A stretch of 64,000 nucleotides of DNA from Acholoe squamosa (Eukaryota > Annelida > Polychaeta > Phyllodocida > Polynoidae): contig OX439047.1 of the NCBI GenBank assembly GCA_949317995.1, positions 37,176,950-37,240,949 of the forward strand. The letters are read 5' to 3'. The notes under the pieces were generated by a model, which worked only from the letters and a program-made list of their open reading frames with translations, had not been told where the DNA came from and made no database searches. Shown here piece after piece: positions 1 through 64,000 of this stretch (the stretch's first letter is position 1; each line of letters starts with the position of its first letter). The position numbers and the translations under genes were made by a program.

Positions 1-900
1 TCTATGGAACTACGATATTCACCTTGACATAAATGCTTTTATTTGTAAACAACTGCTGGAAAAGGGACTGGAATAGATGGCAGTTAACTATCATCTAAGT
101 ACCTGGTCGAAGTAGCATCAATCAAATAGACATCCTTAGCCATTACTCAAAATGATATATACTGGATGGATTCTCTCTAGCTATAAAAACGTTGCTAAGG
201 CAAAAATTGTAATATTTTCTTCTTTTGAATTTCTGTCCGAAGATCATTTAGGAACTTGATACTTCCCGATCCCTCCCTGTGCCCAGTGTAAATCGAGTGG
301 GATAAGTAACTTTATATATCACAGATCACTCTGGACTGTAGTGTCCAATATCCATCTTCCACCCTGCTAATGAGTCTCTCCATATACCCCCTTCAGACCT
401 TCTCTATTGCCATAGGGACTATTCTATGACTCTCTAAACCTTGGAGAGTTCTGGGAGCCACTTTGCATGGCCAGATATAGCTAAGTTGTCACATCTTGTC
501 TCTGCCTAAAAGTAAGGAACGCTGCTGTAAAAGTGTTGCTGCTGGTCCTAGTAATTGTTGGCTGAAACTGCAGACACCTAATTACATGTATTTAGGTGTC
601 TTCTCACTAAGCCCTAAAAACCAATCTGCTTGGATTGTTTTGAAATTGTGTGTCCAAAATACTGGCGCACTGAGGCATCTACCCTGAAAATTGGGAACAC
701 TAATATCAGAAATTGCCAATTTTAGAGTCAATTTCATTATTTAGCATTAGTTCCTATGGGATTACGGTCCAAATAGGCTCATTTTTGGGGAGTTAATTTT
801 TCCACCATCAAGTGAACACATTAACATGATATCATTTTTATGTGATGCTGGGCATATAACAGTAATCTGTCATAACAACAAAACTTTTTAATTCATGATA
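1..900. other. no gene recognised
   Basis: AT-rich sequence with only short chance ORFs. I see no splice-consistent exon, RNA gene or clear repeat boundary here. Confidence 0.5.
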
Positions 901-920
901 TTTCAGGCATTATACATATT

Positions 921-1310
921 GTGGCATGTTTGGTTCCATGTGGCACATAAGGTTCCTGACATGGAAAAACTGCCACTTCCATTGAGTTGTATAATGGGAC
1001 TGTAATATTTACATGCAAATAGGTGCATAAGTGGTTAATCTTTATGACAATGCATCTCTAGGAAATCCCATAACTATGCACTGGAGGAATCACTTTATGT
1101 GGCATGTATGGTTCCTCTAAAACTACACCAAATCACATTGCAATTTCAAATATGGCAATACTGAGGTATAATGTTAATGAATCTAAAATTCTTTACCTAA
1201 TGACTGATAGTTGACACCTAAGGCTTTCTAATTATATTTTTGCATTTGATAAATATGATTTTTATTTCTCCCCACTATCATGTATTAAAAAATGAGGCAC
1301 GTATGGTTCC
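921..1310 (+). repeat. iterated 17-bp motif GTGGCATGTATGGTTCC (4 copies)
   Basis: Copies lie at 921-937, 940-956, 1099-1115 and 1294-1310, all in the same orientation. They differ at a few positions (CATGTT, CACATA, CATGTA, CACGTA in the middle). The spacing is irregular (19, 159 and 195 bp) and the intervening DNA is not repeated, so this is not an ordinary tandem array. The arrangement resembles the iterated-motif clusters at 3.1-4.2, 6.6-14.8 and 33.8-35.9 kb. No flanking TIR was found. Confidence 0.6.
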
Positions 1311-1524
1311 ACTTTACCTATACCACAAGGTTTTTAGCAATAACTCCAGGCAGATAAGGGGAATAGTTCTTGAATTGATTATATATATTGCTAAATATTG
1401 GGGGCTAGTGGAAATATAAAAAAATTATACATTTCCAATGCATTTTCTCATTACTTTGCCCCATACCAGTGGGAGCACTAAAAAGGCAGTTGTTGTACGC
1501 CAATTCTCATTGCTGAAATGTTTC

Positions 1525-1643
1525 CCACTTGGCAGAAAACGTTTGTAAACGTTTTTTTAACAAATTTTCAACCAAATAACCAATAGGGAAACCAATAAAA
1601 AAAGTGTTTTAACGTAAAAAAAACATGTCTTTATGCCAAGTGG
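1525..1643. repeat. short inverted repeat, possible tiny MITE
   Basis: CCACTTGGCA at 1525-1534 is repeated as TGCCAAGTGG at 1634-1643. The interior is rich in AAACGTTT-like words, including AACGTTTGTAAACGTT. It could be a hairpin or a small non-autonomous element. No target duplication was established. Confidence 0.3.
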
Positions 1644-1699
1644 ATTTTTTTTTTCAAAAACAAGTTTCGCCGGGCCTTTAGACAATGGAAAGGGAATCA

Positions 1700-2820
1700 G
1701 CATTGAGTCCACAAACAGAAATAACTTAAAACATCATTTGGTAATATTGCTTATAGCTTAAATGAGATAATCGCGCCTGAGACATATATATAGATTAATT
1801 TATCAGAAATGAAACTTGAGAAGACGTGGGCGGAAACCAGCTATCGGAATACATCTCATACAGAGATGAATTTCGGTTTCATGGAGCGAACAAGGTCAAG
1901 GTAGGCCAAGTTCACCAGTCCTTATCTCCCTTTATCCCTATTTTTTTTTAAATGCAAGGGCTTTGTTCTTTGGTGATCTGAGAAGTCTATAATAATTTGG
2001 TTATCTTGCAAGGGAGGCATGCTGTCGTTGAGACTCATCCCTAAGAATGGGCCCTATGTTATAATGCATGTAGGATTTACTGTAGTAGAACAGTCAAAGC
2101 AGTTTAAAAGAATAATCATACATTACGTTTTACGTAATTGTATAACCATATGGCTAAGAAAAAAACCCTATTATGCTAAAGTTCCGATTCTCAATGATAT
2201 GGCAGTGCTCTATAGTGAGGAATATTGTCATGTACCACGTATAAGTTGGTGCCCGTAGTGGTTTGAAATGTACTTGCCAATCAATGTTCCCAGCCAACGC
2301 TGTGCCAAAAACTCGCCAAGATCATGGCCGCCGCTGTTTCCCACAATTTCAACAAAGTTTATGTGCATTGTCAGGCTGGTAACCTTCGACGATATCAGTG
2401 CCGTCATGACCGCGCACACACATCATCCAGATTCCTCGCTATAGGAATCGCACATCGCTTATCATCTTCAGGAGGCATGGGAGTGCGTTTCCCCATTTTT
2501 TCTAACATTAGAATTCTGTCACATCAGCACAAATTGAGTCGGGAATGGAATCAAATCAATATTAATTGAAATGCTGCTATGATGATGAGATTAAACTTGG
2601 AAATGGCATTGTCTGATCTAATATTGACACAAACGTTGGATTCATCATCGTTCTTCTCATCAGTAACTTAGCCCTACCAGAGGCGTTTTGGTGTCAGGTA
2701 GGCCTACTGTAGGTCGTTAGGTGATAACAGGCTCCTATGCATAAGACCAATAGCCATGGATCGTCGTCAAGTAGGTTGTCTTTGCTTCCCATTCATTAAA
2801 TCTTTCAAATTAATAGATAT
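1700..2820. other. no gene recognised
   Basis: ORFs here are under 85 codons, overlap on both strands and have no recognisable domain. No repeat structure was found. Confidence 0.45.
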
Positions 2821-2825
2821 AGTTG

Positions 2826-3786
2826 AGTTTTTTCGTGTATTCTTGTTGTCAAGGCTTAGAGCTTTGAGGGGAACCATGGTTTTACCTATCTGTGATGCAT
2901 AATTAGTGAGCTACAGGGGTTATAATGGCCAAAAAGGCTTATTTTTTGGGTAAAAACGAGTAACCAATTTTTTCCCTTGCTGGCAAAGAAAAAATAAATG
3001 GCCAATCCTTATTTATTTCATCTGGGATATCCCCCCCTAGGGTAGAGCATCTTTTTGTAATAGTTGATGGTCCATGCATTATATTTTGTGGTGACTGGGT
3101 GCATAAAACCCTTTGTGTAATCAACGAGTGGTCACGTCTACGACCTTTTTCATGTCCCCTTACACTAGGAAAGACACAGTACATAGACTAATAAGATTTA
3201 CTATGTAGAGACCTTACATGTACCTATTTAGCACACAAAAAATATTGAACCTACCTGTAAGACTGTATGGCCTGGAGGCTATGATCTGATTTTGGGGTAG
3301 TTTACATGTGGTCACGTCTACAACCATAAATGCAGTCCTACTGCTTGGTGTTTAGTATTTAACTATCCTTATTAGGTGTGCCTTATACTTTTATATGTAA
3401 GCAATAAGCCCTGTAAGTTTGGTTAAAATATTTCATATAGCACCAAAGATATTATAAGAAAAGTATAGGCGTGGTCACGTCTACGACCGTGGTCACATCT
3501 ACAACCATGGATATGTTTACAGTTTTCTTGAAAAGGTGCTTGATACTTGGCTCTCTTTGTTATGTCTGAAATAAACCTTATTATGAAGGGAAAATTGAAA
3601 GCTAATGAGATTATTCTATCTTAATGCAACTCTGAGCTATGGCATTGATAACAAATGCGTGGTCACGTCTACGACCGTGGTCACGTCTACAACCCTGTAG
3701 CTCACTTATTATGTCTCACAGATAGGCAAAACCCTGGTTCCCCTGGGAGCCCTAAGCCATATGGTCTAGAATACATGAAAGAAACC
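2826..3786. repeat. inverted repeat arms (about 90 bp each) around an iterated-motif cluster
   Basis: The segment at about 2826-2918 reappears reverse-complemented at about 3693-3786. Shared blocks include GTGAGCTACAGGG, GCCTATCTGTGA (one mismatch) and TGTATTCT. The arms look roughly 75-80% identical by eye. The interior is about 775 bp and carries several GTGGTCACGTCTACGACC motifs. The motif cluster continues past the right arm, so the arms are probably not the true ends of an element. Confidence 0.55.
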
Positions 3787-4242
3787 ACTACATCTCTTAT
3801 TTTGAAGAATTCTTTGAGTCATTTATAAGCATTTCCCTCAATTTTGCCTCCTTGCAGTGATCATGTGGTCACGTCTACGACCTGTCTCTGTTAGTTCTAG
3901 CACCCAGACATCAATCCCAGACCCCGATATCTATATACCAGTGTGAAGCTGAAGGGGTATGCTATGTGTTAATAATAAAATATATTGCCTATCTTCTCTT
4001 TTCAAGAAGTGGTGGTAACTGGAAAGAAGCATGTTATTAATGCTAGGCCTTTTCCCAAGTAAGATTATTCTTTCCCAAGCCAAAAGCAGCATAGCCTGGC
4101 CAAAAATATACAAGAAAAGTAGTTTCCCTTCATGCTTTGGGTGTTTTCTTTAATATTATAAACAATAATTAAGGTATAATAATTGTGGTACATGTACATC
4201 CTATCAATGTCTGCATAGGGATAAGGTCGTAGACGTGACCAC
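3128..4242 (+). repeat. iterated 18-bp motif GTGGTCACGTCTACGACC (8 copies)
   Basis: Forward copies are at 3128-3145, 3308-3325, 3471-3488, 3489-3506, 3659-3676, 3677-3694 and 3865-3882. One reverse copy is at 4225-4242. Two copies pairs are directly abutting (3471-3506, 3659-3694), and in both the first unit ends TACGACC and the second TACAACC. Single-copy DNA separates the rest. Strong motif conservation in otherwise non-repeated DNA suggests an iterated protein-binding site, as in subterminal regions of DNA transposons. Confidence 0.7.
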
Positions 4243-4543
4243 ATGGTACTTGACATACCTCACTTTGGCAGGCTGGTGGAGAAATACTATACATATTTAA
4301 CCTTCCCTCATATATGGGCCCTAGGCACCAACATTAGTAGTTCATAAGTGCAAAAGGAATATATCCTACTGCTACTTTTTTTTGGCACCCCTTGGTCAGG
4401 CAACTTGACGACGATTCATGACTATTGGTCATAATGCGAGGTTGAACCAGGAGGATATTTCAACATATCATCCCAAACTCCACTGACGATTTGATAATCT
4501 GACATAGAGGATACGCTTTTCTCATATAGCACTCAGCCTCTCA

Positions 4544-5126
4544 ATAGGTGAGGCTTCACTACGTGATTTTTTGGTACGGTCTCACCTAATTTTATCCCTA
4601 TAGTGCCTAAGGTATAGGGTGTTGACATTCCTATATTGTAAACATGAGATTCAAAATTGCAAACATGAGATTTCAGGGGTTATTTTATGGGTGATCTCTC
4701 TCCTTGTGTGCCATATTTACCAACTAACCTGCACCTGCATAGACTCTGTGATTGGGTGGGGGTTCAATATATAAACATCAACACAGGAAAAAATATAAAT
4801 AACAACACAGCAGTCACACAGATCGCAGGGTCTTGTACTGTAAAAATCAAACCTGTCTAATATTGAATTGCAGAGAGTCATCAGTGTGAAAGTCTGCAAT
4901 ATTTACATGAGGTCAACTTGATTTAGTAAACAAAAACATCTTTTGGCAACAAAAATGTGTCTGAGATTGTACACAAAGCCTTCCCCACATAAACAGAAAG
5001 CTCTCTCAATCTTCTATTTACACATTGAAATAATAACAAATGCCACTCTATAATCTGTGTCTGTGTCTGCTTTTGTGGAAATAGGTCCGATTTTCAGCAA
5101 AAATCGCGTCGTGGAGCCTCACCTAT
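4544..5126. mobile_element. small TIR element (MITE-like), 583 bp
   Basis: The left terminus 4544-4570 begins ATAGGTGAGGCTTCACTACG. The right terminus 5100-5126 is its reverse complement at 24 of 27 positions. The interior has no coding potential. I could not define a convincing target-site duplication, so the exact ends and superfamily are open. Confidence 0.55.
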
Positions 5127-6200
5127 AAAGATATCTTTGTAACTGTACAAGCACCGACGTGAGCCTGTCGTTAGCTATATCAAAGTAGGCTACTGTGGGT
5201 ACCTTGATCTGCTGATAATGGGGTAGATTGCAAGTAAGATTGTCCGACAGCTTCCTTAGTGCTAGTACCTAGAGCCTGGATGATCTGCAGGGCCAAATAT
5301 TTTGGAAAGGGATTGAATGGGGTGGGTTAACAGCGATTGCAGAGGATATAAGGCCAAACATAACAGAAGGAGAAGGGTCGGATGATGAGGTGCCAGGATT
5401 AAGTATTAGGGAATGATGCACTGATTGCTTCTAGTACCAACCTTACGCTTTTTCATAGGGATTGGATGTGAAGTCAAGTTGACTTTCAGCTTTTCTATGA
5501 AATGGTTACCAGTACACATGACATGCGATGCAGCCATAGATTGGGTAGGTGAAAGGAAACCCGCCTTGGGAGTTTGTGTGGTGGTTAGTAGCATTAGATG
5601 AGTTGTAAAAGCAACCAACCTACCAGAACCAAACTTACCAACAGCTATGTCCGAAAAGGAGGACTTTCACTGACGCAGAGAGCTTTCCTGATAGCCTTCC
5701 CTCTCTGATATCTTCCACCCTTTAAGTTCAGATTTAACCAATCCTGTCCATTCCTACTACATGGACTTTGGTTCAGACAGAGAGAAGCCTTTTACGAACA
5801 GGTAAAATGTCAAACAGCTCTCCTTGTCATTTCTTTTGGACTTTATCTCAGGGCTCACCTTTCCATTTTGTCAGCGGGCACAGATCATTAAATCTAAAGA
5901 CTGATCAAAGTTGGTCAACCAGTTTTCAGCATTGACTCTTGAAAATCCTTTTTGGCCATTGGGTTACTGTTTCTGAAACTAATATATTGCACCGAACCGG
6001 ACTCCGTGGTAATGGTTAATGTATATTAGAAGAAGATATGGCTTTCTATGGCTAGTCATTATCAACATGAAACCAGTCCACCATCCAGAAACTAAGACGT
6101 ATCAGTATCCTTCTGTTACTGTGTAGCAGATCTTATTCTAGACACAATCGGTTTCACATGGTTTGGTAAAAGATGTTTAAGAATCTCTCTGGGCCCTCAC
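5127..6200. other. no gene recognised
   Basis: Non-repetitive DNA with short overlapping ORFs and no recognisable protein or RNA signature. Confidence 0.45.
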
Positions 6201-6229
6201 ATATGGGTGATTCCTGTGAGTTGCCCCAC
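6201..6229 (+). repeat. left terminal inverted repeat of the 8.8-kb transposon
   Basis: It begins ATATGGGTGATTCC and ends TTGCCCCAC. It pairs with 14941-14969 in inverted orientation, differing at two adjacent positions (GT versus AC). A degenerate version starts the related element at 33377. Confidence 0.85.
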
Positions 6230-6596
6230 ATTTCGATTTTTGGGGTCTTTTTGGATACATGTGGCTCCAGAATAAAAACTGTTCAACCAATCTTCTTATT
6301 TATGGTCTCATTTGAAAGAAAACATGTTTAGCTTCAAAAAGAGGGCAAATTTGCGTATGTCGGACCAATATTTTTTGAGCTATGGTGGCCCAAAGTTGGA
6401 AAATTGCCAAAAATTGTTTTTTTTTTCAATTTCCACCTTATTCCAGACCAAATATCATCAAGGAAAGCAGTAGTAGTCCACCATATTATTATTTATTTCA
6501 TAGCTGGGGGTCCTATCTAACATTTCCATGTGTATTGGAGGTGACATGTCCAGTAATTCTTTTTTAACATCAGGTCTTCTAAGTTGAAATAGTACG

Positions 6597-7882
6597 TGTA
6601 ACGCGCTTGATCAAAATTGAAAATCAATATAATAGATACTATAACTGTTGCATATGGTTTCTCATCTATCAGCATAGAGGGGGAGCATATGGGGTATTTT
6701 TGAGGAAAAAAATTTTTTTTGTATCTCCCGGCCTGTGCGCGCAATACACATTCAAGTAATTTTCAAGTCAGTCATCCCCACTCCCCCTGAAGCAACACTT
6801 TCCTCTGTGCAGCCTATATAAATCATCTAGGGGTAATCTCACCTATTATATAGTGTGTATCTATTGTTGAGGTGTCGTTTTAAAAAAAAAATCGGGTCTC
6901 TACATGCTTCGGTTGCCCCAAACCATGGTCGTTTATCATATGTAACGCGCTTGATCGGTATTCGGCAAAATTATGGCGGGAGAAGAAAAACAGCTCCTGT
7001 TACCCGGGCGGAAGTAGCCTCCATCCGGGGACTTCCCAAAAGTTGTCATCCGGTCCTCAACTAGCTTGGGATCAGATATTTAGGTGTTTACCGCCGACAG
7101 TTTTGGAAAAATCAAGCAAAAGGTGAGTGATATTGATCGAAACTTGATGAAATATTGATGTTGAATGTCGATTGATGTATTTGATGTGTTTTTTTTGTAC
7201 CGAAAGTGTACCGAAAGTGTGTAAATCGTGTAGAAAACATGTTAGACGATCGACGTGGGCGATAATACAAGCGCTGCCACTGTCTTGGTACCTTCTGTAG
7301 GCTTACAATTGGCGTGTAACGCGCTTGACCAAAATTCAACTCGACGGTAACGCGCTTGATGAAAATGATATTATGGCCTGTAGTGGCACATATATGGGCA
7401 AATAGATGAATAACTATGGTTAAAACGATAGAATAAGGCCCTGGCTTTGTTTTAGTGCAGGTTTGGTACCTTCTCCGCCATTTTGGACCCCCCCACCCAT
7501 GCCAAATCATTTTCTCTTCCCTGCTGGCACTGTTTTAGGTACCATTTTGATCGATTTTCTCCATATTCCCACTATTTACACACATTCCTGTGGTTATGAT
7601 ACCTCCTCTATGTGTATTTTATTGTCTAAATGTGTTACATCGCTGCTGGGTTTGATTATATTGGCACAGTGACCACCAGAAGACGTTAGATGTTATTTTC
7701 ATCAAGCGCGTTACCGGCGAGTCAAAAATCCCTCCTTTGTACACAATAATAGCAAACTCGTGTATTTTTGGTGTTAATATATTATTTGGGACTACTATCT
7801 AATGTCCAGACCTAATATGATGTGTGTTAGACTTTAATTACTATGATTTATAGAAGAATTTATTTTCATCAAGCGCGTTACA
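6597..7882. repeat. left cluster of the 16-bp motif TGTAACGCGCTTGATC (6 copies)
   Basis: Copies lie at 6597-6612, 6941-6956, 7315-7330 (ends GACC), 7346-7361 (starts GG, ends GATG), and in reverse at 7700-7715 and 7867-7882. The outermost copy starts 396 bp from the element end. The motif contains a CGCG core. It lies upstream of and within the predicted first (5'UTR) intron of the transposase gene. This fits an iterated transposase or host-factor binding site. Confidence 0.8.
6969..7122 (+). promoter_or_regulatory. candidate TATA-less promoter and non-coding first exon of the transposase gene
   Basis: Within 70 bp there is a YY1-like AAAATTATGGCGGG (6968-6981), an ETS-like GCGGAAGTA (7008-7016) and a textbook NF-kappaB-type GGGGACTTCCC (7027-7037). 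A consensus splice donor, AAAAG then GTGAGT, follows at 7122/7123. The coding start at 8230 is immediately preceded by a polypyrimidine tract and acceptor CTCCTTTTCAG. Together these suggest a 5'UTR exon ending at 7122 and an intron of about 1.1 kb. Another YY1-like site (CCGCCATTTTGG) is at 7475-7486. Assigning promoter function is inference. Confidence 0.45.
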
Positions 7883-8229
7883 TAACCACTATTATGCATA
7901 AAAAAGGCACCTATCCTGTAGTCAGCCCCCCCCAAAATTAACACAATGTGCGCCTATGGTACCTCTATCATGTGGAATGGTCATCCTTTCATTTCTGAAA
8001 AAAAAAAATTCAACATGTATCTGGGGTAGGACAATTTTTGATAAATTCTCAGTTACAATACACATGTCGCTTCCCAGAGGTCTCCCAATGTGTCAGTAAT
8101 CTTGCACAGTATCCTGGCATGGTCAATACATCCATTCTTTAGAATATAGACATATTTCCACCTATTTGTTGTACATGTTACAGTGTTGATATTTGCTCTT
8201 TTCTCAGTGCTTTTCTTCTCCTTTTCAGA

Positions 8230-8514
8230 ATGGGTCGCAAAAAGTTACCTGAGGGTGAGGCGGTGAGCCACACCGACTCACAGAAGGCGTACATGGCCAG
8301 GAGGGAGGAGAAGGAGGGAGAGGAGGTGGTGCGGCGGGCTGAGAACCTCCGCAAGGCCCAGAGTGCACGGCGGTGCGACGCCCAGCGCTCAGAGAAGGGC
8401 AAGGAGAGGAAGAGGAGGATGGGGGCCTTCCGGGCCGCCAAGAAGAGGGCCCTGGATGATGCCCGGCGCCGGGGCGTCGCACCGCCGGCATGGACAGATG
8501 CCAATGCGGCTGAG
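8230..8514 (+). CDS. transposase gene coding exon 1 (95 codons)
   Basis: ATG at 8230 follows the acceptor TTTTCAG by one base, so a spliced 5'UTR is likely. The exon encodes a Lys/Arg/Glu-rich helical segment starting MGRKKLPEGE. It ends GAG|GTATGA, a weaker donor, in phase 0. Read through, it stops after one more codon, so splicing is needed to join it to the rest. Confidence 0.7.
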
Positions 8515-11500
8515 GTATGAAATGATGAAATTAAACTTGTACATGTAAAATGCAAACCATAGCAGACATTCAACCAATGTAAATTATAAATGCAATGTAC
8601 ATGTATGTATGTAAAGTAACTATGAATTCTTAATTCTTAATTCTAGTATAGCATAAACATGCCTGTATTGTATTGCTGACAAATGCAAGTTGTGACCCTT
8701 TTCTTATTCAGTGGGTAGATGCGGAAATGGCCCGCGAGGAGGCGGAGGCCGCGGCGGAGAGGGAGGCAGCCGGGGAAGGGTGTTCCGGGGAGGCCGCCCC
8801 AGCACCTCCTGCCGCCCCTGCACCTCCTGCTGCTGGTCCCCCAGCGAAGGCCGCCAAGACCGCCCCCAAGACCGCCGCCAAGACTGCCGCCAAGACCGCC
8901 ACCCCGACTGCTGCCACTCCAAAGCCACCGGCCCAGGGCAAGGGTAAGGGGCGCGGGAAGAGCTCCAAGAAGCAGACACCGGCAGGTCGCCCAGCGCGTG
9001 GACGTGGGCGCGGCCTGCCGGTCGCGCTGTTCACTTCCCGCTCCCCTACCACTTCCTTTGGGTCGGTGGCCTACGAGGAGTATGGAGTAAGTATGAATTA
9101 AAAGTGTCATTTGGTAATTGGTTATCAAAGTAGAATTATACATGTACTTAAAGAGTAACTCATCAGCACTGTTATTTTGGTAATTGGTTATCAAAGTAGA
9201 ATTATGTACTTAAAGAGTAACTCATCAGCACTGCATTGGTGCATCGTGTAAATGTTATTCATGAATATTTTCCTTGTTCTATACATCAGGAGACGCCGGA
9301 AGACCCGGAGGTCATCTCCAGCGAGGAGGAGGAGGAACGGACGCTGGCAGGCGATGTCCCCGAGAACCCCCTCCTGCTGTCCGAGGAGGAGGAGGCCCCC
9401 GTAGTGCCCGCACCACCACAGCCGCCTACGGAGGCCCCAACACAGGAGGGGGCCCCGGTTGCGGAGGCCCGGCCCGTTCGCCAGGCTGCTCGGCGCGTCT
9501 CCCCAGAGAGGCGCCGAAGTGGCCGGGTCCAGGAGGCCTCCCCACCGGGGTTCAATGTGGGACTACTCGAGGACATCGCGTAAGTATTTGAATCATAGTC
9601 CCTTCTTTTGTGTTCTTAACTGTGAAGAATCATAAATTTATAAATAATAATTCTAAAACTAAAATTGGCCCTAAAATTCTTGATCAGTAAAGTGCTACTT
9701 AGTATGATTTATTCCACACTTCTATTTAACTTAACTTAATCAATGATAACATTTAACTAATTGTTATCAATTTACAGTGCCACCGTCCGTAAAGACAGTG
9801 TTCCTCAGTGAATGTAATTATCATAATAAATCTGAGATAAGAATAGTTTGTTCCATGGTGAATGTTTCCTTGCTTGTTGAATTTTTAGAATTAAGATTAT
9901 TGTACATGTACTGCCATTTCAATGTGTAAGGCGCTTGATCAAAATGATATATCCTGGGGTGTAGTAGCCTTACTAGGGCAAAAATGATGAATAACTGTGT
10001 ATAATATCATAGAATAAGGCCATTTCAATGTGTAACGCGCTTGATCAAAATTTCTAGTCAGCGGTAACGCGCTTGATCAAAATGATAGCATGGGGGCCCC
10101 AGTGGTGTAGTAGCCTTACATGTATCTTATAAATAAATGAGGCATGATGAAACTGAAAATTAATGATTGTTCATTTGTTTGCAGCCCGTGTGCTCAGACC
10201 GAAACGATGACGACACCAGGACCGACCCTCAAACCGACACCGACCACTCCTAAAAACCTGAAGAAACAGCAACGGAAGACCAACTCCCCCAGAACCAACC
10301 GCTACTACTATAAACAAGGGCTACTGAACAGAGACCTGACTGAGGCACATCTACAGATCAAGGAGTTGCAGGCTCAGCTTGCCCATGCCCAGTCGAACCA
10401 TCCAACTGTCGCTGAACCTGCTGTAGCGCACATGGAGGAGCGCGTTGCAGCAGCTGCACCGGATGGGGAACCTGCTGTAGCGCACGTGGAGGAGCGCGTT
10501 GCAGCAGCTGCACAGGAAGAGCTGACGGCGCATGACAGGAGTGTGAAGGCTGTGCTTGAAGGGCTGGCCAACCTTCCTCGCAAGGACAAAACCGCCATCA
10601 TGAACAAGGTGCTTTCGCCCGTCGTGATCAAAGAACAGCGGATCGCGGTGAGCTTGGCAAAGACCCTTGGCATGGATAGGCGGTCACTACTCAAAACCCC
10701 TTCAGACCAGCCATCTCCACGTGTGGTGAATCAGGAGGCCAAGATAGAGAGTGTCAAGGAGTTCTTGTCTGACCCAGAGAACTCCGAAATGAGACCTGGT
10801 AAGAAAGACACTAAGACCTTGAAGAAGGTGAAGCACCAGCAAATGTACCTCAGGGAGTTTATCCATGTGCTCCACAAGAGGTACGAGGCGACACAACCTT
10901 CTCACTTGCAGGTCTCACGGTCACTCTTCTACAGCATCAGGAAAGAACACCTTCCCTGGTTCATCCCCGTGGATCTCCAAAGCACTGATCTGTGCCTTTG
11001 CCAGAAGCACCAGAACTTTGCACTCCGGCTTGCTGCTGTCAGTATCCCTTTCAAAGATGAGATGTTCATGACATCCTGGGCAGAGTTCGAACAGACTCTC
11101 CAGGACAAAGCCCCCGAGAATGTCAAGTATGAAGTGTGGAAGAATGTGGACTATGAGTATGTGTCGACAGGCAAGGATGGAACTCAGAAGAAGACTACCA
11201 TCAAGAAGCTCCGCCCTTGTACAGAGATTGCATCCAAGGCGGACTTCATCAAGAAAACCAGACTGGAGTTCATCACCATGGCTGCCCATGTCGACCGTGC
11301 TCACAACCAACACCGCATCGTACATGAGCTACGAGCGAGTATGTCGTCGATGGAAGTTACCATCCAGATGGACTTTGCGGAAAACTGGATGGTATCATAC
11401 CCCGATGCTCCACAGAGTACATATTACGCGAAGGAGCCAGTGACCCTGCACCCTGCAGTCATCCACTACCGTGATGAGGACACTGGCACCACAAACCACC

Positions 11501-12822
11501 ACTCTGTCGCTCTGTGCACTGACGACCGGAAGCACGACACTGGCACCATCTTGGCGTTTCTCCGCTGCCTGGCAGCATTCATCAGGGAGAACCTGCCACA
11601 CGTCAAGGTGGTCCATTATGCTTCTGACTCACCCTCCAGCCAGTATCGAAACATCTCGGTGTTCTCGATACTCGTACGCCACACCGAACTACTTGACGGA
11701 CTACGGGCAACATGGACCTACTTCGAGGCGGGTCATGGAAAGGGCCCCTGCGATGGCGTCGGCGCTGCTGCAAAGCGCAACGCTGACAACATCGTCAAGC
11801 GCAACAAGGAAGGACATCCCGTCATCAACAATGCAGAGGAGTTCGCGGCCGAAGGTAACAAACTTGAAGGCCGCGTTCACTACATCCATGTCCCTCTGCA
11901 GGATGTCACCTCCGCCCGCCTCACTCTCGGCTCAGTGGTAGCAGACAAGTCAGTAGAGGGCACCATGAGTGTCCATGCTGCCATGGTCAAACAGGAAGGA
12001 AGGTCACTCGCTGTCCGTGACAAATCCTGTTTTGACCCCTGCTGCTGGGTCGACCTTAGGTCCGTTACTGGCTGCTCCGGATGGATTGAGCATGAGCTGG
12101 TTTTCAACAAGAACAAGAAGCCTCCCCCACCAAAGCAAACACGGCAGAAGAAAACGCGGCCTGCCAGTGTCCCTGCAGAGGTGGACGACGCGGATGCCCG
12201 CACCGGCGACCCTGATTTTGATCCTGTTGTGCGCACCACTGTCTGCAAGCGCACCAGGGACGGCTCACCAGTCGTGGCACGTAAGCACACTCGAAGTGAC
12301 CGGGTGCCAACTCCTGCCACGGCTGACAAGGAGAACATTGCCCCGTGTGCCGCACGAAAGCGTGCCGCGGAGCGTGCCGTCGCCGTCCCTACAACCAAGC
12401 GAGCACGACAGGATCCACCGACCTCGACCCTCCCTCAGGAGGATGTACAACCAACGGACAGTGTAGGGAAGTTGGTACTGGTGCAGGATGAGTACCATGT
12501 AGGTGACATTCTTATCACTGCCAGCCTGGCCAGTACCAGCTCAAAGGACAAGTGGTTTATGGGTAAGGTGATAGCCAAGGACAATGACTTCTACCAAGTG
12601 CACTACATGCTGCGCTACATGGCGTCGGACAAGAGAAGCTTCAAGTGGGGGAAGGAGATCATCCCAGCTAGGGTCCACCCCCTCAACGTTCTTGGCAGAG
12701 TCACTCTGCCCAAGCCAAGTCGTTATGGCAACACTGAGAACGCTGTCTACAAACTTGATCCCCTCACCATCCAACTGGCTGATCGGAAGCTTCTCAAGTA
12801 CCGCAGCGAGTGCACTGGTTAG
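8230..12822 (+). CDS. transposase-like protein, four coding exons, predicted 1195 aa
   Basis: Exons 8230-8514, 8712-9086, 9290-9579 and 10185-12822 join in phase (0, 0, 2) through GT-AG introns into one uninterrupted frame. Residues 1-95 are highly basic. 96-220 contain an Ala/Lys/Pro histone-H1-like tract. 221-316 are acidic (SSEEEEE, LLLSEEEE). Next comes a coiled-coil segment (about 345-375) and a possible helix-turn-helix around LAKTLGMDRRSLLK. A CLCQKH cluster (Cys587, Cys589, His592) precedes a DDE-like core: Asp713 (MDFAENW), Asp798 (SDSPSSQY) and Glu831 (FEAGHGKGPCDG), with 84 and 32 residues between them. A CFDPCC cluster (932-937), NLS-like Lys/Arg tracts and an SH3/Tudor-like C-terminus (from about 1077) follow. 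It lies inside TIRs, so it probably catalyses its own transposition. The core resembles a recurring, mostly unnamed family of large metazoan proteins; I cannot name the superfamily. Coding GC is far above flanking and intron GC. Confidence 0.8.
8712..9086 (+). CDS. transposase gene coding exon 2 (125 codons)
   Basis: The acceptor TTATTCAG precedes TGG (phase 0) and the donor GGA|GTAAGT ends it (phase 0). It encodes a helix rich in Ala/Glu, then Pro/Ala and repeated AAKTA units like a linker-histone tail, then GKGKGRGK and RGRGRG basic tracts. Composition is strongly GC-biased. This probably makes a disordered, DNA- or RNA-binding tail. Confidence 0.7.
9290..9579 (+). CDS. transposase gene coding exon 3 (acidic)
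   Basis: The acceptor ACATCAG precedes GAG (phase 0). The donor GC|GTAAGT leaves two bases that combine with the first base of exon 4 to make an Ala codon. The peptide is acidic with two SEEEE runs, one preceded by hydrophobic residues as in SUMO-interaction motifs, then Arg-rich (RQAARRVSPERRRSGR). No enzymatic domain. Confidence 0.7.
9925..10078 (+). repeat. intronic cluster of the 16-bp motif (3 copies) in transposase intron 3
   Basis: Copies are at 9925-9940 (one mismatch, TGTAAGGCGC), 10031-10046 and 10063-10078 (GG start). The close pair 10031/10063 and its flanks (AAAATGAT, ATAGAATAAGGCC) duplicate the pair at 7315/7346 in the first intron. So a module of about 150 bp has been copied within the element. 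Confidence 0.75.
10185..12822 (+). CDS. transposase gene coding exon 4 (catalytic exon, 879 codons plus stop)
   Basis: The acceptor TTTGCAG ends at 10184. An in-frame ATG upstream at 10144 lies in the intron and is probably not used. The exon holds the coiled coil, HTH-like segment, a PGKKDTK block, the CLCQKH cluster, the three candidate catalytic acidic residues (codons at 11371, 11626, 11725), a conserved-looking GHGKGPCDGVGAAAKR, the CFDPCC cluster and the C-terminal SH3-like segment. The stop is at 12820-12822. No internal stop or frameshift. Confidence 0.85.
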
Positions 12823-12895
12823 ATGTCATTGATCCCGGTTATCACCTGTTTTACTTTGGCCACTATAACTAAGACCCAAACTGTATTGTACCTAT

Positions 12896-14422
12896 GTTTA
12901 ACTGCATGACATTGCGTGTAACGCGCTTGACCGATATCTGTAATGGTACTGCTTCATTGGCTGTGGGCAACCTGAGAGTTATCTGAGCTGTACTACTGCT
13001 ATTTAATATGTTACTAGACATGTGTGGCTGGTATTTTAGGCCTGTTTGGATACTCCTAGTTAATTTTTGGACCTTCTGGCTTGATTGATTTAAAAAAATT
13101 AGTCGCAAAAAAGTGCAATTTTATTTTCCGAGGCATACGGGAGACCCCAAATAGGTATTAATTGTACATTTCTTGGTTTTAAACAGTAGTCCCATTGCTT
13201 AAGTAGTTGTGTATGAAGCAGCATTATGATATGAAAGGTTTCAGACCATCTAGGAATTGTTTAACTGCATGACATTGCGTGTAACGCGCTTGACCGATAT
13301 CTGTAATGGTATTGCTTCATTGGCTGTGGGCAACCTGAGAGTTATCTGAGCTGTACTACTGCTATTTAATATGTTACTAGACATGTGTGGCTGGTATTTT
13401 AGGCCTGTTTGGATACTCCTAGTTAATTTTTGGACCTTCTGGCTTGATTGATGTAAGAAAATTAGTCGCAAAAAAGTGCAATTTTATTTTCCGAGGCATA
13501 CAGGAGACCCCAAATAGGTATTAATTGTACATTTCTTGGTTTTAAACAGTAGTCCCATTGCTTAAGTAGTTGTGTATGAAGTAGCATTATGATATGAAAG
13601 GTCTAAGTACCTCTATGGAGCCTCTATCTATGAGTGACTGTATGTAACGCGCTTGATCGGTATCCGCCTGCGCGGAGGGCATTTGACATGGTATTGCTTC
13701 ATTGGCTGTGGGCAACCTGAGAGTTATCTGAGCTGTACTACTGCTATTTAATATGTTACTAGACATGTGTGGCTGGTATTTTAGGCCTGTTTGGATACTC
13801 CTAGTTAATTTTTGGACCTTCTGGCTTGATTGATGTAAGAAAATTAGTCGCAAAAAAGTGCAATTTTATTTTCCGAGGCATACGGGAGACCCCAAATAGG
13901 TATTAATTGTACATTTCTTGGTTTTAAACAGTAGTCCCATTGCTTAAGTAGTTGTGTATGAAGTAGCATTATGATATGAAAGGTCTAAGTACCTCTATGG
14001 AGCCTCTATCTATGAGTGACTGTATGTAACGCGCTTGATCGGTATCCGCCTGCGCGGAGGGCATTTGACATGGTATTGCTTCATTGGCTGTGGGCAACCT
14101 GAGAGTTATCTGAGCTGTACTACTGCTATTTAATATGTTACTAGACATGTGTGGCTGGTATTTTAGGCCTGTTTGGATACTCCTAGTTAATTTTTGGACC
14201 TTCTGGCTTGATTGATGTAAGAAAATTAGTCGCAAAAAAGTGCAATTTTATTTTCCGAGGCATACGGGAGACCCCAAATAGGTATTAATTGTACATTTCT
14301 TGGTTTTAAACAGTAGTCCCATTGCTTAAGTAGTTGTGTATGAAGTAGCATTATGATATGAAAGGTCTAAGTACCTCTATGGAGCCTCTATCTATGAGTG
14401 ACTGTATGTAACACGCTTGATC
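12896..14422 (+). repeat. tandem array of 363/382-bp units each with one 16-bp motif
   Basis: Motif starts at 12917, 13280, 13643, 14025 and 14407 give periods of 363, 363, 382 and 382 bp. Units are near-identical by eye. The first two read GTAACGCGCTTGACCGATATC. The later ones read GCTTGATCGGTATCCGCCTG and have a 19-bp longer GC-rich insert after the motif. The last motif copy has one change (ACACGC). The array lies between the transposase stop codon and the right end, in the 3'UTR or subterminal region. The minus-strand ORFs over it repeat with the units and are not genes. Confidence 0.85.
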
Positions 14423-14764
14423 GCTATTTTGCCAATTTTGGGCAGCTGCTCACATAAAAAAAAAATGTAGGAATGGAAGAATGATGATTGTTTAAGAAAA
14501 TATAGACAATGAAGACATAATAACTTGAATTACATGCATACCCAATGCATATTAAGCTTGTGAGAGTAAAGTTAAGGTTTTGTGTTAGAAATTTTTGAAA
14601 AATCTCAATTTTCTTAAAAAGTTATGTCTCATATTTTCAAAAGTTTTCAAGACTCAGTCCTAATTTTTGGTACACTTATTCATAACTACTATACAAGTTT
14701 GGACATGCAATATGGTAATCACAGAGACATTATTGATGAAGTTCTATGCATAAGAAGTTATATC

Positions 14765-14780
14765 GATCAAGCGCGTTACA
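14765..14780 (-). repeat. right-most 16-bp motif copy, inverted
   Basis: A perfect reverse copy of TGTAACGCGCTTGATC whose outer edge is 189 bp from the element's right end. Together with the copy at 6597 it forms an inverted outer pair. The related element at 33.4 kb has its own outer motif 184 bp from its right end. Confidence 0.85.
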
Positions 14781-14878
14781 CAAATTATACCTTTTTACTG
14801 CAACTGTGATAAAAACTGACATCCTGGGAGTTAATGACTTGAATGGACCTTTTCATACAGCCAAGATATAGGGTTATC

Positions 14879-14889
14879 AATAAAATAAA
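14879..14889 (+). terminator. candidate polyadenylation signals of the transposase gene
   Basis: Two overlapping AATAAA hexamers (CAATAAAATAAAGT) lie about 80 bp inside the right end. No clear AATAAA was seen between the stop codon and the tandem array. The same string occurs at the corresponding place (35988-35998) in the related element, so the site is conserved in the family. Use as a poly(A) signal is inferred. Confidence 0.45.
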
Positions 14890-14940
14890 GTCTTAAAATG
14901 TAATGCTGAGTTTGTCATGTTTGGCCCCTGACCCCCAAAG

Positions 14941-14969
14941 GTGGGGCAGTTCACAGGAATCACCCATAT
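14941..14969 (-). repeat. right terminal inverted repeat of the 8.8-kb transposon
   Basis: GTGGGGCAGTTCACAGGAAT followed by CACCCATAT is the reverse complement of 6201-6229 with two mismatches. Confidence 0.85.
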
Positions 14970-15093
14970 ACGAAGCCCGATTTGTAAACAGAAGGTATCT
15001 AGTATGAACATCTTGATATATACTGTGTTCTGATCATCAAGATTGTTCAGATATGCTCTCCAGGTCTATGCATTGCCTTGTCATTGTGTCATA

Positions 15094-15299
15094 CACTGTA
15101 AAAAAAATAACTGTTGGATCTACCAGTGGTCCACGTAAAACTAAAAAGTGAACCACCATAGTCATTAATTTTTTGGCAGCGAAATAGTGTAGTTACAAAA
15201 AGAAGGTTGTACAAGGAATCTCTATGAAAATAACGACGGATCTCTGGGAACTTTTGGGACCAGGGTTCTGTGGTTATTTTGATAACATTTTTTACGGCG
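15094..15299 (+). mobile_element. MITE with CACTGTAAA termini, copy 1 (206 bp)
   Basis: It starts CACTGTAAAAAAAATAACTG and ends TTTTTTACGGCG, a decayed inverted end, with TA on both sides. It matches the reverse complement of 26598-26788 along its length; shared blocks include GAATCTCT(A/G)TGAAAATAACG. No coding capacity. Confidence 0.6.
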
Positions 15300-16190
15300 T
15301 ATGTTGTTGACATTAACCTTATATACAATTCTCCTAAAATATCAAAATAATAATGCTAGTGGATTGAAGGAAATATCCAACAAACCATAATATCTTGCCT
15401 TCTGCAACATAGTGCTCATAGTGTGAGATGTCAGCTTTAAAATTATTTAAAGGCAGAGGTTATTATTAAGTGTTTCTATGGAAAGTTTATATAATAGATG
15501 TTATTCTAAACTGAATATAATTATACTGCTCTCTGTTACTAGAGTGCGTGTCTGTGGTTAATAGTTATTTGTAATATCTATACACGTTGTGATTAGAGTT
15601 CCAATAATTTCACAATGCCAAAGGTTATCAGAATACAGGAGACTTACACTGCTGTAGTTGTAGATCTATTTTAAGGCACACATGATTGGATCGAATAGGG
15701 ACCTGCTCAGGCACCTTTGATGAACCATCTATAATATTCCACTTTGCTACCATTTAGTCTCCATCAAATTGTTATCTTCATTTCTGAATCCATATTAACC
15801 CAGTATGGATGTGTTTTACTCAGGTCTCTCAATGTCCAGGGTTATTGGTGTAGGATGGGGTCTGTCGGGATCTAAGTGGTGAGGATATTAGGAATTGGTT
15901 TATTGTCTTTAACACATAGAGCTCTCGACCTTGAGCTCACGAATCCAGCTGACAAAGCAATAACATAAATTAATTCTGTTCTGCAAACCTCAAAATGGAA
16001 CTTGGCAATGCACTGGTACATGCAATATTATTGAGATATACTAAGTAGATATAGACTATTAAATGAATAATAATACTAGCGATAAACAGAATTCTCAACA
16101 GCAGATATTTGCTTTTAGAATAACAGAATGTAGTATTTTATTTCTGAATATTGATCACATCAGGTGATGAGGTATTACTGAGATAGTATT
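15300..16190. other. no gene recognised
   Basis: AT-rich unique-looking DNA. No exon, RNA or repeat structure was recognised. Confidence 0.45.
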
Positions 16191-16194
16191 GTCA

Positions 16195-17300
16195 AGTCAA
16201 TGCCAGTACGCTGACATACTAATGTCAGGTCCACCCCAGGAAACTAACATGTCAATGTCAGTTCAGCCCCAGGAGGCTGGTATACTCATGGCAGGTTAAT
16301 CCCAGCATGCTAAAATAATTGGTGTCGGATAAACTGTAGCATGATGGCATACTGATATCAAATCAACTCTAGGAGGCTAACATGTTGTTGTCAGTTCAAC
16401 CCCAGGAGGCTAACATGTTGTTATCAAATCAACACCAGGAGGCTGACATGTTGTCAGTTCAACCCCAGGAGGCTAACATGTTGTTGTCAGATCAACCCCA
16501 GGAGGCTAACATGTTGTTATCAAATCAACACCAGGAGGCTGACATGTTGTCAGTTCAACCCCAGGTGGCTAACATGTTATCAAATCAACACCAGGAGGCT
16601 GACATGTTGTCAGTTCAACCCCAGGAGGCTAACATGTTGTTGTCAGATCAACCCCAGGAGGCTGACATGTTGTCAGTTCAACCCCAGGAGGCTAACATGT
16701 TGTTATCAAATCAACTCCAGGAGGCTGACATGTTGTCAGTTCTACCCCAGGAGGCTAACATGTTGTTGTCAGATCAACCCCAGGAGGCTGACATGTTGTC
16801 AGTTCAACCCCAGGAGGCTAACATGTTGTTATCAAATCAACTCCAGGAGGCTGACATGTTGTCAGTTCAACCCCAGGAGGCTAACATGTTGTTATCAAAT
16901 CAACACCAGGAGGCTGACATGTTGTCAGTTCAACCCCAGGAGGCTAACATGTTGTTGTCAGATCAACCCCAGGAGGCTAACATGTTGTTATCAAATCAAC
17001 ACCAGGAGGCTGACATGTTGTCAGTTCAACCCCAGGAGGCTAACATGTTGTTATCAAATCAACTCCAGGAGGCTGACATGTTGTCAGTTCTACCCCAGGA
17101 GGCTAACATGTTGTTGTCAGATCAACCCCAGGAGGCTAACATGTCAGATCAACTCCAGGAGCCTAACATGTTGTTGTCAGATCAACTCCAGCATGCTGAG
17201 ATACTCATGACAGGTTAACCCCGGCATGCATTATGGGATACCGTTGTCAGATCAACATGCTGACATACTGATGTATTAAACACCAAGCAAGATACTTAAG
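16195..17300 (+). repeat. minisatellite, 30/33-bp units
   Basis: About 30 units of the type CATGTTGTCAGTTCAACCCC then AGGAGGCTAA; many carry one extra TTG or TTA triplet (33 bp). The core (16382-17218) reads as an open frame of 278 codons (MLLSDQPQEAN-type repeats). Edge units (16195-16380, 17180-17300) are degenerate, with stops and altered lengths. The multiple-of-three unit size explains the ORF; I do not treat it as a gene. Confidence 0.8.
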
Positions 17301-18867
17301 TCAGGTCTACGCCAGCGTGATGACACAATGAAGGCCAGCATGCTAACCCAGTGATATAATTCTGTTACCAGTGAGCCTTAATTGTGTTTGTAAGGGGTTT
17401 CTATCATGATTGAGTGCATTGAGTACATTAACACTTAAATCTTGGGGAACAAATTGTAAATAATCAGCTAGCTCACGAATGGGAGTCTTGAGCTGTATGC
17501 TGCTCAATTTGCTGACATACTGGTGTTAGTTCAATGTCAGCAAAGCCTTCGTCGACAGCGTACATGAAACAGTCGGCAATGACAAAGCCATGGCATTGTT
17601 TCCCAATTTTTGCTGACGTCGACACTAATGAGGTGTGTTTATGTACTACTTTGTATATACTTATATTATTGCCCGCTAGCAAGGCGCATGAACCACACCT
17701 ACTATTATTCTATGCTTTGACGTCAGAGGCGTGAATATGATGTGGTTTGGTCATTTATACCATTATAAGTAATTTACTAATGGTCAGATAGCCAGCATAA
17801 TTCATACCAGGAATGCCATTAAGAATAATGAACCTCGTGCTAGAGGGGGCTTACCGTATTGTCCTGTATACGAGCCGGGGTGCTCATTTATTTCATGTAG
17901 GCTTTACCCCCGACCCTTATTCAAGACTATATTTTTCAAGACTTGAATCATAATGGATTTTCAAATTTCTATACCCCTGTACCCCCCGCGCCTATTCAGG
18001 ACTCGCGCTTATTCAAATACCTGGTGCTTATGCATGCCAATACGGTAGGGGGTATTGGTCAACTATTGCCCAGGAGTGGACTACAGCGGGTCACTCTCTC
18101 TCGCTCTCTTGCTCGCTCGCTCGCTCGCTCTATCCCTCTCTTTCTCCACACGCCTTTCTCATATCCCCCTCCATCCATGTCCAATATTGAGGACGATATA
18201 TAACACTCAGTGCCATTCCCATTGGCTTCCATAGCAATATTGCATCATACCTATACTCTAGCATATGTACACATGGTTCATTAATCGGTTGGACGCACTG
18301 CACAGGTCGCGCACAGGTCTATGTTTGCAAACACAGCATCCCCCGCCTCCCACGCGTTGACGTCAATCCTACTGTCATGTATCCCTTTAGTCTATATATC
18401 AATACAGTTCGACTGTCCAAAACGGTCAATTCAGACCACTATTGGTACAATGATTGTACTAAATTGATGGAGTAACCTAAACTAATGAGTGCTGCAAGCA
18501 CACTGCAAGTTGATTCAGCATGCATTGTTGGCATGCACTGGTTAATGCACCTATTTGTGTACGTACTATTACGTAGCATTCCTGTGTCTTAATTTGCCAG
18601 AATGCATTAGTAGACATTAACGGCCAGGTAAACAGAATAAATTCTCAATGTATTGTCGAAATGCAAGTTTTGCACAGGTCTAGACATGTATCTTTGTTAA
18701 TTGACTCCTACGCTAAGAAGTCTGTTTTCAGTTAACATCACTGAACTACTGTACATAGCACAAGAATTCATTATAGCTTCCCCAAAAGTCTCCCCTGAGA
18801 AATTCCTTTAAGGAGCAATTCAACTTTTTAATTTGACTCTTGTTGAATATACACAGATACATACATG
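17301..18867. other. no gene; low-complexity CTCG tract
   Basis: Contains a TCTCTCGCTCTCTTGCTCGC low-complexity run at about 18092-18150. Short ORFs at 17.47-17.73 kb overlap on both strands and have no domain. Nothing else supported. Confidence 0.45.
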
Positions 18868-19048
18868 TATAGATGGGTAAAGTCAACTGGACCCTTTGCC
18901 GGCTCACCCCTGACAAGGTCGACCCTGAAAAAGTCAACCCTAAAAATCTTGGCCCTTAGGGTTTACCAACTCGACCCTGACAAGGTGGACCCTATCCTAC
19001 CCTAACCAGCTCAACCCTGTACATTTTGCTGTTATTTCATATCTTATG

Positions 19049-19101
<53 letters not shown>

Positions 19102-19550
19102 TACATGTAATCTGTATTGGATCCTTAACCCTTTAAGGCCCACTGATGCAGGAGTGATTATGCCCATTGGTCACTATGATGCACCAATGAAGTGCTGGCG
19201 AGACTGCTCACCAGCACTTCGTTGAAGCATCATGCTGACCCTCTGGGAGCCTTCAACCCTGTAGAGTCGACATGATATATGAATGCAGCTCTGGCGAGTT
19301 ACTCACCAGAGCTGCATTCATGATGACCAATGAGCATTAAGGCTTCAATTAATTGGGGGTTGGGTTTGAGTGGGGTTGAGTAGATTAGGGGTCGAGTTGG
19401 ACAGAATTTGCTCAGGGTTAACTTGGTGCAGGATCGACTTTGTTGGGCTTGAACATGCCCAGGGTCCAGGTTTTAGAGATTGGAATTTTCAGGGTTGACC
19501 TATCTGGGGTTAGGAAGGCAAAGGGTCGAGTTGACATAAACTCGTATAGA
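18868..19550. mobile_element. foldback element with iterated GACCCTG arms and two hairpins
   Basis: The left arm (18868-19020) and right arm (19360-19550) are inverted relatives. Both contain repeated TCGACCCTG / CAACCCTGA words and the outer string ACCCTTTGCC. The centre holds a TA microsatellite (19050-19098) and two strong hairpins. Hairpin 1 has stem GAAGTGCTGG (19189-19198 with 19211-19220). Hairpin 2 has stem GAATGCAGCTCTGG (19281-19294 with 19306-19319). The loops are related (CGAGACTGCTCA, CGAGTTACTCA). No protein is encoded. Confidence 0.6.
19050..19098. repeat. (TA)n microsatellite
   Basis: About 24 TA dinucleotides inside the foldback element. Confidence 0.95.
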
Positions 19551-22420
19551 TCATCCTTCACCATGATTGAGTTTCCACACTATTGAAAAGATATATTGAT
19601 TCAGAAAAGTAAGGAGAGGGCCTCAGTACTAGTGAAGTTGATGACATGTCTGAACCTGGTTAAATTCAGGAGAAGATTGATTGCTGCCCCCCATCATCAC
19701 CCCGACCCCTAGATGCGTTAACTTCTAATACTAAAACGAAGTAAATGCTAAGCTGTGGCATCCTATGCAAGTGGTTGAGCAAGGTGGAGCTAGTCAGGTC
19801 TAAACAATTTGACAGATGGAACCTTCTGAAGCCCAACACCTCTTATTTACTGCCCCCACCCCTCCTCCTCTGCCCTGACTAGGCCTGATGGCAGCTGGCA
19901 TGGCTGATATTGGCTGCTACCAGTAGAGGTCACGGTAGGGGTGCCTCTTATTGACAGCAACAAATTGACAGATGAGTCTTCCAGGGCCATTGGTGGTCAT
20001 TGGGTTATGATTAAATATTGAGCTGACTATATGTGATGTATGCGTTCACATGGAATGTTCTATGTTGTTATATGACGTCTCTTAAGGTGAGACCCTGATT
20101 GAGGATTCCAAGATTTTAAGGAAGCTTGCATGTTGCTATTATAGAAGTCGTGATATGACATGAGATTATTGGTGGATATATGATTAGCTTAGGGACAGAG
20201 TGTGAGTAAAATACCTCATATTCTACATTCTAAATTATCAATAGACAATACATTGTCATTGCTTTGTTATGGCAGCCATGCACTATTTTGCTACATTTTT
20301 GCTCATAGGTATACCTGGTAGGTACGTCTCAAGATGGTACAACTAGACCCCTCCAAATCGTAGTGGGATCCCTCATTTAAAGTGGGTATGTGCGCTAGAG
20401 AGAGACAGAACTGAAATTCACCATTATATGTTTAAAGATTCTGTAAAATGTTCGTCTATTCATTTAGTCATAACACTCTAATACCAGCCCGCTCGAGATG
20501 CCCTAACTTGATGTGTTCCATTGCAACATAATAGAGTACACTGGCGGGAAACAGACCAGATACTAAGATACTTGTTGGCCTGAAAAGGTACTGAGCTCCC
20601 AACAGATTCTATACATGCATTCATAGGTAACACAAAGCCCAAGCTGAGCTGGAAGAATTTGTCTGGATAGCTTTGCTTGTGCCTGATAACCTACTAGTAT
20701 ATTTACACAGAATCTTGAGACATCAGGTAAAGGAATGCCCTAATGATTCTAGGTATTATACAGCACAACACTGCCACCTGAGGATTTATCGTTGTAACTA
20801 GATGTGCTGGGATTTCTGAGGTGTAAAATTGGTGCCCAAATCTGTAATACCTCATATCTGTATATAACCAAATCATATATTTTGCATATAAATTATAATA
20901 TTATTACCGTGTACTTGCATCTCCGAGAAAAGCCCTTGTATTAAGTAATGTACGTCATAGCCAAGTGCGCAAACCTCTGATCTCTCTCACCAGAGTGCAG
21001 CAGGGTTTAGTAGTTACCCCAGCTATGAAAAAACACTCATTGATTGTTTGTAATTGTGCAGAATTAGCCCATAAATCATAGGTAAATAGGGTGTAAGAAC
21101 TACGCTTGATATAACTTAGAGCTTTGAATAGGTGTAGAGAAAGGCATCACTGTGATTAGAATAATTCTAATGACCCATCAAGGTAAAACACCCCTCCACG
21201 GGGATTTTTAATTCCCCATTTGGCCACCAGGGGGCATTGGAGGGGCAAAATTAAAATCTTATAAAAATATGTTAAGCTAATTTTCTATGCAGAATTCAAT
21301 GGTCTCATTTAAAATGCACCATTTTCAGTAGAAATGGCCCATATTTGGATGGTAAAATGAACACGCCTCGATCTGTACATAAAGTATGGCATATTATGCC
21401 ATTTCAAAGTGTCGAGAGTGTGATTTCCAATCAACCTGGACTACTTGATCATTATGTAGTGGCCATGTTCAGTCTTACTATCTTGAGAAATGCCTTCCTG
21501 GGTGTCTTATGTGTGGAACCTTCACTCTCACTCATCTTCAGACCTGCTTATTGTCCTTTCGCGAGTTACCTGACTTGTAATAATCATACCTTATATCGAT
21601 TACAATAAGGAAAATGCAAACATATTGCATTGAAACCCCTAATAAATATTCTTTTCCTAACGCAAGAGGGTCTCATTACTCGTGGCCACCATGAAAGCTG
21701 AACTCCATTTCCTAGATAGCCTTTTATAGAACAATTGCTGTGATTTTACATTACAATATTGTATTTATAATACAGCAATATCAACTAATAATAATTATTC
21801 CCAGCAAATTATATGCCACTTGATTTCACTTGATGTATTCTTGACAGACGGAAGATGGAAGGTGGAACAGATAATTGAATAAAATGAAAAGAATAAATAC
21901 ATGTATATACACAGTCATATGATTATATTGGCAAAATCCCCTGCATGGCGAAAAAAATATAGTGAACAGCATTATTTTTCTTTGTCAATCAGTATATGTA
22001 TAACAGAAAATAAATCGAGTCTGTGTTTAGTGCTGTCTTACTGTTGTTCATAGTTGTTCATGTTTAATGCTGTCTTACTGTTGTTTATAAAGTAAAGAAA
22101 AGAAGAAAAGAAAACATGCCACCGTTATACGTGTTACAATACTGTCAAAATTATGATACAATAAGGATGCGTAGGGCATAAACGGAGTGAAATAATGTGA
22201 CAGATCCCCTCAGAATGAGAAAGAATATGACAGAAACCAGACCTGATATTGACACCAACTCCTATTTGTGGCAATATGCTGCATTTATGGGATGCGCTAT
22301 TGAACTGTCACCTGATTAATATGTTCCTGATCGTGATTAGTAAACGATGGGTGACCCCATGCAGTGATGTTGTTCACTGCGTGTATGGGTATTGTGATAG
22401 ACGTGGGAGGCAGCAGGAGA
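19551..22420. other. no gene recognised
   Basis: No exon or RNA gene was identified. A stretch near 21.44-21.50 kb (CTTGAGAAATGCC context) resembles one at 23.91 kb, so some dispersed repeat is present. The remainder looks unique. Confidence 0.4.
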
Positions 22421-22425
22421 CGTCG

Positions 22426-22625
22426 GCGGAGATCCGGCGGAGATCGGCAGAGATCCGGCGGACCTATGACGTCAACAGTGACGTCACACACGAGGTCACA
22501 TAATCACGACTATAAAAGGTCACTCCCCCTAGAAAAACTTTACGGTCAGACGGGACAGGGTACTGCAGTCATTATGTATAACAATGTTCAAGAGGAAGAA
22601 AACTGCATAGTGCCAGTAAGGAATC
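22426..22625 (+). promoter_or_regulatory. CRE/TATA core promoter-like block with possible short first exon
   Basis: In order: about three CGGCGGAGATC-type GC-rich units (22426-22462), two perfect cAMP-response elements TGACGTCA (22467-22474, 22479-22486), a TATA box CTATAAAAGG (TATAAAAG 22511-22518) and a TCAGAC initiator-like site about 35 bp downstream. An ATG at 22576 opens a 14-codon reading frame ending at a plausible donor (CCA|GTAAGG). No downstream exon could be linked. It may drive an unrecognised gene or a retroelement relic. Function is inferred from motif order only. Confidence 0.4.
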
Positions 22626-23139
22626 TTCATGGGAATGCGAAAATCCAAGTAAAATTGCCAAGATCTTATTAAAGAGATGTATATGACAAGAGCCCTCTAT
22701 ACAGGGGCAAACACCTTTGGGACCAACTGGCAGCAAATGTACAACGCGCAGAACCTAAGGAGGCTTTTCTTAGAATGCTGTGATCTAATATACTAGGCAC
22801 CTACTACGACTTGGCGTACACAACAACACACACACATTGACTACATGGGATGGGATATAAGAGGGGCGTTTAGTTGAAAAACTCATTTTCTTTTGTACTG
22901 AGATCTTTATTGCCTGAAAAACAACAACAACACGCTCGATTTCTATTCCATAATTCCGTTCAAAGAAAAAGACGCTGAAAAAAACACCCTTTTTTTCATT
23001 TTCATTCCGTGCCTAGCAATGCCTTGTATCTTATTTGAAGAAGTCATCTTTTCCAGTCACAGTGGTGTGTTACAAATGTAACGTCCTTGTAACAAATAAT
23101 GCACTAAGACGTATTCGGTTCAACAAACTTGAAACACTA

Positions 23140-23990
23140 CCATAAATTATGGTAGATGTTTTGGAACATGTGCATGATGTCATAGATATAGCACAAAAAA
23201 AACTTCTTTAAACTATATTTGGAAGCCAAAGACCCGAGAACTATAAGCTAAAATTTTTCACTTCTGTATCTATTAATTTTGCTTCCGAATATAGGCCCCT
23301 TCTTAGAAATATATGACCAAATATTGTACAGGGCATATATGCCCTGTACAAAATTTTGGACCTTTACCTTACCATGTCCAGAGATATGAGGGATCGCTTA
23401 CCGTCCTACATGTAGGACTTCTTACTTCTGTCCTTTGAAATTTGTATTCTTTTGGTAGCCATGGAAACCACAATTCCTGTAGTGCCAGAAACTGACCAGA
23501 AAATATGGCCATTTATGCCATACAAGAATCAAAGCTTCGGCTATAGAGGATCCATAAATTAGCACCTTCCTACATGTAGGACAGTAGGACTTTGGGCGTC
23601 TGTCTCCTCTGAAAAGGTCCAAATCTTTACCAGAAGGTAATTTCCTAAGTAGTATGTGTTTTGGGACATGTGTGTAATGTCATAAAAGTACCTAAGAATA
23701 CCCGTATGGAGCATTTTTGGGAGCCTTGGGCCTAGAACTATAGGATGTAACATTTTACTTCCATATCTGTTAAGCTTACATGTGGATATAGACCTCTTCC
23801 CATGATGTCACATAGGCATCCTACATGTACGACAGTAGGGCTATCTGGGTTAACTACGATCACGTTCTCTAATTTTGAAGGTTTTAAATCGTAGTTGCTG
23901 TGTTCAGTTGTACCGTCTTGAGAAATGCCCTCCTGGGGCCACATTCACAGCCAACGTTTGGCCCATCTGTGTCCCTTCATTCGTTATATT
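23140..23990. repeat. degenerate direct repeats with CCTACATGTAGGAC words and a palindrome
   Basis: Two blocks about 500 bp apart (23.14-23.30 and 23.64-23.82 kb) share diverged sequence: TTTGG(A/G)ACATGTG, GAACTATA, ATCT(A/G)TTAA. CCTACATGTAGGAC-type palindromic words recur near 23404, 23567 and 23819. A perfect 28-bp palindrome (half TTGTACAGGGCATA) is at 23324-23351. Confidence 0.5.
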
Positions 23991-23999
23991 TCCCCCATA

Positions 24000-25942
24000 A
24001 GCGGATCCTCTAATATAGCTGATCTTTGGCCCGAATTTGCATCGGCTTGCATTGAGAATCGCTGTGTACCGTTGTGCATGAATCGTGTTAATGGCATGAG
24101 CATAAAATCGGGGCGATAGACAAGAACTTGACAATAATATCCAAAAATCTGCTATGGTGGAGGACCCGCTATAGACATAAATGCCAAATGATAGCAATGA
24201 AGCCCACAAATTGGTCCATCTGTGTGCAGTGGATGCGGCCCTTTGTAAATACACAGGAATTTGAATATGTAGACTATAGTTTTTACGTGGGTGCAACTTA
24301 TACTTTTGAAAACATCAAAGCATTAATTCTGACCAATTGAGCAAAGTGCATATCTATATATAGCGACAATACAACTGCTAATCATGACTCATGCTCCTAA
24401 TCTAAAAAGAAAAGGGTTATTTTCCTCGATGATGAGCCTATTATTTTATACATTTACACTCCACGCCCATCATCAGTGATCATCACTTGATTCGTACAGG
24501 TTCATAGTATAAAGATCTTAATGTTGGAATCGTCACCTTTAAAGGTAAATCGTGTCAGAAAGGAAATGGGTAAGCGTGAGGTTTTATTCTAATTAGAATG
24601 CTAATTTGAGATCAGTTTAGATTGTTCATCCCAAACTTTGTGAGAGGTGACTATTGATGCTTAAGATGATGTGTTAAGTAGATAATATTATGATGGTGTT
24701 CCTCCGTGATAGCTAAGTCAGACATGGTATGCAATGGCTGGTTCCCTTTACGGTTATACCTCTTTTTGACCACCCATTTATAGTTACATCTTGCAAAAGG
24801 CCAATGCTTTAATATTCTAGCAATGATTACCTAACTGAATGCTTCAAGATTGAGTAGCAGTATAGTAAAATGTACTCTTCAAATCGGCATGAGGGAACCA
24901 AGGGAATCTCCTTGTCAGTGGTGCATTCAAGCGTCATGCGGACACTACATGATCAATAGATTCTGAAATGGTGATCATATATGTCAGTGCAGTGACAGGC
25001 AATGGGCCTTTGTATAAATGCAGCAATTCTAGTGTTAATCGAGATTATCTATTTGATATAGTCTTTTATATAATCTATTTCTGTAACATATGATAAAGCC
25101 AGGCGCATTGACCTACTTCCTTTTTCCGCTGGCACATGCCTAATCAATCATAATATCCCAAAGAATAGCAATATGCCATTACTTGTGGACTGCATGTTAA
25201 GCTTTGTGCCATCTAAAACCTTTGCACTCAGTCTACACTGTAAAAATATTGCCGTCAGAAAAATGATTCTGGGAAAAGCTTTCGCAATTGTTATCACGGG
25301 GAACACCTTTACTCACTGAAAAGATGGGCCTCTATGAAGGTGATCAGTACTGATGACTTAAAGAAAGTGAAGATACATAGACAAGGTAGGCACTACCTAT
25401 CATCTTTCAATTTGGCATTTTTCTTATACCCTGATGTCTTTTGCCATCCATAGGAACATTTGGTAAATGCAACATAAAAATGAGGCAACGTTTTATCAAA
25501 TTTAGTGGTTTTCACAGGAAGTATTTCCTGCTTCGTGTTTGTATTTTTATACAAATTCTACAAAATGAATATAAGGTGCATCCTAAATTGGATACAGACA
25601 TTTGCAACCACGCAGTCTGCGGATTATTATTCAAGCCGATTGTGCCCAACTTATATATGAAGACCGCCCCCCACCCCTTTTAGATATATAAAATATGTGG
25701 AAATGGTTGCTGAATTCTAATTGTTTGTGTCATAGAAAAAGCTTGACATGTTTAACAGAACACAATAGAAAGGTTGTGATGTTCGAACAATGTGAATGTC
25801 GACCAACTTGATGCTAAATTGGAAAAATACCATAAAGCATCAAATGTTCATTATGCTAGGGCAAGATCATGCATTGTATAAATAATACATCGCTGAGCAG
25901 TAGGAGAATAATTTGCATGATGTTGAATAGCATTGGGTACCC
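24000..25942. other. no gene recognised
   Basis: Only short ORFs and no repeat boundaries. A CACTGTAAAAATATTGCC string at about 25237 matches the terminus of the CACTGTAAA MITE family, but no second end was found. Confidence 0.4.
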
Positions 25943-26328
25943 TGCATATTGTAATTGAATAAAGGCTGACACCAAGTATAGATTTAACAAACTTGTATTG
26001 TTTTATTCAAGGGTCACACCCCGGCCTGCCCGTAGGCTTAGGTTCATCTGTTAACGTGATTCTCTGATGACACGGCGGCACACCCAGCTCATTCTGTTCT
26101 CCTGGCAGACTATCGTCTCTATCCAATTCCAGCAGGTCTGAACCTAGCTGCTCGTCTGCCCATCAAAATGTCTCATCAGAACTGGTCTAAGACCCCAATG
26201 TATTCTAAACATTGACTTAAATACCCTTCTCTGATCCTCATGACGTCACTCCCTACATCACGCCCCTTTCTCTTCCAAATAAGACCTGGTAACAGCTTTC
26301 GCTATGCCCCTGGTGTTGGGCCATGACA
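25943..26328 (-). mobile_element. putative solo LTR (minus strand)
   Basis: Read on the minus strand, the block begins TGTCATGGCCCAACACC, has a CRE TGACGTCA (26241-26248) and a TATTTAAG box (about 26217-26224), then a transcribed-looking GC-richer part and AATAAA hexamers near GAATAAAACAATACAAG. It ends close to ATATGCA. This promoter-then-poly(A) order within about 390 bp fits an LTR. No clear target duplication and no partner LTR were found, so the left boundary is uncertain. Confidence 0.4.
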
Positions 26329-26597
26329 CTAATGACTCTGCATCTCTGCCGGATCCGCCCGTCTCACTTTGTTTACTCTGCCGGAACCGTCTCCATTACT
26401 GTATATACGTACACAGATAATGAATTATACATAATAGCATGCATTAAGGATGAGTCTATTTTTTCCTCATTCTTTTATTAGATGCATGCTAGCACTAATA
26501 ACTCTGTTCAGGTGAATGATTAGATACACAGTTTTTGACAGGTTGAAATGAACCTACAATTCTGGACCAGTAGATATCCAGAGCACCAGGTATCCCA

Positions 26598-26788
26598 CAC
26601 TGTAAAAGAAATGTAGTCGAAATAACGGCAGAATCCTTGTTCCAAAGTTGCCAGGGATCTATCGTTATTTTCACAGAGATTTCTTGTACCATTCTACTGG
26701 CACCTGGGACTTCTTGTAAAAACTATGGTTCACACTGCAATTTTACGAGGCTCCCTGGTAGATAGATTCAATAGTTACTATTACAGTG
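26598..26788 (-). mobile_element. MITE with CACTGTAAA termini, copy 2 (191 bp)
   Basis: It begins CACTGTAAAAG and ends ATTACAGTG. Its reverse complement aligns with 15094-15299 over the full length. The termini form a short TIR. Non-coding. Confidence 0.65.
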
Positions 26789-27714
26789 CAAGCACACTTA
26801 ACTGACTTTTGCTGTGAAGGGTCAGACAGTTACAATGATGCCCAAAGTGCCCCCTCCCTACACCAAATACAAATGCATACCATGAAATGACCTAACGCAG
26901 TCTGAACTTCATGAATATTTCCCATTCTACCCACCTTAAAACGAGGTCCAGAATGGGAGTCAAATGTCACAATGAGTTAAAAAATCAAGTTTCCGCATAG
27001 TAGGGCAGGTAGTCTGCTCAAGATTTGTCAACTCTACTTGGATGGTATACTGTAACGTAAAGTGCACATCCCCTGACAAGCTATTTTCAGAAATCATTGG
27101 CATACACAGATACATTGGGATTTGTGCCTATACCGGTTATCGTGTATATTTACAATTCATTACAGAGTCTTATTGTATACAGAAAGTAGTTAACCTAGAA
27201 TAGCCGACTGCAGGTCCTAAATAATCCTAAATGATTAGTCTGGTCCAGTTATGGGTAAACTTCCTTAAAGGATTTAAATGCGTTAGACACACTTCAGACA
27301 GAGGCTGTCAATATCTATGCTGAGGTCTGCAGTATGCATCCTGACTGTGTTCCTGCATGGCTTGTTTTCGGTACATTAGATTGAAAAAGCGGACCTAAAG
27401 TATGATGTTACATCGAAAAAATATTCAATGGTCTAACATAATGATCATCCAAAAAGTAAGTCTGACAGAGGAGACCTGCACTAATACAACGCAAAAAGCA
27501 AGATGATGATATCTTCAACAGGGAATGCTTAAGAGCGGGCTGTTCATAATGGGGAAAAGAAAGATATTTTGTCCCTGCTGCTCTATGATATTTGGCTGGC
27601 GACCTGACTGTATGTTGGGGACATCATACAGGCAGGCCATGTCTAAGAAGTTACAGTCAATCACCCCTGTTTTACCCCTTACTAACAAGACACTTATATG
27701 AACAGAGATCATTT

Positions 27715-28128
27715 GCCTCTCGCACTCAACCTCAGATCTCAGAATCCCATAGCGTTACGGTCCCAATGAGATCAGTCCGTCATGCTAGAGGCATGTGATT
27801 TCAGGGATGTCAACACAACAAAACCGCTGATTAACAGCAAACTGACGGCCCTCAGTCACTGACGGACTTGGTAGGGGCAATATCCTTAGCCCTTAAATTG
27901 TTTCTAGTTCTATATGAGCTTTGAGTATGATTATTTAGTTCACTATTAATCACTGTTTATTTTAATTCCACTATCACTGCACACCGGCGGCCGACTTCAG
28001 CCGCTAGCCGGCCACTATCACTGCATGTGACATCATGACCTCATGACCTAATTGGATCTGAAAATGAGGCTCGCTGAAATCACCATAACACTATGGGATT
28101 CTGAGATCTGAGGTTGAGTGCGAGAGGC
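27715..28128. repeat. perfect 37-bp inverted repeats, 414-bp span
   Basis: 27715-27751 (starting GCCTCTCGCACTCAACC) is exactly reverse-complemented at 28092-28128. Similarity continues outwards (AGAGATCAT versus GTGATCTCT). Perfect identity in otherwise diverged DNA suggests either a young foldback/MITE or recent local inversion-duplication. No coding sequence is supported. Confidence 0.6.
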
Positions 28129-28260
28129 ACGTGATCTCTTTTCATAGGGGTCCACAAGAGGGAACCTTAGCACCCCAATGGTTAGCCTGTCTCTCCTATA
28201 CAGATGTTTGGAAGATAAACTTAGTGTAATTGGAGAATCTAAATCTCCCATCTAGTGGAT

Positions 28261-29414
28261 TTCAAGAGAACTTCTCCACATGATCTGGGAAAAGTAATTA
28301 TCATCAGACATCGCCTGTGGATATTGGGCCCTCAAATACCTGCAGGGAACCAGTGTACTATGATATAAACTATGTGCTCAGAGGCACCGGCCACATTGTG
28401 GAGTGGACCCAGCATAGACCATGCAGAACATGGTGATCACACTGCCGGCAGCTATTGAACATTAAATGACCTCCTTCTTTTACACCTATCTGTGGTAAGG
28501 AAAATTGGGAAAGGTGTTGACAGAGGAAGTGTAATAATTATGAATGATGACATTTCTAATGGTATTATTTATTCTATGTTCCTGGTAATTCATAATTGTT
28601 ATTTTTATAGTAGTTTGGCAAGGGATAAAGAGGAAGGGATATTAAAGTCTACTTCTACCTCCAGTTAGTAGTCCAGTCGTTTTAGTCATTATATCCATGG
28701 CAAATTGCAAAAGTATTTATTTTACCATCACATGGCTCAGAAAGGTTTACTGAATCACCAAAAAAAAGGTCCCCACAAATTGAAACAGTGGAACATTGTC
28801 AAATACGCATAAATGCCTCCGAATCACCAAACTCCCTCTCTCAGTGCACAGATATTGCCCTAGGAAGTTGCTTTGATCAATCCTATCCCCATGAATCTGA
28901 CCCACAGAATTTATTGAGACACTTGGTTTGTTGCTAGGATAAATGTTTGCTGAGCTACAGCTACTCTACATGTCCATTTCCCTAGCAACAGAGGTCTACC
29001 TGACACCCAGCTCAATTCTCGAAATACAGAAGTGCAGTCAACTCATTCTCTACGGGCCCAAAATTGAACCAACAACTCAAACTACTGGTACCCTAGCAAA
29101 CCATGTCTCTAAAAGACGGGTCTTCTTCAATATTATACCAGTATGAGCCTAGTTTATCAATGGGAGGATATAATACGACCAAATTGCAAATTTGTACTTT
29201 TCAAAATGATGCCAAATGGCATCATCAGTTGAGGGCCATGTGATGCCAAATGACATCACCCGTTTTTGGCCATTTGATGCCAATTGGCATCGTCAGAAGT
29301 TAATGAGTTAAGTGAGCCCAAGTATATTCATGATGTAATTCACTTCTTATTGACTGTCTCAATAGATTCTGCAGGTCGGATTTCTGGGGATAGGATAGAT
29401 TAAAACTTCCTTGT
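28261..29414. other. no gene recognised
   Basis: Contains a short run (29210-29300) of the repeated phrase (A)TGCCAA(A/T)TG(G/A)CATC in both orientations. Otherwise featureless. Confidence 0.4.
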
Positions 29415-29809
29415 GAAAATATGTGCACTGAGAGAGGGAGTTTGAAGCCGTATTGGTTTTTGTTCAATATGTTTTTTTTCCTCCAGCGTTTTAGTAATAC
29501 TACCATGAATAATTTTTTAAGCAGTTTACCTGGAAGTGGAAGCAGAGTAATAGGTCGCCAAATTTTTATATCCAATAAATCACCCTGTTTAGGAATTGGA
29601 ACAAGTAAACCATAATTATAACCAGGACCTTGGAAAAGATCCGGTTCAGAGTTGGAGACTAACTTATCAGGTACTGCTAGGAAAGCATCCTTTAAAACTC
29701 ATGAGTTTACTCCAGTAATTCCACATGATTTGTTAATACTAATACCATTTACAAGTTTAGGTAAATTATCAGTGTTGATAAGCTCATGCAAGTCCATTGC
29801 TGGATAGTC
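29415..29809 (-). pseudogene. LINE (non-LTR retrotransposon) reverse-transcriptase fragment, downstream part
   Basis: The minus-strand frame shows the typical N-terminal RT region: a Lys-Ser-Cys-Gly block (INKSCGITGVNS, where active copies have KSPGxDG-like residues), LVPIPKQGDLLDIK, WRPITLLPLPGKLLKK and LNKNQYGF. There is an internal stop before VLKDAF. Similarity is lost after QYGF, so the palm with the YADD-type motif is missing. The upstream part of the same ORF lies at 32816-33075, separated by the inserted foldback element. Confidence 0.7.
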
Positions 29810-29818
29810 CTCAGGTAC

Positions 29819-32806
29819 AGAAGCCGACGTGGGCCACTATGTAGACATGCCTATGTCCCTTAGTGATTCTGCACATATACTATATAGAGATGACTATGGT
29901 GTATGCGGTTTCAGCTGTCAAGTGTAAAAATCTGCTGTTAGTCTGTCAATTACTGTATTCTAGTTTGCTGTCAAGGGAAAAAAATCAGCTGTCTGTCTGT
30001 CAACTTTCTTATTGATGCTTGTGACAGGTATCCTTTAAGCCTGGAAGCATTGAAGGCAGGAATATTGGCAGGGAGGAAGTGAGGGAGGGGAGAGGGAAGG
30101 AGGGGGTAGGAGGAAGGAAGATAGGGAATGAGTGGAAGGAATGAGAGGAGGGAAGGAGTGGAGGGAAGGACTGAAGTAAAGGAGTGGAGGGAGGGTGGAG
30201 ATGGATGAATGAATGATTGAGTTGAAGGTGAGTGAGTTGAAGGCAGGAATATCGAGAAGGAGGGAGGGAGTGAGGGAGGGGGAGAGGGAAGGAGGGGGTA
30301 GGAGGAAGGAGTGGAGGTAACGAATGGAAGGAATGAGAGGAGGGAAGGAGTGGAGGAGAGAAGGGGAGGGAATGAGTGGAGAGAGGGAGGAAATGGGTGA
30401 GTGAATGAATGAATGAGTGAGTGAGTGAAGGGAGGGAGGGAATGAAGGGAGGGAGGCAGAAGTGAATGAGTGAGGGGAGGGCAAGAAAGACTGAGGGAGT
30501 GAGTGAGGGAGAGGAAGGGAGGGAGGGAGTGAGTCAGGGATGACAGCTAGGATGCAGGGAGGGAGGGAGTGAGTAATGAGTGGCAAGGGTAGAAGGGAGG
30601 CAGTCAGATTGATCCAACTTGAGTAAATTGGGTCAAAATGAGTCAATATTGATCAATTGGCCCAGATTTGGGCCAAATTAAGTCAGACATACTTCACATG
30701 GGTTAATTAGGTCAAAAGAGGTCCATCAAAGTCGAAATGGGTAAAAGTTGTCCAAATTGGGTAAATTGGGTCAAAACAGGTTAATCTAGGTCAAAATAGG
30801 CAAAAGTGACACAAATAGGGAGGGGAAGTCACGTCACGTGCGGGCGGATTCTGTGCTCAGCATATTATCGCCCGCAGGCTTGAAGGATAGGGGAATATTT
30901 TAAGCCTAGCATAACTTTTTTAAGAATGAGAGTTGAGCCTTAAAATTTTATATATGGTGGGCCTCCAGGTCAATTCAAATATTGGTCATTTTAGTTCCAA
31001 ATCAGAAATTTTTTTCAGACATAGTTTATCGCGAGACTTAGGCTCCCTATTGGGTAAATTAGGTCAAACTAGGTTAATCTAGGTCAAAATGGGTAAAAGT
31101 GACCCAAATTGGGTAAATTAGGTCAAAACAGTTTAATCTAGGTCAGAATAGGCAAAAGTGACACAAATTGGGTAAATTAGGTCAAACCAGGTTAATCTAG
31201 GTCAAAATGGGTAAAAGTGGCCCAAATTGGGTAAATTGGGTAAAATCAGGTCAATATGGGTCAAATTAGCTGAAAATATGTTAGTTAGATCAAAACAGGG
31301 CAAATTGCGATTAATTAGTTCAAATTAGTCAAAAAGTAGGTCAATTAGTGATAAATTTAGTCAAATTAGCCGAAAAAAGGCCAATTTTATCAAGATAGGT
31401 CAATTTAGCCAAAAATAGGTCAATAAGTGACAAATTAGGTCAAATCAGCCGAAAATAGGCCAATTGCATCAAGCTATGTTAAATTAGGTCAAAATGGATC
31501 TTAATAGGTGAATGTTGGTCAAATTGGACAAATTCTGTCATGATAAAGTAGTGGCCGAAAATGGACCAACTAGGTCAAAGTAGGTCAAAAGAGGCTTTAA
31601 TAGGTTCAATTTGTCTAATCTGGCCTTATTTGACCACTCTAATCTATTTTTCTCCATTTTAACCTCATTTGACCTAATTTCACCCAAATTGTCCAATTTT
31701 TGACCTATTTGACCTAATTTCATGTAATTCCCCTATTTTCGGCTGATTTGACCTAACTTATCACAATTTGACCTATATTGTCACAATTTGACCTAATTTG
31801 ATGTAATTGACCTATTTTCGACAAACTTGATCTAATTTGTCACAATTTGACCTATTTTGACTTAATTGGCCTATTGTCGGCTAATTTGAACTAACTCGGA
31901 CAGATTGGAACCAATTTGACCTACTTTGATCCAATATGACTTTTTTTAGCTGATTTGTTGTGATTGATCCATGTTTGGCCAATTTACTTAATTTAACCTA
32001 TCCTCTTGACTCATTTTGACCCATTTTACTCAACTTTTTGTGATTGACTGATGTTTGACCTACCTGACCAATTTTGACCCATATTCCCCTGCTTTGACCC
32101 ACTTTGCTCATGGTAGGTCCATCTGACTTAATTTTGCCCTATTATCTTATATGACCCCTGCTCCCTCGCTCCATCCCTGACTCACTCCTCCTTTCTCCCT
32201 TCATATCTCCCTCACTCCCTCAATCACTCCCTCCCTCACTGCCTGCCTGCACCCCTGTCTCCCTGCTTCCCTCCCTCACTTCCTCCTGCATTCCCTGCCT
32301 CATTCCCTTCCTCACTCACTCGCTTGCTCACTCACTCACTCATTCATTCCCTCCCTCTGTCCCTCCCTTCCTCCCTCCACTAATTCCCTCCCTGTTCAGG
32401 ACTACCTCCCTGCCTACCTGGCTACCTGCCTCCCTCCCTGCCTCCCTGACTGCCTCCCTGCCTCCCTGCCTCCCTGTCTGCCTGCCTCCCTGCCTGCCTC
32501 ACTGCCTCCCTCCCTCCCTCACTCACTCATAGCTTTGACCCTCAATCTCTGTGTCCCTCATTCAGTGCTTCCAACTTAAAGGATACCTGTCACAAGCAAC
32601 AGTAAGAAAGATGACAGACAGACAGCTAATATTTGCCCTTGACAGCAAACTATAATACAGTACTTGACAGACTGACAGCATATTTCTACACTTGACAGCA
32701 AAACACACTCACACATTTATAGTCTCTATACTACTATGTATGACTTGAGTAAAACTCACTAAGAGGCATAGACATGTCTACATGGTGGCACACGTCGGCT
32801 TCCGTA
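29819..32806. mobile_element. 3-kb foldback element with 9-bp target duplication, inserted in a LINE
   Basis: Inverted termini of about 230 bp (29819-30050 and 32560-32806) start GAAGCCGACGTG. The target duplication CTCAGGTAC is at 29810-29818 and 32807-32815. Inside the left terminus is a GGAGGAAGGGA-type purine tract (30060-30600), then a GGTCAAA-type satellite (30610-31600). The right half mirrors this with TTGACCTAATTT (31600-32150) and CCCTCCCTGCC (32160-32550). The element is thus a giant imperfect palindrome. Long TIRs with a 9-bp duplication recall Mutator-like elements. No transposase is encoded. Confidence 0.75.
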
Positions 32807-32815
32807 CTCAGGTAC

Positions 32816-33075
32816 CACTATTTCAGGCAACTCACTCACAGGCAGGGGTATGATGCCCTGTATCAAGTCTTTATAGAGCTTTTCACCAATATCAGAAAAA
32901 TACTTATTTATATATTCCACAACCTTTTTCAGGGAGTAACATAGCACCACTATTGCTATCTCTTAGTTGTATATAGGTACTCTTAGCCTTAGGGTTTACC
33001 AGTTTATTTATCTCCCTCCAGTATTTCACCACAGTAACATAGAAATGTCTATGAGCAAAGTCATATGAATCAATA
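32816..33075 (-). pseudogene. LINE reverse-transcriptase ORF fragment, upstream part
   Basis: The minus-strand translation includes a YWREINKLVNPK block and INKYFSDIGEKL, both typical of the spacer between endonuclease and RT in LINE ORF2 proteins. It ends at LPEIVVPE, exactly where the 9-bp target duplication of the foldback element begins. The reading frame resumes at 29809. 5'-truncated or decayed beyond about 33075. Confidence 0.65.
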
Positions 33076-34722
33076 TCAAAATAATTAATTTAGCAGAATA
33101 AATGCATTATCGTAGCTTGAAAAGCAATTGTGTACGTGTCTTAGCTATGCCAATCATCAGTTCATGTATGTGACATAATATCAGTATACAGTGGATTCTT
33201 CCCTAAAAAGCCAGTAGTCCTTCCTATACACATGCATTGTCTATGCAGGGAAATTTCAATGAGCATCATAATGTCTGTGTAATCAAGCACTCTGCAAGGT
33301 ACGTCATAGAGTTGGACCATAACTGTCGCATGAAACTTCTCACTGGTCCCTTTCTCATAGGGTCTCTGTTATTAGTATATGGGCAGATCTACTGAGCAAT
33401 GTTTGGGCCTAGTTTGAGAGGATTTTAGCTTTGGGGAGCTGCAGTAAAAAATGTAGACCACTATTCTTCATTATTTGAGTCACATCTGATAAAAAACACC
33501 TTGAGCTTTAAGTAGAGGGCAAATTTATGTATATATCGGCCTATAATTTGACGAGTTACGGAGGCTCGAAGTTGGACAATACAACAAAAATGCCCTTTTT
33601 TGTCCAATTTTCCATCATTCCCACCTATATATTGTTAGGCTAGGCAGTATTAGAGTGTGATAAACCTATTTTACCTTTGGTCAGAGGTTATAGCTATCTA
33701 TTAAAAATACTTTGGTCATGTCCCTGCCTCAAATGTCTTTCACACCTGTGTTATAACATCCAACTGTGAGCATCCTCACATACTTAACATTTTTTTACAC
33801 CTTAAACTTCCATGCTATAAAAGTATCCTCACTGTTCTTATCAACTGTGTTGAGCAGGGTACCGAGGAGGGTTTTGATGGTGAATAAATGAAAGTGCTGG
33901 TTTGCTGCAGATACGAGCTAGGTCTCATAAACCAAAATTCAACTCCCGAAAACGTTGTATGTGAGGTACACTTTTATATGTCTGTAGGCTAAATAAATAA
34001 TTCTTTATTTCTAGTTTATTCTAGTGTAGAATCTATATGAATTGAATGATTTAAGCAAAAAACATGGCTCAAGTCTGCACAGTAAGGCCACAGAGGGGGT
34101 TTTTTGGTATTGGTGTGGAAATCCTCACATACATAACGAAAATATGTGGAGGAGAAAGGAAATGTTTCCAGTTGCCCTAGCATAAATGACCGACCACTAG
34201 AAGTCACTCAGAGCATCTCAAATTAGCTAAGCGCACAGTCTACTTTGATTTTGCAGCTCCATTTACACTGAAATTTCACAAAAAGGTAAGGAATGTCAAT
34301 CAAATTCTCATGAAATAGTGTGTGTTATGTATGTGAGGGTCTGCAATTGTCTTAGATTGCATGGAAATGGTGTATTTTAGGTTATATTTCCCTCTGATTG
34401 AAAGTCCCAAGCCATAGACTGGCCATAGCAGCTTGGTAATGCCATTTAGTTTGGCCAGGAAGCCCCATACTCATCTTGCTACGTATGTGAGGTGTTTACT
34501 ATATGTGTTGCACCACACACATCCAAATAGAATTTTTCAAATAAATTGGTTGATAATCTTATAATAGTGTCCCTGTCTAATATCCTGGATAGAATTAAGG
34601 CACTTACCATTTAAATTTCTGCAAGTTTCCCACAAATTTGAAAAGGTTGCGCATATGAGGTTTTGTTCATTTTGGTTACAATGTGTACTTCAGACCCACC
34701 CAGCCTATACATAATTCACCAT

Positions 34723-35016
34723 TACCGTAATCTCCCGCGTATAAGGCGCATCCCACGTATAAGGCGCACCCAGAGTTTCAGAATATGGACAAAAAGATTA
34801 AAAATTCATAACTTTTGTGTTAATGAATGGATTTTCAAAATTCAAAAAGCTATGTGTAGTTTTGACCCCCGTGACCCTCCTGGACCCCAAATGCAGCAGA
34901 TGAGCTTATATGGGAGTGTAATATATCAAAAGAAAGGTCTTGGTGTCCCCCTTGTGGATCCAATGAGAACTAAAACCCCCATATAAGACGTGCCTTATAC
35001 GCCGGAGATTACGGTA
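34723..35016. mobile_element. TA-flanked MITE (Tc1/mariner- or pogo-like), nested
   Basis: TACCGTAATCTCCCGCGTAT at the left is mirrored by a GCCTTATACGCCGGAGATTA-type right end finishing CGGTA at 35016. The inverted ends are about 30 bp, with TA on both sides. GTATAAGGCGCACC-type ends are widespread in animal genomes among TA-inserting elements. Non-coding. It interrupts the 33.4-36.1 kb element, so it is younger. Confidence 0.7.
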
Positions 35017-35530
35017 GATGCACGTATGGTTCCCCAAACTCAAATAGTAGTGAATGTAGCAATCCTGCAAGTTTTTTTTTCAAAGTGTTCTTTATGGTTG
35101 CTATATTCTAGAGTAAGGCTGCACTGCCAGTCAGTAATGATATTTATGGGGTTCTATCCATACACAATTTTTTGGTCCTACTTACTTCTCATCCCCCATT
35201 GATAAACTGTAAATATTAGAGCATAATTGCTTGATATTACTCACCTTACTTGTTCAACAATTGTATTCAATCTTTTGCAGTCTGCAAGTTTCTGAGGAGG
35301 ACAGGCTGTCCAGTGAGGATGGCATGTGCTCAGAGTGAGATGGAAATGACCCATAATATAGTCTAATGTGTTAAGATATGCCTTTGAACTACTAATTTAA
35401 CTAGTCCTGTACAAGAAATAGTGATGCAGATGATCTGTGATGTTTAAAAGTATTGCTCTATCCAAATCCTCACATATGTAATGTTGTTTTTTTCTTTGGT
35501 ATTCAGAAGTGCCTTTGCAGATCTGGACCA

Positions 35531-35531
<1 letters not shown>

Positions 35532-35584
<53 letters not shown>
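35532..35584. repeat. (AT)n microsatellite
   Basis: About 26 dinucleotides. Confidence 0.95.
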
Positions 35585-35589
<5 letters not shown>

Positions 35590-36218
35590 GAAAAGAGTGA
35601 CATCTTTTAAAAGTAGAGACACTCTAGATAATAGAAAGTGTTTTAAATAAGGAACTAGTCATTTTTAAATATATGAGGGAAAAGTTAAGAATGCTAGGCT
35701 ACATCAAAACTTCCACTGATCTCCATGTTTAGTGATGAGGTGTAATAAAAAGTTCTTGGTGCAAGGATTTCATTTTTGCTACACCTTAAGGCATGTATTG
35801 TAACATTTTGGACATGAAATCTGATGTCATAAGAGGATATTTAACAGCTTTTATGACTGTTTGTTTTAAAACGTTACATATGTGAGAGTAAAGAATTATG
35901 GTTTTACACCACAGGCTATAAAAACTGACGCATTAGGAGTTGGTGACTTGAATCAACCTTCCTAACAAGCAAAGATCTAGGGCTTTCAATAAAATAAAGT
36001 GCTGTTAAATAATATTGAGCTTGTGATTTCATTGGTTCTCAGGCTGGTGAACATCCTTTACCGAATCACCCCATAAAGTCATTCGTTATAAAATGGCAAT
36101 TGAGTTCATGAAAGGCCATAAGACAATATGACATCTGTAAACTCTTCCCACATCTGTGGGTGGGTCTTGTATCATGATAATCCCTCACCTGGAGTGGGCG
36201 ATACATACTTCTTCCCTG

Positions 36219-36475
36219 GAGGGTCTTGCCAAAAAAAGAAACGTGAAGCAAAAACGAAAATGTGTACGTTTTTGTCTTGCTAAATAATTGTTTAGATAAT
36301 CGTTAAGAGGAAACGTGCACATTTGTTTACATCTTAAAGATAATTTTCCATGTAATCTGCTGTAATTGTTTTGTCAATACTATGAAAACGATTTAGGCCA
36401 TACAAGTTTTCCTCAGCATTCTCTAAAGAAATTTATAGAGGTTCTTCCTCGTCATCTTTTGGCAAGACCCTCCTG
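36219..36475. repeat. short TIR pair, possible 250-bp element
   Basis: GGAGGGTCTTGCCAAAA near 36221-36237 is reverse-complemented near 36458-36474. The interior has AAACGTG and ACGTTTTTGTC-type words in both orientations. No target duplication was identified. Confidence 0.4.
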
Positions 36476-36695
36476 CCCACTTTATTGACTTCATCTTGAA
36501 CACGGGAGGCTAGCCCTAGCAGGAATGAATCTAAGATAGGGATTATGTCCCCTAGACCCTCTAAAATGGACCTGTCCATGATCCTGAAGGTGGGTAACTA
36601 CCATGCCAAACACGTTTTGTGCGCAGGTCCACACGCAGGTATAACCCTCAACAGTATTTGATGTGCTCTATAAAGGCTAGCCAAATGACTTCACT

Positions 36696-36757
36696 CTGGA
36701 TCAATCCCAAGACCTTCTGATTACCAACCAGGCGCTCCTACTTTTTAGGCCACAGAG
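36696..36757 (-). repeat. tRNA-derived SINE head (fragment)
   Basis: The minus strand shows GTGGCCTAAAAAGTAGGAGC, then CAGAAGGTCTTGGGATTGATCC. This has A-box-like and B-box-like spacing (B box close to GGTTCRANTCC). It does not fold as a full tRNA, so I read it as a decayed SINE 5' region. Confidence 0.4.
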
Positions 36758-38076
36758 TAGGTTGTAGCTGCATGTGTAAAGATGTACTACAGACCATAGG
36801 TCTGGATGAACTAATTATTTACGATCTTTTTTTATTTCAAGTGGCTAAAACATACAAAAATACCTGAAAGAGAACAATGAAGAGTATATTTTACTTTACG
36901 ATGACATTCAAGTCATATCATGGTAGACTCTGCACAATCCTGTTGTAGAATTCAGGTGTGAATATCTCAAAAAGTAGCCCCTATACTTTCTTAGTATCAT
37001 CTGGATTCAATTGGAAGTTCCTGCAAAAATTTGGTAAAGATTGAGTCACATTTGGTCTATGGACTACATCTCCTTAACTATAGGAGATGTAGTCCGAGAC
37101 CCTGTCTGTGCCAGCCTAGACTTAATTTCTCTGGCTGTGTCCTCTATACCAACCCTTCTGAATCCGCCCTGCTCTTAGGGAGTATGTAATTTTGGCTACA
37201 GAGTCAGAACCATCTTGTGTGCGTGAAACATGCAGCTCACATTTCTTGAGGATGTACTGTATTGACGGTTTGAATAAACAGTCAATACAGTCTTTTTGAT
37301 ATAGAAATGTAACTTTTTAGATATAATAGTATAACGTATACACAGAAAATCTAGCTCCTACCAGACTGTCTTGATATAAACTGTGAGAAGAATCTCCGTA
37401 GAGTTCTAATTGCACATTGATCTTACTTAAGAGTGTTCACTGCACCACAGTGAGGGCATGATCAGATGGGGTAACCTAAATTCAGCCTTTTACACTTTCT
37501 GCAACGCCAGCTTGAGAACAGTGCATGACTATTCTATGAAAGCATAATGCCAGGTGCCTAGATCAAAAATCATACCCGATATCTGGGCGTTAGGCTGTTA
37601 TGCTAGATCAGGCACGAATCAAATTACATTTCTTTGAACTGTTTTGACGGTATTGCCAAATGATGATCGTTTCTTTAGGTATTGTTATTATGATGATTGA
37701 CACAAAATCATCTCTTCGTTATGACTGTCTCAATTGACCATTTTGACTAATGGTTGTTACTTAGAACTTACGTGTCATATAATATGCCCTTTCATAACCT
37801 TTAGTTGTCGATGGTAAGTTCAGCACTTGCACTGAAAATAGAATCCCCTTTAGACAACATATTACGAGTCATTTATAAAACCAGTATAAAGATATCATAA
37901 ATGTTGGAGGGTCATGTTCTCGACCAATGAATCCCTATATTCTCATATTGGCAGTCCAATGCATACTGGATGGTATTGATGGATATAAAACGTGGCATTA
38001 TGATTTCACAGTGGCCGTGAAAATAATATCCGCCCGGGGGAAAGATAGATGCACGTATGTCCAATGCCCACCTTAA
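36758..38076. other. no gene recognised
   Basis: No ORF above 60 codons on either strand worth support. Small inverted words such as GTAGTCC and GGAGATGTAGTCC near 37065-37100 make a short hairpin. Otherwise unique-looking. Confidence 0.4.
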
Positions 38077-38638
38077 GGGGTGCATTCACTGCCGATGGAT
38101 TGACCATCCATCGGTTTCATCCGTTTCATTTATCATTACTAAGAACCTCCCCCCCGTAAGGCAGAAATTGAGCAGGTTTGAGGTAAATTAAAATTATTTA
38201 TTAGATATTTGATTTTATGTAAAATACACACACCATAATATACCTTATGAAGAAGAAAATAACATTATTAATTGAATAAGTGATAACGGATGAACAAAGT
38301 AAAGAATTTAATAAGATAAATGATAAAAATTAAAGGAGTGGATGGGTGGGAAAATGTGTTGGAACGTAGTGGAAGGTTGGAAGGATGAATGGAATATGGC
38401 CGACACATCAAGAGGGTGGTGGCAGTGAGGCAGGGCATTGCCTTGTGGGTATTGAACAGTGATTGGAAATGAAGGTGGCAGCAGTGCTGCGGGGGGGGGG
38501 GTTTGGTTGAGCGCCAGCAGGGGTAGGCAGTAATGACCGCCTGGGGCCATGGATGGCCCGGGCCTACCATTCATTTCTATGGAGAAAAAAACGGATGAAG
38601 GGAGATGGATGGTCCATCCGTAGCAGTGCATGCAGCCC
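38077..38638. mobile_element. TIR element of 562 bp
   Basis: The left end starts GGGGTGCATTCACTGCCGAT. The right end, reverse-complemented, starts GGGCTGCATGCACTGC. Both continue with GACCATCCATC and TTCATCCGTTT, giving inverted ends of about 48 bp. The interior has a G10 run and proline-rich antisense ORFs that are compositional. No transposase. Superfamily undetermined. Confidence 0.6.
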
Positions 38639-39720
38639 TGTAAGCTATCAATTTGGGGTTTATTGAATTGTTCTTTGTGGCTTATTGGATTACAAGCTTT
38701 CCTTGTAATGAGAGACTCGTCTCTTTCTTGTCAATACATGGAAGTATAGTCTCTCAAGTTATTTGACAGTCTTTAACATGTTGTGAGAGCAAAGTATGGC
38801 TTTGGATTGCATGCCAGCAATCAATCTGGCAATGATCTCCTGCTAGACTGCACAAGCAGATTTTGTTTCTCTTTTTCTAATATCTTCCTTCGCCTAATCC
38901 AGCCGTCAGAGCTGATATGAAACTTTTGCTCAATTGGTTCTACCTTGATACAAAAATGCGGAATGTTACAGCTAACTTCTGGGCACAAGCTCTGGGCTTT
39001 GGCAATTCTAGACATTGTTTATTTATAAAGAGAAAAATGCAAGGGGTTTCAGCATCTTTGCCTACTTCAAGTTCCACTGCAAGCTGGCCCCACATCGACC
39101 ACTACCATGAACCATGACTGACACACAGGCATTTTATGTTAGTGATTCTACCAGCTGGCTGCCGTAGTGGTGATACTGATACGCAGTAGGTACCCTGCCA
39201 ATTATAATGCCTGGAAGACAGTGACAACTAACGGTATTAGTTGAGCTGGGGCTAGCTTGGTTCCACTGAAGCCACTATTAAATTGAGCTTATCACACATT
39301 TAAAGACATTATTCTTCCATTTTGTGTCCAGGCCCATAACATTATCATTTACACTGCTAAAACTACCCAGGGCTACTGTTTTGCCATATGAGAGCTCTCA
39401 TCATTACACTGTCGGCAGAAGCGAGAACTTCATAAATATTTCCCAATGTATGTACCCCCAGGCAGGACTGGCATTGAGAGCCAAATGGCATTTAGGAGCA
39501 CCTTCGACCGTGTTGGTATTTAGAAGCTCCTCTGTTGTCTGAGCATTGTGTTAGCCCTAGATTTACCTTTTTCAATAATGTATTATCCGCCAACTTTTGA
39601 TTATGCAATTTTACGTTATATTATGGCATAATTATTAATTATTAATTCATATTGGTATGATTATTACTGTGCATTAGGACGGTATTATATCATTTCTCAT
39701 ATTTCCAAGCGAACCCCATA
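38639..39720. other. no gene recognised
   Basis: Short ORFs only. A phrase near 39427 (AACTTCATAAATATTTCCCA) resembles one near 26.9 kb, so this is a dispersed-repeat remnant. Confidence 0.4.
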
Positions 39721-40012
39721 TGTCACATATGTTATACAGAATGCCCACCAGGTGGTGGCGCTGTATGTTAGATCACTCATTATGCAACCCGAGGCCTATT
39801 GGCCTACGTAATAGCCAATCACTGTACGGATATGTTAATTACCTGGATCACATGGGTGGCCAGCACATGTAGGAGCATGATTTAACATGTAACAAGCCGC
39901 GCTGACGACACACTTAGACTCCAGGCGTACTGCTGTTAATAAACACCATCTTCATCCAACTGGACATCACAAGACTCACTTATTCATTCAAGGTAGCCAT
40001 TAAGAGCCTACA
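39721..40012 (+). repeat. candidate 5' LTR
   Basis: It starts TGTCACATATG and ends CCTACA (TG...CA). It has AATAAA at about 39939. It is followed after CA by AATGGTCCGAGTC, a plausible primer-binding region, then by gag. No second copy was found after env, so the boundaries rest on position and terminal dinucleotides only. Confidence 0.45.
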
Positions 40013-40196
40013 AATGGTCCGAGTCTTTGTCGCTACCTACATGTCCAGTGATAAGGAAGAGATTTTGAATAACCATACACACACAAGAAGTCTAGGTGCA
40101 GTTAAAACACCTGATCCTCTACCATATAACAGGAGGGTTGTAAAAAGGCCCTAGTCTACAGCGGCCACCACCTCCGCCGCCACACAAAACAGCAAC

Positions 40197-40828
40197 ATGT
40201 TACCAGGCGAGGCGATTGCAGAGATGGAGAAAAGAATTAAAACCAGCATCCAGCTGCAAGTAGAAGAGCTCAAGGAGCAACACTCAGCTGAATCTAAGGT
40301 ACTAGAACAACGTGCCAAAGCATGTGAGGACAAAGCCAAATGGCTTGAGGACTAGATAAAAGAACTACAAGATAAATTGGCAACAGCTGCCATCCATCCT
40401 CAGGATGCATCACAACAAACTTTGAAAGAGGTTACAGAAGCTTACACTCAGAACTCCCACACTTGCATTAATGTGTGCTAAATTTTGGAGAGACTTTGAG
40501 CGCTATGTCACTAAGACTTATCCTAACCAACCTAATGCTTCAGCGCTATATCTGCCCACCTTTCTGGGTGGTAAGGCTTATGCCTGTTATGAGTGCCAGT
40601 TAGCAGAGGTCAAGGATGACTATGACGCGATGAAGAAGGCTATCACTGAGTACTTCAATGAGACAGAAGAAGAACTCCAGATGGAGGGCCTTAAACCTTA
40701 CAACACATCCAAGCCATTGGTAGAATACCTGGAGGAAGCACATGAGTTCTTCCTGGCGAAAGCCATACATGACAGACAGGCATTTGTGGACCTAATGCAG
40801 GATGCCATTTCCATACACAAACCTAAGA
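40197..40828 (+). pseudogene. gag-like ORF, N-terminal part (broken)
   Basis: The ATG at 40197 opens a Lys/Glu-rich coiled-coil segment ending at TAG 40353. After another stop and a frame change, a capsid-like segment (40471-40828, FWRDFERY...YLPTFLGGKAYACYE) continues. The SINE at 40829 ends it. Gag capsid identity is inferred from position and the retrotransposon-gag-like FxxxFLxGxA pattern. Confidence 0.6.
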
Positions 40829-41007
40829 GTGAGTGAGTAATAGATGTTTTACACCATTTCGTCAGCTAAAGTCATATTCATGGTGAGAACTACATTACAC
40901 AATTTTGCAGAGGAATGTGTCAGTGCCCATGCATATGTACACCACACACATCCGAGGGGATAGAAAAGAGGAGGAAAAGACCCTTTTAAGTGGGCTAGGG
41001 AAGCCCG
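40829..41007 (-). mobile_element. SINE copy 1, inserted in gag, 14-bp target duplication
   Basis: ACACAAACCTAAGA occurs at 40815-40828 and 41008-41021, flanking exactly the 179-bp insert. The insert matches 57947-58133 (reverse) and 54513-54627. The GTGAGTGAGTGAG end is taken as the 3' tail, because copy 3 is truncated at the opposite end, so the SINE lies on the minus strand. Removing it restores the gag frame, so it landed after the retroelement. Confidence 0.85.
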
Positions 41008-41640
41008 ACACAAACCTAAGAAAGATGCAGTACGGTGGGTTAGAGCAGCAGCAGGCAAATCCACACAATCAGTTAATGCTATAGTTACTGATATTATTGC
41101 TGGGGCTACACCTGCCCTGACCACCCACATAGCTAAGCCACTGGAAGAGCACATAGCCGCTCTGGAGAAATCCAGCAAAGTGGGCACACAAACTGTAGCA
41201 GCAATTGGAGGCGGTAAGCCAGTCTACCACAAGCAGCCACAGCAGAAACAATAACAACAACAACAACAATAGTCTCAACAACTCCTACCTGAAAACTGGC
41301 CACTGTTGCCTCCTGGTCATGTAGTCAATAAGAACTACAAGGGACCACCAGAACTGTACAATCCGTATTTTTTGCAGCAAATGCAGGAGAGACGGAACGG
41401 AACGCCAACAAGCAAAATATAAACAACAGCAGTGAGAAGCAGCAAAATCAGCAGCACCAACAACCACAGCAGTATCCACAAAATTCCTACCAACAACCGT
41501 ATTTCCAGCCGCACATGTACCCACAACCACCCATGATGCCGCAGCAGCCATACTGGGGTATGCCGCCACTATTGATGCAGCAGCCTTTCTATGGTCCGCC
41601 TCAGCAATAACAGCAACAAAACTACAACAACCGGCCTAAC
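41008..41640 (+). pseudogene. gag-like ORF, C-terminal Gln/Asn/Pro-rich part (broken)
   Basis: It continues the gag frame past the SINE (HKPKKDAVRWVRAAAGK), then becomes Gln-rich (CAA/CAG runs, 41220-41280) and Pro/Gln/Tyr-rich (QQPYFQPHMYPQPPMMPQQP). Stops occur at several CAA-to-TAA positions. No CCHC knuckle was seen. Confidence 0.55.
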
Positions 41641-41779
41641 CAGAGAAACTACAAGCTCATCCCATAGATAGGCCATATTGCAGTGAAAATGAACTGATTC
41701 CAGGACAACCTGAACCAACCAACAATATCCAGCCTAACAAAAAGACAATCATGAAATCGCAAAGATACCCAGGAATGAT

Positions 41780-42200
41780 GTGAGAGCCACACTACGCGTC
41801 ACAAAACCAGATATACACAAGGAAGAAGGTGAGCAAAATGTTTTGTCTGTACCAATTGTTAATGGCAATATTGATATACGATTTCAATCAGATAGCATCC
41901 CCGCTCTAGTTGACACAGGAGCTACTATCTCATGCATTAGAGACAGTTTAGCATACTCCCTATCAAAACAAGTTCCCAATATATTCGGGTGAGGATACGA
42001 GTTTTTCTTGCCAATGGGGCTAGTTGTGGTATCAATAGAGCACTGAGGATCAAATTCAAAATTGAAAATCAGTCATTTGTACACAGCTTTGCTCTCAAAA
42101 ACGCAATGCATTATTGATTATTCCACAAATCCAGAACCACGGTTCCAACCAATCAGAGCGGTAAAATCAATCACCATACCACATTTTTCTAAAATGGCTC
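41780..42200 (+). pseudogene. retropepsin-like aspartic protease (broken)
   Basis: The active-site motif VDTGAT (codons from about 41908) is preceded by the usual hydrophobic residues and followed by ISCI. The frame shifts near 41990, after which a VFLANGAS-like segment appears in another frame, and then multiple stops. Confidence 0.65.
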
Positions 42201-42352
42201 TCACTGCAGAGGTTACGATAACATAAAAAGGGAAAACAAAAATGTGCCATATTTAGTGCAATGGTCGGTAGTCACACCAAATTAACTGGGCAGACATCTC
42301 AGAGGAGAAAGAAAATTCCTCCGATAACGAAGCCCTTATTAACACGGTAGAA

Positions 42353-43349
42353 GTGAATGAGCCTACAGTAAAACCTACTTTAGAGGATATAAATAGATCC
42401 CTTTTTCCAAAATTACCTGGACTCACTGAAATGCAATATGAGGCCCTGATACCATCAATCACTGAGTTCGATGATATCTTTGTACAAAAGGACAACAAGT
42501 TGGGCCGCACTCACTTGTACACCCATGAAATTAAATTAAAACCTGACGCCCAGCCCAGGCAGTTCTACCCCTTAAGAATGGCACCGCACAAACTCTTAGA
42601 GAAGGAGTATGAAAAGCTGGTAAAGCAGGACATACTGGAGGAAACCAACACTGGCCCATGGTTATCACAGAGATTTTTAGTTGAAAAGAAGGGTGGACAA
42701 GGGTGGCGCCTTGTTACTGACCTGAGATACGTCAATTCCCAAATTATTAACCAGGCCCTCACTTCCCCATGAGCTGATCCTAATACCAATTAGAGAGGAG
42801 GACAGGGACAAGGTCGCTTTCAACTCGTACCAAAAAGTATTGTTATTAATCGATGCTATTAATCTAGCTACAAGTGCCCAGGCTTTCCAAGCTGTTATTA
42901 ACCTGGTTCTTCAAAATTTGCAATATAAATGTGCCATTCGATATTTGGATGATATTTTGTGCCTCTCACCATCAATTGTTCAGCATTTTATGGACCTGAG
43001 GAACATCTTCCTAGCACTTAGAAAAGGCAACCTCAAGCTCAAGAAAACTAAGTATGAATTTTTCTTTGAAGAGTCAGATTTCTTGGGCATGAAAGTCACC
43101 ACAGAGGGCATAAAATCATCCCCAGATAAAATAGACAAAATCCAATTTTTTCCCACACCAAAGTCAGTGAGGGACGTTTGCAGTTTCACTGGGTTAGCTC
43201 AGTTTTACAGGAAATTTATTAAAAGTTTCAGCTTTGACCTGCTACCCACAAATGTCACCTTTAAATGGACCCAAGAATGTGAAACTGCCTTTCAAAAATT
43301 AAAAGACTCAATCTGTGAAGACTCCATTTTACTGTATCCTGATTACTAA
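42353..43349 (+). pseudogene. Ty3/gypsy reverse transcriptase (broken)
   Basis: The first segment (42353-42772) has HEIKLKPDAQPRQFYPLR, then a fingers region with FLVEKK and WRLVTDLRYVN. Stops follow at 42770-42840. The second segment (42840-43349) has the catalytic YLDD box (IRYLDDILC), KTKYEFF...FLGMKV and the connection-domain FTGLAQFYRKFI. The order and spacing match gypsy RTs. Confidence 0.8.
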
Positions 43350-43740
43350 TAGGAATTCCACCTCACTACAGATGCTGCAGGTACAGCCCTGGGAACTACC
43401 CTCTCCCAGGAAACAAAAGATAGTGTCCTACCCCTGGTAGCCTTTGCTGGTAGATCCCTGCATGAACACGAAAAGAATTATGCAGCCACCCAGAGGGAAC
43501 TACTTGGTGTAGTTTTTGGCGTAAGATATTTCAGGCATTACTTAGAAGGAAGACACTTTCAACTATACGCAGACCACCAAGCACTCATTCAGATGCTGAC
43601 AAAGTCAGACAATATAAACATGTGGGCACTGAAAATTCAACAGTTCTCTTTTACAATAAAGCATCTCAAAGGAAAATTAAATGTACCATCTGATGTATTA
43701 TCTAGAAGAGACTATCCCTTGGATAAAGAGCCAATGACTG
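43350..43740 (+). pseudogene. retroelement RNase H domain
   Basis: After a TAA at the join comes LTTDAAGTALGTTLSQ (first catalytic Asp), then the E of QRELLGVVFG and YADHQAL (third acidic residue). It finishes with LNVPSDVLSRR, the typical gypsy RNase H end. The frame is open across this block apart from the entry stop. Confidence 0.75.
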
Positions 43741-44884
43741 AGTTAGCACCACCCCCAAAACCGATCAATACAGAGTCATGTTTAATGATAAAATTAACAT
43801 GCAGTTTTATCATACAGACTCACCCCCCAACACTCTATTTAAAACTGCCACCATCATCAATTCTAAAAGGGAAATCTACACACCATCTCTACTGCACTTG
43901 CCCTTCAGAGCCATCCCCGCAGAAAACATAGTGTCAGAAACAAGAGAATGTTCATTTAGAAACATTAGAAACAACCCTGACATTCCACTTAACAATGCAC
44001 ATGTTAATGCAATTAATTACAGGGAGGCACAGTGTCCCATGCAGAAGGGTGATGCCGTTACAAGCACTTCAACAACTCACGCTGTAATTAATCCAATAGC
44101 CAACCAATTTCCATATGTTAGCCATGCCCCCAGTAGTATAATGCAACATGAAACAAAGCACTGTAATCAAGCCCCAACTGACACCTATGTTGTAACCAGA
44201 CAGCCCGTATCACAATCAAAGGAGGGATTAATGGCACAGACGGTGCACCCAAGCACAGGCTCAACCCCAATACCGCCGCCACCTGCTAATCCCCCACCTG
44301 ACACAACAAACCAGGCGATGCCACGCCATAACCCAGGCCACTCCCCAAAGGGTCCCCCTTAGTCCCACTTGAAACCTATACCTGAAACAAAGCCGACGCC
44401 ACGCCATAACCCAGATCACTCCCCAATGTGCCAGCCAAATCAGTACTTCAAACAAACCCAAATTTACGCCTCATCAGACAACCCACCAGCATTCTTGAAC
44501 ACAAAGTCAGCCATAAGAGTTTACAAGCGTCCCCAGCGACATCATAAACATACAATAAACCAAATTCACTCCTCAGTGAAAGGTAATTTGACCTTCAAAG
44601 CTTCCCACCTAGCAGAACAAACCAAACATATCATGGAATTCATGAATCAGCTAGCAGATCCATCAGTATCTGAATTTAAAGACAGAACAGAGGGACTCAG
44701 AAACCATTCATCCTATTATTCAATACCTAGAATCTGGACTGGTACCAAACAGTAAAAATAAACGCGACACCCAGCAATTTGTAAATTCCACCAAAGATCA
44801 CCTTATGTCAGAGGATATCCTATGTCACATCAATTCCAAGAAACATCAGGAGGTGTCTTTTCATCCAGTCATACTGGTCATAAG
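43741..44884 (+). pseudogene. long Pro/His-rich linker between RNase H and integrase
   Basis: About 1.1 kb of mostly open sequence in two frames (ORFs to 44362 and 44369-44755), with two ATPRHNP-(G/D)HSP-type repeats. No RT, RNase H or integrase motif was seen. Gypsy elements normally have only a short zinc-finger tether here, so this is an expansion of unknown role. Confidence 0.5.
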
Positions 44885-46099
44885 TTATGAGGATTCATAT
44901 GTTGAAATTATTTCATGACATTCCCCTTGCAGGTCATGCCGGCCCCAAAAGAATGCTCGCCACCATGCTACCAAAAGTATATTGGGAAAACATGGCAAGC
45001 GACATTCAAAAATACAAAGGCTCTGAACATCACAAACAAACTTCCTATGACAAAACATGAACAACCAACCTACCCGTTTCAGTTTGTGCACATAGATGCC
45101 ATAGGGCCTCTCCCACCAACACCAGTCAAACATAAATACATCCAGGTAGTGGTGGACAGATTTTCAAAATTTTGTATAGCTTATCCCACAACTTCATTGG
45201 ATGCAAACACCACAACTGCAAAATTCACAGAGAATGTTATATTGGCAGAAGGTGCACCCACCACCTTGCAAAGTGATAACGCGACATCTTACAAAAACGC
45301 GACTTTCAAAAGAAAGGTGCAGCACTCACAACATCAAACACATATTCAGTTCCCCCTACAGACCCCAATCAAAGGGCCAAGCAGAACAGTGTGTAAAAAC
45401 GATATCAAATGGACTTTTTGCAGCGAGAACAAGAATACCTTGGATGTTTATCTGCCTTATGTTGTGTTCTCTATGAACAACATGGAGTCAAAATCCATGG
45501 GTTTTACCCCATTCTTTGTGATGAGAGGTAGGAATCCAAATACATTCATAGACAATACAATTCCCCTCTTGGAGCAAAAATCATTAAATATGCACATTAT
45601 AGGCAAATTAACACAGGTAGACTACACCTACAATAAAATTTTGGAAGGTTCAGAGAGAGTGACTGAAGACATGAGGAAACAGCATGACAAAAATGCAAAG
45701 AACTCTCATGTTAAAGTCAGCTCCATAGTGTATGTGAAAATACCCAGACTCTTGGACAGGGAAAAATGCCTAAAGCTACATGAAGTTTATTCAGGCCCCT
45801 ACATAGTTTGTAAATTTAATTCCCCCACTTCTGTGTCAGTAAAATCGATCCACACAATGAAAATGGCTGCCAAACCAGTCCATATAGACAGATTAAAACT
45901 GGTGCGCCATGTAAGGAACAATGATTTCATACACAGACTTATTGTGCCGAACAACGACCTCCTAAAGAAACTGAGGAAATTGGATGGAAAGGAATTAAAA
46001 CCAAAACCCATAGTGTTACAAACTACAAACATATACAGGTCGCGCCCGACACATTCTAAAGCCAGGAAAAGGTCTAGAGTAGGCCTAAAATCTAATTAA
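44885..46099 (+). pseudogene. retroviral-type integrase (broken)
   Basis: A His-His half of the zinc finger is seen in one frame (HDIPLAGHAG), but the Cys pair is not. The core has the first Asp in VHIDAIGPL and the second in LQSDNAT. The region with the third acidic residue (PQSKGQAEQ) is in a different frame (about 45310-45440), so a frameshift pair has hit the catalytic core. The basic C-terminal part (KIPRLLDREK...YSGPYIV) fits a GPY-type integrase tail. Confidence 0.75.
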
Positions 46100-46639
46100 C
46101 TAGCGACCTTTTTGACCACCCTTGCTTATTCTTTTTATTTATTCATAATTCTGCCCTGCGAGGCCCTGTCCCTGTGTTTTTGTCTTGTCCCTTTTTCTAG
46201 GCACTGAGATAGTGACTCCAAATTCCGCGCGGCTCCAACCCGCTGACACCTTGCAATACATTATTGTCATGTTTACTTAAGGCTCTGCCACAGGTGACAT
46301 TTTGTTACAATACACAAACCCTCATTACAATGAGCAATGCCGCCAGGCATCAGGTTATGTGGTCGGTAGGATTGAGCCCCTACACCCACATGACACCACC
46401 CAATGGTTATATAATCCTTTGTTCTACATTACTGGAGCATCAGTGGCGACCCCTAGTGGCGGCGCACCTAGCCAATGTGCTGTGTCCTCACTGGGACATA
46501 AGTCACTGACCGCTCCCAACATTGCCCACTTCACACAGTGCTCATCCCCTACACATTTCATACAGCCTAGGAGTTCTGCCTTAGGAAGGAATTTGGGTTG
46601 CTTCAGTTTCAGTGCCACCCCACATCATTTATATTGCTG

Positions 46640-48817
46640 GTATACAAGGAATATCACATAGGATAGGACTGTATTTCTGTCATGGCAGCCACCATGTGGA
46701 TCCTTCTACTTATCTCAATGACCACCTGGAGAGCCTCATGCACACCCATTGTACGGCAGAACATTGGAGTGTTGTATGAACAACTTCCTGGACAACTAAT
46801 TACTGAACACAACTACAATGAGTTAATGCTCATGGTATCCTATGACATCCCTGACATTCCTCCACCAAAACCCCCCATTGGGAGCTTGGTGAGATCTCTA
46901 CAGACACCCGCATTGGGACCTGTTGACAGTGCCTCTGCTTAATTAATTCAGCAAGCAAAAGACCCGGGCCAGCTGCTAGCCACTCTACAAGACGATATCA
47001 TCACCACCATGAAAAACGTTTTGCATTTCCTCTTGACCCCATAAATGCACATGACAGGAGGCCCATCTTGTCCTTCCTGGCCGAACCTTTTAAGTCTATT
47101 TTTGGATTAGTGACGACTAGTGACCTTGAAAACATTATGAACAAAATTCAAGACCTTGACAGCAAAGTAGGGGAGCTAGTAAACACTAACGTTAAGACGG
47201 CTGAGGGACTCCATGATCTGGCAAGACAGCACAATAACATGATTGACACATATATCAAGGACCAAGATGTGGTGGCCCAGGCTCTGCTAAATATAGCAAC
47301 TATTGATTCCTGGTCGGATGATTTCTCTACAACGCTAACCACTATTCAAAGCGAGCAAGACAGGATCACGGCCCAGTCTGCACTGATTTCTGCACAAACC
47401 GTGGTTCTCCTGACTAAACTCCCTTACTACCAAGGTTTGGTATCAATAGAGAATTCCCTTCGTCTGCTATCAACATGCACCCTGGCACCAGACATCATTA
47501 GACCGAGTTAGCTGTCAGGCTGGATCAACTTAATACCCACCTCAGAGTGAACAATCTGGGCTCTGAAGTGACCATCATGGACACTGCATATTATTATTCC
47601 CAACCAGTATCTTTCTACACCTATTCATCCAACCATCTGTATATTCATATCAAAGTCATCATTTCATCTACAGACTCTGCTTTTAACTTATTCCAAGTTG
47701 GCACCACAGAAGTACCAATCAACACCGAAAATACAAATGGAACTGGTGTCACCCAGATTGTGGCAGACATCTACATTTCTTGGGTGTGAATGAGGCACAG
47801 ACACTGTTTTTGGAACTAACCAATTCAGACCTATTAGCATGTCCAGGGAACATTTTAAAGGTATGTGATAGGACCATCCCTAGACTCAGGTTGGACACAC
47901 CAACCTGTCTGATAGCAGCTTTTATCAATAACAAGAAGAACATCACCAGGCTCTGTACGTTTCAAATACAGCCATTTAAACCTCTTCGCACCTAGGCCAT
48001 AGCTATAGCGATGGACAGCTACCTGGTCACCACCAACCAGAGGAGCTACCATGTGATCTGTCAACAGAAGACGCCGACTACAAAGCAGGCAATGGTCTAT
48101 GCGGTGGTGGGTGTCCCCTGTAACTGCCATTTGCAGTTCCATGGTCTGTTCCTCCCAAATACCAGAATACCTTGTAATAGCACCATCTCTACTCACTACT
48201 TGATGCATACGGTCAATATGCCAGTGATATTTTCCTTCAATCCATCAATCCACACAGCATGTTGCCTAAAGACACTACTTCAGACCTCACACCGTTCACC
48301 AACCGGATTCTACAGAGATGCAAAAGCCACTGCCAAGGACATGCACAGGCCACTGAGCATAACCCTGGCCATAGATGGAGTTGCCACCTTCTTTAACTAT
48401 GTGGCATGGAATTACATCCTACCTATACTAACTTTCATCAACTCTATTGTACTAGTTGTATTGATCTTTAAGACCATAGGCAGAGGCGCTGTATTTACAG
48501 CACTACCATCAGCACTACCATTTAATATTACCTGGCGACATGTCAGAGCCAACGACATCACTCTTCACCCAACAACTATCCCACATATAGACAATTACAT
48601 CAATGCAGAGAATATTTTTACTGTTATATTGATTGCGGTCTTGTTTCCTATGTTAAAACCATTCCGATCCTGTGAAGAACTGAACTCGGGCCACTGTGGC
48701 ATAAGACAGACTCACTATCCATTACTCCATTCCAAGCGGTATAAGAAGTCAATGTATATCATAAGAAGAACCTACTCTGTATCGGTAACCCTGGCTTTCC
48801 ACACATATTTTGCATAG
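46640..48817 (+). pseudogene. env-like region (broken; errantivirus-type layout)
   Basis: The first segment (46682-46942) starts with a signal-peptide-like hydrophobic stretch (MWILLLISM). The second (47068-47511) has a fusion-protein-like FGLVTTSDLENIM start and a long heptad-like helix. Cys-containing segments follow. The last ORF (48011-48817) has transmembrane stretches around 48411-48475 and 48620-48660. At least four frame breaks or stops separate them. Assignment to the F-type env found in errantiviruses rests on order and topology, not alignment. Confidence 0.5.
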
Positions 48818-48844
48818 AATCCAGAGTTGGCATATATCCTAGAG

Positions 48845-48846
<2 letters not shown>

Positions 48847-48914
<68 letters not shown>

Positions 48915-48917
48915 CTC

Positions 48918-48958
<41 letters not shown>
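48847..48958. repeat. two (TA)n microsatellites around AAGCTCG
   Basis: TA runs at 48847-48912 and about 48918-48958. GAGCTTATA at the left and TATAAGCTC in the middle make it self-complementary. It follows the env relic where a 3' LTR would be expected. Confidence 0.9.
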
Positions 48959-48959
<1 letters not shown>

Positions 48960-49304
48960 GATCAATAACTGGTGTTATTAAGCCATTTTGGTCTCTTAAC
49001 ATTTGAAATATAGAAGGATTACATGGCGGCATGCGAAGGCTCCTGGGTCGCTTGCACTTACAAAATGTCTTCTCCTGCCTTTATTCTGGGGATATCAGGT
49101 AGGAAATTAATCAAAAATGGAGAGAATGGTTGTATAAACGAAATAGAATATAAATATGATCGGTCATGGGTGCTACATGCTGTATATACCCTTGACCGAC
49201 CATATTTATAATCTATTTAATTCAAATGTAAACATATGTGTACATATGTGACAGAAGCTCAGGTATAGCTTCGACAGTATTTCATACAGAAAAGGCTCAG
49301 CATG

Positions 49305-49375
49305 GATGGGATTAGAACCAGCAATCTTCTGATCCAAAGAGCTAGCTGCTATCCATGAGGCCACAGGGTTGGATG
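49305..49375 (-). repeat. tRNA-derived SINE head (fragment)
   Basis: The minus strand shows GTGGCCTCATGGATAGCAGC, then TTTGGATCAGAAG and TGCTGGTTCTAATCCCATCC. The B box is one base off GGTTCGAATCC and the A-box-like TGGATAGCAG is correctly spaced. The acceptor stem does not pair, so this is a SINE or tRNA pseudogene rather than a functional tRNA. Confidence 0.5.
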
Positions 49376-49555
49376 ATCTTGGTGGGTTAGATGAGCCTTA
49401 TATCTGGGACCCTATGGATACCATATATTTGTATGTCAATATGCAGAATGCATACTGGTGCATTTTGATGCATCCTAAAGATGCAGACCATGGTAAAAAT
49501 GCACTGTGTGATGATTATGGATGCACTCATTGACTTTAGGGACTAGAGTCAACTT

Positions 49556-49646
49556 GTGCATCCATATTACATTTATTAATATATTGTATAAGGTGTTGGT
49601 GCATCCATATTACATTTATTAATATATTGTATAAGGTGTTGGTGCA
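49556..49646. repeat. two-copy 43-bp tandem duplication
   Basis: GTGCATCCATATTACATTTA...AAGGTGTTG is repeated with no visible change, at 49556 and 49599. A very recent slippage or duplication. Confidence 0.9.
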
Positions 49647-49649
49647 TTT

Positions 49650-50988
49650 TTTCCTCTGAGTCATGAACTAATCAGAATAGTATATGTACTACTTTGACAA
49701 TAATGTCATTACGATAATCACTTTTACCTGTGGCAAAAGATACTACTGGTGCAAAAGGATTATCTTAATAATGTCTCATTTCAATTTCTTCATGCATTTT
49801 CTATCATTGCTGTCCAATCAAATGTATACTAAGGTCTGGTCAAGGACGAAGCACACTATGTTGATTACCATGATTGTGAATTCAGTAGAATAACAACGAG
49901 AACTCTAAGATAAAGGTTTTGTTAATCAGGGGCTTGATTCAATGTTAGGGCTGATCCATGAAATGCAGTATGTCACACACATTTTGACCATTTCAACACG
50001 CCCGTCACACTTTTGCCATACCTTAAACATTTTAACATCACACTTTGACCAACTTCCCCACCCACCCCCTGCGGAGTGGCGTAGTTTATGGATCATCCCT
50101 TGTGCTGTCATCAGGCATTAATTTCTCCTTCAGGGTGATCCTCAACTAGCCGATATTGGTCCTATTTGGCATTGATTCGCATCGGATATTAAATGTTGTG
50201 TACTGTCATGTGTGATTTATACTAAGGATAAGAGATAAACGCGATGTGGAGTTATATTAATTGGAATCTTTTGACTGTGATATAAAATAACATAGCTTTA
50301 GTGAAAGGAAGGGGAAATATAAACATAAAAAGGTCCTTTTTGACAGCAGAAATGGGCAATTCAAATTAATATCTTTCAAATAGTATTGGATAAATGATAG
50401 GCACCGTCTACACTTTTGAGAACAGCTCATTGTAAAGGACACTCAAATTAAACAGACAGTAAACCTATATTAGGCTACCCCAGTATCAATTTACCATGAT
50501 AACCTGATACACGTATTGGGATTGGCTAAACTTAGAATAACAACAATGATGAATGTGGGTGGCAACTGTGCAGTTTGTACGCCTCATCAAAACACTCAGC
50601 ATTCAATAGGAGGCCTTCAACTTAAGAAGGTAACTGAGTTCTATGGCGTGTCTGATATAAGAACTCAGTTTTATGCAAAGTGGGATGGTGTTATGAGTAG
50701 AAGCATGCCTTGTTAGTTGTCGGTAAGACATTGTTTTGAGTTACTTTTGATTTCCTTTCAGTTTCAGTGTCTTTAGGAGCTGGAGGCGTAGGACAGTTGA
50801 TGCTTTGATTAGTGCTGAATAATAAAAGTGAATGAGTGAATGGTGTTTTAAGAACAAGAGGGCTTCTGCCATCAGCTGACGTCATTTAGCGTCAATTGAC
50901 CCTTTTGTTTTTACTTTGGTCAAGGATAGGGATACCCCCGCCTCCTTCCCAACAAGAAATAGTATGTTGTTGCTTACGCCCCCCCCTC

Positions 50989-50990
<2 letters not shown>
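49650..50990. other. no gene recognised
   Basis: Short ORFs without domains; no repeat boundary identified. Confidence 0.4.

Positions 50991-50991
<1 letters not shown>

Positions 50992-51057
<66 letters not shown>
50992..51057. repeat. (CT)n microsatellite
   Basis: About 30 CT dinucleotides with two interruptions. Confidence 0.95.
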
Positions 51058-51201
51058 ACTCTCTTAGTTTTTCCTCTCTCACACAGTTATTTGTTTTGTG
51101 TTTCTATGGAGGGCGCCTACTCCCTTGGTTCTTATGAGAGGAGTATGAGCTGAACCTGATTAATTTTGACATGTGAGTGGGCTAAACGGTTCCATGGCGC
51201 A

Positions 51202-53124
51202 TGGCCCTTAAGTCTTATGGCACCATGTCATTTGGCACCATGTCACATGGCCGAAATATTAGTGGCCGAAATGACATATGGCTGAAAAGACATATGGCCG
51301 AAATATCAGATGGCCGAAATGTCAGATGACTGAAATGTCATTGAATTCCATACTTCTCCAACCTGATCCAGTGGACACAGTATTGAATCAACTTTTTTTT
51401 CAATGTTTGTATACATGCATCAACAGTTGATTTGAAGTTCAATGTTGGACCTCCAATGTTGTTTATATATTGATCCCATTTATAGCTTTCTGGTCATTTC
51501 GAGTGGATATGCCAACTTGAATCATTGAAATTGACATTTATTATTAAATGTTGACAACCCATTAACGGCCCCCATTCACAATACAACACCATACAACACC
51601 ATACCACACCAGTACCACACCATACAACACCAGTACCACACCATACAACACCATACCACACCGGTACCACACCATACAACACCAGTACCACACTATACAA
51701 CACTAGTACAACACCATACAACAACAGTACCACACCAATCACACCAGTACAACACCTTACCACACCATACAACACCTTACCACACCATACAACACCAGTA
51801 CCACACCAGTACAACACCATACCACACCATACAACACCATAACACACCAGTACAACACCATACCACACCATACAACACCAGTACCACACCATACAACACC
51901 ATACCACACATATACAACACCATACCACACCAGTACAACGCCATACAACATGAGTACCACACCATACGACACCAGTACAACACCATACCACACCAGTACA
52001 ACACCATACCACACTGGTGTTGTATGGTGTTGTACTGGTGTGGTATGGTGTTGTATGGTGTTGTACTGGTGTGGTATGGTGGTGTACTGGTGTTGTATGG
52101 TGTTGTGTAGTGTGGTATGGTGTGGTATGGTGTAGTACTGGTGTTGTATGGTGTTGTATGGTTTCATACTGGTGTTGTATGGTGTTGTACTGGTGTTGTA
52201 TGGTGTGGTATGGTGTTGTATGGTGTTGTATGGTGTTGTTTGGTGTGGAATGGTGTTGTATGGTGTTGTATGTATGGTGTTGTATGGTGTTGTACTGGTG
52301 TGGTATGGTGTTGTACTGGTGTGGTATGGTGTTGTACTGGTGTGGTATGGTGTTATATGGTGTGGTACTGGTGTTGTATGGTGTTGTATTGTGTTGTATA
52401 GTATTGTATGGTTTCTTACTGGTGTTGTACTGGTGTTGTATGGTGTGGTACTGGTGTTGTACTGGTGTGATATGGTGTTGTATGGTGTTGTACTGGTGTT
52501 GTATGGTGTTGTATGGTGTGGTACTGGTGTGGTATGGTGTTGAACTGGTGTGGTATGGTGTTGTATGGTGTTGTATGGTGTTGTATGGTGTGGTATGGTG
52601 TTGTATGGTGTGGTACTGGTTTTGTATGGTATTGTACTGGTGTTCTACTGGTGTGGTATGGTGTTGTATGGTGTTGTAATGGTGTTGTATGGTGTGGTAC
52701 TGGTGTTGTATGGTGTGGTACTGGTGTTGTATGGTGTGGTACTGGTGTTGTATGGTGTTGTACTGGTGTGGTATGGTGTTGTATGGTGTGGTATGGTGTT
52801 GTACTGGTGTGGTATGGTGTTGTATGGTGTTGTACTGGTGTGGTATGGTGTTGTACGGTGTGGTATTGTGTTGTATGGTATGGTACCGGTTGGTACGAAA
52901 GGGCAGGGGGGTACTGTGTATTTCAGTACTTCTTTTCTTAGGATAGGGTTGAAAAGGGTTGGTTGAAAATGTTGAAAATGGAGGTTGCATAAAATGATTT
53001 TCAAGTATTTCGGCCATCTGTCATTTCGGCCATGTGTCGTTTCGGCCAAATGACATTTCGGTCAAATGGTTTTTAGGCCATAAATTTTTCAGCCATGTGT
53101 CATGGTGCTATAAGTCGCAGGGCT
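51202..53124. mobile_element. foldback element with self-complementary satellite arms
   Basis: Outer arms (51202-51350 and 53005-53124) are inverted relatives made of iterated GGCCGAAATGTCA(G/T)(A/T)TGG words and share the outer string CTTATRGCACCATG. Inside, 51578-52014 is CCATACAACA-type satellite and 52015-52891 is its reverse complement (TGTTGTATGG). The two strands can pair as a hairpin of more than 400 bp. The right half is about twice as long as the left. No protein is encoded. Confidence 0.75.
51578..52891. repeat. 10/11-bp satellite in two opposed blocks
   Basis: Units are CCATACAACA, CCATACCACA, CCAGTACAACA and CCAGTACCACA: two binary choices (CAT/CAGT and CAA/CCA) in irregular order. 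Orientation flips once, near 52014. It gives spurious ORFs of Tyr/Gly/Val/Cys/Trp one way and Asn/Thr/Pro/His/Gln the other. Confidence 0.9.
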
Positions 53125-53586
53125 ACTTGGTCTATAGGCCATAGGACTGGAACCCGGGCTGACCATGTATGCAGTTATTACTGTGATGGCACCTGGGGAC
53201 GAGCAATTTGACAACCGTATTGTCAGTCTGACAATAAACTGACGTGGTGCGGGACAATAACCACCCTTTCACTTTGGAAGAAAAGGAATTGCAGTCAGAA
53301 ATACCTGAGTCCATTTACACTAAAAGGCCCACCTGAGTGATATAAGATACAATATGATACAATCATTGTATTGCATGTGTGGCTTCCTGTAATGTTTCCA
53401 AGCTACAACAAATACTGAGATAGACAGATGCCAATTGGAAGTTGCATCAAATAAATCTTTTCACTTTATAAATTATGACCATAGTAAAGGACCCTAGTTG
53501 TAAGATATATCAGATAAACCGGTCTCGGTTGTAATTTACTTGTAGCTGATAAAAGGATCTAGCCGTCGTAAGTTACAGCGCATTGG

Positions 53587-54426
53587 TACACTGCAAAAAT
53601 GGTGTTTAGATTTTAAACATAGGTCTAAACACGTTTAAAACCTAAACACATAGGTCAGTTAGGTGTCTCATCGACTACACATTTAGGAAATGAACATATT
53701 TATTCTAACTACATAAACATTTACGCTAAACATGTTTAGATGTTTAGAGTTGAGACAGTTGAATAATAGGTGTTTAGATTTAAACATCAATATGTTTAGA
53801 TACTTGGATATTGAATCCACACCAGGTAGCAGCACTACCTTTGACTTGACTATCTGCACACAGTTATAACCAATTGTTGTGACAAATGTCCCCAAATCCC
53901 ATGTTTATCATGGTTTCATTTCATAGAATGTGATGTGAATAGAAAGGGCAATAGAAAATTGACTAGATTCACCTCATGCCACCATCATTACCATAAAATA
54001 ATCAATAAACTCCATAACTGACACCTATTTGATGTTATTCTGGAATAGATAAGGCAATGTCCTTCCTGCAAAGCTGTTGAACTTTCTCAAGTCTCTCATT
54101 CTGATGCAGTGTGTAATATATGTACACATATATAGCTGTGGCTGACATCTTTGGAGACTTTGACAAGTAAATACCTGCTGATGCCCCCCCCCAGTAAATG
54201 AGAAAAAAACATATCTCTGTTTTTTAAGACAATCATGTCTGCAAACCTTAACTCTCTATCAAATCATTTAAACATCTAAACACAAAAATTCTTAAACACA
54301 AAAATTCATATATCTAAACACAAAAGTTTTAACCTAAACACCTATATTTCTAAACACTTGAGCTAAGCACATTGTTTGGCTAAACATGTTTAAACACCAT
54401 TTTCTAAACACCATTTTTGCAGTGTA
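53587..54426. mobile_element. TIR element with TA flanks and iterated TAAACA words
   Basis: Perfect 22-bp inverted ends start CACTGCAAAAATGG (53589-53610, 54403-54424), with TA on each side. Both subterminal regions (53.60-53.80 and 54.26-54.42 kb) are packed with CTAAACAC / GTGTTTAG words in mixed spacing. The middle is unique and non-coding. It has the same CACTG-type start as the MITEs at 15.1 and 26.6 kb, but the interior is different. Confidence 0.75.
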
Positions 54427-54512
54427 GGTTACAATAGATAATGTGATGTCAGTTCTGGTACACCCCTCTCCATACAGATTAACGGTTTATGCTTAATGTA
54501 TGGCTGATGTGA

Positions 54513-54627
54513 GTGAGTGAGTGAGTAATAGATGTTTAACGCCATTTCAACGGCCAAGGTCATATTCATGGCGAGAACTACATTACCATTTCACAAGGGA
54601 ATGTGTCAATGCCCGCGCATAATTATG
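54513..54627 (-). mobile_element. SINE copy 3, 5'-truncated, 13-bp target duplication
   Basis: ATGGCTGATGTGA is at 54500-54512 and 54628-54640. The insert has the GTGAG tail, the AGATGTTTAACGCCATTTC block, GGTCATATTCATGGCGAG and AACTACATTAC. It stops before the GGATGTATGTGG and CCTAGCCCAC parts seen in the other copies. Loss at the end opposite the (GTGA)n side fits LINE-mediated 5' truncation. Confidence 0.85.
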
Positions 54628-55451
54628 ATGGCTGATGTGACTTTCATAGAATACTTGAAAGCTGCAATAAGAGGGCCACTCTGCATGATTGCAAGCCAAC
54701 TATAAATATAGTTTGTAATATCAAGAATATAGAGAAAAGCTTCACTGTAAAAGCTACAAAGCTTCATCAGATATCAATTAATATTATACCTACTGACAAG
54801 TTCAAACGAAAAATCTGACAAACCGTGAAAGCACCTTTTATCATCTATCAATTATACTAAATTGTTTCCTACAGAAGAGTAATAGAGCCTGACAAATAAC
54901 TTGGACATTTCCCACATAATGAGATGTAATTCCACATATCATTATTATCAATGTGATACATTTCCTTTTGTTTTATTCAGTAGCGAATCCAGGATTTACA
55001 TGGACAAGGAGGAGTGCTGCCCCCTCCACCCTAAAAAGAGTGTACCTCTATTTTTGAGCAAATTCACAGTTGAAAATAAGCAAATCTAAGTATTGACAAA
55101 GAGTAGTGGGTGCCATCGTTCCTTTCTAAATTTGTTTTGTTGATGTTGTTGCTGTTGTTCTTATTGTTGTCCAACTGTCACTATGATATCCTTGCAGATG
55201 CAAATCAGTGGCCTGTACTAATTCTGTCGGTGCTATGACAGGTGTATAATCATGAAGACACAGGTTCTTTCCTTCTCATGTGTCTTTAGATGGCATGATG
55301 TAGCTCTCGGCACCCCACCTGGTACAGAGCATGAACATTAAAAGATGGCCAACGCAATAGATAGGTCCACAAGGTGTCAGCAGTGCAGTGCTCAGTACTG
55401 CCTGCTAAATACTGCTGGTGATAGGAATTAAGACGTCCTGCAGTGGTAGGT

Positions 55452-55891
55452 TGCAGGACACCAATTGACGGGGGGTGGCAGCAGGAGACACTTTGCAACT
55501 CCGCACTGAAGGGTGTTGTACAATGATTATTGGTCTAAAATCTGACAGTAGGTAGGCAAACCAGGTATCAAATTAATCCTTAGGGTGTATAGCAAATGAT
55601 TTGAGTGTTATTTAGGCTGATATTTGATGGTAAGTTGAGGGGGTGCACTCTATTTAATTAGAGAATTTATTGAAATCATTCACTGAAAAAAAAATCTGGG
55701 AATGTCTGCACTCTAAGGCCTATAGCACAAAAGTTAATCACATTGTACCACATGCCATGGCCCTAAATTATTGGGAAAAATGTATATCTACAAGAAAATA
55801 ATAGTGGCTAAGCCCACATACTTGCACAAGTATTTTATTTTCGCCCAAAACCTATATAGGCCAACAGTGAAAAAATAATTAGTGTTGTGCA
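55452..55891 (+). repeat. direct repeat, copy 1 (440 bp)
   Basis: Starts TGCAGGACACCAATTGACGG and ends TTGTGCA. Matches 56812-57256 at very high identity by eye. Terminal TG...CA is LTR-like, but no primer site, coding interior or target duplication was found. Confidence 0.7.
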
Positions 55892-56811
55892 GCCTCTACG
55901 GGCTATATAGGGCCTTCTACTGAGTTTGTCAAATATCACTAAAATGTGTTTATTTTGCTTAGGGTAAGTCTGTTTGACAATGTTATGGTGAGAAAGGGCA
56001 AGGGAATCAGTGTAATTAGTGTGAAATCACTGAAAATCATAGCAGCGGAGTTTCGGCCTCAGAGAGATTTCTGAAATATATTCTGCCGTCAATCCGCAAG
56101 CCTGATACTTCTCTCTAAGGGGTACCAGGTAACCAAAAACATAGTTTTCAGGGTCAAAATGACCTAAATTTTACATTCTAAGGTATGTCCATCTATTTCC
56201 ATTGAGCTTAGCACTCCATGGCAGGCCTTTACATGCATCAGAGAAAAACATCATTTTTCTCTCCCTGAGCTATGCAGCCAATGAATGTCTACTGACACTT
56301 AATAAAATGTCCTTGTATTCACCATATCTGGTTTATTTTTTCATCCTCACATGGGGTGACTTGAATGATACGCAAAAGGGGCTGTTTAAGCCATTGCACA
56401 TGGAGTAAAGATGTATTTTGTCCATTTTTTCCTTTATAACATTATATTTCCGAGGGTTTTTCGTACATTTTACCCATAATTTTCTATGTTTTATAGCACC
56501 TACAGAGGAAATGACACTCAGTACCTCACATGGTGTCCCTTGGCAATCAGCATGCCAAATGTCTTAGCCCTGTGTCTATTTTTTTCTATGGAAAAAGACC
56601 ATAACTGCATGTGGATATCAGAAATCAGTAAAATTTGAGGAAGGCCCCCAGACTGATACCCGCTCTGGGAATAGATTCTCAGTGTACTTTGAGGGTCCAG
56701 AAGGGCATGAAAGTAAGGGAATCCAGATGAGACAATGCTGGGGAGCCCTGTGAATAAAAGCTCATTAAGCTATTTGACTGACCACCAAGGTTCCATCCTA
56801 GGCCTTTAGGT

Positions 56812-57256
56812 TGCATGACACCAATTGACGGGAAGTGGCAGCAGGAGACACTTTGTAACTCCGCACTGAAGGGTGTTGTACAATTATTATTGGTCTAAAA
56901 TCTGACAGTGGGTAGGCAAACCAGGTATCAAATTAATCCTTAGGGTGTATATTAAATGATTTAAGTGTTATTTAGGCTGATATTTAATGGTAAGTTGAGG
57001 GGGTGCACTCTATTTAATTAGAGAATTTATTGAAATCATTCACTGCAAAACCCCCAAATCTGGGTATGTCTGCACTCTAAGGCCTATAGCACGAAAGTTA
57101 ATCACATTGTACCACATGCCATGGCCCTAAATTTTTGGGAAAAATGTATATCTACAAGAAAATAATAGTGGCTAAGCCAAGATACCTGCACAAGTATTTT
57201 ATTTTCGCCCAAAAGCTATATAGGCCAACAGTGGAAAAAATAATTAGTGTTCTGCA
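56812..57256 (+). repeat. direct repeat, copy 2 (445 bp)
   Basis: Starts TGCATGACACCAATTGACGG and ends TTCTGCA. The 920-bp spacer (55892-56811) holds no recognisable gene. Either a non-autonomous LTR-type element or a local 1.36-kb-spaced duplication. Confidence 0.7.
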
Positions 57257-57946
57257 GCCTGGTACCGATGTAGGGTAGGTTATATGATAGCTCACAGTCG
57301 ATTTTTTCTTCTTTTTTTTCAGTAGAGAAAAGGCCCTGGTCTAAAGCATTGTCCCATTAAAATTAATAGATTTGAATCTGAGACCTTACACTACCTGTTC
57401 AATGATTTATAGAACTCACTCACGCTATAGGCCTACAAGATGAAAGCTTTTTATTTGCTAGAGCAGTATGATTATTTATCAGATGATGAAAATATGACCA
57501 ATGTGATTGGCAACTATTTTTCACACAGCACGTATTAACGTTAACATTGCAAATATTGCACCAACATTTCATAGAGCTATCTCGGAAACAGATATAGTTG
57601 ATTACAAAGGTTTTGAAACACGTCCCAGTTACTCCATCACCGTTTGTGTTGTTTTAGCTCTTTGTATTTAGTGCAAGCTACTTTTTCAGACTAGAATTCT
57701 TGAGAAAAAAAAGGCCAATCTGTAAGCCATTTAGCTGACTACCAGGAGTCTGAGATGGTCTTAAAGTGGCATCCCATGATGCAACATTCCCAATTTCCCC
57801 ATGCAACACTGTATAATTGTTACACTTACTTTCCTGTGTCTGGCTACAAGATACGACAATAAATTGTACAAAAAAAGCATTCAATAAAAAATGTTTTCCA
57901 CAATCTCAAAGACTAGATTATATAATGTAGTCTTCATAACGCCTAC

Positions 57947-58133
57947 GGGCCTCCCTAGCCCACTTAAAAGGGTCTATATCTCCTCTTTCTTATCCCCTCG
58001 GATGTATGTGGTGCACATATGCGTGGGCACCGATACATTCCTCTGTGAAATTGTGTAATGTAGTTCTCGCCTTGAATATGACCTTAGCTGTCGAAATGGC
58101 GTTAAACATCTATTACTCACTCACTCACTCATC
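57947..58133 (+). mobile_element. SINE copy 2, near full length
   Basis: Target duplication ACGCCTAC at 57939-57946 and 58134-58141 (13 bp if one mismatch is allowed). From GGGCCTCCCTAGCCCACTTA to the TCACTCACTCACTC tail, 187 bp. No pol III A/B boxes were obvious. The internal ACGCC...ATATTC...GGCG-like block recalls conserved central domains of invertebrate SINEs; that link is inference. Confidence 0.8.
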
Positions 58134-58141
58134 ACGCCTAC

Positions 58142-61100
58142 TCAAAGCAATTCAGTGATGCCACCTAGTGTAAAACACAGGCACCATGAGCTGCTCATGG
58201 GCCATTCTGTGGAGTTATGATAGTGTCTGATTTGCACACAGATGGCATTACTAGCGCTACAAGTACACAAGGCAAAACCCATCCTGTCTTTACAAACCAC
58301 TACTCCTATGTGGCCACAAAGGTAATGAAAACTTGGAATACAGCTGCAATGCATTGCAATTTCTATTAAATCTCAAGAGGTATAACCCAGCGTCATTGGC
58401 AGGGTTACAGCTCATGGGAGTTATAATTGTAAATATTTGCCCAGAAAAATCATGCACTGTGTGTGAGCCATGTGATGATGTTTGTCCATGTAAGGCTACA
58501 AAGCTAGTAGCTACCTTCTCTTGATTAACCTTTCAAATGTCAAACAATGCCCTGCACGTGCCATCATGATGTACCGGTGCAGCGTTAGCAGGTAACTAGA
58601 AGGGGCTGCCAGCTGACCCTTCAGGTTTGCACGTGTATTACCTTGACTGTAGGCAGGCTGAGCATGATTGTGGCCGTAGGGCTTATTCCAATATCTCTGA
58701 CAACAACATAACCTTCAAGTCGTCAGAAAAAAAAACACCATACCTCTTACATGGCGGCCTATTGAAACCAGTGAAACCGATTAATATAATTATTAAACTA
58801 TGCTGGCCTGTTACCCTCTAAAGCTACGATCAGGAATAGTGACAGCCAATGAGTAAGAGTATCAAAGTATTCAGCAGGCCTTGAAGGTTTGATAGCTTCT
58901 CACCCTGTTACAGCCGCTCTCACTAGCTTCTAGCACCACTGCCAGCACCACTGATGAGACCAGGAGAGGGGGAGCGGGGAATTGAAGCCCTTCAGGTGAG
59001 ACTCCAGGGCTGTCTACCTTGTTGTCAGCTGACCTACATCAGTGCCACCCCCCCCCCCTCCATCACCACAACCTCCAGCAGCGCTCAAACTACCATCACT
59101 AGCATCACACCATTAGTACATCAGATCTATCAGATCACGACCAGTCAAGCACTGTGGGACATCATTAACATAGCATCAGTGGAAGGTGGTGAAATAGTTT
59201 CCCATTTTAATAATGAGTGGTAATGATACTATGTACAATATGATGCATGCTCCTGGAATTTCAGATTTTTTTCTTCTTTTTTTTCTGTGGGGGGGGGGAG
59301 ATTTCAGTCTAGTATTGTGCATTATGATATTCAGTGTGTCGGCTTAGGCTGCTAAAATTGATATCCTGATTTATGAATTACTCTTAGCAGTGAGAAATGT
59401 AGAGAAAACCAATTGAAAAAATAAAATTACAGTGCAGATGGGTAGAAGTACTGAAACTTGTTGGGGTCTTAAAGCTAGATACAAGTCATGTACAGGGAGG
59501 TTGTACGCTGAAAAGATAAGGCTTAAATAGGTACTCTCTAGTGATCACTTTGTCATCTTATTGATGGTCCCGAGGGGGAGTACCCCATGATCTTTTAGGT
59601 GATCACATGTGATCACCCTGGGTGATCACTACAGAGTACCTGTCTGAACTGATTAGAGAGGAGTTTGTGAATGATTACATTGTCATTAATTAAATTCTTT
59701 GCATAAATTTGGAAAATTATCCCCTTCCCTGGCCAAATCCAAGCATCCATTGAGGGCACTTACAGCTGACTTATGATGCCTTGGTGAGGCATACATGTAG
59801 TTGTTTGTTCAAGGAAAATTAGCTCATCCCCATGGTTATGATTATGGATTGAGATGTCAATTATTAAACATGCTTTTGTCTTTGAATATTTTGACCAAAT
59901 GACTTTTTTGATCAATTAACATTCCCTTGTGATGACATTTTTCACATCATTTATCCTATAGACACTGATGATAAAGAGTATTATAGATACACATTCAAAA
60001 AAGCTCACATAGTGAACATTGTATATCCTTTTGTTGTATACTAGAGCCCCCTGGTGGTAGAAAAAATGTCATCAAAGTGATGACCATGGGCAGCCGTTGG
60101 GTGATCATAATGAAAACCTTAGGTCATCAATAGGGAAAGAGGACCTTGACTCATCAATAGTGATCACCTTAGTAGAAGCCTATATTTTCAGTGTAGTATC
60201 CATGTTACCATGTAGGTATATTAATGGGAAACCTAGGGACAGACAAAGAACAGAAAAAATGAAACACTCGCCTCTCCTTTTGTCAGCTTTTGCAAAAATG
60301 AGCATATCACATTCTACACGCATTGGTAGCAGAGGCCACATGAATCTAATTGTGATATCAAAGTGACTGGATGTTCCTCCTTGGGCTGCTCTACTAGTGC
60401 AGTCTTTTGAAGCAGAGTATCAGAGGTCAGGGTGGGATGAGAGTGAATCTGGCTGAGACCTCTATTAGCACTCAAGAGCTGCATGGTGACTTCAGGTCTA
60501 TGCCCTTTAGTCAGCATGACGCACTAATGCAGCACTAATGCAGCACTAATGCAGCACTAATGTGTCCACTGGTAAGCACTGCAGCCGGCCCTTTGGAAGT
60601 GTATAAAATTCATAGGACAATAATGGTAATTCAATGCAATTTGGGTGAATTACTCACTTAAAGCTCATATCATGTACTTTGAATGGTTTAATTATACAAC
60701 ATCCAGAAGCTGCTTCTGACAGAATGCTGATGTCCTACGCAAACCCTGTCAGTGCCGCTTACAAAACGATTGTCACCAATAAGGGCTTTCTCAGTTGGGT
60801 CTGAAGTAGAATGTTATACTCTGTGAGGGTTGGGCAAATGGACTGAAAAAGGCTTGGACATAGGTGTCCTGTAGGCTTACGCTCTGGACATGGTAAAATG
60901 CGATGTTTTTATCCCAATTGATTCAATTCTGGTGTCCATTTGCCCGAAAATATAGAATTATGATCTGTTTCCATGGAAACAATAGGCTGAAAAGAAGACT
61001 CACCCCAGACTTTTGTCACCTAAAGTATTGTATCTATATCGTGCTCAGGTCTATGTGGATAGTTTACATGCCATCAACACAGAGAGAAGAACACTAATCG

Positions 61101-63237
61101 CTTTGACACAATACTGCACAGGTCAAAATTTGTCTCCCACATAACATGTATGAAGGCATGTCGAATGAGGTTGATGCCCTCATATTTAGTTTGTCAACTC
61201 TACTTGACATGCGTAATGAAGACACATCACATATTTCTGATCCATTCACCTGAGTGCTAGGTAAAACTGTGAGACAATTATGTAAGGGTCAAGAGCAGTC
61301 AATAGCTATGTACCAATGGTTCAATCAAGGCAGGCCTATAATAGAAGACAAATGCAAATTTAGCAATGAAATAGAATTCACTACCATTCATTGCTAGTAT
61401 TTACAAACCTTAGTGATCTTTTCTTCATGAAAACAAAATGACACAGATACATCAAATGTGTTGGTAGTACCTCTTGGTAGTGATTAATCCTGGTACCAAA
61501 ATGGTTGTTTGCCCCATCTAGTGGAATATCCTAGAACAGTTAAGTATGTCAAACCATCACATGTCAAGTGCCTTCGACATGGCCGTCACCCTAGTCAACT
61601 CACAGATGATGTGGCATTTCAAGGCATGTCAAATCATATGAGGATTACTGTGTGCTACAGTTGTCAGGGTGACATATGTGCACATGTCCCAATGATGTGT
61701 GCTGTCTATGTCAATTCAAGTTGACATGGGTATACATGTCACTTTGTCAGGAAGACTTTTTTCAGTGAATTTTTCCCTTTGTTCATCACAACATATCACA
61801 GACACCTAATGCTTTTCTGCATTGCTTTGCTGCCCTTATTTATAATGATAGACTAAAGGACTCCCTCTGTGGCTAGCTTCTTACTATGCTCCTTTTTATT
61901 TCTAGATATGCTGCCTTCTATGAACAATAAACATTGAATTTAAACGGCTAATGAGAGCCATGCGCATACAGGCGTTTATGTAGGCTTAACATGGGTCTGA
62001 AAATGGTTATCTAGCTGCGCTTATGATGCCGTAACGTGACCATATGGTTTCAAACCAAATCATAATAATCTGACGGCCGTCACTCATTGGGAGACAGCAT
62101 AGTCCATTAATCAACTTTGGGTTGTTGCTTTTTTTCCAGTTCTATCAGAGCTTGGAGTATGCTATCCTGGTTCCTACTTTACACCAAATCTATTAAATGC
62201 CATTATCACCACATACCGGTGGCTGACAAGTGGCCAACGGGTGGCTGCCATCACTGGGTGTGACATCCTGATCCCTCATTCACCCATAAATATGGAGAGA
62301 GGTGCGGTCACATGACCACCCTGCACTCGTCACTGCTAAATGTCCCATTCTGTAGCTTAATGAAAAGACAGCTGTCATGTACTGTTTAGTTTTATCATAC
62401 CTGTTTATATCTGTGCATTTTATCAACCTAAGGCCACAGAGTTAGCTACCTTCACCTATCAAGGAGCCAATAAGGCATTAGGAGTTCTTTTATCTGGGCG
62501 TGTTATTGCACAATACAAAATTGAGATTTCTGCACCTGTGATTCACTTTAGAAACTGCTAAATACTCGAGATCTGGCAGTGCAGATTCTTCCTTAATTAT
62601 CATAGAAGACATTATGAAAGGTACCCTGCAAAGAGTGGGTGCATGTAAGCTGTGGCACGCTGCAACAGAAATAGCACAAATGATGTCAATTCTGCTGTTT
62701 TGCATCCTGCTATTTATCTTTTTGTGAAAAAAACCATTATTATTCTGAATCTAATGAACGTTACTACCATAACTGCAAGCACCATTAAGAGAAGTATTTC
62801 CATCTATGCACAGGTTGGCCCATCACTGATGCCCAATAGATCTAGATCTATGAAGATTTTAAAGAAAATTTTCGGTCGCTAGGAATTTGTCTTATGGAGT
62901 TCTGGCTTAACATGATAGATATGACAATATGCTTTCTGTTCCTCACACTATTCTTTTTACCTCAAAAGAGATCAAGTTCATTCCTTTAAATACAGAACAA
63001 GGCCCAAATCAGTCAAATAAAATGGTTGGCTTCGGTAGGCTCCCCCTGATGATATTCATAAATCTTTGTTACTTAGCCCCCTACTGCATGTTTGTGAAAC
63101 AGATGTTATAGATTAAATATCACAAAGGCTACCTCCGCAATGCGAGGGAACTACACAGAAAACGGGAAGGTAGTATTATAATGCATCCTTTTAATCTTTA
63201 TCTCTTATACAGACTGTACAACAGGATGGCTCTAGAC
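58142..63237. other. no gene recognised
   Basis: Scattered GTGATCAC words (59.54-59.64 and 60.10-60.17 kb) and GACATG-containing words (61.14-61.74 kb) occur, but no element boundaries. The longest ORF (58954-59223) is Ser/Thr/Ile-rich without domain support. No RNA gene. Confidence 0.4.
60521..60562. repeat. 12-bp tandem repeat, about 3.5 units
   Basis: GCACTAATGCA units repeated at 12-bp spacing. Confidence 0.9.
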
Positions 63238-63425
63238 CCCTAAAATCGACATGGCGACATGAACCTTTTTTGGCCTAGTGACATGGGAAATGAACCTTTC
63301 TTTAAAATCGACATGGTGACATGAACTTTTCTTAAAATCAACATGGGGACACATGCTTTTCTTAAAATCGACATGCAGACATGGCCATTTCTTAAAATCG
63401 ACATTGGACATGGGGACCCCCATCA
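63238..63425. repeat. degenerate tandem repeat, about 35-40-bp unit
   Basis: About five units of (C)TTAAAATCGACATGG(C/T)GACATGAACTT type. Confidence 0.75.
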
Positions 63426-63711
63426 AGGGCCCCAAGAGGATGTTTCATTCACTGCTTAATTTGAGTTTTCATTTCGTGATGGTTGAGAAATGAATCCTTG
63501 GAACAGAATCACCATTTGAGTACAGTGGACAGATGAGGAGAAAGGGTCCTCCGAGGTAAAATGTAGCATTTAAAATTGAAGTCATCAGCTTTAATATGAG
63601 GTATATCACTTGCAGATAGCCCTTCCGGTCCCGGAGATATGGCTTTATGAACATTGAATTACATAACCATATCAATACAGCCAACAAGGGGTCAATGGTT
63701 AGGAGATTATG

Positions 63712-63835
63712 TTAAGGATTCAATTGAAAATTTAGGATTTAAGATCTATGATCAAGAGGCCCGTGTTAAGGATGCAATTGAGAGGATTCAATTTAGGATC
63801 TGTCATCTATGATCAAGATATTAGGATTTCATATT
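63712..63835. repeat. imperfect two-copy direct repeat
   Basis: TTAAGGATTCAATTG...GATCTATGATCAAGA is repeated with changes as TTAAGGATGCAATTG...ATCTATGATCAAGA. The rest of 63.43-64.0 kb shows nothing recognisable. Confidence 0.6.
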
Positions 63836-64000
63836 CAAATTTGATGATCAATTCTGAGTTTAATATCAATTCTAAAAGCAGTTAAATTGCAGTGCGTTTC
63901 CGGGATTAGAAATTTATCCCATATTTTCGGCAAAGTAAACACAGCAAAGCTGTAATGCTGTGCATATTCATATCATGTTCTAAGAAGTATAGAATTGATT

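Follow-up and report, generated by a model that had tools for sequence, protein, structure and literature searches.

The window, a 64-kb stretch of DNA, contains two transposable elements, E1 and E2, that share a homologous scaffold but differ in the iterated motif found at conserved positions on it, and a third element, E3, found elsewhere in the genome, supports the same arrangement with a third motif. We put at roughly two in three the probability that E2 belongs to a Sola-like clade of cut-and-paste transposons, whose iterated motifs would be binding sites for each element's own transposase and would have diversified together with it.

E2 is a 2.7-kb non-autonomous element on the plus strand, whose ends and target duplication were read by comparison with its sister copies. 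An element had previously been placed at 33377–36073; E2 proper occupies 33381–36072, as the ATAT at 33377–33380 is the left target duplication, and the right duplication, at 36073–36076, is ATAA (one mismatch to the left one), giving termini of ATAT-GGGCAGATC...GAATCACCCC-ATAA. When the left sides of ten other E2 copies were fetched, the left end was recognizable in seven and absent from three, and all seven had a matching 4-bp duplication (ATAT, or the non-palindromic ATAA, ACAT or AAAT). The E2 right end has 1010 candidate places in the 1.48 Gb host genome; identity was 93–100% in the best 40 of these that were scored (100% being the window copy itself), and the median divergence of right ends from their consensus was 2.8% in the 30 best matches, a selected set. 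When E2 was searched for a transposase remnant, nothing reached an E below 0.05. E2 represents a non-coding family that is present in many copies and is flanked by 4-bp target duplications. Nested within the window copy, at 34723–35016, is a 294-bp inverted-repeat insertion with TACCGTAATCTCC ends; those sister copies that reach this site pass directly from E2 position 1348 to position 1639 or later and lack the nested element. Another inverted repeat, GGAGGGTCTTGCC.../...GGCAAGACCCTCC, is present at 36218–36473, about 150 bp past the E2 right end, and is perhaps a further small inverted-repeat element.

The family motif of E2, based on 30 loci including that of the window, has the consensus (AA)CGTTACGTATGTGAGG, also written AACGTTACGTATGTGAGG, and the copies in the window look like CpG-decayed forms of it. 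The version of the motif in the preliminary description had four matches in the window, all inside E2 (shuffle mean 0.29, maximum 2). The family consensus identified six copies in E2 at ≤2 mismatches and seven at ≤4: the outermost left copy, TGTTAAGTATGTGAGG, at 33774–33789 (minus strand), followed by copies at 34123–34138 (minus), 34323–34338 (plus), 34477–34492 (plus), 34645–34660 (plus, decayed, with 4 mismatches), 35468–35483 (minus) and the outermost right copy at 35872–35887 (plus). This last copy was kept at its position, at ≤4 mismatches, in 28 of the 30 loci, that of the window included.

E1 is an 8.76-kb element with a transposase gene, at 6205–14965 on the plus strand, and is flanked by ATAT at 6201–6204 and 14966–14969 (ATAT-GGGTGATTCC...GGAATCACCC-ATAT). 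Its motif, TGTAACGCGCTTGATC, was present in all 30 E1 loci read and, with up to 3 mismatches allowed, was matched 15 times in the window, always inside E1 (shuffle mean 0.22, maximum 2). The copies are distributed over the leader, an intron, a 3' array of five copies spaced 363, 363, 382 and 382 bp (12917–14422, plus strand) and the regions near both ends, where the outermost left copy is at 6597–6612 (plus) and the outermost right copy, inverted, at 14765–14780 (minus). None of the 15 is inside a predicted exon, although exons make up 41% of E1.

The E1 transposase gene (8230–12822, plus strand) was predicted by the reading of GT/AG splice sites alone, with no transcript, and would have exons at 8230–8514, 8712–9086, 9290 or 9293–9579, and 10185–12822, encoding 1194–1195 residues plus a stop. 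The same splice-site reading recognized this one spliced open reading frame (ORF) in E1 and showed no second gene. In the numbering of the exon-4 ORF, residues D410, D495 and D537 form a DDD triad on an RNase H-like model, and the VIA list for this ORF was mostly of residues 285–579. Pfam returned nothing at E ≤ 0.001 for the exon-4 ORF, sub-cut-off matches alone being found at E ≤ 1, and a sequence search of the PDB with the transposase yielded five hits at E ≤ 1; none was convincing, and three were Agenet- or Tudor-like proteins matched to the C-terminal part. There was no match of E1 in a phage collection. The best 51 of 1879 candidate transposase copies that were scored are 97–100% identical and nearly all are stop-free in the main match, which indicates a recent burst of this 9-kb element.

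Elsewhere in the window, no RNA families or tRNAs were found. An ORF at 44915–46099 has an integrase core domain (rve, Pfam E 2.4e-9), and the open frames around it, at 42353–48817, perhaps represent an LTR or related element. The sole Pfam match of a 507-residue ORF on the minus strand, at 51494–53017, was COG6_N, below the cut-off.

The preliminary description had proposed that E1 and E2 share a left block, a right block and terminal bases, and all three were borne out. The left block of E2 (33445–33610, plus strand) corresponds to 6273–6432 of E1, and the right block (35918–36027, plus strand), which contains CAATAAAATAAAG, to 14809–14918; both are also found in E3, and their order and orientation are alike in E1 and E2. 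Local alignment scores were 94 for the left and 85 for the right blocks, compared with best scores of 32 and 25, respectively, from 300 dinucleotide shuffles. Blastn within the window gave E ~2e-11 (70% over 167 bp) for the left and E ~4e-13 (75% over 112 bp) for the right. The outer motif copies are at equivalent places. In E1, the distance of the motif core is 394 bp to the left end and 187 bp to the right end, and the E2-consensus motif begins 392 and 199 bp from the corresponding ends, with a CCTCAC... start and a GTAAC core about 10 bp further in; distances noted earlier (396/189 in E1 and 395/184 in E2) agree with these within the choice of motif edge. Alignment of the ends alone with MAFFT placed the GTAA of the left outer motif and the TTAC of the right outer motif in the same columns in E1, E2 and E3. 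In E1 as in E2, the two outer copies face in opposite directions, also as first described. Neither of the window elements holds the motif of the other at ≤2 mismatches, so that the refuting case named in the preliminary description, one element with both motif types, was not seen.

E3 was identified by a search with a right-block pattern that was written to exclude E1 and E2. E3 was one of the seven places found; four others resemble E1 or E2 copies, and the remaining two (L071 and L077) are without a repeated 10-mer. E3 is a complete element of 1271 bp with ATAT on both sides; its motif, ATGTAATGGGCGTGAGTAAAATG, occurs seven times, with between 0 and 6 mismatches over 23 positions, and its outer motif cores are 393 and 183 bp from the left and right ends. 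The identity of E3 to E1 (76% over 311 bp and 83% over 105 bp) exceeds that of E2 to E1. These data bear on whether E2 might be a recombinant, in which E1-type ends were fused to an unrelated interior that had a motif of its own and nothing was replaced in place. Blastn did find no homology between the E2 interior and E1 outside the two blocks, as such an origin would have it. However, the homology spans much of both ends, from terminus to outer motif, and E3 has a third motif in the same arrangement at a higher identity to E1, so that several recombinations with identical breakpoints would be needed. In addition, E3 and one of the families described below (Fg) look like intermediates with partly changed motifs on the same scaffold. 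We regard a recombinant origin as very improbable.

A codon pattern for HGKGPCDG, also written to exclude E1, identified 365 places in the genome, and the 100 of these that were listed contained over a dozen different codon strings, some of them a single base apart. For each of six types, the 3' stretch was read at a single locus. In five of these families, motif copies were found downstream of the gene at a spacing of 362–384 bp, the sixth, Fd, being less certain. The motifs are GTGTAACGATGGTCACATTTAT in Fa (unit 384 bp), where it is also found directly after the stop codon; GTGTAACGTCCGGTACTTTTAT in Fb (unit 382 bp); GCTTCAGCGTTGGTCACGTTTT in Fc, with two copies 363–371 bp apart by anchor; GGACCGCGTCTGCTCACTT in Fd, the least certain family, with a variable spacing that is 383–394 bp in part; GGAGTAACGCGCTACGCATGAC in Fe, on the other strand (unit 370 bp); and GTGTAATGCGCATGATGAAAC plus one variant, 362 bp apart, in Fg. 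By eye, L077 has a single Fc-type motif, most of it and in reverse, ahead of the shared right block. Seven gene–motif pairs were therefore seen when E1 is included (Fd being less certain), and the motif classes of E2 and E3 were seen without a gene.

The similar unit lengths of these families first looked convergent, as blastn between the units of E1, Fa, Fb and Fd gave no match with E below 0.05. A more sensitive shuffle test placed 6 of 21 pairs of units clearly above chance; Fe was entered in reverse, its forward scores (28 to 62, in the 'rev' column) being compared with shuffles indirectly, and the Fd unit showed no clear relation to those of the other families. After masking of the motifs, 14 of 15 pairs among E1, Fa, Fb, Fc, Fe and Fg aligned with their motif cores no more than about 25 bp out of phase; Fa–Fc was the exception, and the lowest-scoring pairs, all with Fa, were at shuffle level. 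Many of the units are homologous, so descent can explain their shared length, and the idea that the ~360–390 bp spacing reflects a nucleosome constraint was dropped.

That homology also speaks for motifs with no element-specific function, which would be old passengers of the 3' repeat, or host-factor sites, that drifted in each lineage and are paired with a gene through common descent. The position of a motif may then come from descent, and pairings within one family are not independent of one another. We nonetheless consider this very unlikely, as the same motif is found beyond the tandem unit (at the outer ends, leader and intron of E1, after the Fa stop codon, and in the non-coding E2 and E3) and drift would not alter all of these dispersed copies in step.

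The pairing of motifs with transposase families was examined over the stretch from C1 to C2:20.2 Mb that is common to the gene and motif lists and has 31 transposase places. The pattern GTGTAACGN9TTTAT had 921 matches in the genome compared with 71 for a reversed control. Downstream of the codons for the catalytic motif, an Fa array lay at +1347 to +1356 in every one of the 11 Fa genes (one of which was recognized as Fa by a codon string with a single-base variant), and an Fb array lay at +1230 in all five Fb genes. No Fa gene had an Fb array (0/11), no Fb gene had an Fa array (0/5), and the Fa motif was found in one of 15 other transposase genes. For six of the 100 motif places listed, no listed gene lay within the preceding 6 kb. 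The Fa arrays had 4 to 7 matches listed each, and the final copy was inverted in ten of the 11, as in E1, the eleventh running past the matches listed. Fisher values for the pairing were 1e-7 and 6e-6, which are overstated because the members of a family are related by descent and the 11 and five cases are not independent. When six motifs were searched at ≤2 mismatches in the sequences of E1, E2, E3, Fa, Fb and Fd, each matched its own element, and the sole other matches were three Fb-type sites at L015:419–641, which flank the E2 copy at that locus from outside, suggesting a non-autonomous Fb-type element there. The pairing of motif class with transposase family was thus seen in many copies of E1, Fa and Fb and at a single locus in each of Fc, Fd, Fe and Fg.

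The wholesale replacement of motifs that had been proposed is not supported as worded, being too strong a term for motifs several of which share a GTAAYG half. The E1 and E3 motifs match at 14 of 19 positions (1 of 20,000 shuffles was as good), those of E3 and E2 at 11 of 19 (p = 0.025), and those of E1 and E2 at 10 of 19 (p = 0.07; under another score, 131 of 5000). Nine columns are common to all three motifs, which occurred in 1 of 3000 trials with both shuffled and at p = 0.017 with E2 alone shuffled. All of these values are flattered by a 19-base frame that was picked after the motifs were seen, and the E2 motif appears to fit the frame weakly. GTAAYG is common to the E1, E3, Fa, Fb, Fe and Fg motifs and absent from those of Fc and Fd, and GGTCAC is common to Fa and Fc. 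Two registers relate the E2 motif to that of E1, one in the same orientation that shares TAYGTAACG and one in the opposite orientation that shares GTWAYGnnnKTGA; they coincide at the core because GTWAC is near-palindromic. We infer that in E2 and Fe the variable half is on the other side of this core, which E2 alone does not prove. Overall, motif change looks to have proceeded half by half.

The preliminary description had suggested asking whether each motif class pairs with a distinct N-terminal or helix-turn-helix (HTH) region of the transposase. Among E1, Fa and Fb, identity was 71% in the catalytic region (401–560 of the exon-4 ORF), 38–51% in regions 192–275 and 285–400, 25–30% in the helical region 115–185 and 29–39% in its HTH-like core (160–187), the HTH label being based on a sequence pattern plus AF2 secondary structure. 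When the putative HTH part was folded by itself, the model had low confidence (mean pLDDT 65, pTM 0.29) and was left aside. The divergence of the HTH region relative to the core is as expected, but the C-terminal region 785–892 (20% for E1–Fb, the sole pair measured) has diverged as much, so that low identity does not single out the HTH, which slightly lowers the odds of the main reading. The segment before the HTH (50–114) is at 42% for E1–Fa and 20% for E1–Fb. The conserved core and diverged HTH would thus be partly informative and not diagnostic, coming from three families only.

Based on these observations, we propose that the transposase of this clade would be a DDD-type RNase H enzyme, nearest to the Sola superfamily, that makes 4-bp target duplications and binds the motif of its own element, which may be read by the HTH-like part N-terminal to the catalytic domain. 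The iterated copies may help to load the ends and bring them together as a pair, or may raise the local concentration of the transposase on its own DNA. The site would be bipartite, with a commonly shared half (GTAAYG, with the near-palindromic core GTWAC) and a variable half on either side, and families would diverge when one half changes and then spreads to all copies, e.g., by repeat-unit turnover. E2 would be mobilized not by the E1 transposase but by one with specificity for CGTTACGTATGTGAGG. A stronger form of this proposal, that one genome holds a series of coexisting, mutually orthogonal transposase–motif pairs on one scaffold, with modular half-sites whose halves were changed singly in all copies, is more tentative, and we would not favor it on present data.

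The main rival to motifs as transposase binding sites is an anti-silencing or regulatory function encoded by the element, similar to that of VANC in VANDAL elements, which are plant Mutator-like elements. Motifs would be the targets of this function, diverging to avoid cross-talk and host silencing, and copies through the leader, intron and 3' arrays would keep the element open. The presence of copies in all of these places besides the ends would suit such a role, as would the variable array length between copies of Fa. In Arabidopsis, the short motifs targeted by VANC proteins lie in non-coding tandem repeats and vary from one related VANDAL family to another (PMC5735166, PMC10398659); their copy number is dynamic, and the different motifs are matched to a diverged protein (PMC5735166). 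However, the outer copies are at near-fixed distances and inverted even in the non-coding E2 and E3, as end recognition predicts. VANDAL elements also have a dedicated VANC gene, whereas splice-site reading, with no transcript, recognized none in E1, where motif copies also mark both ends. We consider an anti-silencing role possible but unlikely. Mutator-like target duplications are 7–12 bp (PMC10741241), compared with 4 bp in the E2 copies.

Of known superfamilies, the closest in description is Sola, which was reportedly first described in 2009. E1 and E2 are alike with it in the 4-bp duplication (ATAT/ATAT in E1 and E3, ATAT/ATAA in the window E2, and the seven E2 sister copies), and E1 in its DDD triad on an RNase H fold, its 8.8-kb size and its terminal inverted repeats. 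The Sola passages of PMC10741241 give these elements 4-bp duplications, a DDD-type RNase H transposase, terminal inverted repeats and a size that fits 8.8 kb, and do not mention an iterated family-specific motif, which is present in E1, E2 and E3. The duplication length and the catalytic triad make membership in Sola likely. No paper on iterated motifs in Sola-like elements was found in the open-licence PMC literature. Iterated short motifs near the ends are also a feature of CACTA/EnSpm elements, where the element-encoded TNPA recognizes them in maize Spm/En and, for soybean Tgmt and Tgm1, motif classes differ between families in one genome while the transposases are conserved (both PMC2613891). 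By contrast with the CACTA termini, 3-bp duplication and separate binding protein of that superfamily, E1 and E2 have GGG...CCC termini and 4-bp duplications, and E1 has one predicted transposase gene; neither element has CACTA termini with a 3-bp duplication.

Iterated motifs that diverge with their binding proteins have thus already been described or inferred in plant CACTA and VANDAL elements. Here, several families, at least one of them recently active, coexist in one genome and differ in motif while sharing a scaffold, motif positions and a catalytic core. This makes testable the reading of bases by residues, the orthogonality of families, and the joint change of all copies of an iterated site. 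Orthogonal transposon ends could serve as insertion tools. If the orthogonal, modular pairs are real, these families would provide a natural specificity series for the co-evolution of a transposase DNA-binding region with its iterated site.
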